From Lentisphaerota bacterium (GTDB lineage Bacteria; Verrucomicrobiota; Lentisphaeria; Victivallales; Victivallaceae), in assembly GCA_015061525.1 (NCBI GenBank), contig SUWK01000007.1:1-62274 (forward strand): 62,274 bases of DNA, in the 5' to 3' direction. This document shows, piece by piece, positions 1 to 62,274 of the stretch (positions are counted from its first letter, which is position 1; each line of letters opens with the position of its first letter). The translations under genes were made by a program, and so were the position numbers. The notes beneath the pieces were generated by a model. The model had not been told where the DNA came from. It ran no database searches and saw only the letters and a program-made list of their open reading frames with translations.

Positions 1-288
1 TTTGTTGCGTCGGCTTTGCTCGCATGGAAATGCTCGCAAAGTACATTCGCATGCGGACTGCGCGCTCGGCGGCAACCGCCTCGCACCCGTGTGTTGAACA
101 TGCCACAGAGGGCATCAAAAAGAAAAAAACAGCGGGTGTTACTCCACTGAGTTTTTTGCAAAGCTTTTTTCCAAAAAAGCGTCGATCAAGCCGCGACAGC
201 GGAGCGGCGCGACAGTTCGCTTTCTTTGCCGAGCTTTCTTTCTTGCGAAAGAAAGCGGAGGGCATCAACCAATATCGGGAACAGAGCC
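1..288 (+). repeat. Dispersed repeat copy A (partial, cut by window start)
   Basis: The sequence matches the reverse complement of the repeat at 25984-26427. It shares the block around 1-75 almost base for base and ends with the same terminal motif, CCAATATCGGGAACAGAGCC at 269-288. The part before position 1 is missing. The copy carries an extra block at 119-257. An ORF can be drawn across it (24-440), but its translation is repeat sequence fused to a transposase scrap, so no gene is called here. Confidence 0.8.
119..257. repeat. Nested 139-bp insertion in repeat copy A
   Basis: This block is absent from copy B and is flanked by an 11-bp direct repeat, GAGGGCATCAA, at 108-118 and 258-268. 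It is made of palindromes: a GCTTTTTT/AAAAAAGC hairpin and a GCTTTCTTTC/GAAAGAAAGC hairpin. A weaker version of the second hairpin recurs at 485-503. The block looks like a small secondary insertion with a target duplication. No terminal inverted repeat is obvious. Confidence 0.5.
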
Positions 289-345
289 TTTTCAAATGGA
301 TCAAGCAAAATTTGAAAATCAAAAGCTTTCTCGGCAGCAGTGAAG
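289..345 (+). pseudogene. IS4-type transposase C-terminal scrap
   Basis: The translation contains FKWIKQNLKIKSFLGSSEA. This is nearly the same as the segment FKWIKQNLKIQSFLGTSENA of the IS4 transposase relic at 59955-60777, around the YREK region. Only about 19 codons remain before the similarity is lost. It directly abuts the terminal motif of repeat copy A, so the repeat and the IS have recombined or inserted next to one another. Confidence 0.7.
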
Positions 346-383
346 CCATTATAAAAAAATCCGGAAATTTTTTTGATTGCAGC

Positions 384-412
384 TTGACAAAATATGTAAA
401 ACGATTTATTTT
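384..412 (+). promoter_or_regulatory. Candidate promoter for aroF-pheA
   Basis: TTGACA at 384-389 is followed by 17 nt and TATTTT at 407-412. The -35 is consensus and the -10 matches four of six positions. Transcription would start near 420 and give a leader of about 230 nt before aroF. Confidence 0.4.
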
Positions 413-484
413 ATACACTGTCAAACAGGAAAAATATTGATGAAAAATTTTGATTACAGCATCCGATTTTACTTTAGCAGCTTT

Positions 485-604
485 GCTTTCTTCTTTAGAA
501 AGCGGGGCGGGATGTCTGTTGCCGTGATCAAATGAAATCTTCCTGACAACCCTCTGACATTCTGATTGCCCCGCTGTGAAATACCGCTCACAGCGGGGTT
601 TTTT
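485..604 (+). terminator. Intrinsic terminator in the aroF leader, possible attenuator
   Basis: CCCCGCTGTGA (569-579) pairs perfectly with TCACAGCGGGG (588-598) and is followed by six T's (599-604), 45 bp before the aroF start. Upstream, AGCGGGGC at 501-508 is the exact complement of GCCCCGCT at 568-575, so it could act as an antiterminator. A GCTTTC/GAAAGC hairpin (485-490 with 498-503) would in turn block that segment. Two tiny ORFs lie between (MSVAVIK and MKSS), but neither is rich in aromatic codons. The terminator is clear; its regulatory use is inference. Confidence 0.6.
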
Positions 605-649
605 CATCTCTGTAAAATTTCAACGAACCAAATATAAAGGAAAAGAAAA

Positions 650-1666
650 ATGGTCATCATCCTCAAAGAAAATCCGGGAAAAAGTCAGCTTGACAATCTT
701 ATCAGCTGGATAAAAAGTCAGGGGGTCACTCCGCATATCACCCAGGGTATCCATCAGACTATCATGGGACTGGTCGGCGATACCGCAAAAATAGATATCG
801 AACTTCTTCAGCAGCTGGAGATCGTCGCCGCCGTCAAACGTGTTCAGGAACCTTACAAAAATGCCAACCGTAAATTTCATCCGCTGGACAGCATCGTTAA
901 AGTCGGTGATACCGGTATCGGCGGCGGAACCATGACTGTGATTGCCGGACCATGCTCGGTGGAAAGTGAGGAGCAGATCATTACCGTTGCCCGCAGTGTC
1001 AAAGCATCCGGAGCCAAGATACTGCGCGGCGGAGCATTCAAACCCCGTACCTCCCCTTACGCCTTTCAGGGATTGCGCGATGAGGGGATCCGGCTGCTTC
1101 TGGAGGCAAAAAAAGATACCGGTCTGCCGATTGTGACCGAAATCATGGATCTTTCACAGTTGGAATTGTTTTCCGAAGTTGATGTGATCCAGGTCGGCGC
1201 ACGCAATATGCAGAATTTTGAATTGCTCAAACAGCTCGGACACTCAAATAAACCGGTTCTGCTCAAACGCGGTCTTGCCAATACCTATCAGGAACTGTTG
1301 ATGAGTGCCGAGTACATCATGGCATTCGGCAACGAAAATGTCATCCTCTGTGAACGCGGTATCCGTACCTTTGAAAATTACACCCGCAACACTCTGGATA
1401 TCTCTGCAATACCGGCTCTGAAGACTCTTTCGCATCTGCCGGTAATAATCGATCCCAGTCACGCCGCCGGAATCGCCCGTTTCGTTTCCCCGCTGTCACT
1501 CTCTGCGGTTGCCGCCGGTGCCGACGGATTGATCATCGAGGTTCATAACAATCCTGCCTGCGCCCGCTGTGATGGTATGCAGAGCCTGACTATGCCGGAT
1601 TTCGCCGCGTTGATGAAAAAAATCAATATCGTCACCAACGCCAGAGAAGAGTGCAACGCCTTGTAA
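650..1666 (+). CDS. aroF: 3-deoxy-7-phosphoheptulonate (DAHP) synthase
   Basis: Catalyses the first step of the shikimate pathway, condensing phosphoenolpyruvate with erythrose 4-phosphate. The 338-aa protein has an N-terminal ferredoxin-like regulatory domain (about 1-70) followed by the barrel, the architecture of the Thermotoga/Bacillus-type family rather than E. coli AroG. Visible motifs are GPCSVES (100-106), the phosphate-binding RGGAFKPRTSPYAFQG (126-141), DPSHAAG and IEVHNNP near the C terminus. An AAGGAAAAG Shine-Dalgarno precedes the ATG. It is followed by pheA in the same direction, so the pair supplies chorismate and prephenate-derived products, and the upstream terminator suggests attenuation control. 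The naming aroF versus aroG/aroA is a convention choice. Confidence 0.95.
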   Translation: MVIILKENPGKSQLDNLISWIKSQGVTPHITQGIHQTIMGLVGDTAKIDIELLQQLEIVAAVKRVQEPYKNANRKFHPLDSIVKVGDTGIGGGTMTVIAGPCSVESEEQIITVARSVKASGAKILRGGAFKPRTSPYAFQGLRDEGIRLLLEAKKDTGLPIVTEIMDLSQLELFSEVDVIQVGARNMQNFELLKQLGHSNKPVLLKRGLANTYQELLMSAEYIMAFGNENVILCERGIRTFENYTRNTLDISAIPALKTLSHLPVIIDPSHAAGIARFVSPLSLSAVAAGADGLIIEVHNNPACARCDGMQSLTMPDFAALMKKINIVTNAREECNAL

Positions 1667-1750
1667 GCAGCAGATCAACATTTCATGTCCGCACAGGGAT
1701 TTTACAGGATTCGGAACATTATCAAAAATCAGATGAAAAGGAACAGAAAA

Positions 1751-2890
1751 ATGGATATCAGCAATGCCAGAAAAGAGATCGATCAAATCGATGAAAAGAT
1801 ACTTGAACTCTTTTCCCGCCGGATGGAGTTGGGAAAACAGATCGGCAAACTCAAGGAAATACAGGGACTGCCGGTGGAAAACCCGCTGCGCGAACGGGAG
1901 ATCCTGCTGAAGATGACCCGGGAATCAGGGGTGGAGCTGCAGAGCAGTGCCGGAATACTTTTTTCCACTCTTTTTGAATTGAGCAAAGCCTATCAACGCC
2001 GCAGCACTCCTGAAGCATCTGCTTTTGCCGGACGTATCCGGGAGTCGCTGGAGAATACCCCGGCTCTTTTTCCGGCGACCGCCAAAGTCGGCTGCTGCGG
2101 TATTCCCGGAGCTTACGCACAGTTGGCGGCAGACCGGTTGTTCAAACTGGCGGATATCATCAGTTTCAATGATTTCAGCGGAGTATTTCAGGCGGTGGAA
2201 AAAGGTTTGTGCCGTTACGGGGTGCTGCCGATAGAGAACTCAACATCCGGGACGATCGATCAGGTTTGTGACCTGATGCGTGACCATAAATTCTACATCG
2301 TCCGCAGCTGCCGTCTGCAGGTGAAACACGCTCTGCTGCTGGCTCCCGGGGCGAAGATAAGTGATGTTAAAGAGGTTATTTCCCATGAACAGGGGTTGAA
2401 ACAGTGCGCGAACTTCATCCGACAGCTGGGCAATGTCAAAATGAGTACCGCCGGCAGTACTGCAATGGCTGCCCGGATCGTCAGTGAATCCGGCCGTAAA
2501 GACCTCGCTGCCATTGCCAGCAGTGAGTGTGCCGCCATTTATTCTCTTGCCATCGGAGCTGCAAATATTCAGGACAGGGACTCCAACTACACCCGTTTCA
2601 TCTGCATTTCACGGGAACCGGAAATCTATCCGGGAGCTTCGCGCATCAGTATCATGGGAACTTTACCGCATAAACCGGGCTCCCTTTACCGGCTGCTGGC
2701 ACGTTTCGCAGTTCTGGGAGTCAATTTGACCAAATTGGAGAGCCGCCCCGGCAGGGACGGGAACTTTGAATACATGTTCTACTTTGACTTTGAAGCTTCT
2801 CTGCATGAGCCGGGAGTTTTCACGCTGCTCACCGAACTTGCCGCAGATGGTGGAAATTTCACCTTTCTGGGCAACTATCAGGAGATCTGA
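1751..2890 (+). CDS. pheA: Bifunctional chorismate mutase / prephenate dehydratase
   Basis: Converts chorismate to prephenate and then phenylpyruvate for phenylalanine synthesis. The 379-aa product has an AroQ chorismate mutase domain (about 1-85, RRMELGKQIGKLK), a prephenate dehydratase domain (about 110-285, with GVLPIENSTSGTI and the catalytic SNYTRF) and a C-terminal ACT domain (about 298-379). The ESRP motif in the ACT domain normally binds phenylalanine for feedback inhibition. I use the ATG at 1751, which has AAGGA just upstream and begins exactly at the mutase domain; an in-frame ATG at 1685 would add 22 unrelated residues. It ends 5 bp from the convergent mutS stop, with no terminator between. 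Confidence 0.95.
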   Translation: MDISNARKEIDQIDEKILELFSRRMELGKQIGKLKEIQGLPVENPLREREILLKMTRESGVELQSSAGILFSTLFELSKAYQRRSTPEASAFAGRIRESLENTPALFPATAKVGCCGIPGAYAQLAADRLFKLADIISFNDFSGVFQAVEKGLCRYGVLPIENSTSGTIDQVCDLMRDHKFYIVRSCRLQVKHALLLAPGAKISDVKEVISHEQGLKQCANFIRQLGNVKMSTAGSTAMAARIVSESGRKDLAAIASSECAAIYSLAIGAANIQDRDSNYTRFICISREPEIYPGASRISIMGTLPHKPGSLYRLLARFAVLGVNLTKLESRPGRDGNFEYMFYFDFEASLHEPGVFTLLTELAADGGNFTFLGNYQEI

Positions 2891-2895
2891 CCGAC

Positions 2896-5427
2896 TTAAA
2901 GCAGCCGGAGTTGGAGGATATCGCTGTCGTTCTCATCATCTGCCCGGCGGCGGTTGCGTACCGGACGCCGGGGGATCGCCGCCATTGCCTCTCTGGGGGC
3001 GGCGGCATTTTTTTCCAGAAGTTCCAGAATGGATTTTGCCCGTTCCAGTACCGCTTCGGGAACTCCGGCAAGACGTGCAACGTGGATACCGTAACTGCGG
3101 TCGGCCGCTCCGGGAATGATTTGCCGCAGAAAGATCACCTCATCACCGTATTCGCGCACTGCCACGTTGAAGTTGTTCACTCCGCGTCTGGTTTGGGCAA
3201 GTTCGGTCAATTCGTGGTAGTGGGTGGCAAACATGGTGCGTGACCGTGCCTGATCGTGCAGATATTCAGCGATCGACCATGCCAGCGACAAACCGTCAAA
3301 GGTACTGGTTCCCCTGCCGACTTCGTCGAGGATGACCAGACTTTTTTCTGTGGCGTGACGGAGGATATTGGCAGTTTCCACCATCTCCACCATAAAGGTA
3401 CTTTGCCCGCGGGAAAGGTCATCTGCCGCACCGATGCGGGTGAATATCCGGTCAACCATGCCGATTTCCATGCTGCGTGCCGGAACAAATGATCCTGCCT
3501 GTGCCATGATGACCAGCAGTGCCGTCTGGCGGATGTAGGTGGATTTGCCTGCCATATTCGGCCCGGTGATGACCATCATGCGCCGTTCATCGCCATCGAG
3601 GATCGTATCATTGGGGACAAATGTTCCGGATTCCATACTGTCATCCAGCACCGGGTGTCTGCCGTCGCGGATATCCAGACGGTCATCATCGAATATCGCC
3701 GGACGGCAGTAGTTGTGGATACGGGCGGTTTCTGCAAATCCTGCGATGGCATCCAATTCGGCAAGAGCTTCGGCACTGCGCTGGATATCGGCGGTGCAGG
3801 CGGTCGCCTGCCGCCGCAGATCATCAAATATTTTCTGTTCCAGAGCGCGGGCTTTTTCCTCTGCTCCGAGGATGCGGTTTTCCAATTCTTTCAGCTCCGG
3901 AGTGATGAAACGCTCGGCATTGACCAGAGTCTGTTTGCGTATGTAATCCTCCGGTACCAGAGACAGATTCGATTTACTCACTTCGATATAGTAACCAAAG
4001 ACGTTGTTGAATTTGACTTTGAGCGACTTGATACCGGTTCTTTCGATCTCCCGCTGCTGGATCGAACTCAACCATGACTTGCCGTCAGATGCTGCGGAGC
4101 GCAGTTCATCAAGTTCCGCAGAATATCCGGAGCGTATCACACCGCCGTCACTGATGGAGGCCGGTAATTCATCGGCAAGTGCCGACATCAGCGCGGTGGT
4201 CAACTCACCGAAGTTACCGATATTGGCGGTACATTCAGTGAAAAGTCTGGCATAGAGACTTTCAAGAAGAACTTTGATGGCGGGCAGGGATTCCAGTGAA
4301 CTGCCCAGATTTTGCAGATCACGGGGGGTGGCGATACCCACATTGAGTCTGCCGACGATACGTTCAAGGTCTTTCACCACCCGCAGTGATTCGCGGAATT
4401 CAGCCAGAGCCATCGGATCGATGACAAAATTTTCCACTGCATCCAGGCGACGGACGATGGCATCATGGTCGCGCAGCGGGCGCACCAGAAAACTGCGGAG
4501 TTTGCGGCCGCCCATCGGAGTGACGGATTTATCCAGCACTCCGAGCAGTGAACCGCGGCGGGAGTTTTCAAAGAGGGAACCGGTAATTTCCAGATTCCGC
4601 AGAGTTATCGGATCAAGTTCCAGAGTATCGGAAAGTGTGCGGAACTGCAGCAGTGTGACATGAGCTGCTTCATGGCGGAGATTTTCCGCAGCGTAACGCA
4701 GCACTGCCGCTGCCGCACCGACAGCGGCATCTTTACCGCGCAGACCGAAACCGTCGAGGGTACTGCTGTGAAAGTGGCGGCACAGAAACTCAAATCCGTC
4801 ACGTTTGTCAAAGCAGTAATCATCAAGTTCGCTCCACAATGGTGCCTTTTCGTCGGTTGGAAACTCCCCGGATTCCAGCAGAAAAGTTTTAAGTTTGCCG
4901 GTCGCAAGTATCTCTCTGACACCCATACGGCGGATCTCGGAAGCAAGTTTTTCCGCGCTGCCGGTTTCGCAGACGTAAAATTCACCGGTGCTTACATCCA
5001 GTGCCGCCAGATAGAGCGATTCACTTTTATCCATGGCAACAGCACCGAGAAAGTTGTTGCCGTCATCGTGGAGCAGGGCGTTGTCGATCATGGTGCCCGG
5101 GGTGATGATCCGGGTGATCTGGCGTTTGACGATACCTTTGGTCACCAGTTTAGGGTCTTCCACCTGTTCCGCGATGGCGACTTTGAGTCCGGCTGCAACC
5201 AGTCGCGGCAGGTAACTGTCCAGTGCATGATACGGGAAACCGCACATCGGAGTACCCTGCCGTTTGGTAAGAGTCAGATCCAGGGCGTGGCTGACGGTCT
5301 CAGCATCTTCAAAAAACTCTTCATAAAAGTCGCCCAACCGGAAGAGCAGCACCGCATCCGGCGGTATCTGAGCTTTGGCTTCGCGGTACTGGATCATCAT
5401 GGGAGTAAGTTTGCTGTTTTCCGCCAT
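2896..5427 (-). CDS. mutS: DNA mismatch repair ATPase MutS
   Basis: Recognises mismatches and small loops and recruits MutL. The roughly 843-aa protein carries the N-terminal mismatch-recognition motif GDFYEEFFEDA, the core lever and clamp domains, the Walker A motif GPNMAGKST and the Walker B region VILDEVGRGTSTFDG. The length is normal for MutS1. An ATG at 5439 overlaps the folB stop as ATGA, but the GGAGG there sits 1 nt from that ATG and 13 nt from the ATG at 5427, so the latter is preferred. It is the last gene of the long minus-strand run. No mutL is visible in the window. Confidence 0.95.
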   Translation of the reverse strand: MAENSKLTPMMIQYREAKAQIPPDAVLLFRLGDFYEEFFEDAETVSHALDLTLTKRQGTPMCGFPYHALDSYLPRLVAAGLKVAIAEQVEDPKLVTKGIVKRQITRIITPGTMIDNALLHDDGNNFLGAVAMDKSESLYLAALDVSTGEFYVCETGSAEKLASEIRRMGVREILATGKLKTFLLESGEFPTDEKAPLWSELDDYCFDKRDGFEFLCRHFHSSTLDGFGLRGKDAAVGAAAAVLRYAAENLRHEAAHVTLLQFRTLSDTLELDPITLRNLEITGSLFENSRRGSLLGVLDKSVTPMGGRKLRSFLVRPLRDHDAIVRRLDAVENFVIDPMALAEFRESLRVVKDLERIVGRLNVGIATPRDLQNLGSSLESLPAIKVLLESLYARLFTECTANIGNFGELTTALMSALADELPASISDGGVIRSGYSAELDELRSAASDGKSWLSSIQQREIERTGIKSLKVKFNNVFGYYIEVSKSNLSLVPEDYIRKQTLVNAERFITPELKELENRILGAEEKARALEQKIFDDLRRQATACTADIQRSAEALAELDAIAGFAETARIHNYCRPAIFDDDRLDIRDGRHPVLDDSMESGTFVPNDTILDGDERRMMVITGPNMAGKSTYIRQTALLVIMAQAGSFVPARSMEIGMVDRIFTRIGAADDLSRGQSTFMVEMVETANILRHATEKSLVILDEVGRGTSTFDGLSLAWSIAEYLHDQARSRTMFATHYHELTELAQTRRGVNNFNVAVREYGDEVIFLRQIIPGAADRSYGIHVARLAGVPEAVLERAKSILELLEKNAAAPREAMAAIPRRPVRNRRRADDENDSDILQLRLL

Positions 5428-5435
5428 TTTATAAA

Positions 5436-5792
5436 TCATGCCTCCGCAAAAAATTCTTCACTGTAACTGATCATTGCACCGAAAGCCGATGCTGCCGGTT
5501 TGCCGATAGTGATCTTTACCCGGGTCACTCCGGCGAAGCTCAACACTGTTTTTCCAAGATGCAGTGCCAGCGTTTCCAGCAGTTCAAAGCGGCTGAGTTC
5601 ACTGTTTTCTACAACTTTTCTTTCCACTGCAGAGTAATCTACCGAGGCAAAAAGATCATCCGTCTGCGCGGCACGGCGCGAGTCGTAGTCGAACTCCACT
5701 CCGATGATAAGCTGCTGACGGTGCAATTTTTCATATTCCAGGGTGCCGATGACGGCAGAAACCCGGAGATCATCTATTTTTACTGTACCCAT
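5436..5792 (-). CDS. folB: Dihydroneopterin aldolase family protein
   Basis: Small 118-aa protein of the FolB/dihydroneopterin aldolase fold, which converts dihydroneopterin to 6-hydroxymethyl-dihydropterin in folate synthesis. Family features visible are the early glutamate in IGTLEYEKLHRQ, the VDYSAV segment, the LLETLA helix glutamate and the conserved lysine in ITIGKPAA. The stop overlaps the upstream possible mutS start. No other folate gene is adjacent, so the context does not confirm the substrate; the related 7,8-dihydroneopterin epimerase activity is possible. Confidence 0.85.
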   Translation of the reverse strand: MGTVKIDDLRVSAVIGTLEYEKLHRQQLIIGVEFDYDSRRAAQTDDLFASVDYSAVERKVVENSELSRFELLETLALHLGKTVLSFAGVTRVKITIGKPAASAFGAMISYSEEFFAEA

Positions 5793-5826
5793 ACTTTATA
5801 CGTTATGTTCTCTGTTTCCGGATCGT

Positions 5827-6420
5827 TCAGTACAATTTACCCCCGATTGCGAACTCTGTCAAGAGCGATCGCAGTTTTTTCAGCGGCATTCCTACAATAT
5901 TTTCCAACTCTCCGGAGAAACTTTCCACGATCATTTCCCCATGCTCCTGGATCGCGTAAGCTCCGGCTTTATCCAATACCTCCACTTCGGCAAGGTAGCC
6001 GGCGATGATCTGCGGAGTAAGCTCTTTGAACTTTACTGTACTGCACTCGCTCCACACTTTGCACACTTCCAGTTCCCGGCAGATCAGTGCCATTCCGGTG
6101 ATGACCTCATGGGTTTTACCGGAAAATTCTGCCAGCATTCCGGCGGCATCTGCCGGATCTGCCGGTTTCCCGATCGCCCGGTTTTCAAAAACGATCATGG
6201 TATCCGCTCCAAGCACCCAGCAACCGCGCCGGGTATCTGCAACTGCCGATGCTTTAAGCAAAGCGTTCTGCTGCGGCAGTGTGCGGATATCTTCCGCTTC
6301 AGAAAGTTCCTTTACCGGAATTGTTTCCACTGTGAAATCCACACCGCACTTTTGGAGCAGTTCTTTCCGGCGCGGTGAACCGGATGCCAACAGAAACTGC
6401 CGGTCACTCATTGCGGTCAT
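5827..6420 (-). CDS. maf: Maf family nucleotide pyrophosphatase
   Basis: Hydrolyses non-canonical or excess nucleoside triphosphates to the monophosphate and pyrophosphate. The 197-aa protein has the hallmark ASGSPRRKELL near the N terminus, VLGADTMI, GKTHEVITG and YAIQEHGEMIVESFSG followed by NIVGMPL. The pattern resembles the dTTP/UTP branch (YhdE-like). Two start codons are possible, 6420 and 6411; both overlap the end of the upstream gene, implying translational coupling. Confidence 0.9.
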   Translation of the reverse strand: MTAMSDRQFLLASGSPRRKELLQKCGVDFTVETIPVKELSEAEDIRTLPQQNALLKASAVADTRRGCWVLGADTMIVFENRAIGKPADPADAAGMLAEFSGKTHEVITGMALICRELEVCKVWSECSTVKFKELTPQIIAGYLAEVEVLDKAGAYAIQEHGEMIVESFSGELENIVGMPLKKLRSLLTEFAIGGKLY

Positions 6421-6982
6421 TTTTTACCGGAGTTTTGAGAGAGATCGTCCGTCCGGAGTTGACCGGTTCTGTCTTCACCGGATCTGCCGTATCACCGGAA
6501 TCAACTGCCGCAGATTCGGAATTGCTCCGGCATTTTTTACAGTTACTGATATCCAGTTTGATATTGTAGATTTTTTCCACCCCGAAAAAACTGTTGAGCT
6601 GGGTACGGACGACTGAAGCAAGTTCTGTCATGACCTGCGATACCGGTCTTTCCTCATCCTTTATGGAGGCACGCAGTTCAATATCCAGACCAGCCGGATT
6701 GTCAAAGATCTGCAAACGGTTGAGTTCCAGACATTTTATCGGAGCTGCTGCATGTTTTATCACACTGAATATTGCCGGGATCGTGATCATGACCGTACCG
6801 GAACTGTTCTGCACTTCGATATGTGAACAGCTTTTTCTGCGGAAACACAACTTCCATACCAGACGGAGCAGCAGACAGATGAAAATTCCGGTGATCGTTC
6901 CGCAGAGAAAATCATTGGACAACACTTTCAGAATGAAATTTTCCACTCCTGCCGGAATAAAGCTGAAGAATACTGTTTTCAT
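6404..6982 (-). CDS. Asp23/AmaP-like membrane protein
   Basis: 192-aa protein of uncertain function. A hydrophobic segment (about 20-45) is followed by basic residues and a domain (about 55-150) with the Asp23/AmaP pattern: a strand-rich start, then a helix VSQVMTELASVVRTQLNSFFG and a final strand YNIKLDIS. The last 45 residues are low-complexity and polar. In Firmicutes AmaP anchors Asp23 to the membrane, and an Asp23-like protein is encoded at 52447-52902, so the two could be partners. It sits between lepA and maf. The family call is a pattern judgement. Confidence 0.55.
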   Translation of the reverse strand: MKTVFFSFIPAGVENFILKVLSNDFLCGTITGIFICLLLRLVWKLCFRRKSCSHIEVQNSSGTVMITIPAIFSVIKHAAAPIKCLELNRLQIFDNPAGLDIELRASIKDEERPVSQVMTELASVVRTQLNSFFGVEKIYNIKLDISNCKKCRSNSESAAVDSGDTADPVKTEPVNSGRTISLKTPVKNDRNE

Positions 6983-7017
6983 AGTGCAGAACTCCTTTTT
7001 TTTGCTGAATGTTATGG

Positions 7018-8829
7018 TTACTGATTGAATTCCTGCGCTTTCAATACCGCCACAAATGCCTCCTGCGGGATATTGACCTGTCCGATAAGTTTCATGCGCT
7101 TTTTACCCTCTTTCTGCTTCTCCAGCAGTTTGCGTTTACGCGTGATATCGCCGCCGTAGCACTTGGCAAGCACGTTTTTACGCAGCTGACGGATCGTTTC
7201 ACGTGCGATGACCTTGCCGCCGATGGCTGCCTGAATGGCGATCTGGAACATCTGCGGCGGAATTGCATCGCGCAATCTTTCTGCGACTTGTCTGCCGCGT
7301 TCATACGCCATATCCACATGGACGATACTGCTGAAAGCATCCACCGTTTCGCCGTTGACCATAATATCCAGCTTGACCATTTTGCCGGCACGGTATCCGG
7401 CCGGTTCATAATCCATGCTGCCGTAGCCGCGGGTGATGGATTTGAGTTTGTCGTGAAAGTCGATCAGGATCTCGTGCATCGGCATTTCAGCAGTGATGAT
7501 GACATGGTTGGCATCCACGCTGGAAGTATTGGTACAGATGCCGCGTTTGCTCATCACCAGATTCATCACATCACCGATATATTCGGTCGGGATCATCAGA
7601 TGGCAGTTGATGACCGGTTCTTCGATACGTTCGATACCGGACGGATCCGGAAGGTGGACCGGGTTGTCGATTTCGATCATTTCGCCGGATTTCATGTAGA
7701 CATGGTAGATCACCGAGGGATACGTTGCCAGAATATCCATATTGTATTCCCGGCGCAGCCGTTCCTGAATGACTTCCATGTGCAGCAGACCGAGGAATCC
7801 GCAGCGGAAACCGAAGCCCAGTGCGGCAGAACTCTCTGCCTGATAGAAAAATGCTGCATCATTGAGCTGCAGTTTTGCCATGCTCGCTTTGAGCTGGTCA
7901 TAATCTGCTGTGTCGATCGGGTAGATGCCGCTGAACACCATCGGGCGCACCTGACGGAAGCCGGGCAGCGGTTCGGCACTGGGGTTCTGCACATCGGTAA
8001 TTGTATCACCGATACGGGTGTCTGCCGGTGACTTCAAGTTGGGGATGATGTAGCCCACACTGCCGGGACCAAGTTCCGGGTCAGGACGCATATCTGGACT
8101 GAAGTGACCGACCTCTTTAAGTTCGCTTTCAATGCCGTTGGAAAAGAGTTTGATCCGGGTTCCGCGTTTGAAAACTCCACGCTGTACCCGGACGAAGTTC
8201 ACCACTCCGCGGAATGTATCATAACGTGAGTCAAAGATCAACGCGGCACTTCCCGGTTCATCACCAACTGTCGGCGGAGGAATACGCTCAATGACCGCTT
8301 TCAGCAGCTCGGCTACGCCCTCACCGGTTTTTCCGGAAACGTGCAGTGCCTCTTCGCGCGGCAGCGCGAGGATCTCCTCCATTTGTTCGTAACACAACGG
8401 CAGGTTCGCTGCCGGCAGGTCGATCTTATTGATGACCGGGACCACCCGGAGATTCTGATGAAACGCCAGATTTACGTTGGCTACGGTCTGGGCCTGAACT
8501 CCCTGCGTGGCATCGATGAGCAATATCGCACCCTCACATGCACTCAGGCTCCGGCTGACTTCGTAAGTGAAGTCCACGTGTCCCGGAGTGTCGATAAGAT
8601 TGAGTTCATACACCTCTTTGCCGTCCGGCGCATACATCATGCGGACCGGATGGGATTTGATGGTGATTCCACGTTCACGTTCCAAATCCATACCGTCGAG
8701 CAGCTGATCCTGCAAATCACGTTTTTCCACGGTACCGGTGATTTCCAGCATCCGGTCGGCGAGCGTGGATTTGCCGTGGTCGATGTGAGCGATAATGCAA
8801 AAGTTGCGGATATTTTTCAATTCAGCCAT
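7018..8829 (-). CDS. lepA: Elongation factor 4 (LepA)
   Basis: Ribosome-associated GTPase related to EF-G, implicated in ribosome biogenesis and back-translocation. The 603-aa length and domain order are standard. The GTPase motifs are AHIDHGKSTLADRM (G1), DTPGHVDF (G3) and NKIDLP (G4). The LepA-specific C-terminal domain is seen in CYGGDITRKRKLLEKQKEGK near residue 560. It begins 4 bp after the stop of the upstream peptidase gene, so the two are probably cotranscribed. Confidence 0.97.
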   Translation of the reverse strand: MAELKNIRNFCIIAHIDHGKSTLADRMLEITGTVEKRDLQDQLLDGMDLERERGITIKSHPVRMMYAPDGKEVYELNLIDTPGHVDFTYEVSRSLSACEGAILLIDATQGVQAQTVANVNLAFHQNLRVVPVINKIDLPAANLPLCYEQMEEILALPREEALHVSGKTGEGVAELLKAVIERIPPPTVGDEPGSAALIFDSRYDTFRGVVNFVRVQRGVFKRGTRIKLFSNGIESELKEVGHFSPDMRPDPELGPGSVGYIIPNLKSPADTRIGDTITDVQNPSAEPLPGFRQVRPMVFSGIYPIDTADYDQLKASMAKLQLNDAAFFYQAESSAALGFGFRCGFLGLLHMEVIQERLRREYNMDILATYPSVIYHVYMKSGEMIEIDNPVHLPDPSGIERIEEPVINCHLMIPTEYIGDVMNLVMSKRGICTNTSSVDANHVIITAEMPMHEILIDFHDKLKSITRGYGSMDYEPAGYRAGKMVKLDIMVNGETVDAFSSIVHVDMAYERGRQVAERLRDAIPPQMFQIAIQAAIGGKVIARETIRQLRKNVLAKCYGGDITRKRKLLEKQKEGKKRMKLIGQVNIPQEAFVAVLKAQEFNQ

Positions 8830-8833
8830 AAAA

Positions 8834-10036
8834 TCACTTTTCCAGAATTTCGGTTATAACGCGCATGACGTTGCCGCCGATGATCTTGCGGATCTCGTCA
8901 TCAGTAAATCCTCTCTGAACCAGACCGACAGTATACATCGGCCAGTTGAGCCAGTTCACTGAATCGTACTGTTCTTTGGTCATCAACTCATATCCTGCAC
9001 CCGGGGCGGTCCAGTACTGTTCCCAGATCGGACGCATTTTCGGGGTGGCGATGTACTTTTCTTCAGGACAAAGACCGACTCCGTTATCCGTACCGATGGC
9101 AACATGGTCTACGCCGAATTTGCGCGCGATATATTCGATATGGTCGAGCATGGCGTTCAAATCCATGCTGCCCTGCAGAAACGGCGGATGTCCGCAGATC
9201 CCGACATAGCCGCCGGTCTCTTTGACTGCTTGAATGACCTCATCGTTTTTGGCGCGGTAGTGTGTGGACAATGCCCCGGCTGCGGAGTGGCTCGCGACCA
9301 TCGGTTTGACGGAGGCTTTCGCTGCATCGTAACTGGTTTTCTGACCGCTGTGTGCCACGTCTACCAGCATACCGACACGGTTCATTTCTGCAATGACATC
9401 TTTGCCGAATGCGCTCAAACCGGCATCGGCGGCTTCAGCACAGCCGTCACCGAGAAGATTGCGCCGGTTGTAGGTCAGGTGCATCATGCGCACACCCAGA
9501 CGGAAAAATACTCCGATCAGATTGAGAGCTTCATCGGTGGAAACTTTATAATCCGGCAGCGGCACGCCGTTGGTGGTCATGTAGATCGCACGGTGACCGC
9601 GCTCTTTGATTCCGGGAAGCTGATGGGGATAGACCGCGCGCTCGTAAATATCAGTCAGACGGTCGACGGTATTGGTATAGTTGCTCAAACGGTAGAGCAT
9701 TTCCACCGGGTCATTGCCCTCTACACCGCTGTTTTGAAAGTTGCAATTCACCCCGGAAAAATCCCACGCCTCTTTCAGGCGGCGGCGCAGTTCGGGGTTT
9801 TCCCAGCAGCCGCACATCCGGAACTCTTCCTGCGCACGGATGATCTCGTTTCTTCCGGCTCCATCGGCGATAAGTTTTTCCACGCGTTCACATTTGCCGC
9901 CGCCGCCGGGGGAAAAGCCGTATGCATCAAAAACAAAACTCTCTTCATGGAGTTCCAAACCGTGTCTCAATGTTTTCTCATCCGGGCGCAGCACATCCAT
10001 TGCCGCCTTTCTGACTTTCTGAAAATAATCCATCAT
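8834..10036 (-). CDS. M19 (renal dipeptidase-like) metallopeptidase homologue
   Basis: 400-aa member of the M19 membrane-dipeptidase family, whose members are binuclear zinc enzymes cleaving dipeptides. Most metal ligands can be placed: the bridging glutamate in NSGVEG, the histidines in DVAHSG and ASHSAA, and the aspartate in AIGTDNGVG. The N-terminal HxD ligand pair, normally in a DGHND-like motif, is replaced by DAYGF (37-41). Either the subfamily uses other ligands or one metal site is lost. No signal peptide is evident, so it is probably cytoplasmic. It lies between the HIT protein and lepA. Confidence 0.8.
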   Translation of the reverse strand: MMDYFQKVRKAAMDVLRPDEKTLRHGLELHEESFVFDAYGFSPGGGGKCERVEKLIADGAGRNEIIRAQEEFRMCGCWENPELRRRLKEAWDFSGVNCNFQNSGVEGNDPVEMLYRLSNYTNTVDRLTDIYERAVYPHQLPGIKERGHRAIYMTTNGVPLPDYKVSTDEALNLIGVFFRLGVRMMHLTYNRRNLLGDGCAEAADAGLSAFGKDVIAEMNRVGMLVDVAHSGQKTSYDAAKASVKPMVASHSAAGALSTHYRAKNDEVIQAVKETGGYVGICGHPPFLQGSMDLNAMLDHIEYIARKFGVDHVAIGTDNGVGLCPEEKYIATPKMRPIWEQYWTAPGAGYELMTKEQYDSVNWLNWPMYTVGLVQRGFTDDEIRKIIGGNVMRVITEILEK

Positions 10037-10102
10037 AATAAATCATCCATTAATTTGCTGCAAAAATATATCTTCTCTGATATCCGTCTGCACATCCACA
10101 GT

Positions 10103-10531
10103 TTATTGCGTGATTTTTTCCTTGAGTTTAGCGGAAATCTCTTCTGCGATCTCCATCATTTTTCCTTCCGGATACTTCAATTGACGCCAATTCCAGCGGA
10201 AACCATCCTCCGCTCCACGCGGAATAACATGCAAATGCGCATGCATCACCACCTGCCCGGCAGCACTCCCATCCGCCAGATGAAGATTGTACGCATCAAA
10301 TTCATCCAGACGTTTGAGCAGAATTCCAATGCGGCTGGCAATACGGAACATCCTGCCGGCTGTCTCCTCCGGAATCGTCGCTGCTGACTGGTGGTGTTCC
10401 TTCGGAATTACCAGCGTATGACCAAAGTTGATGGGGGATATGTCCAGAAATGCATAAACCAGTTCGTCTTCATAGATTTTGGCACTCGGGATCTCTCCGG
10501 CAATGATTTTGCAGAAAATACAGTCGCTCAT
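10103..10531 (-). CDS. HIT family (HINT-type) nucleotide hydrolase
   Basis: 142-aa histidine-triad protein. The active-site motif HAHLHV is at 97-102 and the N-terminal CIFCKI carries two possible zinc-binding cysteines. HINT-type members hydrolyse nucleoside phosphoramidates such as adenylated lysine; the physiological substrate here is unknown. Its start overlaps the trkA stop by 4 nt (ATGA), indicating translational coupling, though no functional link with potassium uptake is known. Confidence 0.9.
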   Translation of the reverse strand: MSDCIFCKIIAGEIPSAKIYEDELVYAFLDISPINFGHTLVIPKEHHQSAATIPEETAGRMFRIASRIGILLKRLDEFDAYNLHLADGSAAGQVVMHAHLHVIPRGAEDGFRWNWRQLKYPEGKMMEIAEEISAKLKEKITQ

Positions 10532-11190
10532 GATTGTTTACCTTTGAAAATTTCAATTATTGATTTCTGATCTCCGAAAACAGTCAGCTGATCTCCGGCC
10601 TTGAGGAGAGTATCCGGACCGATGGCACAGACATTAAGACCATCCGGAGTATATTTGAGTAATATGGTGATATTGTATTTGCCGCGCAGATCCAGATCGC
10701 GCAGCGGAATATTTTCCAGACTTTCCGGCACGATCACATCTGCAATGGCTGAACCCTTGAATTCAAAAATGTCGGAAATATTGGCAAGCGAAAGCCTCCG
10801 TGCCAGACGGGATGCCACATCCAGCTCCGGCTGGATGACTTCATCTGCTCCAAGACGGTAGAGTATCTTTTCCTGAATGGCACTTTTAGATTTGATGAAA
10901 ACCTTCTTGGCTCCCGCCTGTTTCAGCAGAGTCAATGCCAGTACCTGACTTTCAAAATAACTGCTCATTCCGAGGATCACCGCGTCAAATTTACTGATAT
11001 TCAGCTCCCGGATGACCTCTTCACTGGTGGCATCTGCAATAACGGCATCCGCCACCTTATCTTTCAATTCTTCGATCCGGGCGGCATTGCGGTCACATAT
11101 CAGCACCGTGTTGCCGCTGCGCGCCAGATCAAGGGCGACCTGCGTCCCGAATGTACCCATACCGAATACTGCATAACTGTTACGCGCCAT
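10528..11190 (-). CDS. trkA: TrkA/KtrA-type potassium uptake regulatory subunit
   Basis: Cytoplasmic gating subunit of a Trk/Ktr potassium channel. About 220 aa: an RCK_N Rossmann domain with GMGTFG (10-15) and the acidic ICDRN at the end of the second strand, then an RCK_C domain from about residue 140. A single RCK pair is the KtrA-like short form; E. coli TrkA has two. The ATG at 11190 has GGAGG 12 nt upstream, whereas an ATG at 11217 would place that GGAGG inside the coding region. The membrane subunit gene lies directly upstream in the same operon. Confidence 0.9.
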   Translation of the reverse strand: MARNSYAVFGMGTFGTQVALDLARSGNTVLICDRNAARIEELKDKVADAVIADATSEEVIRELNISKFDAVILGMSSYFESQVLALTLLKQAGAKKVFIKSKSAIQEKILYRLGADEVIQPELDVASRLARRLSLANISDIFEFKGSAIADVIVPESLENIPLRDLDLRGKYNITILLKYTPDGLNVCAIGPDTLLKAGDQLTVFGDQKSIIEIFKGKQS

Positions 11191-11246
11191 AAATTCTATT
11201 TCCCTCCAAGATAACACATCACCGTATGTTTATCGTATAAACTTTT

Positions 11247-12548
11247 CTACCCGACGATCACCCGTTCTTCCGGATAATGCAGTACCGCCGGTTTCTCTTT
11301 CCTTACAAAAAACATGAATACCGCCAGCGGGCCAACCCTGCCGAGGAACATGAAAAACGCTACCATCAGTTTGCAGGGGCCCGTCAGCTGCGGAGTGATC
11401 CAGCCGGCATCCAAACCGGTTCCTCCCAGCGCGGAAGATACCTCAAAAAAGCATTGACGGTCCGTCAGCTGCGGAGATACCGCACTGAGCAGCAATCCGC
11501 CGAATACCACGATCAAAATAAACATCACAGCTATAGTGAATGAACGCAGAACTGTTCGCAATGCGACCGTCCTGCCGGATATGATCACCGCATTATCTCC
11601 TTTGAATGAACTGGCAAGAGCCGCAAAAATAACCGCCAGTGTAGTGGTTTTCAAGCCGCCTGCCGTTGATCCCGGTGAACCGCCGATCAGCATCAGCACG
11701 ATTATCAGTGTCAGACATGCCGGCGAAAGACGCGACAGATCAACTGTGGAATATCCGGCCGTCCTGGAGGTTATCGAGAGATAAAATGCATCAAAAAGAT
11801 GTAAATTCCCTCCCCCCGGCAGCATACTTATCAGAAAGAGACTCAACGTGCCGCTGACTATCAATACTGCACAGCACTTGAGAACTATCCGTGAATGCAG
11901 ACGCATATGGTGGTTGCGGTTGTGCAGTATCTGCAGCAGATCGTAGATCACATAGACTCCCAGTCCGCCGAGAAAAATCAACGCCAGTGAGATCACCTGA
12001 ACATATCTGCCGGCAGCAGCGATATCACCTGCCAGCGGACCGATACCGGCATTGCAGAAACTGCCAACCGAGTAGAACAGTGAGTACCACAGTGATGGCA
12101 GAAATCCGAAGCCGTTGAGGATGAAACCCGGCAGCATCAGCACAGCTCCGATTGCTTCACACACCAGAGTGTAAGTGGCAATGGTACGCAGCAGAGATTC
12201 CGTACAGCCCAATGAGAAACGGTCATTGAGGTTGTACATGATAAGTGTTTCACTCAATGACAACTCTTTTCCGGCAAGCAGCAGGATTATTGCACTTAAA
12301 GAGAGTATCCCGAAACACCCAAGCTGGATAAGTATCAGGATTATCAATTGGCCGAAAAAGGTGAATTCCCAGGTTCCCACTACCGCCAGACCATTCAGGC
12401 ACACCGCACTGCAGGCGGTAAAAAAAGCATCGACCAGCGTCAGATCACGCGTACACACCCCGGGCAGCATCAGCAGCAGTGTGCCGATGCTGATCAACAG
12501 GGCAAATGAGCCGGGCAAACCACCTTTTTTGATCAGATTCAACAACAT
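11247..12548 (-). CDS. trkH: TrkH/KtrB family potassium transporter
   Basis: Integral membrane potassium-translocating subunit, about 433 aa with many hydrophobic helices. The pore-loop signatures of the four TrkH/KtrB repeats are recognisable: TACSAVCLNGLAVVGT, FCNAGIGPL, SRTAGYSTV and LGGTGLDAG. It works with the RCK protein encoded immediately downstream. The start at 12548 places the gene 10 bp after the lptE stop; a start at 12626 would add 26 residues translated from inside lptE. No strong Shine-Dalgarno is visible. Confidence 0.9.
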   Translation of the reverse strand: MLLNLIKKGGLPGSFALLISIGTLLLMLPGVCTRDLTLVDAFFTACSAVCLNGLAVVGTWEFTFFGQLIILILIQLGCFGILSLSAIILLLAGKELSLSETLIMYNLNDRFSLGCTESLLRTIATYTLVCEAIGAVLMLPGFILNGFGFLPSLWYSLFYSVGSFCNAGIGPLAGDIAAAGRYVQVISLALIFLGGLGVYVIYDLLQILHNRNHHMRLHSRIVLKCCAVLIVSGTLSLFLISMLPGGGNLHLFDAFYLSITSRTAGYSTVDLSRLSPACLTLIIVLMLIGGSPGSTAGGLKTTTLAVIFAALASSFKGDNAVIISGRTVALRTVLRSFTIAVMFILIVVFGGLLLSAVSPQLTDRQCFFEVSSALGGTGLDAGWITPQLTGPCKLMVAFFMFLGRVGPLAVFMFFVRKEKPAVLHYPEERVIVG

Positions 12549-12558
12549 AATTTTATAA

Positions 12559-13074
12559 TTACCAGCCCTCTGTGATATTGGAAACAACCGTTTTCGCGGC
12601 ATCAAACAATGCCTGACGCAGGGCATTTTCCCGTGAGGTTTCCATATTCGGACCGTTGATGAATTTAGAGGAACCGCTCACCGTACGCTCGGCGAAAAGC
12701 GGTTTGCCTCTGCCGGGCATGATAAGGGAAAATACCACTTCGACCTTGCAGTTCCACTCATTGGCAAGAATGGTATCATCTCCGTTTGGCAAAGTTCCGT
12801 AATTCAACGCGTTGTAGCTGACTTTCTTTACTTTCGCATAAATTATGCAGTCGGCACTTTCAAGGGATTTGAGTTTCATCGTGCCGTCTGTGGTAACGCG
12901 TTCACAAAGCAGTCCGCGGAGCGTGGCAGCAGCATTATATGCCAATGTGTCATTGGTTACCGGAGCAACCGCGACACTTTCCAACTGCGGATGACCCAAT
13001 GAACCGACTGTGTAACCGCAGCCGCACATCAGAACGCATACCGCAGCTGCCAAGAGTGAATAAAACTTTTTCAC
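12559..13074 (-). CDS. lptE: LptE-like LPS-assembly lipoprotein
   Basis: 171-aa predicted outer-membrane lipoprotein. The N terminus is a signal peptide ending in CVLMCGC, with Cys19 the likely lipidated residue. The body (QLESVAVAPVTNDT, LRGLLCERVTTDGTMKL, ERTVSGSSKF, ENALRQALFDAAKTVVSNI) has the layout of LptE/RlpB, the plug of the LptD lipopolysaccharide translocon. The start overlaps the stop of the TPR gene by 4 nt. kdsD two genes upstream also belongs to LPS biogenesis. Sequence conservation in this family is low. Confidence 0.75.
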   Translation of the reverse strand: MKKFYSLLAAAVCVLMCGCGYTVGSLGHPQLESVAVAPVTNDTLAYNAAATLRGLLCERVTTDGTMKLKSLESADCIIYAKVKKVSYNALNYGTLPNGDDTILANEWNCKVEVVFSLIMPGRGKPLFAERTVSGSSKFINGPNMETSRENALRQALFDAAKTVVSNITEGW

Positions 13075-14183
13075 TTGCTTTTTCCTCCTTCTTTCGCTTC
13101 CAGAAGAGCCGGCAGTCTTTCTCCTTTGACGTCGCCGATATAGAAGAGATACGGTGAACCTTTCTCCGCCGGTGACATCAAAAGAACTTCCGCTCCCGGA
13201 GGAATCGGATAACTGCGGATATCAGGATAGCGCGGTTCCACCCGGGCCGGAAGATCGCCCGGCAGGTAGTCGGTGGAGATGTTCACAAGAGTCTTTTCCG
13301 CTTTGGCAGCACTTTTGCTGTCAGGATAGGTACTCATCACCTGCGCCAGATACCTTTCCGCCACATCACTGCGGCCGCTCTTGCGGTAAAAGTCCGCTAT
13401 TTCAACCAGTTTCGCTGCCTGAACATCCTTGGCGCGTGCCAGACGGGTACGCGCAAATTCGATTTCCGTGGCATCCGGATATTTGTCACAGAACAACCGG
13501 AAAAGTTTCACCGCCTCATTGATGTAACGGCTGTCACCGTCACCTCTGCCGGAAAGTTCAAAAAGTCCGTTCGCCAGTGCGAGCAGCGCAAATTTGTACT
13601 CCGCTGCTGCCGGATGTTTTTCCACAATCTCACGCAGCTGACCGATTGATTTCAGCGTCTGATTTTCAAGATCGTAAAAGATCGCCAACTGCATACGCGC
13701 TGCCGGAGCATGTTCGGAAAACGGAGCCCTTTCCAATGCTGTGGTATAGACTTCTGCCGTCCGGTCTTCATCCACCAGATAGGGTATCCAGCGGAAAACC
13801 CAGAATGCCGGTTCACGTGCCCCGTTGCGAAAGAGTCTGCCTATTTCAAACTCTCTGGCGATCAGTTCTTTACAGTCTGCGTGATCCGGATAACGCTCCA
13901 ACAGCTCCTCTATGAGTTTGAACTCCCGGTAGTAAAGTTTGCACATCCGGTAAGCGGCGATCTGCGCTATGAGTGAATTGGCGCGGACAGTCGGATTGCC
14001 GGAACTGTAGCGGCACTCCTCAAACTTTTTGGCGGCATCATAGTACTTTCCTGCAATGTACAGTTCGCGCCCCTCTGCGTAGATGGCGGAGGCGGCACTG
14101 TCATCTGCATGCAGCAGACCGGCTGAAAAAAACGCTGCCGCTGCGAAAAAGCATTTGAGAAGAGATTTTTTCATAGTATTCAC
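13071..14183 (-). CDS. Exported TPR protein, BamD-like
   Basis: 370-aa protein with an N-terminal signal peptide (basic start, then a run of Ala/Phe to about residue 26). It is made of repeated helix pairs typical of TPR/BamD (YfiO) proteins, for example AIYAEGRELYIAGKYYDAAK and FYRKSGRSDVAERYLAQVM followed by TYPDSKSAAKAE. BamD is an outer-membrane lipoprotein of the BAM complex, but here no clear lipobox is seen, so a periplasmic or tethered scaffold is equally possible. It overlaps lptE and kdsD by 4 nt on each side, placing it in an envelope-assembly operon. Confidence 0.65.
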   Translation of the reverse strand: MNTMKKSLLKCFFAAAAFFSAGLLHADDSAASAIYAEGRELYIAGKYYDAAKKFEECRYSSGNPTVRANSLIAQIAAYRMCKLYYREFKLIEELLERYPDHADCKELIAREFEIGRLFRNGAREPAFWVFRWIPYLVDEDRTAEVYTTALERAPFSEHAPAARMQLAIFYDLENQTLKSIGQLREIVEKHPAAAEYKFALLALANGLFELSGRGDGDSRYINEAVKLFRLFCDKYPDATEIEFARTRLARAKDVQAAKLVEIADFYRKSGRSDVAERYLAQVMSTYPDSKSAAKAEKTLVNISTDYLPGDLPARVEPRYPDIRSYPIPPGAEVLLMSPAEKGSPYLFYIGDVKGERLPALLEAKEGGKSK

Positions 14184-15163
14184 ATGATTTTGAGTCCGGG
14201 CAGATCCTGAATGTCGATGATACCGGCAACCTTGTTGTCATCATCGACCACTACCAGATCATCCACCCGGCGTTTTTCAATCAGTTTTATGACTTCCACT
14301 ACCATACTTTCGGCATTGACCGAGATCGGTGAGGGAGTCATCACTTCACTCATTTTACGGGTCAGAACCGCATCATCCTGCGCGGCACTGCGGCGGAAGT
14401 CGCCATCGGTGAAAATACCGAGCAGCTTGCCGTCAGCATCGGTTATGACTGCTGCGCCGCTGCGGGCATGAGTCATGGCATAGATAGTTTCACGAACCGT
14501 GAAATCCGGCGGAACGACCGCAGATTCGGAAACTTTGCGCATCACATCAGCAGCTTTCATCGTGACCATACGGCCAATGGCACCGCCGGGGTGACGTCGG
14601 CCGTAATCGCTTTTGGTAAAACCGTTCTTGTCCAGCAATACCATGGCGAGCGCATCACCGAGAACCAGCAGCGCAGTCGTGGTCGTCGTCGGAGCCAGAT
14701 TGAAAGGACACGCCTCTTTGGGGACAGCCATTTCCAGAACGTAATCACTCATTTTCGCCAGAGTTGACTCCCGGTTGCCCGTGATAGCGGCAAGTTCCAC
14801 GCCCAACCGTTTGGCGGGGGTAAGGACGACCAGCAGTTCTTCGGTTTCGCCGCTGTAGCTCAAGGCGATGAGCAGATCGTTTTTCTGCAGCAGACCGAGA
14901 TCTCCGTGCCGCGCTTCCACCGGGTGCATAAAAACCGCCGGATTGCCCACGCTGGACAAGGTGGCGGCGATCTTTTTGCCGATATAACCGGATTTGCCGA
15001 CACCGGTCAGGACGATTTTACCCCCGGCATTGACGGCGGCGGCGCACCGGTCAGCGAGAAATTCAAACTCCGCGCCCAGTTTGTCGCGCAGTACGGTAAT
15101 ACCTTCCAATTCGATATCAAATACCTCGCGGGCGATCTCCAGTGTGCTGCGTTTGCTGTTCAT
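14180..15163 (-). CDS. kdsD: D-arabinose 5-phosphate isomerase
   Basis: Converts ribulose 5-phosphate to arabinose 5-phosphate, the first step of Kdo synthesis for LPS. The 327-aa protein has the KdsD/KpsF/GutQ architecture: an SIS sugar-isomerase domain (about 35-170, GVGKSGYIGKKIAAT and ALSYSGETEELL) plus two CBS domains (about 205-327). Linkage to the TPR and lptE genes by 4-nt overlaps supports the LPS role. Distinguishing KdsD from KpsF or GutQ paralogues needs genome context. Confidence 0.92.
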   Translation of the reverse strand: MNSKRSTLEIAREVFDIELEGITVLRDKLGAEFEFLADRCAAAVNAGGKIVLTGVGKSGYIGKKIAATLSSVGNPAVFMHPVEARHGDLGLLQKNDLLIALSYSGETEELLVVLTPAKRLGVELAAITGNRESTLAKMSDYVLEMAVPKEACPFNLAPTTTTTALLVLGDALAMVLLDKNGFTKSDYGRRHPGGAIGRMVTMKAADVMRKVSESAVVPPDFTVRETIYAMTHARSGAAVITDADGKLLGIFTDGDFRRSAAQDDAVLTRKMSEVMTPSPISVNAESMVVEVIKLIEKRRVDDLVVVDDDNKVAGIIDIQDLPGLKIM

Positions 15164-15189
15164 ATTACTGATCCTCTGTTGATTATGCC

Positions 15190-16056
15190 TTACAGACGGC
15201 AGGCACTGATTTCCATAATGATGATGCCTCTGCCGCCGAGCTGGTAGAGTTTATCCATCACTGCGTTGCTCTCTTTGCGCTTGACCATGGATTTGACTGC
15301 GATCCAGTCGGGGTTGCTTAAAGGAGCGATGGTAGGTGATTCGATTCCGGGAGTTATCCGGCACGCTTCTTCAAGTTTGCTGCGTTCAATGTTGTATTCC
15401 ACCATCACATATTCTGCGGCGCGCATGATACCGCGCAATCTGGCAATGAGCAGAGCCACTTCCGGACGTTCGGCAGTTGCCTTATTACCGGCAATGACGA
15501 CTGCTTCGCTGCAGAGCATGGGTTCACCGACGATCTCCAGACCAGCTTCGCGCATGGTCGCGCCGGATTCCACCACATCAGCAATGGCATCAGCTACTCC
15601 GAGGGCGATGGAAATTTCCACTGCACCGTCAAGTTTGACCACTTTGCAATCCAGATTACGTTTGGCAAGCTCGCTTTTGAGCAGACTCGGATAGCTGGTG
15701 GCGATCCGCAGGCCGTTGAATTGCTCCACTGTCATCTGCTTTTCTTTGGGGGCGGCAAAACAGAAACGGGATTTGCCGAAACCGAGCGGTAAGATGGTTT
15801 CAACTTCCGCTCCGCTGTCCACGGCCAGGTCGATACCGGTGATGCCGACATCAATGATGCCGCTGCCGACATAAAGAGCGATATCCCGGGGACGCAGAAA
15901 GACAAAATCGATTTTGTTTTCGGGATCCTGGATGACCAGTTCCCTGCCGCTTCTTTTGCAGCGATAACCGGCTTTGATAAGCAGATTTACTGCACCTTCA
16001 CTGAGCGCGCCCTTGTTGGGCAGGGCCAGTTTCAAATTTCCGCTGAAGTCATTCAT
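15190..16056 (-). CDS. hisG: ATP phosphoribosyltransferase, long form
   Basis: First enzyme of histidine biosynthesis, joining ATP and PRPP. At 288 aa it is the long HisG form with a C-terminal ACT-like regulatory domain, so it should not need HisZ. Visible features are [14 protein letters not shown] at the N terminus, the PRPP-binding segment [22 protein letters not shown] and the C-terminal regulatory part ending [10 protein letters not shown]. It overlaps hisE by 4 nt; the rest of the his pathway is not in the window. Confidence 0.95.
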
Positions 16057-16322
16057 AAGTATTTGTAAATATCCTCAAGTTCCAGTTTACGGTCGATCAT
16101 CATCACCTGCAGATGGTAGATCAGCTGACTGATCTCTTCAGCGGTGCGGTCCTGTCCTTCATATTCGGCGGCGATCCAGGTTTCACCGGCCTCCTCCACG
16201 ATCTTTTTACCGATGAAATGGGTTCCTTTGGCAAGCTCTTTGACGGTTCCTGAATTGGGGTCACCGGCAGCTGCTTTGGCCTTCAATTCGGCGAAAAGTG
16301 ATTCAAAAGTTTTCATTTCCAC
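16053..16322 (-). CDS. hisE: Phosphoribosyl-ATP pyrophosphatase
   Basis: Second step of histidine synthesis, hydrolysing phosphoribosyl-ATP to phosphoribosyl-AMP. The 89-aa stand-alone HisE (not fused to HisI) shows the all-alpha MazG-like metal-binding motifs [13 protein letters not shown] and [10 protein letters not shown]. It is the first gene of the long minus-strand run and has a promoter about 65 nt upstream. Either Met1 or Met3 could be the start. Confidence 0.92.
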
Positions 16323-16392
16323 GTTATTTCCTGATATTTTGCAACTTGAATTTCCGTACAGTTTAATTTATCGGATTACAATCCAACTCTAT

Positions 16393-16421
16393 AATATAAC
16401 CCCTTGCAGCAAGAATTGCAA
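16393..16421 (-). promoter_or_regulatory. Promoter of the hisE-mutS run
   Basis: Read on the minus strand, TTGCAA (16416-16421) is followed by 17 nt and TATATT (16393-16398). Spacing and hexamers match other promoters in the window. The untranslated leader would be about 65 nt. Confidence 0.6.
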
Positions 16422-16563
16422 TCCCCTTTTTCAGCTGATATGACAATAGTTTTGCTTCTTTCCGGTATATTTTCAGTTTTTTTCTGGAAAAAAGTGTTCG
16501 CGCGTGCTACATTAATACGCGTATGGAGAATTACAGACAAAATAACGTGAGAGGAAAACTGTT

Positions 16564-17367
16564 ATGCGTATCGAACTGCGGAACCATCCGGAAAAATCCC
16601 CGACCGGCAATCCGGCAGAAGATTTTCAGCCGTATCTTGACACTTATCTCATTGATGCTTCACGCAATGTGTTGGGCGGTATACTCATCCTGCCCGGCGG
16701 CGGATACCATCACCGGGCTTTTCATGAGGGCGAACCTGTTGCCAGAAAGTTCAATGAACTCGGCTACCATGCCTTTGTTTTACAGTACCGGGTGGCTCCC
16801 TACCGCTACCCTGATCCGATCCGTGATGTTGCCCGGGCGATCAAACTGATCCGTTCCCATGAGCAGGAGTGGTATCTGGGAAAACTTGCGACTCTCGGTT
16901 TTTCCGCAGGCGGCCATCTGGCGGCGGCGGGAGCCATGGCGGCTGATACGGTCAACTGCGATGAAGGTGATAAAGCTGATGCTGCTTCCACCGCGATCGA
17001 TGCGATGATCCTCTGCTATCCGGTGATCGGTATTTCCGGCGGTTTCGGTCATGTCGGCAGCGGGGAGAATCTTTTCGGGGAAAATTCAACTCCTGCCGAA
17101 CGGGAAAAACTGGATATGCACAAACTGGTCACTGCTGACACTGCCCCGGCGTTTCTCTGGCACACTGCTGATGATCCGGTGGTTAATATCGCCAACTCCA
17201 CGGAGTTTGCCAAAAACATGTGGGCGTGCGGAAACACCTGCGAACTGCATGTCTTCCCCCACGGTCCGCATGGCAGAGGACTCGGTCTGGGAGCTAAAGA
17301 TTTGAAAAAATGGCCGGAACTGGCGGCAGATTTTCTGGAAAACAGTGCCGGTTTCACCAGAGCATAA
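16564..17367 (+). CDS. Alpha/beta hydrolase, esterase-like
   Basis: 267-aa hydrolase of the BD-FAE/acetyl-xylan-esterase-like type. It has an oxyanion segment GGILILPGGGYHHRA, the nucleophile elbow GFSAGGHLAAA and, near the C terminus, TADDPVVNIANS (acid) and FPHGPHGRG (histidine). No signal peptide is visible, so it is cytoplasmic. A GAGG lies 8 nt before the start. Deacetylation of sugar esters is the usual activity of close family members; the real substrate is unknown. It was probably once directly followed by gltA, before the inverted-repeat element at 17374 inserted just after its stop codon. Confidence 0.85.
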   Translation: MRIELRNHPEKSPTGNPAEDFQPYLDTYLIDASRNVLGGILILPGGGYHHRAFHEGEPVARKFNELGYHAFVLQYRVAPYRYPDPIRDVARAIKLIRSHEQEWYLGKLATLGFSAGGHLAAAGAMAADTVNCDEGDKADAASTAIDAMILCYPVIGISGGFGHVGSGENLFGENSTPAEREKLDMHKLVTADTAPAFLWHTADDPVVNIANSTEFAKNMWACGNTCELHVFPHGPHGRGLGLGAKDLKKWPELAADFLENSAGFTRA

Positions 17368-17373
17368 GAATTA

Positions 17374-17681
17374 GATAATGTCCCAAATTTTGTGAAACTC
17401 AAGCAGGAGTTTATAGACAAACATTTCTATTAACGTATAAAAATATCACATAAGTTGTGATTTGTCAAACCGGTGAAACACCGGCTTGATCCAATCGGTG
17501 GATGCATCCGTCTTCGCTTACGCTACGCCGCGACAAGGCGTGCGGCAATGTCGTGTTTTGCGACGAGTACGGTGCGGGAGTGTACGAGCGTACTCGACCG
17601 CACCGGCACAGGAACAAGGCGCGAGATTGACCACGAAGCACCACCGCCGGTTCGATTTTTCACAACAATTGAGACAATACC
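17374..17681 (+). mobile_element. 308-bp MITE-like element with TIRs and 8-bp target duplication
   Basis: The left end, AATGTCCCAAATTTTGTGAAA (17376-17396), matches the inverted right end in 17 of 21 positions. The element is flanked by AAGAATTA at 17366-17373 and 17682-17689. Removing the element plus one duplication puts the gltA ATG, with its AAGGA, 12 nt after the remaining AAGAATTA and about 18 nt after the hydrolase TAA, a compact operon junction. It encodes no recognisable protein; an apparent 72-codon extension of gltA into it is repeat sequence. The interior holds GC-rich hairpins, including CGAGTACG/CGTACTCG. A second copy is split at 53830-53904 and 60912-60986. Confidence 0.8.
17414..17441 (+). 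promoter_or_regulatory. Candidate promoter carried by the MITE, reading toward gltA
   Basis: TAGACA (17414-17419), 16 nt and TATAAA (17436-17441). Both hexamers and the spacing are preserved in the second copy of the element (53869-53896), although that is also expected from shared ancestry. Confidence 0.45.
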
Positions 17682-17701
17682 AAGAATTAAGGATATTTTA
17701 C

Positions 17702-19021
17702 ATGATGAAAGCTGTTAACATTTCAAACGCGATCCTCAATTTTGAAGGCAAAGAGGTCGTATTGCCGGTCATCAGCGGTACCGAGGGCGAAAAAGCAGTG
17801 GATATTTCCGGTTTGCGCAAAGCCACCGGTTTGATCACTATGGATCCCGGTTTTGCCAACACCGCCAACTGCTGCAGCCAGATCACCTATATCGACGGTG
17901 AAAAAGGTATTCTGCGCTACCGGGGCATTCCGATTGCGGAACTGGCAGCGAAAGTTTCCTTTGTGGATGTGGCATATCTGCTGGTGCATGGTACGCTGCC
18001 GACCGCTGAAGAGCGGATAGATTTTTCCAATCTGCTCAACTACAACTCACTTCTTCACGAGGATATGCGGCACTTTTTCGACCATTTCCCCAAAGGTGCG
18101 CACCCGATGCACATTCTTTCGACCATGGTCAATGCGATGGCGGCATTCTATCCTACAGTAGATGTGACCACCACGGCGCGCAACATTGAGCGTTCCTGCG
18201 CCCGGGTGATCTCCATCGTGCGTACTATCGCTGCTTTTGCGTATAAAAAATCCATCGGCGAACCGATCGTCTATCCCAGGCACGATCTTTCATATTGTGC
18301 CAACTTCCTCAATATGATGTTCGATTCGCCGGTGAAACCTTACCATATCAGTCCGGAAGCTGTAAGGCTGCTCAACGTGCTTTTCATCATCCACGCTGAT
18401 CATGAACAGAACTGCTCCACCACGGCGGTGCGTGCCATCGGCAGTGCCCAGGCGAACTTGTACTCTACTATCGCCGCCGGAGTTTCCGCTCTTTCCGGTC
18501 CGCTTCACGGTGGTGCGAACCAGGCGGTCATCGAACAATTGCGGATGATCCAGGCTGACGGCGATGTGGTAAAATTCATCAAAAAAGCCAAAGATAAAAA
18601 TGATCCGTTCCGTCTGATGGGCTTCGGACACCGGGTCTACAAGACCTACGATCCCCGGGCGGAGATCGTCCGCAGCGAGTGCGAAAAATATCTTAAGGCT
18701 TCCGGGATCAATGATCCGCTGCTGGATATCGCCCGCAGGATTGAGGCAACTGCCCGCGAAGACAGTTACTTTGTGGAACGCGGACTTTATCCGAATGTGG
18801 ATTTCTACACCGGTATTCTCTACCGGGCGATGGGTATTCCGGAAAATATGTTTACCGTGATGTTCGCGCTGGCGCGTCTGCCCGGATGGGTGGCACACTG
18901 GCGGGAGATGATCGGTGACTCTACCAAGATCGTGCGTCCGCGCCAGATCTATACCGGCAGGACACCTGAAGAGGTCGGTTCGGAGATCGAGGGCTTTTCC
19001 GCCCCGGATCTGCTTATCTGA
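17702..19021 (+). CDS. gltA: Citrate synthase
   Basis: Condenses acetyl-CoA with oxaloacetate at the entry to the TCA cycle. From the ATG at 17702 the product is 439 aa, the size of bacterial type II hexameric citrate synthases. Motifs include NCSTTAVRAIGSAQ, GPLHGGANQAVIEQL and GFGHRVYKTYDPRA, holding the catalytic histidines and arginine. AAGGA precedes the ATG; the open frame extends upstream into the MITE, but those residues are not citrate synthase. rmuC follows in the same direction. Expression may now depend on the promoter brought by the element. Confidence 0.95.
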   Translation: MMKAVNISNAILNFEGKEVVLPVISGTEGEKAVDISGLRKATGLITMDPGFANTANCCSQITYIDGEKGILRYRGIPIAELAAKVSFVDVAYLLVHGTLPTAEERIDFSNLLNYNSLLHEDMRHFFDHFPKGAHPMHILSTMVNAMAAFYPTVDVTTTARNIERSCARVISIVRTIAAFAYKKSIGEPIVYPRHDLSYCANFLNMMFDSPVKPYHISPEAVRLLNVLFIIHADHEQNCSTTAVRAIGSAQANLYSTIAAGVSALSGPLHGGANQAVIEQLRMIQADGDVVKFIKKAKDKNDPFRLMGFGHRVYKTYDPRAEIVRSECEKYLKASGINDPLLDIARRIEATAREDSYFVERGLYPNVDFYTGILYRAMGIPENMFTVMFALARLPGWVAHWREMIGDSTKIVRPRQIYTGRTPEEVGSEIEGFSAPDLLI

Positions 19022-19039
19022 AATTTGCGGTGAACGATC

Positions 19040-20392
19040 GTGTTGTGGCTGATCATAATCTTCCTGCTGACTGTTATTCTGGTGATGTTGGTAATACTGC
19101 TGCGCCGGAATGGTGATGCGCGCAGTATTGAGGTTTGCGAACATGGTTTTGCAGCCGGCCGCAGTGAGTTGAATGAGAACTTTTCCCGCAGCCGCATGGA
19201 GCTGCAGCAGCATTTCAATATGCAGCAGGAGATGGTGAAAAGTTCTTTTGCCGACTTCATGAGGTTTCTGCAGGAGTTCCGTGATGCGGTTCAGCAGGCG
19301 GACGTGCAGAGTGCCGAAAAACTTGCCGGAGCTTTGCAGAATTACGGTGATCGTACCGATAAGAGAAGTTTGGAACTGACCCGGACGCTGGATGAGAAGA
19401 TCCGGCTCTTTGAGGAAAATACCGGCAATCAGCTCGCCCGTAACCGCGAACTGCTGGATGAAAAACTGAAAAATATTCAGGAGGAGAACCGCTCCAAACT
19501 GGATGAGATGAAGAAGACCGTGGATGAAAAGCTGCAGCAGTCCATGGAAAAGCACTTCAATGAGTCATTCAAACTTATCAGTCAGCGTCTGGAGGAGGTT
19601 CATAAAGGCTTGGGAGAGATGCAGAATCTTGCCGCCGGAGTCGGGGATCTGAAAAAAGTTCTGACCAATGTCAAGACCCGCGGCAATATCGGTGAGATCC
19701 AGCTTTCAACGCTTTTGGAACAGTACCTCGCCGCTGACCAGTATGTGGTCAATATCGCCACTGTACCCAACAGTACAGAGATAGTGGAATTTGCGGTAAA
19801 ACTGCCGGGAACTGAAGATGATGCGCCGGTTTATCTGCCGATAGACAGTAAATTTCCGGTGGAGGATTACCAGCGGCTTCTGGAGTGTTACGAGGAGTTC
19901 CCGCAGATGTCGCCGGAGGTGAAAAAAGCGCAGGAGGCATTTGCCAGAACTGTCCGCAAAAGTGCTTCAGATATCCGTGAAAAGTATATTTATCCGCCGC
20001 GCACGACTGCTTTTGCTCTGATGTTCGTGCCCAGTGAAGGTATTTATGCGGAAATTTTGCGGATCCCCGGACTCTTTGAAAAATTGCAGAGTGAGCTGCA
20101 GATTTCGGTGGTCGGACCATCCAATCTGGTGGCGTTTCTTAATTCGCTGCAGATGGGATTCCGTACGCTTGCCATTGAACAGCGTTCCAATGAGGTGTGG
20201 AAGATCCTCGGTGCGGTGAAAACTGAATTCAATAAATTCGGCAATGAAATGGATGCTACGCGGAAAAGTCTGGAAAGTGTGGTCAACCATATGGAAAAGA
20301 TCGGTACCCGTTCCCGCGCTCTTGAACGTAAACTGCGTACTGTTCAGGAGTTGGGAAACGATGAGGAAAGTTCCGCTTTGCTCAACGAGTGA
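19040..20392 (+). CDS. rmuC: RmuC family protein
   Basis: 450-aa member of the RmuC family, linked to limiting recombination between inverted repeats. It has one N-terminal membrane helix (about 1-22), a long coiled coil (about 35-195) rich in Glu, Gln and Arg, and then the conserved PD-(D/E)XK-like nuclease domain (KTRGNIGEIQLSTLLEQYL, YLPIDSKFPVEDYQRLLE, NLVAFLNSLQMGFRTLAIEQ). It starts with GTG just after gltA. The biochemical activity of the family is not firmly established. Confidence 0.92.
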   Translation: MLWLIIIFLLTVILVMLVILLRRNGDARSIEVCEHGFAAGRSELNENFSRSRMELQQHFNMQQEMVKSSFADFMRFLQEFRDAVQQADVQSAEKLAGALQNYGDRTDKRSLELTRTLDEKIRLFEENTGNQLARNRELLDEKLKNIQEENRSKLDEMKKTVDEKLQQSMEKHFNESFKLISQRLEEVHKGLGEMQNLAAGVGDLKKVLTNVKTRGNIGEIQLSTLLEQYLAADQYVVNIATVPNSTEIVEFAVKLPGTEDDAPVYLPIDSKFPVEDYQRLLECYEEFPQMSPEVKKAQEAFARTVRKSASDIREKYIYPPRTTAFALMFVPSEGIYAEILRIPGLFEKLQSELQISVVGPSNLVAFLNSLQMGFRTLAIEQRSNEVWKILGAVKTEFNKFGNEMDATRKSLESVVNHMEKIGTRSRALERKLRTVQELGNDEESSALLNE

Positions 20393-20500
20393 TACCCGTT
20401 CCGGGGTGGATGAGGCGGTCGCTCATTGAATACCGGGATGATACAGATATACGGATGTGTACCAACGATAAATGCGCATCCGGAAAACGTTAAAGTTACT

Positions 20501-20749
20501 ATGATAAACAACAACGATAAAAACAAAGAAGCAATGCTGTTTGGCGTGGGATTGGATAACCGCGACGGTCATAAACGGATCACCAAAGGGGATAATTTCT
20601 ATCTTGCCGGCGGTTCCGAGGAGACTCACGAGCGTATGACCGAAACGGTGATCAAATTCAATGAAAAACTTGCCAGGAAAGGCAAACATCTGCAGGAACT
20701 TTCACGTGAGGAGTTCCGTGATATGATGCGTGAAGCGGAAGGAAAATGA
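20501..20749 (+). CDS. Small conserved-looking protein of unknown function
   Basis: About 82 aa, hydrophilic, starting MINNNDKNKEAMLFGVGLDN. The middle, HKRITKGDNFYLAGGSEETH, looks structured and the C-terminal half is a charged helix ending in EEFRDMMREAEGK. In-frame alternative starts (TTG 20426, ATG 20438) would lengthen it. No family is recognised. It sits between rmuC and priA and ends 7 bp before the priA ATG, so it is likely cotranslated with priA. Confidence 0.6.
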   Translation: MINNNDKNKEAMLFGVGLDNRDGHKRITKGDNFYLAGGSEETHERMTETVIKFNEKLARKGKHLQELSREEFRDMMREAEGK

Positions 20750-20756
20750 CTTTCCT

Positions 20757-22985
20757 ATGATCGCCAAGGTCATCACTGATATTTCGCTTGACCGCGAATT
20801 TGACTATCTGGTGCCGCCGGAATTGGAACCGATCCTGCGTATCGGCAGTGCTGTCACGGTTCCTTTCGGCAGAACGACACGAACCGGATATGTTTTAAGT
20901 CTTGCTGAAACCAGCTCTTACGACCCCGGAAAACTCCGCGGACTTTCCGGTATCGCCAATGATCGTCCGGCGATTCCGGAAAATCTTATAAAGCTCGGCA
21001 AATGGATCGCTGAATACTATTGTGCCACGCAGGAACACGCCATACGGACTTTGCTTCCTGCCGCTGTGCGCAGCGGACGTGTCCGTGAAAAAAAGTGCAG
21101 ACTGTATTCAGTTTCCGATCTTGCTGCCGCTGAAAAGTACATGATTGAACACGCCCGGGAGACCCGGCTTGCCAAAAGGATCGCGGTTCTGCAAATGGTC
21201 ATCCGCAAAGGTGAGGGGCCAAAAGCGGAGTTTGCCACTGAAAGCGGTTTTTCCGCTTCGGCATTTGATGCTTTGTGCAAGGAAGGGTTGATTTCCATGC
21301 GTGAAGAAGCGGTGAGTGATGATTTTGACGATGCCGTGGAGACGCTTCCGGATTCACCGCTTACCCCATCGGCAGATCAGAGAAAAGCTCTTGACCAGAT
21401 CTCGGAAATGCTTGCATCCCGAACACCATCTCATGTCCAGCTGCTTTTCGGTACGACCAACAGCGGCAAGACGGAAGTTTATCTACAGGCGATCAGTAAA
21501 GTTCTGGAAATGGGGAAATCTGCTATCGTACTGGTTCCGGAAATTTCGCTCACTCCGCAGACTGTCCGCCGCTTCCGCGCCCGCTTCGGTAAAAGGTTGA
21601 GTGTTCTCCACAGCCGTTTGAGCGACCGGGAACGTTTTGACGAATGGAACAAAATCAACTCCGGAAAAGTCCAGATCGCTATCGGAGCGCGTTCGGCACT
21701 TTTCGCTCCGTTTGACAACCTTGGGCTGATCGTCGTTGATGAGGAGCATGACAGCAGTTACAAACAGTCTGAATCTCCGCGTTATCACGCCCGTGATGTT
21801 GCCGTCGTGCGGGGCAAATTGGAAAACGCCTGCGTTATTCTCGGTTCGGCGACTCCGGCTGCTGAATCACTTTATAACGCGCAGCAGGGCAAATTCATGC
21901 TCTGCCGTATGGCGGCGCAGGTGGATAATAAACCGGCTCCGGTCATCAGGATAGTTGACCGCCGCCTTGATCCTGCTCCGGAACCCGGAGTGAGCAATCT
22001 GCTTTCCCCCATACTTATCCATGCCGTGGAAGAACGCCTTGAACGCGGCGAGCAGGCGATACTTTTTCTCAACCGCCGGGGATACGCCAGAACGCTCTGC
22101 TGTCCGCAGTGCGGTTATGAAGCGCGCTGCCCGGAGTGTTCAATAAATTACAACTACACCTACAGCCGCAGCCGCGAAGTTTTGAGCTGCCACCTCTGCG
22201 GCGGAGTGGTTCCTGCTCCGCAGGTATGTCCGGAGTGCGGATGGCACGAAATACACTACTTCGGCAGTGGTACGGAAAAACTTGAAAGCTGTGCCAGAGC
22301 TGTTTTTTCCGGTGCCAGAATCGGCAGAATGGACTCTGATCTCATGAGGTCAGCCGATGATTATGAAGTGGTGCTGGATAAGTTCCGCCGGGGCAGACTG
22401 GATATTCTCGTCGGCACTCAGATGATTGCCAAAGGGCTGCATTTTCCCGGAGTGACGCTGGTCGGGGTGGTCAATGCCGACTTGGGATTGTCAATGCCCG
22501 ATTTCCGCGCTCAGGAACGGACATTTCAAATGCTCACACAGGTTGCCGGACGCGCCGGGCGCGGTGAAAGACGCGGTGAAGTAATCTTTCAAACCACCCG
22601 CGACAGCGATGTATTGCGTTTTGCCGCAAATCTGGATTTTGAGGGATTTTCCAAATTCGATCTGGAGTTTCGTGAATTGCTGAATTATCCGCCTTTCACC
22701 AGGTTGATCGCTATATTTTTCAAAGGAGAAAAGGAAGCTGATGTCGCGGAATATGCCGCATATTTTGCCGGAAAACTGGCTGCTTACCAGCATGACAAAC
22801 TGCGGATAACCCCGCCTGCTCCTGCTCCGGTGGAAAAAATCCGCAATCAATTCCGCTATATGATGGTAGTCCGCGGAACCGGTTTGAAAACCATCCGTGA
22901 AGCCATCCGTGTTCTCGCCCTGCATCATACTCCACCTGCCGGTGTGACCGTCGCTGTCGATGTTGATGCCCAACATCTGATGTGA
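20757..22985 (+). CDS. priA: Primosomal replication protein N' (PriA helicase)
   Basis: Restarts collapsed replication forks by loading the replisome. About 742 aa: an N-terminal DNA-binding domain, Walker A LFGTTNSGKTEVYLQ, the DEEHD box, and a zinc-binding segment (CPQCG, CPEC, CHLCGG, CPECG) between the helicase lobes, followed by GTQMIAKGLHFPGVTLVG and QVAGRAGRGERRG. The ATG at 20757 begins the conserved AKVITDISLDREFDYLVP; an upstream start would add nine unrelated residues. Confidence 0.96.
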   Translation: MIAKVITDISLDREFDYLVPPELEPILRIGSAVTVPFGRTTRTGYVLSLAETSSYDPGKLRGLSGIANDRPAIPENLIKLGKWIAEYYCATQEHAIRTLLPAAVRSGRVREKKCRLYSVSDLAAAEKYMIEHARETRLAKRIAVLQMVIRKGEGPKAEFATESGFSASAFDALCKEGLISMREEAVSDDFDDAVETLPDSPLTPSADQRKALDQISEMLASRTPSHVQLLFGTTNSGKTEVYLQAISKVLEMGKSAIVLVPEISLTPQTVRRFRARFGKRLSVLHSRLSDRERFDEWNKINSGKVQIAIGARSALFAPFDNLGLIVVDEEHDSSYKQSESPRYHARDVAVVRGKLENACVILGSATPAAESLYNAQQGKFMLCRMAAQVDNKPAPVIRIVDRRLDPAPEPGVSNLLSPILIHAVEERLERGEQAILFLNRRGYARTLCCPQCGYEARCPECSINYNYTYSRSREVLSCHLCGGVVPAPQVCPECGWHEIHYFGSGTEKLESCARAVFSGARIGRMDSDLMRSADDYEVVLDKFRRGRLDILVGTQMIAKGLHFPGVTLVGVVNADLGLSMPDFRAQERTFQMLTQVAGRAGRGERRGEVIFQTTRDSDVLRFAANLDFEGFSKFDLEFRELLNYPPFTRLIAIFFKGEKEADVAEYAAYFAGKLAAYQHDKLRITPPAPAPVEKIRNQFRYMMVVRGTGLKTIREAIRVLALHHTPPAGVTVAVDVDAQHLM

Positions 22986-23091
22986 CCTGCTTTTTTATCG
23001 GGAAAGTAAGTAAAAGAAAAACGGATCGTTCAGCCGGCGTGCAGCGTGATAAGGCGCACAGAAGTATGGAGACCGTTCGCAGCAGTATTTA

Positions 23092-24177
23092 TCATACAAG
23101 CATTTTGGCAAAGACGGCAAAACCTTCATTTTCCGGGTATGCTCCGAGAACTTTGCCACGTTGAAATATGATCAGTTGACCGTTGCGGCTGCCGGCAATA
23201 CCGATGTCGGCGTTGCGTGCCTCCCCCGGGCCGTTTACCGGACAGCCCATAACCGCGATCTTTTTCCAGCGCAGCTCAACAGATTTTTTTTGAAGTTCAG
23301 CAACCAGCTTTTCAACTTTCTGCGTCAGACCGATCAGGTCGATCTCGGTTCTGCCGCAGGTGGGGCAGGAGATGATTTCAACTGAATTTTTCCGCAATCC
23401 GCAGGCATCAAGTATCCGCAATGCCGCCGCGATTTCCGCTTCCGGGGCAGCGGTCAGGCTTACACGGATGGTGTCACCGATGCCGTCAGTCAGCAGTGAA
23501 CCCATGGCGATCGCAGAACGCAGTTCTCCTTTTGCAGGAGTTCCCGCTTCAGTCAACCCCAGATGCAGCGGCAGATCACTTGATGCTGCAAAACGCCGGT
23601 ATGCTTTGACAGTGACGGAAATGTCGGAACTTTTGACTGCGGCTTTGATTTTTTCCACTCCGAAATCAGCCAGCATACTGCATTGTTCCAGAACCGCTTC
23701 CACCAGCAGCTGCGCTATGGCATCGCTTTTTTCCATGCCGCCGGCAAGCAGTTCATCAAGTTTGTGAAGTTTCAGACTTCCGGCATTGGCTCCAACCCTG
23801 ATGACCGTATCATTTGCCGCCGCACAGCGTGCGATGGATTCCAACAGTTTGCGGTCGTGGATGATTCCGGGATTGACACGCACACCGGCACAGCCGTTTT
23901 CCATGGCGGCAATGGCGGATTGTCCGGAAAACTGGATATCTGCGATCACCGGAATCGGGGAAAGAGCGCAAATCTGTTTCAGTGCGACGGTGTCAGCCGG
24001 GGAATCTGCCGACACCCGGATTATGTCACATCCGGCATCCGCCAGACGCATTATCTGCGCCATCGTCCGGTCGATATCTGCCGTCGGCGTGTTGCACATG
24101 GATTGGATCGTTACCGGATATCCGGACCCGATACCGGTTGTTTTACCGAGCAGAAAATTACGGGTTGTCCGGCGCAT
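23092..24177 (-). CDS. ispG: 4-hydroxy-3-methylbut-2-enyl diphosphate synthase
   Basis: Penultimate enzyme of the MEP isoprenoid pathway, a [4Fe-4S] protein. The 361-aa sequence has the N-terminal barrel (GYPVTIQSMCNTPTADID, GVRVNPG) and the C-terminal cluster-binding cysteines in SCPTCGR and MGCPVNGPGEA. Its start overlaps the end of rseP by 20 nt, so the two are cotranscribed from the promoter at 25884-25912. rseP and isoprenoid genes are neighbours in many bacteria. Confidence 0.96.
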   Translation of the reverse strand: MRRTTRNFLLGKTTGIGSGYPVTIQSMCNTPTADIDRTMAQIMRLADAGCDIIRVSADSPADTVALKQICALSPIPVIADIQFSGQSAIAAMENGCAGVRVNPGIIHDRKLLESIARCAAANDTVIRVGANAGSLKLHKLDELLAGGMEKSDAIAQLLVEAVLEQCSMLADFGVEKIKAAVKSSDISVTVKAYRRFAASSDLPLHLGLTEAGTPAKGELRSAIAMGSLLTDGIGDTIRVSLTAAPEAEIAAALRILDACGLRKNSVEIISCPTCGRTEIDLIGLTQKVEKLVAELQKKSVELRWKKIAVMGCPVNGPGEARNADIGIAGSRNGQLIIFQRGKVLGAYPENEGFAVFAKMLV

Positions 24178-25831
24178 TATCCACCACCTTGATCAGGCAA
24201 TTGGTTCTGCTGATCTGCCGCACCAGACGTCTGCCGTCAAAGTAGGTGATAATAACGGTGAGCAGGATCAGGAATGTTACAAAGATGTATGACAGTACTT
24301 TCATCACACTTGAGGGCAGCTTTCTGCCGGTGATCAATTCCAGAATACCGAAAAAGATATGACCGCCGTCAAGCACCGGCAGCGGCAGCAGGTTGAAAAT
24401 CGCCAGCGCAAAGGAGATAACTGCTATCAGATAAATACCGTAAGCCGGACTGGTGCGTATGGAGTTATAGAGTACCATGCCTATTCCCAGCGTACTGGAC
24501 ATGTGGCTGGGTTTGAGAGAACTGCTGTTTTCGGTGAGGTTGAGTTTATTGCCGATGGTTGTGCCGATGCCGCGCAGACTTTTCCAGGTCATTTCCAGCG
24601 TGTGCCACAGAAGTTCCACCGGATTGGGATGATTGTATGCGGCAAGTTCCACACCGATCTCATAGGGCGCAAAACGGCGGGCGGTAACCGTGTATTCCAG
24701 AACTTCTCCGCCGCGCCGGACTTTGAGTTTGACCGGTTCCGTGCGTTTTTTTGCGATGTATTTCTGCATGTCAGACGGGGTGACTATCTCCATAGAATCC
24801 GCTGCGATGAGTATATCATCCTGTTTCAGACCGGCTTCTGCGGCGGCACCGCCTGCCATTACCGAGGAGATTTTCACTTTTCCATCGGCAAGCTGCATGG
24901 TTATTCCGGTAAGGAATATTTCTTCTTTTTCCGTACCGGGAACAGCTTGAGGAGTGACGGATATTTGCAGCTCTCTGCCATTACGCATGATATTGAACAG
25001 TTGTTCTTTACCGTTGGAGAAGTTGAGTGCGGACTGGAAATTTTCCGGGCCGGCAACATTTTTGCCATTGATGGCGGTGACGATATCGCCGTCCTGAATC
25101 CCGGCTTTGGCAGCGGGGGAATTTTTCAGAGGATAAAGTTTGATGGGGATGAGCGGGTGGAAAAACGGATAGGCAAGTTTTTCATCACCGGCTTTGCCGG
25201 GGGCGTTGGGGTTTTCCGCCGGGATGTAGGAAATATGCAGAATTTCCCCGTCGCGGCGCACTTCCAGTTTGACTTCACCGATGGTGAAGAGGATCTTTTC
25301 CACAAATTTTTCCCACGTATCGTGAAACTCTTCGCCGTTGAGTTTTACAATCACATCACCTTTGCGCAGACCGGCAAGGTATTCAGGACACTTTTCCGGA
25401 ACGCTCAAAACTTCAATTTCGCGCATTTTAGGCGTTCCCTGCGGTACGCCGATCACCCAGACGATACAACCGATAAGCAAACCGGAAATAATATTGAAAA
25501 CGGGCCCGGCGACGGCAGTGATGATCCGGGCTTTTGCTGAAGCCGGCGGCAGGGGTGTGCCGTCGGCACTTTTCGGAATACCGTCGGAGGCATCCACCTG
25601 CGGCAGTTCCACATATCCGCCGAGAGGGATCCAGCCGATGCGGTATTCAACTCCCTTGTATTTTTTGCGCCATACCGGGCGGAACCCGATGGAAAAAGCA
25701 TCGACATGCAGTCCCATCATCCTGCCTGCCAGAAAGTGACCGAGTTCATGCGAAAATATACAGAACCCCAAGGCGATAAAAACGAAAAGTATTGAACCGG
25801 CAATACTCAAATATTCCAGAAAGATTTCCAT
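24158..25831 (-). CDS. rseP: RseP-type site-2 (intramembrane) zinc metalloprotease with three PDZ domains
   Basis: Membrane protease that cleaves anti-sigma factors and signal peptides. The 557-aa sequence has the zinc motif HELGH in FSHELGHFLAG (N-terminal helix) and the third ligand in LLPLPVLDGGH (C-terminal membrane region). Between them are three PDZ-like segments (about 130-205, 235-310 and 325-400), with GLRKGDVIVKLNGEEF, GIQDGDIVTAINGKNV and GLKQDDILIAADSMEI as their ligand-groove starts. E. coli RseP has two PDZ domains and is about 100 residues shorter. Confidence 0.93.
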   Translation of the reverse strand: MEIFLEYLSIAGSILFVFIALGFCIFSHELGHFLAGRMMGLHVDAFSIGFRPVWRKKYKGVEYRIGWIPLGGYVELPQVDASDGIPKSADGTPLPPASAKARIITAVAGPVFNIISGLLIGCIVWVIGVPQGTPKMREIEVLSVPEKCPEYLAGLRKGDVIVKLNGEEFHDTWEKFVEKILFTIGEVKLEVRRDGEILHISYIPAENPNAPGKAGDEKLAYPFFHPLIPIKLYPLKNSPAAKAGIQDGDIVTAINGKNVAGPENFQSALNFSNGKEQLFNIMRNGRELQISVTPQAVPGTEKEEIFLTGITMQLADGKVKISSVMAGGAAAEAGLKQDDILIAADSMEIVTPSDMQKYIAKKRTEPVKLKVRRGGEVLEYTVTARRFAPYEIGVELAAYNHPNPVELLWHTLEMTWKSLRGIGTTIGNKLNLTENSSSLKPSHMSSTLGIGMVLYNSIRTSPAYGIYLIAVISFALAIFNLLPLPVLDGGHIFFGILELITGRKLPSSVMKVLSYIFVTFLILLTVIITYFDGRRLVRQISRTNCLIKVVDNAPDNP

Positions 25832-25883
25832 AAAAAATATCTCACTTCCACAATTTATGTGTTAAAAAACATGCCATCTATAT

Positions 25884-25912
25884 AGAATAGTGCATGAACG
25901 GATATTTTTCAA
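25884..25912 (-). promoter_or_regulatory. Promoter of rseP-ispG
   Basis: On the minus strand TTGAAA (25907-25912), 17 nt, TATTCT (25884-25889). The transcript start would lie about 47 nt before the rseP ATG. Confidence 0.6.
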
Positions 25913-25983
25913 GAGCTTTCCGTGTGATTTGCCTGATAAAAAAGCGATCGTCTCATTGAATGGGAACAATCAGCAAAAAAGAA

Positions 25984-26427
25984 GGCTCTGTTCCCGATAT
26001 TGGTTGATGTCCTCCGTGGAACGTTCAACGCACGGGTGCGAGCACCGCGAGGGTGCGAGCGCGCAGTCCGCATGCGAATGAACTTTGCGAGCATTTACAT
26101 GCGAGCAAAGCCGACGCAACAAAAGTTGCGAGGATGAGCGGAGGACGAGCAAAAGCCGGTTACGCCGTGGAAAGACCGCCCAGGCAAGCCGTAAGGCGCA
26201 GCCGTTTGACGACCGGCAAAGCCGGTCTGGCGGTCGCCCCACAGAGTAAACGGCGCATACCTCTGAGGGAAGAACCCAATGACCCGCAACAGTCACGGGA
26301 AGGCTCTTGAGGGAGGGGAGTTTGAGGGGAGGGAAACGCAGTGTCCCGCCCCTCAGGCAAACTGAACGCTGCTAACATCCTTCACAACTTGTGTGCGCAA
26401 TATGTTGTCAACCTATATTGGGAACAA
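25984..26427. repeat. 444-bp dispersed repeat with inverted ends (copy B, complete)
   Basis: Fills the gap between rseP and gdh. The ends are inverted copies of TGTTCCCRATATWGGTTGA. A 22-bp direct repeat with one mismatch, starting GGGAACAATC, lies at 25962-25983 and 26420-26441, the right copy overlapping the repeat end. No protein is evident. The interior is GC-rich with hairpins, notably GACCGGC-TTT-GCCGGTC inside a GCCGTTT/AAACGGC arm (reverse orientation). Parts recur at 1-288 and 62026-62274. Confidence 0.8.
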
Positions 26428-26432
26428 TCGGC

Positions 26433-26474
26433 AAAAAAGAAACGGAACGGATTTCCAAGTGGAAATCCGTTCCG
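26433..26474 (-). terminator. Rho-independent terminator of gdh
   Basis: CGGAACGGATTTCCA (26443-26457) is the exact inverse of 26460-26474, a 15-bp stem with a 2-nt centre. On the minus strand it is followed by TTTCTTTTTT. It lies 20 bp after the gdh stop codon. Confidence 0.9.
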
Positions 26475-26495
26475 CAGCAACTCTGCAGGATACTG

Positions 26496-28817
26496 TTATT
26501 TGCCGAGAGCTTTGATGATCGCCGCCACCGCCGGATCTTCCGGAGTGTAGACGATACGTCCGGCCGCTTCCGCCGCACCGATGGCTCTGCGGTAGAGATC
26601 GGGAAGACGGGTGATGCGATCAGCAAACTTATTGCTGAAGATCGGCAGCAGGTGATCGAGGATCAACTGGTCATCAAGCAGTTCCGGTTTCGCAGTGAAA
26701 AGATCAAAGAGCGCAGCTTTGAGTTCGTTGACCGTATTGCCAAGTTCATTGCTCAGATCGGTCATCGGAACACTCTTGCGGGCGATGAATTCTTTGTACA
26801 GCCAGTCTGCTTCCTTGTTGGCGCAGGCGGCAAGTTTATTCATCAATTCACCGACGAGTTCCTCTTTGTTGGCGATGAATTCATCTTTTTCCAACAGGAT
26901 ACCGCTCATGATCTCATAGCTGGAGGTGATCACACCGCACTTGTTGCTGGAAGAGTCAAGCACGTTGATGATACCGGCTGCCTGCAGTTTCAAACGGGCA
27001 GAGGGAGTGGTGAAGGAGTTCGCACCTTCAACGATCGCTTTGACCATGGGTTTGCCGTCGGCGAGGAAGTTCGTCCAGTTGCCGTCGTGGATGGTCTGCG
27101 GACGACCGCCTCCGGGAACGAAGACGGTGGCTTCACGGAAGATGTTATTGCTGAAAAGCTGCATGAACTCATTGTGGGTGATCTGCTTTTCAGTGACTTT
27201 GCCGTTGACTACCTGCGCCATGCGGTGCATACCGTCGGCATCAGCGGCACTCCAGATCATGAACGCACCTTCGCCGGTGAGTTTGGCAGGGTTGAAGCTG
27301 TCAAGTGCGGCTTTGTGGATCAGAGAACTGACCTCTTCGCGATCAAGACCGGCCGGATCGTAGACCGCCGCCGGACCGTCAGTGATGGCGATCATGCGGA
27401 GATTGGCAAGTTTATAGGAGCCGTCAGCATTGCGGTCGTTGAGCAGTTTCATCATATTTCCGGCAACGTCACCGAAAGGTCCGCCGGAAAGGATGACTGA
27501 AAAATCATCGGTTTCCGGAGTGATGCCGAGATATTTCAACGTTTTGATCAAATACTGGTAGACACCGAAACTGGTCACACCATAGTGTTTGTGGTTGATA
27601 CCGGTATCTTCTTTGCCGGAGATGATTCCGGAACGCAGAACGTAATTTTCCGCTTCACCGCGTTCGCCCATGTAGGTGATCATCTCATCGAACATGTTTT
27701 CATCCGGACCGATTTCGATGATGTCATTGGGATCCTGCAGCAGCAGAGCGAGGAATGCTTCAAAGATGGCACGCTGTGCCGCCCACAGAGTGGTTTTGAA
27801 GTCAGCACCGTCGAGGTTCTCCAGAATGGTGACCATTTTGGAACCGCCCTCGTAGATGTCTTTGTTCTTTTTGTGCTGGGTATTGGCCAGGACGAAGTTT
27901 TCACGGAAAAGTTCGCAGTGCGCCTGGTTGAAGGCATCAAATTTATCCAGCGGACTGTTGCCCGGTTTGGGCACGACCGTACGCCAGCCGCCGCGGGCGA
28001 TGGGGGCGAAACGGATCTGGAAACCGCTGATCTTGTTGCGGTAGAAGAAAAACACGCCGAAGGGACGTTCCGGGGGGAATGCCTGAACGTATTTTTCACT
28101 CATTTCACCGAAGAACGCCATGAAAGACGGATCAAGTTTGAATGCCAGAGCAGTTTTGCCGGCAAGATTGTAGTTGCTGCGGATGACACAGCGGAAAAAT
28201 TCCGCCGCAGAACCCAGCACCGCTTTGACTTTGGCATCTTTGTCGGCAATACCGCTGTTGACTTTGGCGATGAGAGCTTTGGCATCATCAACGTTGCGGT
28301 CACCGGCGAGGAATTTATCCATCAGTTTACGCAGAACTTCGGGGTAGAGTCCCATGAAACGGCGGATCTCGCAGAGGGTATAGGCATTGCGGTCGATAAA
28401 GGCAAGCTGGCTGTGGATGAATTCGGCAGCAGCATTGAGTACGTTGGCTTCAGCAGTGGTAAATCCGCCGTACACGGTGAAGAAATCATCTCCGCCGGAG
28501 ATGAGAAGTTCAGCTGCTTCGCGGGCGGGATCCGCCGGAACGGTACCATTTTCCACATTGATGGTCAGCGCACAGACGCTTTTGTTGTAAAAATCGTCGG
28601 CTTTGGCATCGGCATTGAAAGTTTCAACATTATAACCGGTTACTTTACCGCCTTTTCCGGCAAGAGCAAGAAGTTTATTGATCATGGCATCCGTCATGAA
28701 GGATGCGGTGGCAGCGATCTGCCAGACTGCGGTGCCGTCAGCGACGGCGGTTTTGACGACCGGGTAGTCAACTTTTGCCGCGAACTGCACGGCATCAACG
28801 GGAAATTTTTCGTTCAT
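26496..28817 (-). CDS. NAD-specific glutamate dehydrogenase (short member of the large-GDH family)
   Basis: Oxidatively deaminates glutamate to 2-oxoglutarate. The 773-aa protein resembles the catalytic part of the large NAD-dependent GDHs (115-180 kDa types): RFAPIARGGWRTVV, the YEGGSKMVTI segment around the catalytic lysine, LSGGPFGDVAGNMM (Rossmann fold) and FVPGGGRPQTI followed by VEGANSFTTPSAR. It is clearly shorter than the usual 1,000-1,600 residues, mainly at the N terminus. I use ATG 28817, which has AGAAAG upstream; a GTG at 28826 is the alternative. It is monocistronic, with its own promoter and terminator. Confidence 0.88.
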   Translation of the reverse strand: MNEKFPVDAVQFAAKVDYPVVKTAVADGTAVWQIAATASFMTDAMINKLLALAGKGGKVTGYNVETFNADAKADDFYNKSVCALTINVENGTVPADPAREAAELLISGGDDFFTVYGGFTTAEANVLNAAAEFIHSQLAFIDRNAYTLCEIRRFMGLYPEVLRKLMDKFLAGDRNVDDAKALIAKVNSGIADKDAKVKAVLGSAAEFFRCVIRSNYNLAGKTALAFKLDPSFMAFFGEMSEKYVQAFPPERPFGVFFFYRNKISGFQIRFAPIARGGWRTVVPKPGNSPLDKFDAFNQAHCELFRENFVLANTQHKKNKDIYEGGSKMVTILENLDGADFKTTLWAAQRAIFEAFLALLLQDPNDIIEIGPDENMFDEMITYMGERGEAENYVLRSGIISGKEDTGINHKHYGVTSFGVYQYLIKTLKYLGITPETDDFSVILSGGPFGDVAGNMMKLLNDRNADGSYKLANLRMIAITDGPAAVYDPAGLDREEVSSLIHKAALDSFNPAKLTGEGAFMIWSAADADGMHRMAQVVNGKVTEKQITHNEFMQLFSNNIFREATVFVPGGGRPQTIHDGNWTNFLADGKPMVKAIVEGANSFTTPSARLKLQAAGIINVLDSSSNKCGVITSSYEIMSGILLEKDEFIANKEELVGELMNKLAACANKEADWLYKEFIARKSVPMTDLSNELGNTVNELKAALFDLFTAKPELLDDQLILDHLLPIFSNKFADRITRLPDLYRRAIGAAEAAGRIVYTPEDPAVAAIIKALGK

Positions 28818-28869
28818 CAACGTCACACTTTCTGTTAAGACTGTAGTTTACTGTTACACCCGAGCTGAA

Positions 28870-28898
28870 AATATAGCACTGAAAAAATATTTTTTCAA
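28870..28898 (-). promoter_or_regulatory. Promoter of the glutamate dehydrogenase gene
   Basis: On the minus strand TTGAAA (28893-28898), 17 nt, TATATT (28870-28875), giving a 5' leader of about 45 nt. The surrounding 28900-28990 is very AT-rich, which may enhance it. Confidence 0.65.
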
Positions 28899-28992
28899 GT
28901 TTAATTTTGCATATTTAGCAAAAAATTTTTCTTAAGAAATTTTAATATTTTTGTTTTGTAAGTGCAGATAATTTATTGATTATAAATAAGTA

Positions 28993-29025
28993 ATGCTCTC
29001 TGCTGGTGAACAGAGAGCATTTTTG
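28993..29025. terminator. Hairpin after the aminotransferase gene
   Basis: ATGCTCTCTG (28993-29002) pairs with CAGAGAGCAT (29011-29020). The T run (29021-29025) is on the plus strand, whereas the gene it follows is on the minus strand, where only a weak AT-rich tract follows. It may still end or stabilise that transcript. Confidence 0.5.
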
Positions 29026-29057
29026 TAAAAAAGTTAAAATACGAAAAAAAGAGTTTT

Positions 29058-30245
29058 TTACCTGAACGCATTCAGGGCTTTTTTGAACGACTCCGCGCTG
29101 TTGGCGATGGTTTTTTCCGGAACACAGAATGCCAGACGGAAATATCCGGGCAGACCGAAGCCGCGTCCAGGTACGGCGAGTATGCGTTCTTTGAGCAGGG
29201 CATCAATAAAGAGTGTTTCGTCGGCGACGGGGGATTTCGGGAAGAAGTAAAATGCTCCGCCGGGCATGGTGAATTCGATTCCGGCATCAGTCAGCACCTG
29301 TGCCATCAGATCACGGCGGCGGCGGTAGATATCCAGATCTATGCGGGCGTTGATGCATTTGGCGATCAGCTGCTGGGCAACTACCGGAGCATTGACAAAA
29401 CCGAGTGTACGGTTGGTCAGGGTCAGACCGCCGAGCAATTCGGCAGCATTTTCCAAAGCCGGATTGACCGCAATATAACCGATACGTTCACCGGGCAGAG
29501 AAAGGGTTTTGGAAAATGATCCGATAACCACGGTGCCGTCATATACCTCAAACATGGAGGGTACTTCGCAGTTGTCGTAATTGAGGAAACGGTACGGTTC
29601 ATCGGAAACTATGTAGATCATTCTGCCGGTCTTTTTTCTGGCAGCGTAAAGAACTTTTCCCACTTCATCCAGTTCGGCGCGGCTGTAAATTTTGCCGGTG
29701 GGGTTGTTGGGAGAGTTGAGAATGATCGCGCGGGTCTTATCAGTAATGGCAGCGGCGATACGCTCCACATTCAGCGAGAAATCCTCATTGGACATCACCG
29801 GTTTGAGGATACCGCCGAAGTTCCCGGCGTAAAAACCGTATTCTACAAAGTACGGTGCAATGCACAATACCTCATCGCCCGGGGTCAATGTGGCACGGAA
29901 AAATGCGTTGATACCGCCTGCCGCTCCGCAAGTTACCACGATATTTGCCGGGGAAACGGTGGTATTCTGCTCGGCTGAAACCAGCTCTGCCAAGGCACTG
30001 CGGCAGAGGTTTTCCCCCGCATTGGGCATATAACCGAAAGCAAACGGCTGATCGCTTTTCGCGGCGATCTCCAGCATGGCTGTTTTGATCTCCGGCGGCG
30101 GCGGCACATCCGGATTGCCCAGACTGAAGTCGTAGACATTATCTTCGCCGTAGGTACGTTTCAATTCAATTCCTGCCTCAAACATTCTCCGGATCATGGA
30201 TGAATTGCCGAGAAATCCTTTTACTTCATCAGATAAAAGCTGCAT
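29058..30245 (-). CDS. Class I PLP-dependent aminotransferase
   Basis: 395-aa fold-type I aminotransferase of the AspC/alanine-aminotransferase-like group. Motifs: SLGNPDVPPPPEI (substrate arm), ILNSPNNPTGKIYSR (cofactor ring), SDEPYRFLNY and the PLP lysine in GSFSKTLSLPGERIGY, with FRLAFCVPE near the C terminus carrying the carboxylate-binding arginine. The amino donor cannot be told from sequence; aspartate or alanine transamination is likely. It has its own promoter, separate from the polysaccharide operon upstream. Confidence 0.88.
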   Translation of the reverse strand: MQLLSDEVKGFLGNSSMIRRMFEAGIELKRTYGEDNVYDFSLGNPDVPPPPEIKTAMLEIAAKSDQPFAFGYMPNAGENLCRSALAELVSAEQNTTVSPANIVVTCGAAGGINAFFRATLTPGDEVLCIAPYFVEYGFYAGNFGGILKPVMSNEDFSLNVERIAAAITDKTRAIILNSPNNPTGKIYSRAELDEVGKVLYAARKKTGRMIYIVSDEPYRFLNYDNCEVPSMFEVYDGTVVIGSFSKTLSLPGERIGYIAVNPALENAAELLGGLTLTNRTLGFVNAPVVAQQLIAKCINARIDLDIYRRRRDLMAQVLTDAGIEFTMPGGAFYFFPKSPVADETLFIDALLKERILAVPGRGFGLPGYFRLAFCVPEKTIANSAESFKKALNAFR

Positions 30246-30287
30246 AACAGTAATTTCCTTATGATATGAGATTTGATTTGTTCAAGT

Positions 30288-30316
30288 AATATACTCCCGG
30301 AAATGGAGTTTGTCAA
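30288..30316 (-). promoter_or_regulatory. Strong promoter of the aminotransferase gene
   Basis: On the minus strand TTGACA (30311-30316), 17 nt, TATATT (30288-30293), a near-consensus housekeeping promoter about 36 nt upstream of a transcript with AAGGA as Shine-Dalgarno. Confidence 0.75.
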
Positions 30317-30332
30317 CATGTATTTTCAACAG

Positions 30333-31256
30333 TCACACACCGAGCAGTACGCTCAAATTGCGCAAAAATCCGGTTTTTGCTATGCCGTGCCGCAGTAATA
30401 TCCGCCGTCTGCCGAACCATCCGGCATTCCGGATCCCGGCAAACTCCTGCAGCATCTGCAATGATTCCGGGTCAAGTTTATCCTGCAGCTCCCTTGCCAA
30501 AGCTCCGGCCTGACCGGCATAGGAAAAAATCTTTTCCCTCTGAACCTTTCTGCCGGAAGCAAGTTTGCGGATGATTCCGGGTAAAGAGTAACAGCCGCTG
30601 CCTAAAACATTGCAGCCGTGCTGACGGTAAAGCAGCGTAGCTTCCGGCAGAAAACCGATTTTGCCCAGTGCTGCTGCCGCCATTACCGCATAGTGATCGT
30701 GCATCACAGTTTCCGGCGGCATCGGGGTGATGAGTTTCCGCAGCGCGGCGTTGAAGATCATCGCATTGCCGGAGGGAACATTTTGAATGAGCAGCCGGTT
30801 GAGGGAGACTCCTCTGACCGGATCAAGATGCTGATTTTTCAAGTTGGAAGCGTGCAGCTGATTCAAATCTGCATCCGTCACCACCGCATCGGTGAAAACG
30901 CATACCGGGACCCCCGGCAGAGTTCCGGATTCGATCTCTTTGAGTTTGGCAAAACTTGCGGCGATCTTATCCGGCAGCCATACATCGTCATGATCGGCGA
31001 ACATGACCGCCTCTCCGGTGGAAAAGTGGAGCAGACGGGCAAAATTTTCCACCGCAGTTGCTTTGCCGGTCTCCACCAGAATTATCCGTTCCGGTTCCTG
31101 TCTGCAGTAACGGTCAATGATCTGAAGTGTGGAATCTGTGGAACCGCCGTCGCGGATGAGCAGACGCCAGTCGGTTTCACTCTGGGCAATGATCGAGTCG
31201 ATCTGTTCAGAAAGAAACTTTTCCGAGTTCCATGCTGCAAGTAAGATATCGATCAT
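30333..31256 (-). CDS. Family 2 glycosyltransferase (rhamnosyltransferase-like)
   Basis: 307-aa GT-A fold glycosyltransferase. The N terminus IDILLAAWNSEKFLSEQIDS and the metal-binding DHDDVWLPDKI are typical of GT2 rhamnosyl- and related transferases, and a catalytic-region HDHYAVMAAAALG follows. It is the last gene of the 13-gene polysaccharide operon, 8 bp after rfbD, so dTDP-rhamnose made by rfbBACD is a plausible donor. Donor and acceptor specificity is inference. Confidence 0.85.
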   Translation of the reverse strand: MIDILLAAWNSEKFLSEQIDSIIAQSETDWRLLIRDGGSTDSTLQIIDRYCRQEPERIILVETGKATAVENFARLLHFSTGEAVMFADHDDVWLPDKIAASFAKLKEIESGTLPGVPVCVFTDAVVTDADLNQLHASNLKNQHLDPVRGVSLNRLLIQNVPSGNAMIFNAALRKLITPMPPETVMHDHYAVMAAAALGKIGFLPEATLLYRQHGCNVLGSGCYSLPGIIRKLASGRKVQREKIFSYAGQAGALARELQDKLDPESLQMLQEFAGIRNAGWFGRRRILLRHGIAKTGFLRNLSVLLGV

Positions 31257-31263
31257 ACGGCAC

Positions 31264-32112
31264 TCACTTGAATTCTGCTGCCATAAACTCTGCCAGAGCT
31301 GTTTTCCAATGCGGCATGGCAGGCAGTCCGGCCAGCCGGAGCATCATTTTGTCCAGCCTGGAGTTCGCCGGACGCGGTGCCGGACGCGGATACTCCTCTG
31401 TGGTGCATGGCACGATACGCTGTTTTTTGCCTGCCAACCGGAAGATTTCAGCGGCAAACTCAGCCCATGAAGCCTCGCCTTCGCAAGTCAGATGAAATGT
31501 GCCGCACAATTCCCGGCGCAGCAGTATTTCCCGCAGCTGCCGTGCTACAGCCAGTGTGCTGGTCGGATTGCCGGTCTGATCGCAAACCACTTTCAGTTCC
31601 GGACGGCTTCCGTCTGCCAGATTCATCATCGTGTGGACAAAACTCGGACCTCCGGAACCGTAAAGCCATGAAATGCGGCAGATAACGTGATCCGGGCAAT
31701 GCTGACGCACCGCTTCTTCTCCGGCAAATTTGCTCCTGCCGTAAACTGTTCTGCCGCCGGTCGGCCGGTCAAATTCGTTGTACGGCCGTTCTGAATCGCC
31801 GTCAAAAACGTAATCCGTGGAAATCGCAATAAGCCGTATCCCGTTGCGGTGACAGCTTCCGGCGACGTTGGCGGAACCGAAGGCATTGAGTTTGTATGCC
31901 AGATCACTTTCGCTTTCGCATTTATCCACTGCTGTCATCGCGGCACAGTGGATGACAACATCGGGTCTTTCCCGGCGCAGCAGAGCATCAAATGCTGCTG
32001 CATCGGTGATGTCGGCATCCGGCAGATCGGTGGGAACGACCTCAAAGCCGGTCAGCTCCCGGGAAAGCGTTCTGCCGAGCATACCTTTCCCTCCGGTCAG
32101 CAGTACTTTCAT
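31264..32112 (-). CDS. rfbD: dTDP-4-dehydrorhamnose reductase
   Basis: Last step of dTDP-L-rhamnose synthesis. From the ATG at 32112 the product is about 282 aa, with the Rossmann start MKVLLTGGKGMLGRTL, the active-site STDYVFDG and YGRSK (catalytic Tyr and Lys), and RISWLYG. The ATG overlaps the rfbC TGA (TGATG), so translation is coupled; the upstream ATG at 32136 would start inside rfbC. The order rfbB-A-C-D is the classical arrangement. Confidence 0.95.
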   Translation of the reverse strand: MKVLLTGGKGMLGRTLSRELTGFEVVPTDLPDADITDAAAFDALLRRERPDVVIHCAAMTAVDKCESESDLAYKLNAFGSANVAGSCHRNGIRLIAISTDYVFDGDSERPYNEFDRPTGGRTVYGRSKFAGEEAVRQHCPDHVICRISWLYGSGGPSFVHTMMNLADGSRPELKVVCDQTGNPTSTLAVARQLREILLRRELCGTFHLTCEGEASWAEFAAEIFRLAGKKQRIVPCTTEEYPRPAPRPANSRLDKMMLRLAGLPAMPHWKTALAEFMAAEFK

Positions 32113-32681
32113 CACCGGTGTTCCTCCGGATCCCATGAGAATATTTCCGCATCTTTGAAACGCGGGTTGCGGGTATCTTTATCAGAGAGGATCAGTTCCT
32201 CCGGTTTCAACTGCCAGTCGATCGCCAGATCGGGGTCGTCAAATGCGATACCTCTTTCGTAAGTAGGCATATATTTATTGTCGCACTTGTAGGCGAAAAT
32301 CGCCTCCCGGGAAAGTACCGCGAAACCGTGGGCAAACCCCCGGGGAATGTAGATCTGACGCTTGTTTTCTCCGGAAAGTTCCACAGATACATGTTTGCCG
32401 AATGTCGGAGAACCGCGCCGGATATCCACCACGACATCCAGCACTTTTCCCGATATCACCCGGACAAGTTTGCTCTGGGCATACGGTTCAAGCTGATAGT
32501 GCAGACCCCGCAGAACACCGTATCCGGATTTGGATTCATTATCCTGCATCCAGCGGCAGTCGAATCCTGCAGCGGCGAATACCGACTCGTTCCACGACTC
32601 CATAAAGTAGCCGCGATTGTCGCCGAAGACCTTCGGTTCAATTACTTTGATTTCGCTGATCGCAGTATCAATGATCTGCAT
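32112..32681 (-). CDS. rfbC: dTDP-4-dehydrorhamnose 3,5-epimerase
   Basis: Epimerises dTDP-4-keto-6-deoxyglucose at C3 and C5. The 189-aa cupin has FGDNRGYFMESW, the catalytic histidine in LRGLHYQ, GKVLDVVVDIRRGSPTFG and IPRGFAHGFAVLS. Length and motifs are typical. It is coupled to rfbD and lies 3 bp after rfbA. Confidence 0.96.
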   Translation of the reverse strand: MQIIDTAISEIKVIEPKVFGDNRGYFMESWNESVFAAAGFDCRWMQDNESKSGYGVLRGLHYQLEPYAQSKLVRVISGKVLDVVVDIRRGSPTFGKHVSVELSGENKRQIYIPRGFAHGFAVLSREAIFAYKCDNKYMPTYERGIAFDDPDLAIDWQLKPEELILSDKDTRNPRFKDAEIFSWDPEEHR

Positions 32682-32684
32682 GCT

Positions 32685-33554
32685 TTACTTTCCTTCCGTG
32701 ATACGCATCAGATATTGACCGTATTCGGTTTTCAACATATCCTGAATCCCGTCGCGCACTTCTGCGGCGGTGAGCCATTTGTTTTCAAATGCGATCTCCT
32801 GCAGGCAGGCAACCTGCACGCCCTGACGGGTTTCAATAGTATGGATGAAGTTGGCGGCATCCAGCATACTTTCATGGGTACCGGTATCCAGCCATGCATA
32901 ACCGCGGCCGAGGGTTTCCACATGGAGTTTGCCGCGCTGCAGATACGCATTGTTTACGGCAGTGATCTCCAGTTCACCACGGGCGGAAGGTTTGATGTTT
33001 TCCGCAATGCCGACGACATCATTATCGTAGAAATATAATCCGGTAACGGCGTAGTTCGATTTCGGACAGGCAGGTTTTTCCTCAATGGATACGGCATTGC
33101 CGTCTTTGTCAAACTCCACCACCCCGAAACGTTCCGGGTCACAGACATAGTACCCGAAGACCGTTGCTCCATCGGTTCTGGCGGCGGCTGTGCGCAGAAG
33201 TTTGGAAAAATGTGCCCCGTAAAAGATGTTGTCACCAAGCACAAGAGCCACGGAGTCTTTGCCGATGAACTCTTTGCCGATGAGGAATGCCTGTGCCAGA
33301 CCTTCGGGCTTGGGCTGGACGGCATAGGTGAATTCCACCCCGAAACGGCTGCCGTCACCGAGCAGACGCTGGAAGGAGCTTTGATCTTCCGGTGTGGTGA
33401 TGATCAGTATTTCCCGGATCCCCGCCAGCATCAGCACGGAAATCGGATAGTAGATCATCGGCTTGTCATATACCGCGAGCAGCTGTTTGGAAACTCCCCG
33501 GGTGATCGGGTGCAAACGGGTTCCGGCTCCGCCGGCAAGTACGATACCTTTCAT
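32685..33554 (-). CDS. rfbA: Glucose-1-phosphate thymidylyltransferase
   Basis: Makes dTDP-glucose from dTTP and glucose 1-phosphate. About 289 aa beginning [20 protein letters not shown], the nucleotide-binding signature, followed by [24 protein letters not shown] and [20 protein letters not shown]. The ATG at 33554 is chosen because AGGAG lies 9 nt before it; the upstream ATG at 33575 overlaps rfbB. The product feeds rfbB directly. Confidence 0.96.
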
Positions 33555-33558
33555 GATC

Positions 33559-34626
33559 TTATTCTCCTGTTCCAAGACGTTCCATTTTATACTCTCCGCT
33601 CAACACGTGGGCGCACCAGTCATCTTTATGTTCCAGATACCACATTACAGTTTTGCGGATGCCGCTTTCAAATGATTCCTGCGGTTTCCAGCCCAGTTCG
33701 CGGGCGATTTTGTCGGCATCTATGGCGTAACGCATATCGTGTCCCGGACGGTCTTTGACATAAACGATCTGTCCGGCATAGGATTTTCCGTCGGTACGGG
33801 GGCGCAGTTCGTCGAGCAGTTCGCAGATTTTGTTGACCACTTCAATATTCTTTTTCTCATTGTGGCCGCCGATGTTATAAGTTTCACCGGGAACGCCGCT
33901 GGTCGCGACCAGATAGAGGGCGCGGGCGTGATCTTCCACATAGAGCCAGTCGCGGATCTGCAGTCCCTGACCGTAGACGGGGAGTTCTTTGCCGTCAAGA
34001 GCATGGAGGATAACCAGCGGGATGAGTTTTTCCGGGAAGTGGTAGGGACCATAGTTGTTGGAACAGTTGGTCACCAATGTGGGCAGTCCGAAAGTACGTT
34101 TCCACGCCCGCACCAGATGGTCACTGGAGGCTTTGCTGGCGGAATAAGGGGAACTCGGAGCATAAGGAGTGGTTTCGCGGAAGAAATCTTCCGGCCCTTC
34201 CAGATCGCCGTAGACCTCATCGGTGGAAATATGGTGGAAACGGAACGCCGCTTTGCCGGCTTCATCAAGGGTGTTGAAGTATTTGCGCGCCGCTTCAAGC
34301 ATAGTGTAAGTACCGACGACGTTGGTCTGGATGAATTCGCCCGGACCGTCAATGGAGCGGTCAACGTGGCTTTCTGCAGCCAGATGCATCACGTGAGTCG
34401 GCCGGAATGCAGCGAATATCCGGTCAAGAGCCTCTTTGTCGCAGATATCGGCTTTTTCGAAACGGTAACGGGGATCATCTGCGATTTCGGCAAGTGATTC
34501 CAAATTTCCGGCATAGGTCAATTTGTCAATAACGCACACTTCATCCGGAGTGTTGCAAATGATGTTCCGCACGACAGCGGAACCGATAAAACCGGCACCG
34601 CCTGTAACAATGATCCGATTTGCCAT
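33559..34626 (-). CDS. rfbB: dTDP-glucose 4,6-dehydratase
   Basis: Converts dTDP-glucose to dTDP-4-keto-6-deoxyglucose, the branch point to dTDP-rhamnose and to aminosugars such as the likely product of the DegT enzyme at 40237. The 355-aa extended SDR shows [18 protein letters not shown], the catalytic [11 protein letters not shown] and YSASKASSD, and [17 protein letters not shown]. Standard length. Confidence 0.97.
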
Positions 34627-34667
34627 AACTCTTTTCCTTCTTTTATATGTTGTTTAAGCTGTCATCA

Positions 34668-35642
34668 TTATCTTATATACCATGCCATACTGACCAGCAG
34701 AGCTTTGCCGTAGTTTTTCCAGAAGATCCGCTTGTTTTCGCTTGAAAACAGCATCATCAGGGGAACTGTCAGAAATTTGAATCCCCGCTGTATTGTCCGC
34801 AGCAGTGATTTGCCGTGTTCCTGATCTTCCAGGGCAAATTTTCTGCCGTACTCCATAAAGACCAACTCTCCGGTATGGCTGTAATCAAAACGCGCTTCCA
34901 TTTCCCGGAAAAACCTGATGGAAAACGGAGCTTTTCTTATAAACCACTCCGGTGTACGTCTGGCTCCGTGCCAAACCCCGGTTTCGTGTTTGCGGTAGAC
35001 GCTCATCACATCCGGGAGGAATCCGATTTTGCCCAACTCCGCGTGGAGCATATATAAAAACCAGTCGCCAGGCATGATCTTATCCGGTATCATATCTGTG
35101 GAATCCCGGTGGAATCTCCAGCGTATCATCACCGAATTGGTCTGGATAAAGTTGTGCTTCTGCAAGTCAGACAACTCCAGAACCGTTTTGTGAAACCGGA
35201 ACGCCGGAGACGGGAACAACTCATCTTTACGGTTCTGACACTCCCATTTTATTGTTACCGGATGAAAACAGAGCGTGAAGTCCGGATGCGTATCCAGAAA
35301 ATCCGCCTGTTTCTGCAGTTTGTATTCATCTGTCCAGTAATCATCGCCCTCGCAGACGGCCACATACTCTCCGCGGATACGGGGGTAGATGAAGTTTTTG
35401 GAGATTTTGATCCCTTTGCTCCACTGATTTTCCTTCTGCAGTACCGGACAGATGATATCGGGATATTTTTCCGCGTATTCGGTTATGATCTGTGCCGTTC
35501 CATCAGTGGATGCATCATCGTGAACGATCACTTCAAAAGGAAAGGCGGTCTTCTGCATGACGAAACCATCAAGACATTTGCGGATAAATGCCTTGTGATT
35601 GTAGGTCATGCAGATGACGGAAACTTTCTTTTCAAAGTGCAT
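34668..35642 (-). CDS. Family 2 glycosyltransferase
   Basis: 324-aa GT2 enzyme. The N terminus VSVICMTYNHKAFIRKCLDG, the nucleotide-binding VIVHDDASTDGT and the DXD-like CEGDDYWTD are clear. The last 40 residues include a hydrophobic stretch (FLTVPLMMLF) that may contact the membrane. Closely resembles the GT at 37835-39256 in its catalytic part, suggesting they add similar sugars in the same glycan. Donor unknown. Confidence 0.87.
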   Translation of the reverse strand: MHFEKKVSVICMTYNHKAFIRKCLDGFVMQKTAFPFEVIVHDDASTDGTAQIITEYAEKYPDIICPVLQKENQWSKGIKISKNFIYPRIRGEYVAVCEGDDYWTDEYKLQKQADFLDTHPDFTLCFHPVTIKWECQNRKDELFPSPAFRFHKTVLELSDLQKHNFIQTNSVMIRWRFHRDSTDMIPDKIMPGDWFLYMLHAELGKIGFLPDVMSVYRKHETGVWHGARRTPEWFIRKAPFSIRFFREMEARFDYSHTGELVFMEYGRKFALEDQEHGKSLLRTIQRGFKFLTVPLMMLFSSENKRIFWKNYGKALLVSMAWYIR

Positions 35643-35648
35643 TGATCT

Positions 35649-36557
35649 TCACTGCCCCTTTGCAGCTTGTATTTTCCGGATGATCCCGGCGGCGGCATCG
35701 ACGAGAGTTCTCTGCGCCTGCCAGTTGAAATCCTGCTTCATTCTGGACATATTCAGAGAGATCGTATGGGCATCATTGCTTTCACGGAACTCCAGCGGGA
35801 TCTTTTTCCCGACCGCTTCACCGACGGCTTCAGAGATGCCCCGGGCGATATCTGTCAGCACGATCCCGCCGTCAGTACCCAGATTGTAGAGCCACTTCCA
35901 CTTCTCTGCGTCACTGGTTGCCACAGTGAAAATACCATCTACGGCATCATCGGAATGCAGGAACGAAAATCTCTGCGTTCCTCCGGCAACTTTGATCACA
36001 TGCGTATCCAGTGCGGCGCGGGTGATCTTCGCTACCAGATGGTTCATGTAACGCTCACCCATCAGACTGGCAAGACGGATATTGGTCACTGCGGTCGTGG
36101 AATTATTGAAAATTATCCGCGCCAGCTCTTCACAGGCATATTTCGCCATTGAGTAAAGATCGGCAGGGTTGATCGGATCATCCTCTGAAGATCTGGTCGG
36201 TGTAGATCCTCCGTAAACTCCCTGCGTGGAAACATTTATAAAACGTTTGACCTTGTTGACCGAACACTCAAAGACCTTCCGGGTGAAATTTATGCTGGAA
36301 ACCAGTTCGGTGCCGTTCTGGGAACGGGCAAATGCCGCATGGATAAGACAATCAACTGTTTCCAGCGGAATTTTTCCGTCAAAAAGGTCATCGTTGGAAC
36401 AGATACGGATATTCGGAGCGGCACAGAACTCCGCCGGAAATCTTGCCGGATTGGAGGATAAGGCGTAAACAGTAACAGCCGGGTCTGCAGTAAATTTCCG
36501 TACCAGATCACTGCCCAGCACTCCGGCGGCACCGGTGATAACAACAGTTTTCAACAT
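35649..36557 (-). CDS. NAD-dependent epimerase/dehydratase
   Basis: About 302-aa extended SDR: TVVITGAAGVLGSDLV (NAD binding), INVSTQGVYGGST and YSMAKYACEEL with the catalytic Tyr and Lys, and a substrate domain ending near NWQAQRTLVDAAAGI. It would modify a nucleotide sugar for the glycan built by this operon. The ATG at 36557 has AGGTGA 5 nt upstream; a GTG at 36566 overlapping the preceding stop is the alternative. Whether it is a 4-epimerase or a reductase cannot be told. Confidence 0.85.
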   Translation of the reverse strand: MLKTVVITGAAGVLGSDLVRKFTADPAVTVYALSSNPARFPAEFCAAPNIRICSNDDLFDGKIPLETVDCLIHAAFARSQNGTELVSSINFTRKVFECSVNKVKRFINVSTQGVYGGSTPTRSSEDDPINPADLYSMAKYACEELARIIFNNSTTAVTNIRLASLMGERYMNHLVAKITRAALDTHVIKVAGGTQRFSFLHSDDAVDGIFTVATSDAEKWKWLYNLGTDGGIVLTDIARGISEAVGEAVGKKIPLEFRESNDAHTISLNMSRMKQDFNWQAQRTLVDAAAGIIRKIQAAKGQ

Positions 36558-36562
36558 CTCTT

Positions 36563-37807
36563 TCACCTGACGATCTCTTTATTGATAAGCAGTTCATTGC
36601 CGTCCGGATCGAGGATACGGGTGGATTTTTTCATCGTTTCGACCACTTTACGGTATCCTTCTTTTCCGCCGGTCACCTGCACGCGCAGCGCGATCTGCGC
36701 CAGACGGCCCCAGTTTTCCTGCGGCAATTCATCACCGGCATCGTAGGAGTAGAAACAGTCTTTGACGTTTTCCAAAGCGGCAAGTTCCTCTGCTCCTTCG
36801 ATTTTTGCGATCTTGCCCGGTTTCATCAGACAGCTGATATTGTATGCTTCTTCCGGGAAGAACGGATTGATTTTTTCTGAAATATCCTCCGTGACCATGC
36901 TGCCGGTCAATGCGAAGTTGATGAGCATCGCCAGAGAGTTGAATCTGCACTCTGCTTCAAATATCCGGAACTCCAGACTGCCGGTCACCCGGAAGCCGGA
37001 TTCATAGGGGATGAAATCCATATCATCAGTCAGGAATCCCTGCAGGAACATGATGCCGTTTCGGATATTCAGTTCCCGGAAAAGTTTTTCAAATTTGCCG
37101 TGTGATTGTGCAACAAATTTTTCCGTTCCCGGTGACGGATAAGTGTAACCGGAAGGCAGCCTGATGACCCCCTCTTTGACCGGAGTCACATGGCGATCCG
37201 CCAATGCCGCCAGATGAGCCTTGCCGTCAATGAAGATGTAAAACGCAGTGGCTTCGTTATAATTGAGGTAATCCTCAACGAGCAATTGACCGGATTTGGA
37301 AAATCCCAGAGCCAGTTTCCGGCAGCGGGCGAACTCCTCCTCATCGTGACAGATGTAGATGCCCCGCGCTCCGCTGTTGTCCACCGGTTTGATCAATACC
37401 GGAAAGTTCATCTTTTCTCCATCGGCATATTCGCGGATCACCGGTATACCGCACTTGCGGCACAGCTCTTTGAAAAATGCCTTATCTGTGGTGAACCGCA
37501 GCTGGGTATCATCCAGATAGCAGGGCAATCCGGTGCGGCGGCACAGCTCCATGTAAGCCGGCAGCAGACTGTCGGCAAAACCGGTCAACACGCCGTCGAT
37601 ATGATTTTCTCGGATATAGGTCGTGAGGGTGTCCACATCGGTTGCATCTACCAGCAGAGCCTCGTCTGCGATCTTCTTTGCCGGGGAATCCTCAAAGTAG
37701 TCTGCCACGGCGACAAAAGCACCCCAGCGTTTCGCTTCGGCGGCGATCTCTGCGATCAACTTGGTCGCGCCCAGGATCAGCAGCCGTTTTCCTTGCCAAT
37801 TGAACAT
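36563..37807 (-). CDS. ATP-grasp domain ligase in polysaccharide operon
   Basis: 414-aa protein of the carboxylate-amine ligase (ATP-grasp) superfamily. It has an N-terminal pre-grasp domain KRLLILGATKLIAEIAAEAK, the ATP-binding FPVLIKPVDNSGARGIYIC with its lysine, the EDYLNYNEATAFYIFIDGK segment and a late RIFEAECRFNSLAMLINF. Members join a carboxylate to an amine or similar nucleophile using ATP. In a surface-glycan operon it could attach an amino acid or acyl group to an aminosugar, which fits the two DegT genes nearby; that is inference. Confidence 0.8.
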   Translation of the reverse strand: MFNWQGKRLLILGATKLIAEIAAEAKRWGAFVAVADYFEDSPAKKIADEALLVDATDVDTLTTYIRENHIDGVLTGFADSLLPAYMELCRRTGLPCYLDDTQLRFTTDKAFFKELCRKCGIPVIREYADGEKMNFPVLIKPVDNSGARGIYICHDEEEFARCRKLALGFSKSGQLLVEDYLNYNEATAFYIFIDGKAHLAALADRHVTPVKEGVIRLPSGYTYPSPGTEKFVAQSHGKFEKLFRELNIRNGIMFLQGFLTDDMDFIPYESGFRVTGSLEFRIFEAECRFNSLAMLINFALTGSMVTEDISEKINPFFPEEAYNISCLMKPGKIAKIEGAEELAALENVKDCFYSYDAGDELPQENWGRLAQIALRVQVTGGKEGYRKVVETMKKSTRILDPDGNELLINKEIVR

Positions 37808-37834
37808 GATCGGTCTTCTCCCAAAGCGTATTAC

Positions 37835-39256
37835 TCAGAATCTGTCACCGAAAACTTCGTCGCGCACGATTCTTTCCGGTGCCGGATAATCCTCGTGTTT
37901 GTATTCGATAAAGTCCAGTTTGCCGTTGAATTCTTTCGTGACGAATTTCGCCACGTTGCGGATGAGTTTTTTGCGGCGGTATTTGGTGTAAAATTTCCAA
38001 CCGAGCTTTTTACCCATGAACAACACCATCAGATTGAGCAGACGGCTGTTGGTCGCCTGACGCAGAACTTTATCATGACGGTAGTTGGTGTAGCGGTTGA
38101 TGATGTACCGGCGGTAGTTGTAGGAGTACTGTACTTCGGTAAAGCTCTGCTTGCTCCAGGCTCCGCTGCCGGAAAAAGTATACTCGGACATGATCGTGTC
38201 ATCGTAGTAGAACGGGCCTTTGTCCAGAGTCAGATAGAAAACGTAGATATCGCGCATACGGACATCCGGATACTCTTTTTCCCAGTCGACCACATTGCGG
38301 TGGATACGCGTGGAAACGTGGGTGTAGAAGTAGTTTTCAAAGGTGAAAGTATTCTGCGGATGACGCACTTTGATAATGTCGTGAGTGTAGGACTGCACTT
38401 TGTGTTTGACCAGATCGCGGAAACGGGCATCGTGAGTGTATGCCGCGTATTCCGGGTGGCTTTCCAGAAAGTCCAGAGATTTCTGGATCTTGTTGTCACA
38501 GCACCAGAAGTCATCGCCGTCGATAACGGTGAAGTATTTGGTTTTGATCTTCCGCATATGGGCGGTGATATTGATGGCGGCACTGTTGATCGGTTCCGGA
38601 CAGTAGTCGATACGGTCAGGATACTGTTCAGCATACTGGGCGCATACAGCGGAGGTTTTATCGGTGGAGCAGTCGTCCAGGATCCGGATGATGTAAGGGT
38701 AGGTTGTTTCCTGTGAAAGGATGCTGTCCAGACATTTGGCGATGGAGTTGCCGTGATTGTAGGTGGTCAGCAGGATGGTAAGCAGATACTCTTTACCCTC
38801 GCGGCAGGCTTTGAGTTCCTGCAGAGTTTCCAGTTTTTCACGGAGCAGCGGAATGGTTTTGCGCCTCAGATAGACGAAAGTATCCGCCTGTTTCTGAGTA
38901 CAGCGGCTCTGACGGGGCAGCACGCGGTTCCTCTTGTTGCGGTGAAGCGGAGCAAAGTGTTCATCGACCTCATCTTTGATCGTTTCCGGCAGCCGGAATC
39001 TGATCGTGACATTGGTCGGCGGTTTGACGAAACGGTTGTAGGCGATCTCCCCGCGTTCACCGGCGGAAACGCAGAAATCATCATTCAGCAGCGCATCCTG
39101 ATTGACCGTGACGGTGGTGTTGATTTCGGCAAGATCAGGGATCACTTCCGGAATTTCGGCAAACTCATCTTTGTCCAGAGCTGAAACCGGTGCATCCGGC
39201 ATCGGTGAGGTCAGCTCATAATCTGAAACACCGGAAACAAAAATCGATTCTTTCAT
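37835..39256 (-). CDS. Family 2 glycosyltransferase with N-terminal extension
   Basis: 473 aa. The first 160 residues are not glycosyltransferase-like: an acidic leader followed by a predicted helical, basic part (FAPLHRNKRNRVLPRQSR). The GT-A domain then begins at EYLLTILLTTYNHGNSIAKC, with RILDDCSTDKTSAV and the metal site VIDGDDFWCCD. The extension could be a targeting or docking domain. The catalytic half resembles that of the GT at 34668-35642. Donor and acceptor unknown. Confidence 0.83.
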   Translation of the reverse strand: MKESIFVSGVSDYELTSPMPDAPVSALDKDEFAEIPEVIPDLAEINTTVTVNQDALLNDDFCVSAGERGEIAYNRFVKPPTNVTIRFRLPETIKDEVDEHFAPLHRNKRNRVLPRQSRCTQKQADTFVYLRRKTIPLLREKLETLQELKACREGKEYLLTILLTTYNHGNSIAKCLDSILSQETTYPYIIRILDDCSTDKTSAVCAQYAEQYPDRIDYCPEPINSAAINITAHMRKIKTKYFTVIDGDDFWCCDNKIQKSLDFLESHPEYAAYTHDARFRDLVKHKVQSYTHDIIKVRHPQNTFTFENYFYTHVSTRIHRNVVDWEKEYPDVRMRDIYVFYLTLDKGPFYYDDTIMSEYTFSGSGAWSKQSFTEVQYSYNYRRYIINRYTNYRHDKVLRQATNSRLLNLMVLFMGKKLGWKFYTKYRRKKLIRNVAKFVTKEFNGKLDFIEYKHEDYPAPERIVRDEVFGDRF

Positions 39257-39259
39257 AAT

Positions 39260-40186
39260 TTACTTTTCCTTTATATTGTCAACTATGCGTTTCATATCAT
39301 CCAAATCATACCGCTGATCCAGCGGCAGCGGCAGCACGGACTGCCGTAAATGCTCGCAGCAACTGTCCATTCCGGGCCAGTAAGCTGCCACAAAAATCTT
39401 TTCTGAAATCAGCTTTTTACGCAATTCCGGATCATCTGTTTTATAAGGATATACCATCGGGACATCATCTTCTGCCAGATCCCAGAGTTTTTCCGGTTCC
39501 AGTTTTTCATTGAGATAACGGAAATTCTCCAACCGCCGTTGTTTTGCGGTATCGTAGTCGATATTGCCCATCATCGCCAGCGTGAGCGGTGACATCTGTA
39601 AAATATCTGCACCGCAGAGTGAATCATCGTTTTCGCTGAATTGGGCATAACCGGCAGGAGCCCCGAGATCGGGACGGATGAGCAGATGGGAGGCCCGGGT
39701 GTGCGACATGGTGTCAAGCGGATAGTTTTCCGCAGTATTTTTTCCGCACAACGCGATTCCTCCGTCGGGCAGGCCAAAAAATTTACGGGGACTGTAAAAA
39801 GCTGCCAGTCCCCGGGGGGCAGAATAAAAACTCTGGGCGTTGTCTACGATCAGATTGGGGTAACGTGCCGCCATTGCTTCAACCTTTTTCCCGCTGACGC
39901 CGAAGTAGTTGTTGTAAAGGATAAAGGCATCGTGCGGCAGGTCGCTTTCCGGCAGAAGATCATCGTTTACTCTGTAAAAGATAATCCGGCACTTTTCCAG
40001 CTGCACCGCTTCCCAGACGACCGGACAGGTATAGAAAGGTACATACAGTGTGTCGACACCGCATGTACGCAGGATGTGACGCAGGGCATTTCTGCCGGAA
40101 TTGAGCATTACTCCATTGGAATGGTACAACGGAGTGTGGAAACACTCAATGCTGAAATATCCGCCGATCTCTTTTTTACCGCTCAT
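39260..40186 (-). CDS. Diverged DegT/DnrJ-type PLP enzyme
   Basis: 308 aa, shorter than normal DegT aminotransferases (about 370). Recognisable pieces are MLNSGRNALRHIL, VPFYTCPVVWEAVQ, the LIVDNAQSFYS aspartate for the PLP nitrogen and FYSPRKFFGLPDGG, where the lysine is the likely Schiff-base residue. Part of the usual small domain is reduced. It may be a sugar aminotransferase with unusual substrate or a helper of the full-length enzyme encoded next door (40237-41373). Confidence 0.7.
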   Translation of the reverse strand: MSGKKEIGGYFSIECFHTPLYHSNGVMLNSGRNALRHILRTCGVDTLYVPFYTCPVVWEAVQLEKCRIIFYRVNDDLLPESDLPHDAFILYNNYFGVSGKKVEAMAARYPNLIVDNAQSFYSAPRGLAAFYSPRKFFGLPDGGIALCGKNTAENYPLDTMSHTRASHLLIRPDLGAPAGYAQFSENDDSLCGADILQMSPLTLAMMGNIDYDTAKQRRLENFRYLNEKLEPEKLWDLAEDDVPMVYPYKTDDPELRKKLISEKIFVAAYWPGMDSCCEHLRQSVLPLPLDQRYDLDDMKRIVDNIKEK

Positions 40187-40236
40187 GACTTCCCCGGGAA
40201 ATAAGTTGTTCTCTGCTCGTATTTTCGGATGAAAAT

Positions 40237-41373
40237 TTATTCTCCGACGATGGTTTTGATGATCTCTGCAATCTTGCGGACATCTTTAAGATGCAGATTG
40301 TCATAGGTCGGCAGAGTCAGCACGCGGGCGGCGGCATCTTTGGCAATGGGAGTTGCATTACCGTCGAGATACGGGGTGAAGTCGGTCAGCAGCGGGTAGA
40401 AATATCTGCGTGAGAATACGTTATATTTTTTCAGTTCCGCGTAGACTTTTTCACGGGTTTCAAAATCGTCAAACAGCACCGGGCAGTAAGCATCGTTGCG
40501 GACAAGAGTTGCTGCTTTGACACTGGAATTGGCAGATGTGACACTGACCATCCGGATTTTGCTGCATCCGGCAAAGGCGCGTTCGTAGGTTTCGTGGATA
40601 CTGCGGCGGTAGGCGATCAGCCGGTCGACAGCATTCAGACACAGATTGCCCATAGTTGCCTGCAATTCATTCATTTTGGCATTGGTACCGACATCCACAC
40701 ATTTGGTTTCCGAGAGGATGGCGAAGTTGCGCAGCCGTTCGAGGTTCGCCTGCAGTTCCGGGTCAGCGAAAGCGAGCAGACCGCCTTCGCAGCTGTGGAA
40801 AAGTTTTGTCGGGTGAAAACTGAACATGGACATGTCGCCGTAATCGGCGATGGATCTGCCATTGAGCCGCACTCCGAAAGCATGGGCGGCATCGTAGATG
40901 ATCTTGAGATCATATTTTTTTGCAAGTTTCTCAAAACCTTCAACATCGCAGGGATGACCGTAAACGTGTACCGGCACGATCGCCCGGGTTTTGGGAGTGA
41001 TAAGTTTTTCGCACGCCTCCGGACTCAGGCAGAGGTTTTCCGGATCGATATCCGCGAATACCGGGATCGCGCCGATACGTTTGATCGCATGGGCGGTGGC
41101 GACGAAAGTGAACGGTGTGGTGATTACCTCATAACCGCTCAAATCCAACGCGTACAGACCGACTTCCAGAGCCAGAGTACCGTTGTTGAAAAGATCAAGA
41201 CGGTTTTTGGGGATATCCAGATATTCGCTCAGTCGTGCCTGGAACTCCTGAAGAACCGGGCCGTTATTGGTCAAAAACTGATTTTTCCAGATTTTTTCCA
41301 GTTCCGCTTTAAAATCTTCCAGCGGTGGAAAATACGGTCTGGTAACCAGAATTGGTTTTTCAAAAGCCTCCAT
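40237..41373 (-). CDS. DegT/DnrJ/EryC1 sugar aminotransferase
   Basis: 378-aa aminotransferase of the nucleotide-sugar type. Signatures: FLTNNGPVLQEFQARL, TTPFTFVATAHAIKRIG, IIYDAAHAFGV (PLP-binding Asp) and MFSFHPTKLFHSCEGG with the catalytic lysine. VioA/FdtB-like enzymes act on dTDP-4- or 3-keto-6-deoxyglucose, the product of rfbB in this operon, so a dTDP-amino-dideoxyhexose is the likely product. The precise position aminated is not determinable by eye. Confidence 0.88.
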   Translation of the reverse strand: MEAFEKPILVTRPYFPPLEDFKAELEKIWKNQFLTNNGPVLQEFQARLSEYLDIPKNRLDLFNNGTLALEVGLYALDLSGYEVITTPFTFVATAHAIKRIGAIPVFADIDPENLCLSPEACEKLITPKTRAIVPVHVYGHPCDVEGFEKLAKKYDLKIIYDAAHAFGVRLNGRSIADYGDMSMFSFHPTKLFHSCEGGLLAFADPELQANLERLRNFAILSETKCVDVGTNAKMNELQATMGNLCLNAVDRLIAYRRSIHETYERAFAGCSKIRMVSVTSANSSVKAATLVRNDAYCPVLFDDFETREKVYAELKKYNVFSRRYFYPLLTDFTPYLDGNATPIAKDAAARVLTLPTYDNLHLKDVRKIAEIIKTIVGE

Positions 41374-41471
41374 AACAATAGATCCTTTTCTTAATTGTAA
41401 GGTTTTATCTTTATTTTTGTAAAAAATCGTAACAATAATTCGTTGCCGCTGCAGATCCCGGATCTGTTCGG

Positions 41472-42200
41472 TTAAATTTTTTCAGCAGTTGACTCTTTCT
41501 TCTGATCGCTGACCAGTTTGCCATGGTCGAGCCGGATCACCCGGTCGCAGTAACGGTCGATATCACTTTGATTGTGGGAAACCAGAATCAAGGTGGTTCC
41601 ATTTTCCAGCAGTTTTTTCATTCTTTCGCCGCATTTTTCACGGAAGTTGGCATCTCCGACAGCCATAACTTCATCCACCAGCAATATTTCCGGTTCGATA
41701 GCGGTAATAATTCCGAAGCCGAGCCGCGCCTGCATACCGGAAGAATACTGATACATGGGAGCATCAATAAAATCGCCGACTTCGGCGAAGTCGATGATAT
41801 CTTTCATCAGTCCGTTGATCTCCCGGCGGGTTTTGCCCTGCAGGATACCGTTGAGGGCGATATTCTCTCTGCCGGAAAGCTGCATACAGAAACCGGCACC
41901 CAGAGCCAGCATCATCGACACTTTGCCGCGGACTTTGCAAGTACCCTGATAGCGGTTGTAAACTCCGCCGATAATGGAGAGCAAAGTAGTCTTGCCGCAG
42001 CCGTTGTGGCCGGTTAGTCCTATTCTTTCGCCCGGTTTGATATCCAGATTGATATTGTTCAGAGCGGTGAACACCTTGGCATTGGTGCGGTCTTTGATAT
42101 ACTGCGGCAGATGCAGCAGGATATTTTTCATGCCGTAATGGCGTCTTTGCATGACAAATTTTTTGGTCAGATTGCGGATTTCGATAATATTTTCACTCAT
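41472..42200 (-). CDS. wzt: Polysaccharide ABC exporter, ATP-binding protein (Wzt/KpsT-like)
   Basis: 242-aa ATPase: Walker A GLTGHNGCGKTTLL, signature YSSGMQARLGFGI, Walker B PEILLVDEVMAVGD and the switch histidine in LILVSHNQSD. It lacks the C-terminal carbohydrate-binding domain of O9a-type Wzt, so export is probably not coupled to a terminal sugar modification. It pairs with the permease 12 bp upstream and energises export of the glycan made by the downstream genes. Confidence 0.92.
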   Translation of the reverse strand: MSENIIEIRNLTKKFVMQRRHYGMKNILLHLPQYIKDRTNAKVFTALNNINLDIKPGERIGLTGHNGCGKTTLLSIIGGVYNRYQGTCKVRGKVSMMLALGAGFCMQLSGRENIALNGILQGKTRREINGLMKDIIDFAEVGDFIDAPMYQYSSGMQARLGFGIITAIEPEILLVDEVMAVGDANFREKCGERMKKLLENGTTLILVSHNQSDIDRYCDRVIRLDHGKLVSDQKKESTAEKI

Positions 42201-42212
42201 ATTCTTTCATTC

Positions 42213-42986
42213 TCACATCATTTCCGTGAAACTGCCCTGCAGCTTGATGAAGATGAATCTTCCGAGCAGGAATACTCCGAGGCAGACCAGAGACAATACT
42301 CCCCAGGAAGCGACATCTATTCCGGGATTGTAAAAGACGTTGCGCCAGATTCTCACGATACCGGCCATGGGATTGACCACATAGATCCAGGCGTATTTTT
42401 CCGGTATCCGGTTTTCCGGGATGAAGATCGGTGTGATGAACATCCACATCTGCATAAATATGCCGATGACCCGCTCCAGATCGCGGAAATAGATGTTCGC
42501 TGCCGCATAGGCATATCCCAGACCGACGGCGAAAAACATCAGCAGCGTCAGACATACGAACAGATTGGGCAGAGTGGTGATCCAGTTTGGCGTGACATTG
42601 TATATCATCATGATGCCGAAAAGGATGGGGATTATCAAAAGCAGATGGATACTTTCTGTGAAATAGGTTCCCCAGACCAGCAGCTTGCGGTCAAAAGAGG
42701 TTTTTTTCAGCAAATTGGCATTGTTCAGCAGGACTCTGCCGTTCATGGTGACCACGTTGGAAAAGAACTGCCACAGAAAAGTACCGCTTAAAAGGTAAAG
42801 CGGATAATTCGGCGCATTGAAACGCATCATGATACCGAAAACAAAGTAGTAGATCACACTGGAGAAAACCGGCACCAGCAGAGACCAGAGAAAACCCAAC
42901 GCTGTTGAATTGTATTTCAGCTTGAAGTCTTTCGAAACCAGTACGTAGACCTGATCGCGCTTCAGTTCCCACTTTCTTGAAAGCAT
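42213..42986 (-). CDS. wzm: Polysaccharide ABC exporter, permease (Wzm/KpsM-like)
   Basis: 257-aa ABC-2 type membrane protein with about six hydrophobic helices (YNSTALGFLWSLLVPVFSSV, NYPLYLLSGTFLWQFFSNVV, FAVGLGYAYAAANIYFRDLE). The last motif is characteristic of the O-antigen/teichoic-acid exporter subfamily. It is the first gene of the operon and has a promoter 36 nt upstream. With the ATPase it moves undecaprenyl-linked polysaccharide across the inner membrane. Confidence 0.92.
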   Translation of the reverse strand: MLSRKWELKRDQVYVLVSKDFKLKYNSTALGFLWSLLVPVFSSVIYYFVFGIMMRFNAPNYPLYLLSGTFLWQFFSNVVTMNGRVLLNNANLLKKTSFDRKLLVWGTYFTESIHLLLIIPILFGIMMIYNVTPNWITTLPNLFVCLTLLMFFAVGLGYAYAAANIYFRDLERVIGIFMQMWMFITPIFIPENRIPEKYAWIYVVNPMAGIVRIWRNVFYNPGIDVASWGVLSLVCLGVFLLGRFIFIKLQGSFTEMM

Positions 42987-43021
42987 ATATTCTCCGCATA
43001 ATGATAATATTTAACAGACAT

Positions 43022-43049
43022 AATATACTCCTTCGCATGATATTTTCAA
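43022..43049 (-). promoter_or_regulatory. Promoter of the polysaccharide operon
   Basis: On the minus strand TTGAAA (43044-43049), 16 nt, TATATT (43022-43027). It lies just ahead of the permease gene and is the only good promoter found before the 13-gene run. Confidence 0.6.
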
Positions 43050-43101
43050 ACGTAATTTCTTTTTTTTACCGTTTTTTCAATTTTACTGCGGTACACAGCA
43101 G

Positions 43102-43129
43102 TTGAAAAAGCGGTAATTGGTGCTAAAGT
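43102..43129 (+). promoter_or_regulatory. Candidate promoter of the secreted esterase gene
   Basis: TTGAAA (43102-43107), 16 nt, TAAAGT (43124-43129). The -10 is moderate. It is back to back with the polysaccharide operon promoter. Confidence 0.45.
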
Positions 43130-43169
43130 AAGAACAGTTCATTTCAGAAAAACATGAGGGCATGTATTC

Positions 43170-44963
43170 ATGAGAAAAAATTTATCTGCTTTGTGTTCTG
43201 TTCTTGCCATGATGGGTTGTGCCGTCGCGGGGGATGTGCCGGAACTTTCCGCTCTGACAGCTGAATACCGTGACGGTCAGGTGTTTCTGCAGTGGCAGGA
43301 AAAAAATATTCCTGCTGATGGCAGATTGAGTGTGTGGAGTTCTGACACTCCGGGGGAGCGCGGCGAGAAGATCGCGGCTCTGCTCAATCCCCGGAGTGCG
43401 CGTGACTGGTGGCTGGATATTGATTCATTCATCGTGCCGCGCACTTCCAAACAGAAAGGTGAGGAGATATTCGCAGGTTCCGTTGCCTCGGAAAGTGACA
43501 AACGGCGGAAAGTTACCGGTTTTGTCATTAAAGAGGGCAGTGCGCCAATTTCTCCGGATGGCGGTCTGCACGTCCATACTCCCGGAAAAGGTCAGACCGG
43601 TAAACGCTACTATACCGTTACTCTGCACAAGGGAACAGACGATAAGATCCTCGCGCAATGTTCCAGCTCTGTGCCGGTTGAGGTGAAAGAAGGCAAAGCC
43701 ATGCCGATTTGTCTGCGTTCCCGTCCGATGCCTGCCGGCAGCGGTAAAAATAAACCGCTGGTCGTCGTTCTGCACGGCAGAGGCGGCGGAGCCGGTATCG
43801 ATTCGCGCGGCAACAAAGTCGGTACTCATCTGCTCTTTGCTCCGCGTCAGCTGGCATGGCGGGAGGGGATACCTTTCAAATTTACCACTGCCATCCGTTC
43901 TGACCGGGTGGAGTTGATAGTAAATGACCGCATCTGGATCGGCAGAACGATGGAAGATAAGGAGTTGTCCGATTCACGCGACAAAGTTCCGGCGGTCGCC
44001 ACATTCTGGTTCGGCTACAACCCGGATATCGCTGTCAGTATCGCCGGACCGGAATACAAATTTGACAACTTTACTGAACGCTATTTGCTTTATCTGGTGA
44101 AGTGGGCGCAGGATTATCTGGGAACCGATCCGATGCGTACTTACATTACCGGCGGTTCCATGGGCGGCAGCGGAACTGTTCAGATGGTTACGCATTTTCC
44201 TGAAAAGTTCGCAGCTGCCGTCGCTCTGGTTCCGGTCTACTCCTACAGTTGGAAAAAGCACCGCGGTGTCGGGCACTCCGCTTTCCGTATGCAGTGCAGT
44301 GTCGGTAAATTCAGTGCAAAAAATCCCGCCCGGATGCCTGATGGTACAGATCTGCTGGTCTATGGTGACGGAGCATTGAATATCGGCCGTCCGGCAGTGG
44401 ACATCTCCCCGCTTTTCGTCACCAACGGCAGAAACGACGGTTCGATCCCATGGGAGAACAATCCGCCGTTTTACCGTGCTGCCAATCAGGCAAAACAGGC
44501 GTTAACCGTATTCTGGAACAACAGCCATCACGGTATGTCAGGTGACCGCCCCAAAGATATGACGTATGACTTCAAAGAGATCTTTCAGCTCTACCGGCTG
44601 GATTTGAGTTATCCGGCATTTTCCAACTCCAGCGACAACGGCAATTACGGTAACGGTTCGTATACTGACGGTGACCTGAGCGGTTGGATCAACCGGGGAA
44701 TGAAGTGGCAGGATATTGTGGATCTGCCGGAGCGTTACGAGATCACTTTGAGTGCCGGACACCCGGATATGAAGTATCCGGTAACTGCCGATGTCACTTT
44801 GCGCCGCCGTCAGAAATTTCTGCCCGGAGCCGGGGAGAAGATCAAAGTTTCCGTCAACGGTCAGGAGCGTGTGATCCAACTGGATAAAGATGGTCTGCTG
44901 ACGGTTGAAAAAGTAGTTTTCCCGGATGATAAACCGGTGAAAGTCGTTTTGAGCATAAAGTAA
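43170..44963 (+). CDS. Secreted alpha/beta hydrolase (PHB-depolymerase/esterase-like)
   Basis: 597 aa with a signal peptide (MRKNLSALCSVLAMMGCAVAG; a cysteine at 17 could make it a lipoprotein). An N-terminal region of about 175 residues of beta-rich sequence precedes the hydrolase domain: PLVVVLHGRGGGAG (oxyanion), YITGGSMGGSGTVQM (nucleophile Ser near residue 330), FVTNGRNDGSIP (acid) and NNSHHGMSG (His). Likely acts on acetyl or feruloyl esters of polysaccharides outside the cytoplasm. GAGG lies 8 nt before the ATG. Confidence 0.82.
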   Translation: MRKNLSALCSVLAMMGCAVAGDVPELSALTAEYRDGQVFLQWQEKNIPADGRLSVWSSDTPGERGEKIAALLNPRSARDWWLDIDSFIVPRTSKQKGEEIFAGSVASESDKRRKVTGFVIKEGSAPISPDGGLHVHTPGKGQTGKRYYTVTLHKGTDDKILAQCSSSVPVEVKEGKAMPICLRSRPMPAGSGKNKPLVVVLHGRGGGAGIDSRGNKVGTHLLFAPRQLAWREGIPFKFTTAIRSDRVELIVNDRIWIGRTMEDKELSDSRDKVPAVATFWFGYNPDIAVSIAGPEYKFDNFTERYLLYLVKWAQDYLGTDPMRTYITGGSMGGSGTVQMVTHFPEKFAAAVALVPVYSYSWKKHRGVGHSAFRMQCSVGKFSAKNPARMPDGTDLLVYGDGALNIGRPAVDISPLFVTNGRNDGSIPWENNPPFYRAANQAKQALTVFWNNSHHGMSGDRPKDMTYDFKEIFQLYRLDLSYPAFSNSSDNGNYGNGSYTDGDLSGWINRGMKWQDIVDLPERYEITLSAGHPDMKYPVTADVTLRRRQKFLPGAGEKIKVSVNGQERVIQLDKDGLLTVEKVVFPDDKPVKVVLSIK

Positions 44964-44991
44964 GCAGAATATACGGAGGAGTTTTTCTGTT

Positions 44992-45795
44992 ATGATGGAA
45001 TATCCGTGGAAAGGGGCGATGACTCCTTTTAATTTGCTGGGTAATACGTACTTTGCCGGAATTTCCGGAGCATCCAGTCATCTGATCGATACCGGTGACG
45101 GCTTGATCCTGTTGGACAGCGGTTATCAGCAGGGGTTGTATTTGCTGATAGATTCCATTTACCGCTGCGGATTCAAACCGTCGGATATCAGGTACATAAT
45201 CCACTCTCACGGGCACATCGATCATGCTGCCGCGACACGCGCGCTGGTGGAGATGACCGGGGCGGAAACCTTTATCGGGGAAGGTGATGTGCCGATGGTC
45301 AACGGGACACGGCCGGAACTTACCTGGGCACCGGAGTACAATATGAGTTTTGACGGCATTTTTGAGCCGGATCATATCCTGCAGGACGGCGACCGGATCA
45401 AATTGGGTAATGTGGTGATCGACTGCGCCGCTACTCCGGGACATACTCCCGGGGTATTTTCCTACTTCTGGGATATTGAGTTTGAAGGCAGGATTTACCG
45501 GGCGGGAACCATGGGCGGAGCGGGACTTAATTCCATGCAGTCAGACTATATACGCAAATATGATCTCGCTGCGGAAGATTGGCGCGGAGCATTCCGCAGA
45601 AGCATCGCCCGCTGCCGTCAGGAGAAGGTGGATGTTTTTATCGGCAACCATGCCAATCAGAATCAGACTCCGGAGCGTTATCAGCAGCTCGCCGCCGGAA
45701 AAAAGCTGGCTTTTGTTGATCCGGAGGCGTGGGGAAAGTTTCTGGATGGCTGTCAGGAAGCTCTGGATAAGCTGGAGATCAGCGATCCGTTGTGA
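44992..45795 (+). CDS. Metallo-beta-lactamase fold hydrolase
   Basis: 267 aa. Metal-binding motif HSHGHIDHAAA plus a third-ligand motif ATPGHTPGVFSYFW, and late FIGNHANQNQTPE with the last histidine. The arrangement resembles the B3 beta-lactamase-like subgroup, but no signal peptide is seen, so a role on a cytoplasmic substrate is more likely than antibiotic hydrolysis. An AGGAG lies before the ATG. It is 28 bp after the esterase gene and could be cotranscribed with it. Confidence 0.85.
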   Translation: MMEYPWKGAMTPFNLLGNTYFAGISGASSHLIDTGDGLILLDSGYQQGLYLLIDSIYRCGFKPSDIRYIIHSHGHIDHAAATRALVEMTGAETFIGEGDVPMVNGTRPELTWAPEYNMSFDGIFEPDHILQDGDRIKLGNVVIDCAATPGHTPGVFSYFWDIEFEGRIYRAGTMGGAGLNSMQSDYIRKYDLAAEDWRGAFRRSIARCRQEKVDVFIGNHANQNQTPERYQQLAAGKKLAFVDPEAWGKFLDGCQEALDKLEISDPL

Positions 45796-45798
45796 ACT

Positions 45799-46617
45799 TC
45801 AGCGGCGGTGAACCTTGCCGAAACGCGCCATTACCAGCTGCAGATCCTGCCACGCTTCACGCTTTGCTGACTCCTGCCGCAGCAGAAACGCCGGGTGAAA
45901 GGTCGGCATGACCGGGATATTCTCATAGGAACACCATCTGCCGCGCAGATTGGTGATACCGTTGGTGGTTTTCAACAATGCTTTGGCGGCGGTCGCACCG
46001 AGAGCGACGATGACTTCCGGGCGGATCAGTTCGATTTGACGATGGAGAAAACCGATACAGCAGTCGATCTCATCGGGCATGGGAGTGCGGTTATCGTGCG
46101 GACGGCATTTGACGATGTTGGCGATGTAGACCTCCTGCCGGGTGAACTGCATGGCGTTGATCATCTTATCCAATAATTGTCCGGCCTTGCCGACAAAGGG
46201 GCGACCCTGCATATCCTCATCGTATCCGGGAGCTTCGCCGACGAACATCAGCCGGGCATCGGGATTGCCTTCCCCGAAAACGATATTGTGACGGTTGCCG
46301 GCAAGGGGACAGCGTCTGCAGTTGCCGAGAGCTGCGGCAAGTGATGTCAGATCGCGGCAGTTCTCCGGGGCATCAGCGGCAACCGATGACGAAAGAGGAG
46401 CAGCCACTGCTTTTTGCCGGGGAGCGGCGGCAGCCGGTTTGCTATCCGGCATCATCCGGTCAGTGACCGGCAAGCCGGGGTCCGGAACTGCCGGTGGAAC
46501 CGGCTTGGATAGTTCGTTGAAAAAGTTCTGAATATCTTCACTGTGTGCCAGTTGACCGGGATGTTTTTTACCGGTTTTTGCCAAAACTTCACATATCTGC
46601 TCAAAAAATTCCGCCAT
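45799..46617 (-). CDS. Family 4 uracil-DNA glycosylase
   Basis: Removes uracil from DNA to start base-excision repair. 272 aa: an N-terminal extension with an Ala/Pro-rich linker (about 35-85), then the UDG domain. NCRRCPLAG, KCRP and CC supply the cysteines of the [4Fe-4S] cluster typical of family 4; the catalytic motif is GEAPGYDEDMQGRPFVGKAG and the second motif is PTFHPAFLLR. It is convergent with the MBL gene (3 bp gap) and divergent from argG. Confidence 0.92.
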   Translation of the reverse strand: MAEFFEQICEVLAKTGKKHPGQLAHSEDIQNFFNELSKPVPPAVPDPGLPVTDRMMPDSKPAAAAPRQKAVAAPLSSSVAADAPENCRDLTSLAAALGNCRRCPLAGNRHNIVFGEGNPDARLMFVGEAPGYDEDMQGRPFVGKAGQLLDKMINAMQFTRQEVYIANIVKCRPHDNRTPMPDEIDCCIGFLHRQIELIRPEVIVALGATAAKALLKTTNGITNLRGRWCSYENIPVMPTFHPAFLLRQESAKREAWQDLQLVMARFGKVHRR

Positions 46618-46641
46618 AATGCCTGATAATAACTTTTATTT

Positions 46642-46670
46642 TTGCTTTTCGTGTACTATATTAATATAAA
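46642..46670 (+). promoter_or_regulatory. Promoter of argG
   Basis: TTGCTT (46642-46647), 17 nt, TATAAA (46665-46670), about 65 nt before the translation start. AGGAG sits before the ATG. Confidence 0.55.
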
Positions 46671-46740
46671 TGCCATATCGGCAAAATAAAAGCAGTTCCG
46701 GCAAAAAAGCCGCAAATTAACTATTTTTCAGGAGAGAAAA

Positions 46741-47943
46741 ATGAAAGTCGTAGTCGCGTATTCCGGCGGTCTGGACACCTCCGTGATCGTCAAATGGGTC
46801 AAAGAGACCTACAATGCAGAAGTCATTTGTTACTGTGCCGACGTCGGTCAGCAGGAGGAACTTGACGGTCTGGAAGCCAAAGCTATCGCCACCGGTGCCA
46901 GCAAATGCATCATCGATGACCTCAATGAAGAGTTTGCCCGGGATTTCATCTTCCCGATGCTCCAGGGTGAAGCGATCTATGAGAACAACTATCTGCTGGG
47001 TACTTCCATTGCCCGTCCGCTGATTGCCAAACGTCTGGTCGAAGTCGCCAAGGCCGAGGGAGCTGATGCCATCTGCCACGGAGCTACCGGCAAAGGCAAC
47101 GATCAGGTGCGTTTTGAACTCAACGCTGCAGCGATCGACCCCTCCATCAAAATCATCGCTGCCTGGCGCGATCCCAACTGGCACTTCACCGGTCGTATGG
47201 ATATGATCGAATATGCCAAAAAGCACAACATCCCGGTGACTGTTTCCGCCAAGAAACCCTACAGCATGGACCGCAACTTGCTGCACATCAGCTTTGAGGG
47301 CGGTATTCTGGAAGATCCGTGGAACGAATTCCCCGAAGATATCGCCGTGATGACCGAGCCGCTTTCCAAAGCTGCCGATACTCCGGATGATGTGGTCATC
47401 ACCTTTGAAAAAGGTATTCCGGTCAAAATCGACGGCAAAGAGTACAGTCCTGCCAATATCATGCGTACTCTCAATGCCATGGGTAAAAAACATGCGGTCG
47501 GCAGAATCGATATCGTGGAAAACCGTTTCGTCGGTATGAAATCCCGCGGTGTTTATGAAACTCCCGCCGGTACCATTCTGCAGGCGGCGCACCGCGGTTT
47601 GGAAGAGATCACTCTCGACCGTGAAGTCATGCACCTGCGCGACAGCCTGATCCCCCGTTATGCGGATATGATCTACAATGGTTTCTGGTATGCTCCCGAG
47701 CGCGAAATGCTGCAGGTGATGATCACCGAAAGTCAGAAATTCGTCACCGGTGACGTCCGCGTGAAACTCTACAAGGGTGCCTGCCACGTGACCGGCCGCC
47801 GCAGTGAATACAGCCTCTATGATGACGAGATCGCCAGCTTTGAGGGTGCGGAGGTCTACGATCACAAGGACGCCTCCGGTTTCATCCGTCTTAACGGTCT
47901 GCGTCTGCGCGTGCTTGCCCGCAGCAAACAGAAACGTTATTGA
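46741..47943 (+). CDS. argG: Argininosuccinate synthase
   Basis: Joins citrulline and aspartate with ATP in arginine synthesis. 400 aa, the usual size. The N-terminal [16 protein letters not shown] is the PP-loop ATP site; [14 protein letters not shown] and [15 protein letters not shown] are conserved substrate segments. Has its own promoter. The codon choice (many GCC, GGT, CGT, AAA) looks like that of a well-expressed gene. argH is not in the window. Confidence 0.97.
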
Positions 47944-47974
47944 GCGCGGAATATACTGACTCTGCCGTTTGATC

Positions 47975-48757
47975 ATGGAAACACTGCAGCCGTTTTTCCA
48001 TAAAGATTCCGGGGCATTCTGGTGCGGGAAACTCCGTGCCGGAGTGACCGGGATAACGGCAGTATGTCTTGAGTTGGACGATCCTGAAAGTGATTTTATT
48101 CAGGATCGTCCGAAAATAACTGTTGCCAGAGCCGGGGGATTTTTTGTCAAAAGATACAATCTGCCGGGATTTTTCACTCAATTGCGGAGATTGTTCAAAA
48201 CCTCACGTCTGCAGACTGTTCTGCGAGGGGCGGAACATCTGAATAAACTGGGCATCCCCACCCCGCCGGTGGTGGCGATACTGACTGAGTACCGTGGAGT
48301 GCGCCGCCGTGAGTATCTGGTGACCGAATTGTTCAAAGAGGGTGAAAAGGTGTTGAATCTGGTCATCCATCAGTCAAGTGACCGTGAAAGTATCCGGCAA
48401 CAGCTTCTGTCGGAGTTTCTGCCGCAGCTCGCTGCGCTTCACGATTCCGGGGCATTGCACGGCGATTTGAATATGCGCAATTTGTATTTGGATAAAAGCG
48501 GTATGATCGGTATGATCGATTTGGATGGTATGCGTTTGACCGGTCAGCCGTTGAAAGCAGCTTTGCGCGCCAGAGAACTTGCCAGATTTGCGAGCGGTTT
48601 TCTGCTCTGCTGCCGCAAGTGGGATGAGACGGAAGATTTTACGGAACAGGTTTTGCAGAATTACAGCAAATACGCTGTTGTCACGCCGTCGCTGGAGGAA
48701 ACTTTGCCGTTGACACAGAAATTTATCGACCGGTCAAGGAAACATTATGAGTATTGA
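47975..48757 (+). CDS. Kdo/lipopolysaccharide kinase family (InaA/KdkA-like)
   Basis: About 260 aa, a protein-kinase-like fold of the LPS kinase group. ITVARAGGFFVKRYN holds the nucleotide-binding lysine, the catalytic loop is ALHGDLNMRNLYLD and the metal-binding DLDG follows. Members phosphorylate Kdo or heptose in the LPS inner core, agreeing with kdsD and lptE elsewhere in the window. The ATG at 47975 is chosen; a TTG two codons earlier is possible. Its end overlaps rnc by 11 nt. Confidence 0.82.
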   Translation: METLQPFFHKDSGAFWCGKLRAGVTGITAVCLELDDPESDFIQDRPKITVARAGGFFVKRYNLPGFFTQLRRLFKTSRLQTVLRGAEHLNKLGIPTPPVVAILTEYRGVRRREYLVTELFKEGEKVLNLVIHQSSDRESIRQQLLSEFLPQLAALHDSGALHGDLNMRNLYLDKSGMIGMIDLDGMRLTGQPLKAALRARELARFASGFLLCCRKWDETEDFTEQVLQNYSKYAVVTPSLEETLPLTQKFIDRSRKHYEY

Positions 48758-49466
48758 AAAGATCCCCGTTCTCGGCAGAATTCTGGGCATTGCACAAAAA
48801 GATCTGCCGCTTTTGAAAGAAGCATTGACTCACCGGACATACGCTGTGGAACATCACTTGAATTACGACAATCAGCGTATGGAATTTCTCGGGGATGCTG
48901 TTTTGGAGATCGTACTTACAGAATATCTTTTCCGGCGTTATCCTGATCTGCCGGAAGGGGATCTGACCAAGATCCGCTCCGCTCTTTCCTGCGAGGAAAC
49001 TCTGGCGAAGATAGCCAGAAAGATGGAGTTGGGTTCTTATTTGCTCATCGGCAACGGTGAAAAAGAGTGTGGCGGAAATGATCGGGATTCCACGTTGTGT
49101 GATCTTTTTGAAGCGGTTATCGGGGCACTTTATCTTGCCTGCGGTATGGAACATGCCGGAAAATTCATTGTTCCGGCCTTTGAGGTGGAGTTCGCTGAAC
49201 CGCAGGAACTGCTGAATACTCTCAATCCGAAGGGAAGACTGCAGGAGTTTTCGCAGAGCCGGTGGCACCGGACACCGTTATATAAACTTTTTTCAGCCAA
49301 AGGACCGCAGCATGCACCGTGGTACGAGGTGGAAGTTGCGGTGGCGAATTACTCTGCCATCGGAGCCGGCAACAGCCGGAAGAATGCGGAGATCCAGGCG
49401 GCAGCCAAGCTGGTGCGGTATTTTGCTCACCGGAACCGGCTGAACGCTGTTCTCAATGCAAAGTGA
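48747..49466 (+). CDS. rnc: Ribonuclease III
   Basis: Double-strand-specific RNase that processes rRNA precursors. 239 aa with the catalytic signature NQRMEFLGDAVLE, the second acidic site in DLFEAVIGALYLA and a C-terminal dsRNA-binding domain (NPKGRLQEFSQSR and GNSRKNAEIQAAAKLV). Standard length. Its start lies inside the upstream kinase gene, so translation is coupled. Confidence 0.96.
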   Translation: MSIEKIPVLGRILGIAQKDLPLLKEALTHRTYAVEHHLNYDNQRMEFLGDAVLEIVLTEYLFRRYPDLPEGDLTKIRSALSCEETLAKIARKMELGSYLLIGNGEKECGGNDRDSTLCDLFEAVIGALYLACGMEHAGKFIVPAFEVEFAEPQELLNTLNPKGRLQEFSQSRWHRTPLYKLFSAKGPQHAPWYEVEVAVANYSAIGAGNSRKNAEIQAAAKLVRYFAHRNRLNAVLNAK

Positions 49467-49596
49467 GTGTCGATCTGCCGGGATCGGGTGAAAAAATGCC
49501 GCAAGGCGGCGGAGCATTGCCCGGAGCGGAGTAAATTGCAGCCAGGTGTGAAAATCCGCTGTTGACGGCAGATATTTCAATGCAGGAATACGATTT

Positions 49597-49986
49597 ATGA
49601 ATATAGCAGGATTGGGTACAGATATCGTGGAGATCGATCGGATTTCCGGAGTGATTTCGCGGCATCAGGAAAGTTTTGCCGGACGGGTATGTACTGCAAA
49701 AGAACTGCAGATCGCTGATGGTAAAAAAGATAAAACTGCTTTTTTTGCCGGACGCTGGGCTGCCAAAGAGGCCGCTGCCAAAGCATTGGGGTGCGGCATC
49801 GGCGAAAATTGTGCTTTTACTGATATCGAAATACTCAACGATGAGCGCGGTTGTCCGGTGATGAGTTTTTCCGGAGCCGCCGCTGTTACCGCCGGAAAAT
49901 TGGGAATAACTGATATAAATGTTTCCATCAGCCATGAGAAACATTACGCCGTGGCGACAGTTATCCTGAGTAATAGAGATATTTAA
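49597..49986 (+). CDS. acpS: Holo-acyl-carrier-protein synthase
   Basis: Transfers 4'-phosphopantetheine from CoA to acyl carrier protein. 129 aa with the magnesium-binding GLGTDIVEIDRI and the second motif FFAGRWAAKEAAAKALG, both diagnostic. It follows rnc after a 130-bp gap with no gene, and precedes the aroQ-acc operon, which makes malonyl-CoA for the same fatty-acid pathway. Confidence 0.94.
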   Translation: MNIAGLGTDIVEIDRISGVISRHQESFAGRVCTAKELQIADGKKDKTAFFAGRWAAKEAAAKALGCGIGENCAFTDIEILNDERGCPVMSFSGAAAVTAGKLGITDINVSISHEKHYAVATVILSNRDI

Positions 49987-50010
49987 TAGATATTTAAATA
50001 GCAATAAAAC

Positions 50011-50039
50011 TTGAAAAAACAGCTTTTTGATGATATGTT
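50011..50039 (+). promoter_or_regulatory. Promoter of the aroQ-accBC operon
   Basis: TTGAAA (50011-50016), 17 nt, TATGTT (50034-50039), about 48 nt before the aroQ ATG. Confidence 0.6.
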
Positions 50040-50086
50040 ATTACCATGACATCAGAAGTTGATTTCGGAATAACGTACAGGTATAT

Positions 50087-50533
50087 ATGAAAATCCTGCT
50101 TATAAACGGTCCCAATCTGCAGCTGCTCGGAACCCGTGAACCGGGGATATACGGCTCGGATACGCTTGACAGCATCATCGGTGAGGTGAAAGCTCTGGCT
50201 GCTGAACTTGGCTGTACCATTGAGGCGTTCCAATCCAATGTCGAGGGCGAATTGGTCAGCCGTATCGGCGAAGCTGCTGCTGGCGGCTTTGACGGGATCA
50301 TTATCAATGCTGCAGCTTACACGCATACCTCTGTGGCATTGCGTGATGCGATCAGTGCGGTTGCTCTGCCGGCAATCGAGGTGCATTTGAGCAATACTGC
50401 CCGCCGTGAGGAGTTCCGGCACCATTCATTTATTGCCCCGGTCTGTCTGGGGGTTATCGCCGGATTCGGCAAAAACTCCTATTTACTGGCACTGCGGGCA
50501 TTGCACGCTGAAATTTTGCAGAAAAACAAGTAA
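50087..50533 (+). CDS. aroQ: Type II 3-dehydroquinate dehydratase
   Basis: Third step of the shikimate pathway. 148 aa, the dodecameric type II enzyme. Visible are [17 protein letters not shown] with the catalytic Tyr and the flexible-lid Arg, [26 protein letters not shown] and the substrate-binding [19 protein letters not shown]. It heads an operon with accB and accC, a very common bacterial gene order. Confidence 0.96.
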
Positions 50534-50571
50534 TATTTCTCGGATATAAAAAAACAAAAAGGAAATTCACC

Positions 50572-51027
50572 ATGAATGTTGAAGAGATCCGCAATCTGGT
50601 AGAGCTGATGGATGAGTTCAGTCTTACTGAAATGAAAGTTGAATCCGGTGAAGACCGCATTTTCCTGCGCCGCGGCTGTGATGCTGCCGCTCCGGTGGTC
50701 ATGCCGGCAGTTTCCGCGCTCCCCGCTGCTCCTGCCGCCGCTGCTCCTGCCGCTCCTGCTGCCGCTGCTCCTGCCGCTGCCCCGGCAGTTCCGGCAGTGA
50801 CGATCGACTCCCCGCTGGTCGGAACATTCTACAAAGCTGCCAGTCCGGATTCCGCTCCTTTTGTTCAGATCGGTGACCGGGTGAATCCTGACACCACGCT
50901 TTGCATTATCGAAGCGATGAAGGTGATGAACGAAGTCAAAGCTGAAAAATCCGGTGTGATCAAAGATATCCTGATTGAAAACGGTCAGCCGGTCGAGTTC
51001 GGTCAGCCGATGTTTGTTCTGGAATAA
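50572..51027 (+). CDS. accB: Biotin carboxyl carrier protein of acetyl-CoA carboxylase
   Basis: 151 aa. An N-terminal helical part (about 1-40), an Ala/Pro-rich flexible linker (about 42-75) and the biotinyl domain with the biotinylated lysine in [15 protein letters not shown]. It carries the biotin between AccC and the carboxyltransferase. An AAGGA lies before the ATG; accC follows after 40 bp. Confidence 0.96.
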
Positions 51028-51067
51028 AAAACCCCTTGTCGCATTCCGCGCAGAGGAGATATACAAT

Positions 51068-52450
51068 ATGTTCAACAAAGTAATGATCGCCAACCGCGGC
51101 GAAATTGCGGTGCGGATCATCCGCGCCTGCCGGGAACTCGGTGTCCGGACTGTTATGGTCTATTCCAAAGCGGATGCCGAGAGTCTGCCGGTGAAAATGG
51201 CAGATGAAGCCGTTTGTATCGGTGCCCCTCCGCCGGGCGAAAGCTATTTGCTTATTGAAAGGTTGCTCACCGTTGCTGCAATTTGTGATGTCGATGCGAT
51301 CCATCCCGGTTACGGGTTCCTTTCCGAAAACCCCTATTTTGCCGAAGCGTGCCGCCGTCATGGCATCGCTTTTATCGGGCCTACTCCGGAAGCAATGAAA
51401 GCTCTCGGGGATAAAGCTGTTGCCCGTGACACGATGAAAAAAGCCGGAGTCAAGACCACTCCGGGCAGTGACGGCGTTATCCGCGACGAAAAAGAGGCAT
51501 TGCAGTGGGCACGTAAGCTGGGATATCCGGTGATTGTCAAAGCTGTTGCCGGCGGCGGTGGACGCGGTATGCGTATAGCCCACAATGAAGTGAGCTTGCT
51601 GCAGGGTTTCCACTCTGCCAAAACCGAGGCTGAAAATGCTTTTGGCAACGGTGATCTTTATATTGAGAAATTTCTGGTCAATCCGCGCCATATCGAAGTG
51701 CAGATCCTTGCTGACAACTATGGTAATGTCATCCACCTCGGAGAGCGTGACTGTTCTGTGCAGCGGCGCAATCAGAAACTTATAGAAGAAACTCCGTCCC
51801 CCGGCATCAGCAGCAAAGTGCGCGAGAAGATCGGTCTGGCGGCAATCAAAGCTGCCAAAGCTGCCAATTATACCAGTGCCGGAACGATTGAGTTCCTCCT
51901 TGATCCGGCTGATCCGGAAAAATTCTACTTCATGGAAATGAACACCCGTATCCAGGTTGAACATCCGGTTTCCGAGATGATCACCGGCATCGACCTGGTT
52001 CAGGCACAGATCAAGATCGCTGCCGGGGAAAAACTCCGTATCCGTCAAAAAGATGTGGAGTTCCGCGGTCATGCTATTGAGTGCCGTATCAATGCGGAAG
52101 ATCCTGAACGGAATTTTGCTCCATGTCCCGGAAAGATCGAACTTTTCATTCCTGCCGGCGGTCCGAATGTCCGTATGGATACCCACGCGTACAGCGGTTA
52201 TTTCATTCCGCCGTACTACGACAGTTTGATCGGTAAGCTCATCGTTTGGGGGCATGACCGTGCCGAGGCACTTTCCGTCTGCCACCGGGCATTGGATGAA
52301 CTGGTGGTCAAAGGCGTAAAGACCACGATTCCTTTCCAGCGCAAGATTTTGTCCCGCAAGAATTTTGTGGAAGGCAAATACGATACCGGATTCGTGGAAA
52401 GCGTACTGCAGAAACTCAACAACCGCGCAAATAAGGAGAAGAGTAAATGA
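51068..52450 (+). CDS. accC: Acetyl-CoA carboxylase, biotin carboxylase subunit
   Basis: Carboxylates biotin on AccB using ATP and bicarbonate. 460 aa from the ATG at 51068, which has GAGGAG ahead and begins the canonical [20 protein letters not shown]. Also seen: the glycine loop [34 protein letters not shown] and [20 protein letters not shown]. The open frame extends upstream into accB, but that part is not homologous. The stop overlaps the next gene by 4 nt. Confidence 0.97.
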
Positions 52451-52902
52451 GCGATAACAAAACCCCGTCCGTAAACTCCCAGGAGCATAATGCAACTACC
52501 GTGATCGACGATACCGAAATGGGGGATATCAGGATCCATGAGGGGGTCATCGCTTCTCTTGCCCGCCGTGCCACTTTGATGGTTGAGGGTGTTTCCCGGC
52601 TTGCCGGAAATTCTTTTGTGGATAATATTGCTGAATTTGTCGGCAGCCGCCGGATGCAGGCCCGCAATATCACCATCAATCTTGATGAAGATAACAATGT
52701 GGATATCGAAATCAAGGTGGTGCTGAAATTCGGAGTGCGGATACCTGAAGTCGCGACCGAAGTTCAGAAAGCGGTCATTGCTGAAGTGGAAAGAACCACC
52801 GGTATGAATGTCACTAATGTTCACGTGCTGATCCAGGATATTGAAGAATCTGCACCGGAACAAAACAGTGAAGATGCCGGAAATGCAGCAGCGGATCAGT
52901 AA
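52447..52902 (+). CDS. Asp23/Gls24 family envelope-stress protein
   Basis: 151 aa. A polar N terminus, then the Asp23 domain (about 28-125): [49 protein letters not shown] and [20 protein letters not shown], finishing [12 protein letters not shown]. In Firmicutes this family lies under the membrane and responds to cell-wall stress; here it is cotranscribed with accBC, as also seen in other phyla. Function unproven. A possible membrane partner is the AmaP-like protein at 6404-6982. Confidence 0.88.
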
Positions 52903-52914
52903 GAGTTGTCACGC

Positions 52915-53850
52915 ATGAGTGAAAAATGTGCCGTTTGTCCGCGCCGCTGTCAAGCGGCGCGTCCTTTTTCTGCTGCCGGAGCTGTGGAATTGCCGGGGGT
53001 TTGCCGCTGTCCGTACAACGCGGTCGTTTCCGGTATCGGTCTGCACCATTGGGAAGAGCCGGTCATCAGCGGTGACAGAGGCAGCGGAACAGTGTTTTTT
53101 GCCGGATGCAATCTGCACTGTGTCTTTTGCCAGAATCACGCGATAAGTTCAGGTTGTTCCGGAAAAGAGTTTACTGCCGGATCACTTCGCGAGCTCTATT
53201 TGGAATTGACCGGTAAAGGAGCGCACAACATCAATCTGGTTACGCCCGGTCACTTTGTGCCGGTGATCGCGGAATCATTGAATGATCCTCTGCCGGTACC
53301 GGTAGTTTACAACAGCAACGGCTATGAATTGCCCGAAACGCTCCGGATGATGGAGAATAAAGCGGATATCTATCTGCCGGATTTGAAATATATCGACAAC
53401 TCCCTTGCTCTGCGCTACAGTCAGGCAAAAGATTATTTTGAAGTTGCCGCTGCTGCGATTGACGAAATGTACCGCCAAACGGGGGATTTCATTATCGGTG
53501 ATGACGGATTGATGAAGCGTGGAGTGATAATCCGCCATCTGATATTGCCCGGAGCGTTGGAAAATACCCTGCGGATAATTGAATACGTCGCAAAAAAATA
53601 CCGGCCGGGACAGGTGATGTTCTCGCTGATGCACCAATATCTGCCATGCGGTCTGGTTTCAGAGGAAAACTATCCGGAACTCAACCGCAGAATCACCGAT
53701 TTTGAATACGAAACTGCAGAAGCTGCCCTTTTTGCTTCCGGAATTGAGGACGGATTTGTACAGGATTCGGATTCTGCGGTCAAAGATTACATCCCGCCAT
53801 TTATGGTTTCTTTCAGTTCAAAAGAAAGTGATAATGTCCAAATTTTGTGA
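52915..53850 (+). CDS. Radical SAM protein (PflA-like, COG1313 type)
   Basis: 311 aa. N-terminal cysteine cluster CAVCPRRC, then GTVFFAGCNLHCVFCQNHAI with the CxxxCxxC motif that binds the [4Fe-4S] cluster and S-adenosylmethionine. VVYNSNGYE, YLPDLKY and GVIIRHLILPG are typical of this uncharacterised PflA-related family, often annotated as pyruvate formate-lyase activating enzyme. The start is ATG 52915. The last six residues (DNVQIL) and the stop codon are encoded by the inserted repeat element that begins at 53830, so the native C terminus has been altered. Confidence 0.88.
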   Translation: MSEKCAVCPRRCQAARPFSAAGAVELPGVCRCPYNAVVSGIGLHHWEEPVISGDRGSGTVFFAGCNLHCVFCQNHAISSGCSGKEFTAGSLRELYLELTGKGAHNINLVTPGHFVPVIAESLNDPLPVPVVYNSNGYELPETLRMMENKADIYLPDLKYIDNSLALRYSQAKDYFEVAAAAIDEMYRQTGDFIIGDDGLMKRGVIIRHLILPGALENTLRIIEYVAKKYRPGQVMFSLMHQYLPCGLVSEENYPELNRRITDFEYETAEAALFASGIEDGFVQDSDSAVKDYIPPFMVSFSSKESDNVQIL

Positions 53851-53904
53851 AATTCAAGCAGGAGTTTATAGACAAACCGTTCTATTAACGTATAAAACAT
53901 ATCA
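53830..53904 (+). mobile_element. Left half of a split MITE-like element
   Basis: Closely matches 17374-17447 of the complete copy before gltA, including the end GATAATGTCC and the run GCAGGAGTTTATAGACAAAC. It stops at AACATATCA (53896-53904), where the composite transposon begins, and the sequence resumes at 60912. The element end also lies in the 3' end of the radical SAM gene. Confidence 0.8.
53869..53896 (+). promoter_or_regulatory. Candidate promoter in the split element, now cut off from its gene
   Basis: TAGACA (53869-53874), 16 nt, TATAAA (53891-53896), the same as before gltA. Before the insertion it would have read toward the EamA gene at 61006; it now points into the transposon, where the first genes are antisense. 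Confidence 0.4.
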
Positions 53905-53966
53905 CACTGCTGTCCGGTAAAAATTTCAGAGCAATAATGGGCTGAAATTTTTACCGGACAGCAGTG
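53905..53966. mobile_element. 62-bp palindromic mini-IS (solo IS4 ends), left edge of the island
   Basis: The first 42 bp are identical to the left end of the IS4 at 59934, and the last 20 bp, ATTTTTACCGGACAGCAGTG, match its right end with one difference. The result is an IS reduced to both terminal repeats (CACTGCTGTCCGGTAAAAAT inverted). Left flank AACATATCA; right flank ATACAAAAT, so it has no target duplication of its own. Confidence 0.85.
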
Positions 53967-54007
53967 ATACAAAATAAAATTTTCTCATTTTAACCAACCT
54001 CGTGATT

Positions 54008-54448
54008 TCATTCAGAATCGCGCTTACTGTTAACATCAGCTTGAGCTTTGGCGGCGGCCTCAGCCTCACTTTCAGTTGGTTCTGCGCTCCCTCCTTTTTG
54101 CACGTTGATATGCACTTTCCAATCGCCATCGACTTTTACCAGAGCCAATGCCGCTTTGCCATCGATGATGATCTGGGCGACATCTCCATCAATAAATACC
54201 TCCGAATTCGCAACCTGCTGTAAATGTGCCTCAAAGGTGGCGCGATGTTCAGCATTTTCAGCCATATCTTTGATAATAGTCTCGTTGACCTGATGGGTTT
54301 CCGGTGAAGAATAGTTGTTGGCGGCTGCCAAATCGCCATTTATAATCGCTTCGCCCCATTTTTGAGCGACCTGCTGCGGAGTTTCAGCACAACCGGACAT
54401 GATCAACATACACCCCAACACACTCAATGCCATCAGAAACTTTTTCAT
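54008..54448 (-). CDS. DUF4878-like lipoprotein 1
   Basis: 146 aa. Signal peptide with lipobox ending at Cys20 (MLIMSGC). The mature part matches the DUF4878 pattern: TPQQVAQKWGEAIINGDLAAANNY near the N terminus, then a beta-rich end (IDGDVAQIIIDGKAALALVKVDGDWKVHI). The last 25 residues are charged and Ala-rich. Clearly a paralogue of the protein encoded at 54601-54984 (shared MKKFL start, VAKWGEA, VDGDNA/VKVDGDW). Function unknown; it has its own promoter. Confidence 0.75.
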   Translation of the reverse strand: MKKFLMALSVLGCMLIMSGCAETPQQVAQKWGEAIINGDLAAANNYSSPETHQVNETIIKDMAENAEHRATFEAHLQQVANSEVFIDGDVAQIIIDGKAALALVKVDGDWKVHINVQKGGSAEPTESEAEAAAKAQADVNSKRDSE

Positions 54449-54486
54449 ATCTTTGCCTTTCCCGGTTACAGTCGGTAATCTTTTAT

Positions 54487-54515
54487 ACTATAACCGGTCT
54501 TGCTGATTTATGCAA
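54487..54515 (-). promoter_or_regulatory. Promoter of lipoprotein 1
   Basis: On the minus strand TTGCAT (54510-54515), 17 nt, TATAGT (54487-54492), about 40 nt before the start codon. Confidence 0.55.
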
Positions 54516-54516
54516 A

Positions 54517-54564
54517 TAAAAAAACCGGTTTTCAAAAAACAAGGCGGGATATTTTGAAAACCGG
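54517..54564 (-). terminator. Rho-independent terminator of lipoprotein 2
   Basis: CCGGTTTTCAAAA (54525-54537) pairs with TTTTGAAAACCGG (54552-54564), a 13-bp stem, followed on the minus strand by eight T's (54524-54517). It lies 36 bp after the stop of the upstream lipoprotein gene and just before the promoter of lipoprotein 1. Confidence 0.88.
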
Positions 54565-54600
54565 AAATATTGTCAAGGTAAAATCACCTTAAAAAATTTT

Positions 54601-54984
54601 TTACTCTTTCTCCCCGCTGTCATCTTTTGTATGCACAAGAGATTTCAAATCGATCAGCCATTTGCCGTCAACTTTTTTCAAGCGGACTTCGGTTTTGCCC
54701 TCAACTTTAATTTCAGCATTATCGCCGTCAACCACAATTTCTCCGGACTGGTATTCATCCAATTTTTTTCTTGTTTCCACTTTTTTATCCTCGTCAGAAG
54801 CAAGCAGAATTATGAGACCATTTAGCTTTTTGGATTCATCGGTAACCAATTCATCCGCAGCGGCCTTATCACCAGCCAGAACAGCTTCGCCCCATTTTGC
54901 CACCACATCTTCCGGAGCATCTCCGCAGCCGGTCATGACAAAAACACTGACAAATGCCATCAACATCATCAAAAACTTTTTCAT
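54601..54984 (-). CDS. DUF4878-like lipoprotein 2
   Basis: 127 aa from the ATG at 54984, preceded by GAGG; an upstream in-frame ATG at 55071 would put a non-signal-like stretch first. Lipobox ends at Cys20 (VFVMTGC). Mature domain: APEDVVAKWGEAVLAGDKAAADELV, then EIVVDGDNAEIKVEGKTEVRLKK and a final VDGKWLIDLKSL, the DUF4878 layout. A paralogue of lipoprotein 1, separated by a terminator and promoter. Function unknown; probably outer- or inner-membrane anchored. Confidence 0.75.
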   Translation of the reverse strand: MKKFLMMLMAFVSVFVMTGCGDAPEDVVAKWGEAVLAGDKAAADELVTDESKKLNGLIILLASDEDKKVETRKKLDEYQSGEIVVDGDNAEIKVEGKTEVRLKKVDGKWLIDLKSLVHTKDDSGEKE

Positions 54985-55030
54985 TTCAACCTCTTTCTTT
55001 ATTGATATTCCCCGCCCTGAAATGTTCAGT

Positions 55031-55058
55031 ATTATATGGGGCTGTTGCAAAACCTCAA
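55031..55058 (-). promoter_or_regulatory. Promoter of lipoprotein 2
   Basis: On the minus strand TTGAGG (55053-55058), 16 nt, TATAAT (55031-55036). The -10 is perfect. It overlaps the hairpin at 55040-55081. Confidence 0.5.
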
Positions 55059-55247
55059 AAAAGGTGAGCAACAGCCTTTTTCTATTGTTTGATTTGTAAC
55101 ATCCAGTTCATTGCGCCGTAATTTATTACTCAATCCCGAATCAATCTCATCAAGCGTACTGTAATCTTTTTTCTCAAGCGCATCAATCACCATCAGTGCA
55201 GTAGTTCTGGCGCACCCCCATTCCGCTTTCTTTACGATGCGACATTC
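55032..55247 (-). pseudogene. Remnant ORF without a good start, unknown family
   Basis: An open frame of about 71 codons reads RIVKKAEWGCARTTALMVID and then ALEKKDYSTLDEIDSGLSNK. It looks like real protein sequence but has no plausible start with a Shine-Dalgarno, a stop just upstream, and it runs through a hairpin at its end. It is probably the 3' scrap of a lost gene. I do not recognise the family. Of the surrounding gap, 55248-55367 shows nothing else. Confidence 0.3.
55040..55081 (+). repeat. Hairpin resembling an IS end or terminator
   Basis: GGCTGTTGC (55040-55048) pairs with GCAACAGCC (55068-55076), with an inner ACCT/AGGT stem and a T5 tract on the plus strand. No plus-strand gene precedes it. 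GGCTGTTGCAAAA-type ends occur on several IS families, so it may mark another insertion scar. Confidence 0.4.
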
Positions 55248-55367
55248 TCATTTCACATATCGCAAAACTTCATTCAACACAAAAATCGCAATTATAAAAC
55301 AAACAAAGAAAGTCACCAATAAACTGATACAACAGAAATATATTTCCGATCTTTGCCGCCATTGCTG

Positions 55368-55814
55368 TCAATTTTGAAACAAATTACCTTCTGCATCCTT
55401 ATCCACGGTGCAAACTTCTATTATCACCCAGATCCAAACTGCAACCAATGGCAGAACTAACCAACCGACAAGCAAAGAAATCAGCAACTGCGCCACACCG
55501 CGACCGCTATATCCGGCATAAAAATTATGAATCCCCAGACCACCCAGAAAAATACCGAGCAAAATATATGTTATCCGTTGTTTGGGCGCAACCGCTCCTG
55601 CTGCAGAGGAAAAATTATTTCCAGCAGGAACAATATTTACCCCTGAACCGGAAACAATATTGACTGCCGGTTTTGATTCATTTTTCATCTCGGTCACAAT
55701 ACGCAGAGCCGGATCGACGATCTCGCCGCAATAACGGCATTTTTTTGCAGAAACATTGATTTTTTCAGCACAAAACGGACATTGCACCATATTCACATTG
55801 TTTTCTTCAGACAT
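55368..55814 (-). CDS. Zinc-ribbon and TM2 domain membrane protein
   Basis: 148 aa. An N-terminal zinc ribbon with CPFC (12-15) and CRYC (26-29), a polar linker, then a TM2 domain (about 78-145) with two membrane helices and the hallmark GGLGIHNFYAGYSGRG between them. TM2 proteins are widespread and mostly uncharacterised. The start overlaps the end of the Lgt-like gene by 22 nt, so they are cotranslated. Third gene of the operon with the structured leader. Confidence 0.85.
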   Translation of the reverse strand: MSEENNVNMVQCPFCAEKINVSAKKCRYCGEIVDPALRIVTEMKNESKPAVNIVSGSGVNIVPAGNNFSSAAGAVAPKQRITYILLGIFLGGLGIHNFYAGYSGRGVAQLLISLLVGWLVLPLVAVWIWVIIEVCTVDKDAEGNLFQN

Positions 55815-56563
55815 AATTCTTTCTCCATTGATTTTATTTTACACAGCCACCACACACCTGTAATTCCCAATATCAAACTTATCCATTGAGACGGAGATAA
55901 AAAATTGGATAAAAAAATCCCGCGTTCATCATCTCTCAAAAATTCCAATACAAATCTGCCAGCCGGCATAAGAATCAAATACCACGCCCCGCGATGTTTG
56001 AAACGGATCAAGCCAAACAATATTATGAATACAACAAACAAATATGCGCTTTCATAAAGTTGTATTGGCACAAGCGGCGTTGCTCCGTGATGAATATAAG
56101 GAACGGAACCGGGTGGATAACTGACTCCCCATATTTTTGCCGGCCGGCCATAACAACATCCGCCCAAAAAACAACCGATCCTGCCCAAGGCTTGAGCAAA
56201 AGTAAACGACGGTAAAAATAAATTTAACAAATAAGCATATTTCAAACCGGATATCCGGGAATAGATCAAAAGAAAAAGCATCCCCCCGGTCAGCCATCCG
56301 AAAAATGTCAACCCATATCCAAACGGATTGACAAACAATGCATTCACACCTCCCCGGAAAACAGCATCAGCGATGTAACCGCCTGCAACACCAAATATAA
56401 AGACAAAGGGAATGGCGGACATCAACAAATTTTCCCGTTCTGCCGACACCCTCATTCCCTTTAACTGATTAAAAATCAAAAAAGCAGAAGCTAATATTCC
56501 CATCCCGGTAAAAAATGGAAACATCGCAATTTTTTGTCCCCAAAACTCAAGATAGCGAAACAT
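55793..56563 (-). CDS. Prolipoprotein diacylglyceryl transferase-like protein
   Basis: 256 aa with about seven membrane helices. The Lgt signature is present as ALGRIGCFLGGCCYGRP (125-141), and HGATPLVPIQLYES is the second conserved segment. Lgt moves diacylglycerol from phosphatidylglycerol to the lipobox cysteine of prelipoproteins. The GCF..GCCYG variant differs from E. coli GRIGNFING. Two lipoproteins are encoded 0.8-2 kb away in the same island, so a dedicated lipidation role is tempting but unproven. If the genome also has a chromosomal lgt, this is an accessory copy. Confidence 0.82.
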   Translation of the reverse strand: MFRYLEFWGQKIAMFPFFTGMGILASAFLIFNQLKGMRVSAERENLLMSAIPFVFIFGVAGGYIADAVFRGGVNALFVNPFGYGLTFFGWLTGGMLFLLIYSRISGLKYAYLLNLFLPSFTFAQALGRIGCFLGGCCYGRPAKIWGVSYPPGSVPYIHHGATPLVPIQLYESAYLFVVFIILFGLIRFKHRGAWYLILMPAGRFVLEFLRDDERGIFLSNFLSPSQWISLILGITGVWWLCKIKSMEKELCLKKTM

Positions 56564-56584
56564 AAATGCTCCTGCTCCGCAACA

Positions 56585-56992
56585 TCAATTAGCACGTTTT
56601 TTATTCAAAATTGAAACGATCCCGCTGGCAATATAAAGACCGCCGGTCGCAGTCCCCCAAAGCATACTGCCAAAACCGATAAAACCGTTTATCAGAATAA
56701 AAATACCTCCAAGCAGTACAATCAAACCGGTAACAAAAGAATTTTTGCTTTTTCCCATAAAAGAAAGAGCAAAGCAAAGAATACTCACTAATACAATAAA
56801 CCAGAAATATCCGGCAGAGCCACTGCCGTCACCGCCTGCGGATTCTTCCACGGCCACAGACACTCCTGCACAAATCATTGCACAAAAGGAGTTTGGAAGA
56901 CTGGTAATAAAACCGATCAGACCGCAAATCCACGCTGCATTTGATTTTTTCTTTTCGACATTGACCATTACCGTCACACCCGAGTTTTCCAT
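56585..56992 (-). CDS. Small membrane protein of unknown function (about four helices)
   Basis: 135 aa. A short polar N terminus, then hydrophobic segments near 22-48, 62-80, 85-105 and 110-128, the last two rich in glycine (VLLGGIFILINGFIGFG). An acidic, Gly/Ser-rich loop lies between helices 1 and 2. No family is recognised with confidence; DUF4064-like proteins have a similar look. AGGAG precedes the ATG. First gene of the operon with lgt and TM2. Confidence 0.7.
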   Translation of the reverse strand: MENSGVTVMVNVEKKKSNAAWICGLIGFITSLPNSFCAMICAGVSVAVEESAGGDGSGSAGYFWFIVLVSILCFALSFMGKSKNSFVTGLIVLLGGIFILINGFIGFGSMLWGTATGGLYIASGIVSILNKKRAN

Positions 56993-57060
56993 AATACTTC
57001 TCCTTTTTTTGTTTTATGGATTTTTCAATTTTCTCACCTCGAGAAAAAAGCCTCTTTGTA

Positions 57061-57223
57061 CCGGCACAAAAAAAAGATGCGCCGCCTTGGCTGTGTCAAT
57101 CGAGGGTACTTGCAAAACCCGGAACTCCACAACAGCAAAACCGCGCATCCATTATTCCCAGTATACGGGTATGGATACACTGATTCAAGCGTGCCGGAGT
57201 TCCAAATAAAAAAGGTTGCAAGT
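57061..57223 (-). promoter_or_regulatory. Structured leader with alternative hairpins (riboswitch or attenuator candidate)
   Basis: Between the promoter at 57316-57344 and the ATG at 56992 lies a leader of about 317 nt. Fold 1 (antiterminator-like, minus-strand sense): 57216-57223 with 57108-57115 (ACTTGCAA) plus GGAACTCC, 57196-57203 with 57121-57128, enclosing an ATCCAT/ATGGAT hairpin. Fold 2 (terminator-like): GATGCGC 57133-57139 with 57076-57082, followed by T8, and an outer CCGGCAC 57191-57197 with 57061-57067. Segments of the two folds cross and overlap, so they exclude each other. Confidence 0.5.
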
Positions 57224-57315
57224 TTTTCGATCAGAACAGCACTTTTTTCAGTTTTAAGATGTCAAATTTATTTTTTTAACTGCTTTTAAAACCTCCTTTC
57301 AAAGCTATTTGTAAT

Positions 57316-57344
57316 AATATAGTTCTCAAAAAGTATTTTGTCAA
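57316..57344 (-). promoter_or_regulatory. Promoter of the membrane protein-Lgt-TM2 operon
   Basis: On the minus strand TTGACA (57339-57344), 17 nt, TATATT (57316-57321). Identical hexamers and spacing to the strong promoter at 30288-30316. Confidence 0.7.
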
Positions 57345-57552
57345 ACAGTTTTTTGACATCAATTAGTTTTGCATTGCGTGTTTTTATGAGTTAAGCTTTC
57401 CCCCGGATCAACACACTTATTCTTTGAGTATATAATCGGAAAAACATCCGGCAATATGACATGAAAATCAAATATTTTCAGAAAATTTTTATTCTGCTTG
57501 ATTTTATTCCTGATCACATGTATATTGGATTGTCTGACAAATTATCCGGATC
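57345..57552. other. AT-rich region upstream of the sigma factor gene
   Basis: No gene. A TATAAT near 57431-57436 with a poor -35 (TCAACA) could start the sigma-kinase transcript; further downstream only AT-rich sequence is seen. If the sigma factor is autoregulated, its own promoter would lie here and need not look like a housekeeping one. Confidence 0.3.
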
Positions 57553-58143
57553 ATGATCATGTATACAACAAGAAGTACTCTTTTACATAAACTGCAAAAT
57601 AACGATTCCGTCGGATATCAGGAATTTTACACGGTCTACCGCAATCTCATCTACAGTACCGCATTGAAAAGCGGTGTCCCGGCAGCAGATACCGATGATA
57701 TTATTCAGGCTGTGATGCTTGGAATATTCAACAACGGCTCATTTCTTTATTCCAAGACAAAACACGGCCTTTTCCGCACTTATCTCGGCGGTGTAATCCA
57801 TCATAAAATCTGTGATTACTTCCGCAACTGCCCCCCTGCCCCGGAAAAAGCGGCTCCTGAAGAAAAGGCACGTGCTGATTTTGAAGAAATATTCAACGCA
57901 GAATACCGTTCAAATCTGCTTGAATTGGCCATTGATGAGTTGCGCCGGAAAGTTCAACCGGAAGTATTTGAAACTTTTGAACTTTGCTTCCGGCGCAATC
58001 TCTCTGATAAAGAGGTCGCCATGTTACTTAACGCCAAACCCAACACTGTCACCATCCGTAAAAAACGGTGTCTGGAAACTTTGCGCACAATCATCACCCA
58101 ACTGAAAACTGCCGATCCGGAACTTGATCTGCCAATATTATGA
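57553..58143 (+). CDS. ECF-type RNA polymerase sigma factor
   Basis: 196 aa. Region 2-like N terminus (GYQEFYTVYRNLIYSTALKS, ADTDDIIQAVMLGIF, then the FRTYLGGVIHHKICDYFR segment contacting -10 DNA) and region 4 helix-turn-helix (LSDKEVAMLLNAKPNTVTIRKKRCLETL). It lacks region 3, as in ECF sigmas. The gene overlaps the following kinase gene by 4 nt (ATGA). Sigma/kinase pairs like this are common in the PVC group, where the kinase is thought to control the sigma factor; here that is inference. Confidence 0.88.
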   Translation: MIMYTTRSTLLHKLQNNDSVGYQEFYTVYRNLIYSTALKSGVPAADTDDIIQAVMLGIFNNGSFLYSKTKHGLFRTYLGGVIHHKICDYFRNCPPAPEKAAPEEKARADFEEIFNAEYRSNLLELAIDELRRKVQPEVFETFELCFRRNLSDKEVAMLLNAKPNTVTIRKKRCLETLRTIITQLKTADPELDLPIL

Positions 58144-59477
58144 ATATCGATCACCTTGCCCCGCCGCCGGAATTGCCGGCCGGCTTGTCTATGATCTGCC
58201 GCATCGGTCTCGGAGGTGCCGGAGATATCTTTATGGTTCAGGATATTACCGGTAAATTCCTGGCCCTGAAATCGATCAATTCCAGATGGCAGCAAAAAGA
58301 ATTTGATGCTGTTTCCATTTTGCGCGATCTGCCGGCGCATCCGGCAGTCACTCAAATCTATCAAACCGGAAATCTGCCGGATGGCAATTTTTTCTACACC
58401 ATGGAACTGGCCGACAATGCAGGTTCAGAAAATTCATACCGCCCCGACACCCTGGCATACCGTATCGAATCTGACCGGATGACAACCGGAGAAATCCTGT
58501 CGATCATGCTGAATATTGCATATGGGATCCGCCACTTACATGATCATAACGTATTTCACGGAGATATCAAACCGGAAAATATTATTTTTATCAACGGTCA
58601 GGCAAAACTTTCCGACTTCGGCACACTTTCTGCCGACGGCAACTCCGGGACCGCCGGATTTATCCCCGCCGATCCGCAATCAGGATACGACAGGGATTGT
58701 TACGCTCTGGCCAAAACCCTTTATTGTGCATACAGCCGTAATGATGCCGCAAAATACCCTTCTCCACCGGAAACGATCAATCCCGGAGAATTTAAAATCA
58801 TCCGAAAACTTTATATCACCGGATGTGCCGATCATCCGAAAAAGAGATTTTCCTCAATAACAAATTTGATAAACTCTCTGGAGCTGGCGACCTCAAGATT
58901 TGAAAATCCGGAAAAAGTACCATACCGGATTTGGCAAATTTCCATTCCGGCAATCATAACTTTACTCATCGCCGGATTAACTGTTTTCTTTTTCACCGGC
59001 ACCCCAAAAAAACGCACTCTTTCAGAAAAATCCTTGATGACAACTCCTCCGGACAGTGCATCTCCGGACATCGATCAACGTGAATTAAATCTTGCCAGAA
59101 CTCTATTCAACAATACGTTGGACTATAATGGCGAAATTCCCGGATTACATCCCCGATTCCGGCAGATTTTTGAGGCGGTTTATCAAACCATGCCGGAAAA
59201 GCTGGATAATGATTTCAGTCGGCAATTCCGCTCTTTTTATCAGGATTACGAGTGCTTCACGCAACTGCGCGACCGTTTAAATTCCCCGGAGATCAGTGAC
59301 CGGGAATTTCTCCGGCTTTACAACAGCAGCAAGTATATGGAGTTATATTGCAATCTGCGCAACCGGAGTTACGAAATCCATACAGAACAAAACAGTAAAC
59401 CGATGAACCAAATAATCCGACTCTATTTTGCCAACCGGCTCAATACCCCCCCGCAAGACGAATCCCATGCAGAGTAA
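58140..59477 (+). CDS. Membrane-anchored Ser/Thr protein kinase (Hanks type)
   Basis: 445 aa. Kinase domain (about 15-255): glycine loop IGLGGAGDIF (22-31), Lys44 in LALKSI, catalytic HGDIKPENI with Asp142 (HGD rather than HRD), and SDFGTLS with DFG at 159-161. The C-lobe is short and the activation segment compact. One membrane helix (about 266-286) follows, then an outside domain of about 155 residues rich in aromatic and charged helices, presumably the sensor. It is coupled to the sigma factor gene. Its last 38 bp overlap the end of coaX on the other strand. Confidence 0.88.
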   Translation: MNIDHLAPPPELPAGLSMICRIGLGGAGDIFMVQDITGKFLALKSINSRWQQKEFDAVSILRDLPAHPAVTQIYQTGNLPDGNFFYTMELADNAGSENSYRPDTLAYRIESDRMTTGEILSIMLNIAYGIRHLHDHNVFHGDIKPENIIFINGQAKLSDFGTLSADGNSGTAGFIPADPQSGYDRDCYALAKTLYCAYSRNDAAKYPSPPETINPGEFKIIRKLYITGCADHPKKRFSSITNLINSLELATSRFENPEKVPYRIWQISIPAIITLLIAGLTVFFFTGTPKKRTLSEKSLMTTPPDSASPDIDQRELNLARTLFNNTLDYNGEIPGLHPRFRQIFEAVYQTMPEKLDNDFSRQFRSFYQDYECFTQLRDRLNSPEISDREFLRLYNSSKYMELYCNLRNRSYEIHTEQNSKPMNQIIRLYFANRLNTPPQDESHAE

Positions 59478-59933
59478 AAAATTCATCGGACAGAAAAGCT
59501 TCCGGAAATGACGGTGCAAAATATTTTCCATCTCCGCCGGTCAAAATCACCGTCAATGCCGGGTATATTTTCAGCAGCACCGACAACCACTCCCGAACCA
59601 CGCCAATTATTCCGGCATCAACTCCGAAACGTATTGCATCAACAGTATTGCGGCCAATTTTTTCCGGGATGTCAATTCCCAGCGGAATTTCCGGCAGCTG
59701 GGCAGTACCGGAAGCCAGAGCCTGACGCAGAAGTTTACGGCCGGGCGCGATCGCACCGCCGACAAAACGGTATTTTTCATCGATCACTTCCAAAGTGACC
59801 GCCGTACCGCAATCGATCACCGCCGCCGGAAGTTTATAAAATTCTGCCGCAGCGATCGCATTTGCCACCCGATCCGCCCCCAATGTCGTACCGTCTACCG
59901 GGGAAAAATCAACTTTAGAGTGATGATTAAGAG
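59440..59933 (-). pseudogene. coaX: Type III pantothenate kinase, 5'-truncated by the IS
   Basis: The open frame runs from the IS junction and reads KVDFSPVDGTTLGADRVANA, then AAVIDCGTAVTLEVID, FVGGAIAPGRKLLRQAL and VILTGGDGKYFAPSF, all in CoaX positions. The N-terminal third, with the DxGNT phosphate-binding motif, is missing; about 164 of 250 residues remain. The lost part is not on the other side of the IS, so the truncation happened before the island arrived here or by rearrangement. Not expected to be active. Confidence 0.85.
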
Positions 59934-60911
59934 CACTGCTGTCCGGTAAAAATTTCAGAGCAATAATGGGCTGAAAAGTTCCTCTTGGACTGGCAAATTC
60001 CAGTTTGGCGGCTTTTCAAGGATTTTTCGGTCAAGCGACAAGACTTCCAGCAATGATTGGTTTTGCATAAAGGTATCACGAATACGGTTTGTCAGCTTCG
60101 TCATCCCCAACTTGAACCCATGCAGAAATTTGAGATAGGCAATCAGCAGATAATGGATCATTGCCACCCAAATTTGCGACATTACAGCGTTTTCGCTTGT
60201 CCCGAGAAAGCTTTGGATTTTCAAATTCTGTTTGATCCATTTGAAAAAGAGTTCGATTTGCCATCTTTGTTTGTAAATATCTGCGATTGAATACGCTGCA
60301 ATGCGGAAATTGTTGGTAATAAACTGATAAGTTTTTCCGCTTTCTCCGTCCCGAAACTCAATCAGACGCAGTTCTCCCGGGTATTTCTTCACCGACTGAA
60401 AACCTGTGTACCAAATGATTTCATCCCGCAAAACACTAAGTTTTTTATTTGGTTCATGATGCTGTCCGAGAAATTCGTGGAGCGTATGCCATAACGCGAT
60501 CAAGGAGTTCTTCAAACAATGCTTTGAATATTTCCGGATTACGGCGGTTCATCGCTTCGGAAAGCGTGGATTTTGCCACGGCTTCTATGCCAAGGTGATA
60601 AAGCCGTTTGTGGTTGGCAAGCAGAGCGTTTTCAATTTCCCGCAAAGAATCCTTGCCGGAAATTTGAGCAAAGAGCAAGGTTAGAAATTGTTTCCATGCG
60701 GTGAAATGCTTACAGTATCGGTCTCCGCCTGACTTATTTTACGATTTTTTAAAACGATATCGGGGAATGAAGTTGAAAAGTTGAGAATAGATGCTATTGT
60801 AATACGCTGTTCGGGACTTTCGTGTTAAATATTAAAGATTTGAGCGTTTTTAATATATAACAAGTCCCGACAATTTCAATTAACTCCGGTAATTTTTACC
60901 GGACAGTAGTG
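59934..60911 (-). mobile_element. IS4-family element, internally deleted (978 bp)
   Basis: Left end CACTGCTGTCCGGTAAAAAT at 59934, right end ATTTTTACCGGACAGTAGTG finishing at 60911. The left flank is GATTAAGAG and the right flank AACATATCA, so this IS alone has no target duplication. At 978 bp it is about 400 bp shorter than intact relatives with a DUF4372 plus DDE transposase. Of the rest, 60778-60890 and the gap 60987-61005 hold no gene. Confidence 0.85.
59955..60777 (-). pseudogene. IS4 transposase relic (nonsense codon, frameshift, internal deletion)
   Basis: The N-terminal part reads FIPRYRF, then a TAA at 60739-60741, then GGDRYCKHFTAWKQFLTLLF and DSLREIENALLANHKRLYHLG (DUF4372 type). 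The frame then changes near 60490 and resumes at QHHEPNKKLSVLRDEIIWYT, followed by the YREK motif in YKQRWQIELFFKWIKQ. Roughly 130 residues that should hold the first two catalytic aspartates are absent. It cannot make an active transposase, so movement would need an intact copy elsewhere. Confidence 0.88.
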
Positions 60912-60986
60912 AACATATCACATAAGTTGTGATTTGTCAACCAAGCCGGTACGGGTTTGATTTTTCACAACAATTGAGACAATAAT
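60912..60986 (+). mobile_element. Right half of the split MITE-like element
   Basis: Starts with the duplicated AACATATCA, continues CATAAGTTGTGATTTGTCAA as in 17448-17467, and ends GATTTTTCACAACAATTGAG then ACAATAAT like the right end before gltA. The middle is much shorter than in the 17374 copy (about 20 bp instead of 185 bp). It directly precedes the EamA gene. Confidence 0.78.
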
Positions 60987-61005
60987 AAACAGGGATCTTA
61001 CAGAA

Positions 61006-61920
61006 ATGATCGTTACTGCAGTTTTATTTACGCTGTTAAGCGGTTGTGCGATGGCTTCGGTTTACATGATCGTCAGCAGAATTGCCAGAGAACAGATATC
61101 ATTTTTTCAATTTTACACCGTCAGCAATCTGATTGCCGGATCAGCGGCATGGATGATATTTCCTGAATGGAGCATTGTTCCGGATATAAACTGGCTGCCG
61201 GTATTGCTGATGACCGGCGGCATAGCACTGGTAAATGTAATGTCGCAAGGGGCATTGGTCTGTGCATTCAAGTGGGGTCATAACGGCTTGACGGTAGCGA
61301 TCCGTAATTCGGCGTCGATGCTGTCGATGTTTTGGGGGATCTTGTTCCTGCATGAAAAGGTGAGTATCGTCAACTTTGCCGGAGCGGTGCTGATGATTTC
61401 GGCATTGGCGTTGATCGCGCTTTCCGGCAAAAAAGGGCCGGATGCCCCTAATTTGAAAAAATGGCTCCCGGCAGCGTTGTGTTCGATGCTGTTTTCCGGA
61501 GCGTATCAGATAATTTTGTCCGGTACGGCACTGCTGCCGGAAAACGTCCACAAAGCTGGTGTGCTGGTCCCCTGTCTGATGACGTTCTGCGGTATCGGCA
61601 ATTTTCTGGCATCTCTGGTGGAAAATAGAATCGCACCGCGACAGCAGAAATTCTGGCATTTCCCCAAAAAAGTCCTGCAAGTCATGGGATTTTGGGTATT
61701 TACGGCACTGGTGCAGTATTTTCTGCTGGTCAGGGCGTTGGCTTATATGCAGAAAGCCGGGATGTCCTCATTGGCATGGCCAATGCTGGTCGGTATCAAT
61801 GTCGGAACTTTTTCGTTGTTCTGCCGCTTAAAATGGAAAGAAAAATATAATCTTTCCACCATTATCGGCATGCTCGGCTGCATATCCGGCTTGATCCTGA
61901 TAATCTGGGGCCGTAAGTAA
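61006..61920 (+). CDS. EamA/DMT-family membrane transporter
   Basis: 304 aa with about ten hydrophobic helices in two repeated halves, typical of drug/metabolite transporter (EamA) proteins. Notable stretches are LFTLLSGCAMASVYMIVSRI, ASMLSMFWGILFLHEKVSIV (the conserved Glu after the fourth helix of the first repeat) and MLGCISGLILIIWG at the end. The substrate is unknown; members export amino acids, sugars or drugs. The composite transposon has moved it about 7 kb from the promoter-like site at 53869-53896. Confidence 0.85.
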   Translation: MIVTAVLFTLLSGCAMASVYMIVSRIAREQISFFQFYTVSNLIAGSAAWMIFPEWSIVPDINWLPVLLMTGGIALVNVMSQGALVCAFKWGHNGLTVAIRNSASMLSMFWGILFLHEKVSIVNFAGAVLMISALALIALSGKKGPDAPNLKKWLPAALCSMLFSGAYQIILSGTALLPENVHKAGVLVPCLMTFCGIGNFLASLVENRIAPRQQKFWHFPKKVLQVMGFWVFTALVQYFLLVRALAYMQKAGMSSLAWPMLVGINVGTFSLFCRLKWKEKYNLSTIIGMLGCISGLILIIWGRK

Positions 61921-61944
61921 CGGTGCTTTTCCCTGGCTTGGCGG

Positions 61945-61966
61945 ATACCGGTTATCAGGTATTTTT
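61945..61966 (+). terminator. Weak terminator after the EamA gene
   Basis: ATACC (61945-61949) pairs with GGTAT (61958-61962), followed by TTTT. The stem is only 5 bp, so termination may be partial. The rest of 61967-62025 shows nothing else. Confidence 0.35.
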
Positions 61967-62025
61967 ATATCAAAAACAGAACTTTTTCTGCCATAAAAAC
62001 CGATAAAACGGCATTTTTTTGTAAA

Positions 62026-62274
62026 GCTCTGTTACCAATATAGGTTGACAACATATTGCGCACGCAAGTTGTGGAGGGTGTTAGCAGCGTTCAGTTTGCT
62101 TGAGGGGCGGGACACTGCGTTTCCCTCCCCTCAAACTCCCCTCCCTAAAGAGCCTTCCCGTGACTGTTGCGGGGCATTGGGTTCTTCCATTAAGTTATTG
62201 CGCCTGCGCTCCCGGGGCGAGTGCCTTTGGCACTCTTTCCGGTCGCTCGCGGCTTATTGCTCGTCCTCCGCTCA
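62026..62274 (+). repeat. Dispersed repeat copy C (partial, cut by window end)
   Basis: From GCTCTGTTACCAATATAGG the sequence follows the reverse complement of copy B (26427 downward) closely to about 62190. It then has a different central hairpin, GAGTGCC-TTT-GGCACTC, and returns to the shared GCTCGTCCTCCGCTCA at the window end. Confidence 0.82.

Follow-up and report, generated by a model that had tools for sequence, protein, structure and literature searches.

A putative 7-kb composite transposon in a Lentisphaerota genome, bounded by a folded-back end and a deleted copy of an IS4-family element

The window analysed here, a stretch of 62,274 bp from contig SUWK01000007.1 of a Lentisphaerota bacterium, contains a 7,007-bp unit (53905-60911) with the 9-mer AACATATCA directly outside both of its outer ends. 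The unit consists of a 62-bp fold-back of the left end of an insertion sequence (IS), a cargo unrelated to that IS and an internally deleted copy of the same IS4-family element (Table 1). The cargo carries two lipoprotein-like genes, a zinc-ribbon/TM2 gene, a second lgt, a small membrane-protein-like gene, genes for an ECF-type sigma factor and a Ser/Thr protein kinase and, up against the IS, a truncated coaX. Before the sigma factor gene lies a noncoding stretch whose mean column identity reaches 80% over six sequences, whereas the adjoining kinase is less than 50% identical in some. Its predicted fold has long helices with 42 pairs, one of them changed on both sides, and an unfavourable covariation term, and it had no match in Rfam; it is possibly an undescribed structured RNA.

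Table 1. Positions of the unit, its boundaries, its cargo and its target in the window.
Feature	Position	Strand	Basis
MITE-like target, interrupted, left part	53819..53904		89.9-91.6% identity to copy at 17363-17468
Target duplication, left copy (AACATATCA)	53896..53904	+	9-mer at outer left end
62-bp fold-back of IS left end, outer left end of unit	53905..53966		arm matches to IS left end
Cargo, 5,967 bp	53967..59933		GC 43.1%, rest of contig 51.0%
Lipoprotein-like gene 1	54008..54448	-	no Pfam family; 64% to L009
Lipoprotein-like gene 2	54601..54990	-	no Pfam family; 85% to L008
Zinc-ribbon/TM2 protein	55368..55814	-	PF05154
Second lgt (prolipoprotein diacylglyceryl transferase)	55793..56563	-	PF01790; distant lgt on C31 (36%)
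Small membrane-protein-like gene	56585..56992	-	conserved beside lgt in G011, G001
Conserved noncoding stretch, possible structured RNA	57068..57280	+	conservation
ECF-type sigma factor	57553..58143	+	PF04542, TIGR02937
Ser/Thr protein kinase	58140..59477	+	PF00069
coaX fragment (type III pantothenate kinase), 5' part cut by IS	59440..59933	-	PF03309; reads up to IS end
Internally deleted IS4-family copy, 978 bp; right end is outer right end of unit	59934..60911		ends and transposase remnants
Transposase C-terminal remnant	59955..60515	-	NF033592 positions 220-331, 102.1 bits, below cut-off 115
Transposase N-terminal remnant, another frame	60454..60678	-	NF033592 positions 35-96
Target duplication, right copy (AACATATCA)	60912..60920	+	9-mer at outer right end
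MITE-like target, interrupted, right part	60912..60984		matches 17440-17468 and 17649-17679

An earlier reading made from the sequence only had held that the flanking IS cannot produce its own transposase, and this was borne out: in comparison to ISAbe18, residues 106-223 are missing, the first part contains a stop and there is a change of frame. The missing part presumably held the first two catalytic residues of the DDE enzyme. The remnants match PF01609 and have NF033592 as their best model, with a score that stays under the cut-off as only a fragment remains. The outer left and outer right ends of the unit are complementary at 20 of 21 bp, and 9-bp target repeats occur at G002:C53, at G002:C42 and around the window unit; both features fit the IS4 family, whose target repeats measure about 9 bp. 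ISAbe18-like IS4 elements from Acinetobacter plasmids are 42% identical over 146 residues to the C-terminal part of the transposase, and are intact and distantly related, whereas the window IS is deleted.

Matches to the IS were present in 9 of the 34 genomes of the genus, none of them an intact copy, and a helper transposase therefore has to be assumed, although this absence is weak evidence because draft assemblies often lose intact IS copies. Among the matches listed, the longest open frame is the window's own (197 aa), with the exception of a distant relative (33% identity, 411-aa frame). We rejected a deletion common to the window IS and the 992-bp copy at G017:C38, as their middle sequences differ. 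Scans of IMG/VR with the transposase, the 62-mer, the 35-mer described below and a 27-bp left end yielded nothing usable, and a plasmid search returned 299 records, all below 60% identity. A 46-bp remnant of the same IS (93%) lies at 289-334 of the window, near the start of the contig.

The left boundary element, too short for any gene, is a 62-mer with perfect 25-bp arms. It had been taken for a solo pair of terminal repeats, yet it is no plain pair of left and right repeats: the left end of the IS is matched over 43 bp by the left arm and over 25 bp by the right arm when this is read inward, whereas against the right end either arm meets a mismatch after just 4 bp. The 62-mer is a fold-back of the IS left end and not a left-right deletion product. 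The left end carries a short inverted repeat, TTTCAG...CTGAAA, and fold-back copying at this place gives exactly this 62-mer, possibly by intrastrand template switching. End pairs spaced as in the 62-mer, with at most two mismatches per end, were found in 2 of the 34 genomes, the window's and G010, a second species, in which 1,857 bp with an ankyrin-repeat gene separate an identical 62-mer from the left IS end that follows it; the IS in G010 is truncated, so that an outer repeat cannot show there. That IS copy is also interrupted by a second small repeat family, GGTGCCATTCTAT...ATGGCACCAATTA (L171 near 6107, G010:C28), which borders the relatives of the cargo in L008 (780-1800) as well. In the window, both boundary elements are non-autonomous, as in units bounded by miniature elements and mobilised in trans.

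A similar inverted repeat, TCCGGTAA...TTACCGGA, is present in the right end of the IS, and its fold-back product is a 35-bp palindrome that we found in 3 of the 34 genomes (G001, G002 and G011), with a further decayed copy in G001. At G001:C26 a perfect palindrome stands in place of the first 35 bp of a right end and leaves the following 35 bp as they were, an indication that the end was altered in situ from a template. G011 has a second block with the lgt, small protein and TM2 genes (L098, G011:C7, 54240-56100), whose home copy is on C32; this second block begins right at such a palindrome, is 85% identical to the window at the DNA level over 1,474 bp and on its other side runs into a different kind of IS. 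The start of this second block at a right-end palindrome suggests that the lgt block has been moved by this IS more than once.

Turning to the flanks, we confirmed that the same 9-mer lies exactly outside both outer ends, of which that at 53905 is of the left type and that at 60911 of the right type, the normal pairing for an IS. As had also been claimed, the inner flanks ATACAAAAT (53967-53975) and GATTAAGAG (59925-59933) match neither each other nor the outer flanks, leaving the target duplication outside the whole and absent from the inner ends. On the + strand of the window AACATATCA occurs only at these two places, its reverse complement occurs once, at 50031, and only 9 of 2,000,000 random pairs of places in this contig have a common 9-mer. 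Joining the outer flanks does restore a known repeat element, with one base of difference: the joined sequence is 91.6% identical over 107 columns to the copy at 17363-17468 and 96.8% identical over 31 columns to 17649-17679. The 17-kb copy has about 180 bp extra in its middle and is without the C of AACATATCA; a further copy in G011 (L067, between asp23 and a radical SAM gene) is continuous through the insertion point and equally without the C. This extra base is present in both copies of the 9-mer and therefore probably predates the insertion. The empty site is thus one inferred from paralogous copies of the repeat. Neither the EamA gene nor any cargo gene was found in the radical SAM stretches of seven relatives, two of which (in G014 and G021) reach a contig end less than 300 bp downstream, and we rejected the idea that the cargo is native to this spot. 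Another radical SAM gene of this kind (G000:C113:14014-14871) is 62% identical and has no accC or asp23 adjoining; most relatives have one radical SAM copy at that search threshold.

Where does the cargo come from? The home order of these genes is lipoproteins-sigma-kinase-coaX-pilC-gspE in L009 (G014) and typA-lgt-small protein-sigma-kinase-coaX-pilC-gspE in G011, and the host has a separate, complete coaX on C9, adjoining pilC and gspE. Over the common part, the coaX fragment of the cargo is 87.3% identical to that of G014, 80.0% to that of G011 and 75.0% to the host's own, which in turn is closest to that of G001 (79.9%; pairwise identities). Because the complete coaX that the host retains differs from that of the cargo, we rejected a simple move within the host genome. 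By its gene order and identities, the cargo appears to be a core-gene cluster of a lineage other than the host's. The comparison of GC content proposed by the sequence-only reading does separate inside from outside, yet we rejected it as proof of foreign origin and regard it as weak evidence, because the home cluster is low as well in L066 (42.4% against 48.2% in its surroundings) and differs little from its surroundings in L009 (46.6% against 47.6%).

Over 2,473 bp, the part of the cargo with the sigma factor and kinase genes shares 99.35% identity with a contig from sheep colon (L008, JAFVPG010000234.1), whose ppdK is only 84.5% identical to the host's in DNA over 631 bp; we therefore rejected that L008 belongs to the host's species. 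These two values imply either a recent passage of the cargo from one species to another or a stretch of the contig that does not belong to the host. L008 is the cargo's closest relative but, having neither the lgt part nor any IS end, can be no more than a cousin of the donor segment. Its ppdK protein is 94% identical to that of the window's host, and the contig is probably misbinned, as its own genome has a second ppdK, 59% identical. The window contig as such is the host's own. Contamination was rejected because, of eight core genes taken from the contig, seven are confined to C6 in G000; DAHP synthase, the eighth, is also present on C121, and a second copy exists as well in four of the five relatives of the same genus that were searched (G014, G001, G011 and G020, not G021).

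Target repeats of the elements in relatives were read by eye, in stretches covering part of the IS ends found. Among single elements with both ends, an exact 9-bp repeat flanks 1 of 13 (G002:C53, with TTATCTGAT on either side), and it flanks two of the four longer pairs, namely the window unit and G002:C42. The latter (L176, 1090-2952) is a 1,863-bp unit in the sister species that has GTTTTTTAT outside only and is made up of a 478-bp IS derivative, a 402-aa gene that belongs to no Pfam family and a right-end stub of 125 bp. The pairs at G001:C65 and G017:C47 are without a repeat. The former (L174, 15572-18505) holds a C5-cytosine DNA methyltransferase gene (PF00145) and a 238-aa gene between pieces of the same IS, with no matching outer repeat. 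Clean repeats are thus scarce, from which we conclude that IS ends in these drafts are commonly rearranged or misassembled.

Tn10 and Tn5, composites of the IS10/IS50 type, resemble the window unit in their IS4-superfamily ends, their 9-bp repeats and the use of the outer ends, and differ from it in that at least one IS makes active transposase, which neither end element does here. Transporter IS carry passenger genes inside a non-autonomous IS derivative. The same arrangement is described, in the accessible part of the source, for mobile insertion cassettes (PMC5444012), to which the unit at G002:C42 is most similar; the window unit, unlike cassettes and transporter IS, spans 7 kb and has two separate end elements. 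Published examples exist of units that have miniature elements as boundaries and are moved in trans (PMC13367494, PMC5444012 and the review PMC10969869, as far as their accessible parts go), and composites whose ends are miniature and non-autonomous form an established class. The TIME-COMPs, including the integron mobilization unit (IMU) structures, share with the window unit a cargo enclosed by short non-autonomous elements, direct repeats that flank the entire structure and a transposase acting in trans, which for our unit is inferred (PMC13367494, accessible sections). Their boundaries are formed by a single Tn3-derived miniature element present twice, and their repeats measure 5 bp (same sections), whereas the window unit, whose transposase remnant is of the IS4 family, has a fold-back and a dead IS, 9-bp repeats and core genes as cargo. 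A literature search for names beginning with Lentisphaer together with insertion sequence and composite transposon found nothing, and a single-end palindrome serving as a transposon boundary was not found among the open-licence papers listed.

We consider a 7,007-bp composite transposon, moved in trans as one block, the best account of the locus, with a probability of roughly 0.6, because of the left and right types of the outer ends, the repeat confined to the outside, the foreign cargo and the second unit in G002. The IS would have entered coaX in the donor lineage, and a second left end, some 6 kb distant, would have given rise to the fold-back through intrastrand templating at its internal short inverted repeat. 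Transposase from an intact copy elsewhere may then have brought the left and right outer ends together, so that the block was cut out and pasted into the host MITE. The restored repeat, the host contig, the 62-mer of G010 and the lgt block at a 35-bp palindrome in G011 support this account. Against it speak that a donor whose coaX was broken by the IS would need a second coaX in that cell, that the helper transposase is assumed, that the stretches of the seven relatives, two of them cut short by contig ends, gave no orthologous empty site and that L008 has neither an IS end nor the lgt part. Our confidence in joint movement is moderate mainly because clean repeats are so scarce. The composite transposon of the sequence-only reading hence stands as the best reading, in line with the repeat at G002:C53 and the cargo from another lineage, and with three corrections, which concern the nature of the 62-mer, the repeat as direct evidence of joint movement and the rarity attributed to such ends. 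The outside-only repeat is strong evidence, yet the pattern would look no different had an IS resident in the MITE taken up the cargo afterwards; and the unit was called unusual for its ends, a kind already in print (PMC13367494, accessible part).

Such a capture, in which the IS lay in the MITE with its 9-bp repeat and the cargo came between later, seems to us rather unlikely, even though one step would explain both the fold-back and the outside-only repeat. The cargo could have come by recombination with an IS-carrying circle or by template switching, in which copying would enter the left end, fold back at TTTCAG/CTGAAA and run from a donor left end through the cargo to a second left end. 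In the window as in G010, the left end of the unit's IS faces the cargo, and the palindrome at G001:C26 is a fold-back change in place; circle integration beside a resident element has moreover been proposed for MITESen1 units (PMC13367494, accessible part). The non-matching inner flanks speak against a simple circle with one IS, though not against template switching; a further point against capture is G002:C42, which has an outside-only repeat without any fold-back element. Misassembly is improbable in our view: a plain IS with its 9-bp repeat would sit in the host MITE, and the assembler would have inserted a segment of a second species at common IS ends. The near-identity of the sigma-kinase part to a contig of another species, the position of both joints at IS ends and the few clean repeats around IS elements in these drafts would agree with this, but the assembler got through all 978 bp of the IS, the contig belongs to the host, and the fold-back joint needs reads carrying it. 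As the same 62-mer is present in a second assembly, that joint is real sequence at least in G010. Finally, two unrelated IS events with 9-mers identical by chance would be favoured only by the AT-rich target, and the rarity of matches between random pairs and the restoration of the repeat, which contradicts chance, make this extremely improbable.

Beyond the single unit, we put forward, as a speculative and rather doubtful idea, that this IS4-type element keeps making one-end palindromes in the genus, which with a helper transposase may serve as boundaries carrying core genes between species. Each end has an imperfect inverted repeat, from which the left end would give a complete end pair of 62 bp and the right end one of 35 bp; the genes carried would be the lgt/sigma/kinase cluster, ankyrin-repeat genes and perhaps the methyltransferase. 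Should capture or misassembly be right after all, the locus would be a warning against taking outside-only repeats as proof of joint movement. If the idea of one-end palindromes is true, it would show concretely how a single IS end can give rise to miniature elements, and leftover ends would be able to transfer clusters of core genes among species of an uncultured gut lineage without a resistance gene playing any part.
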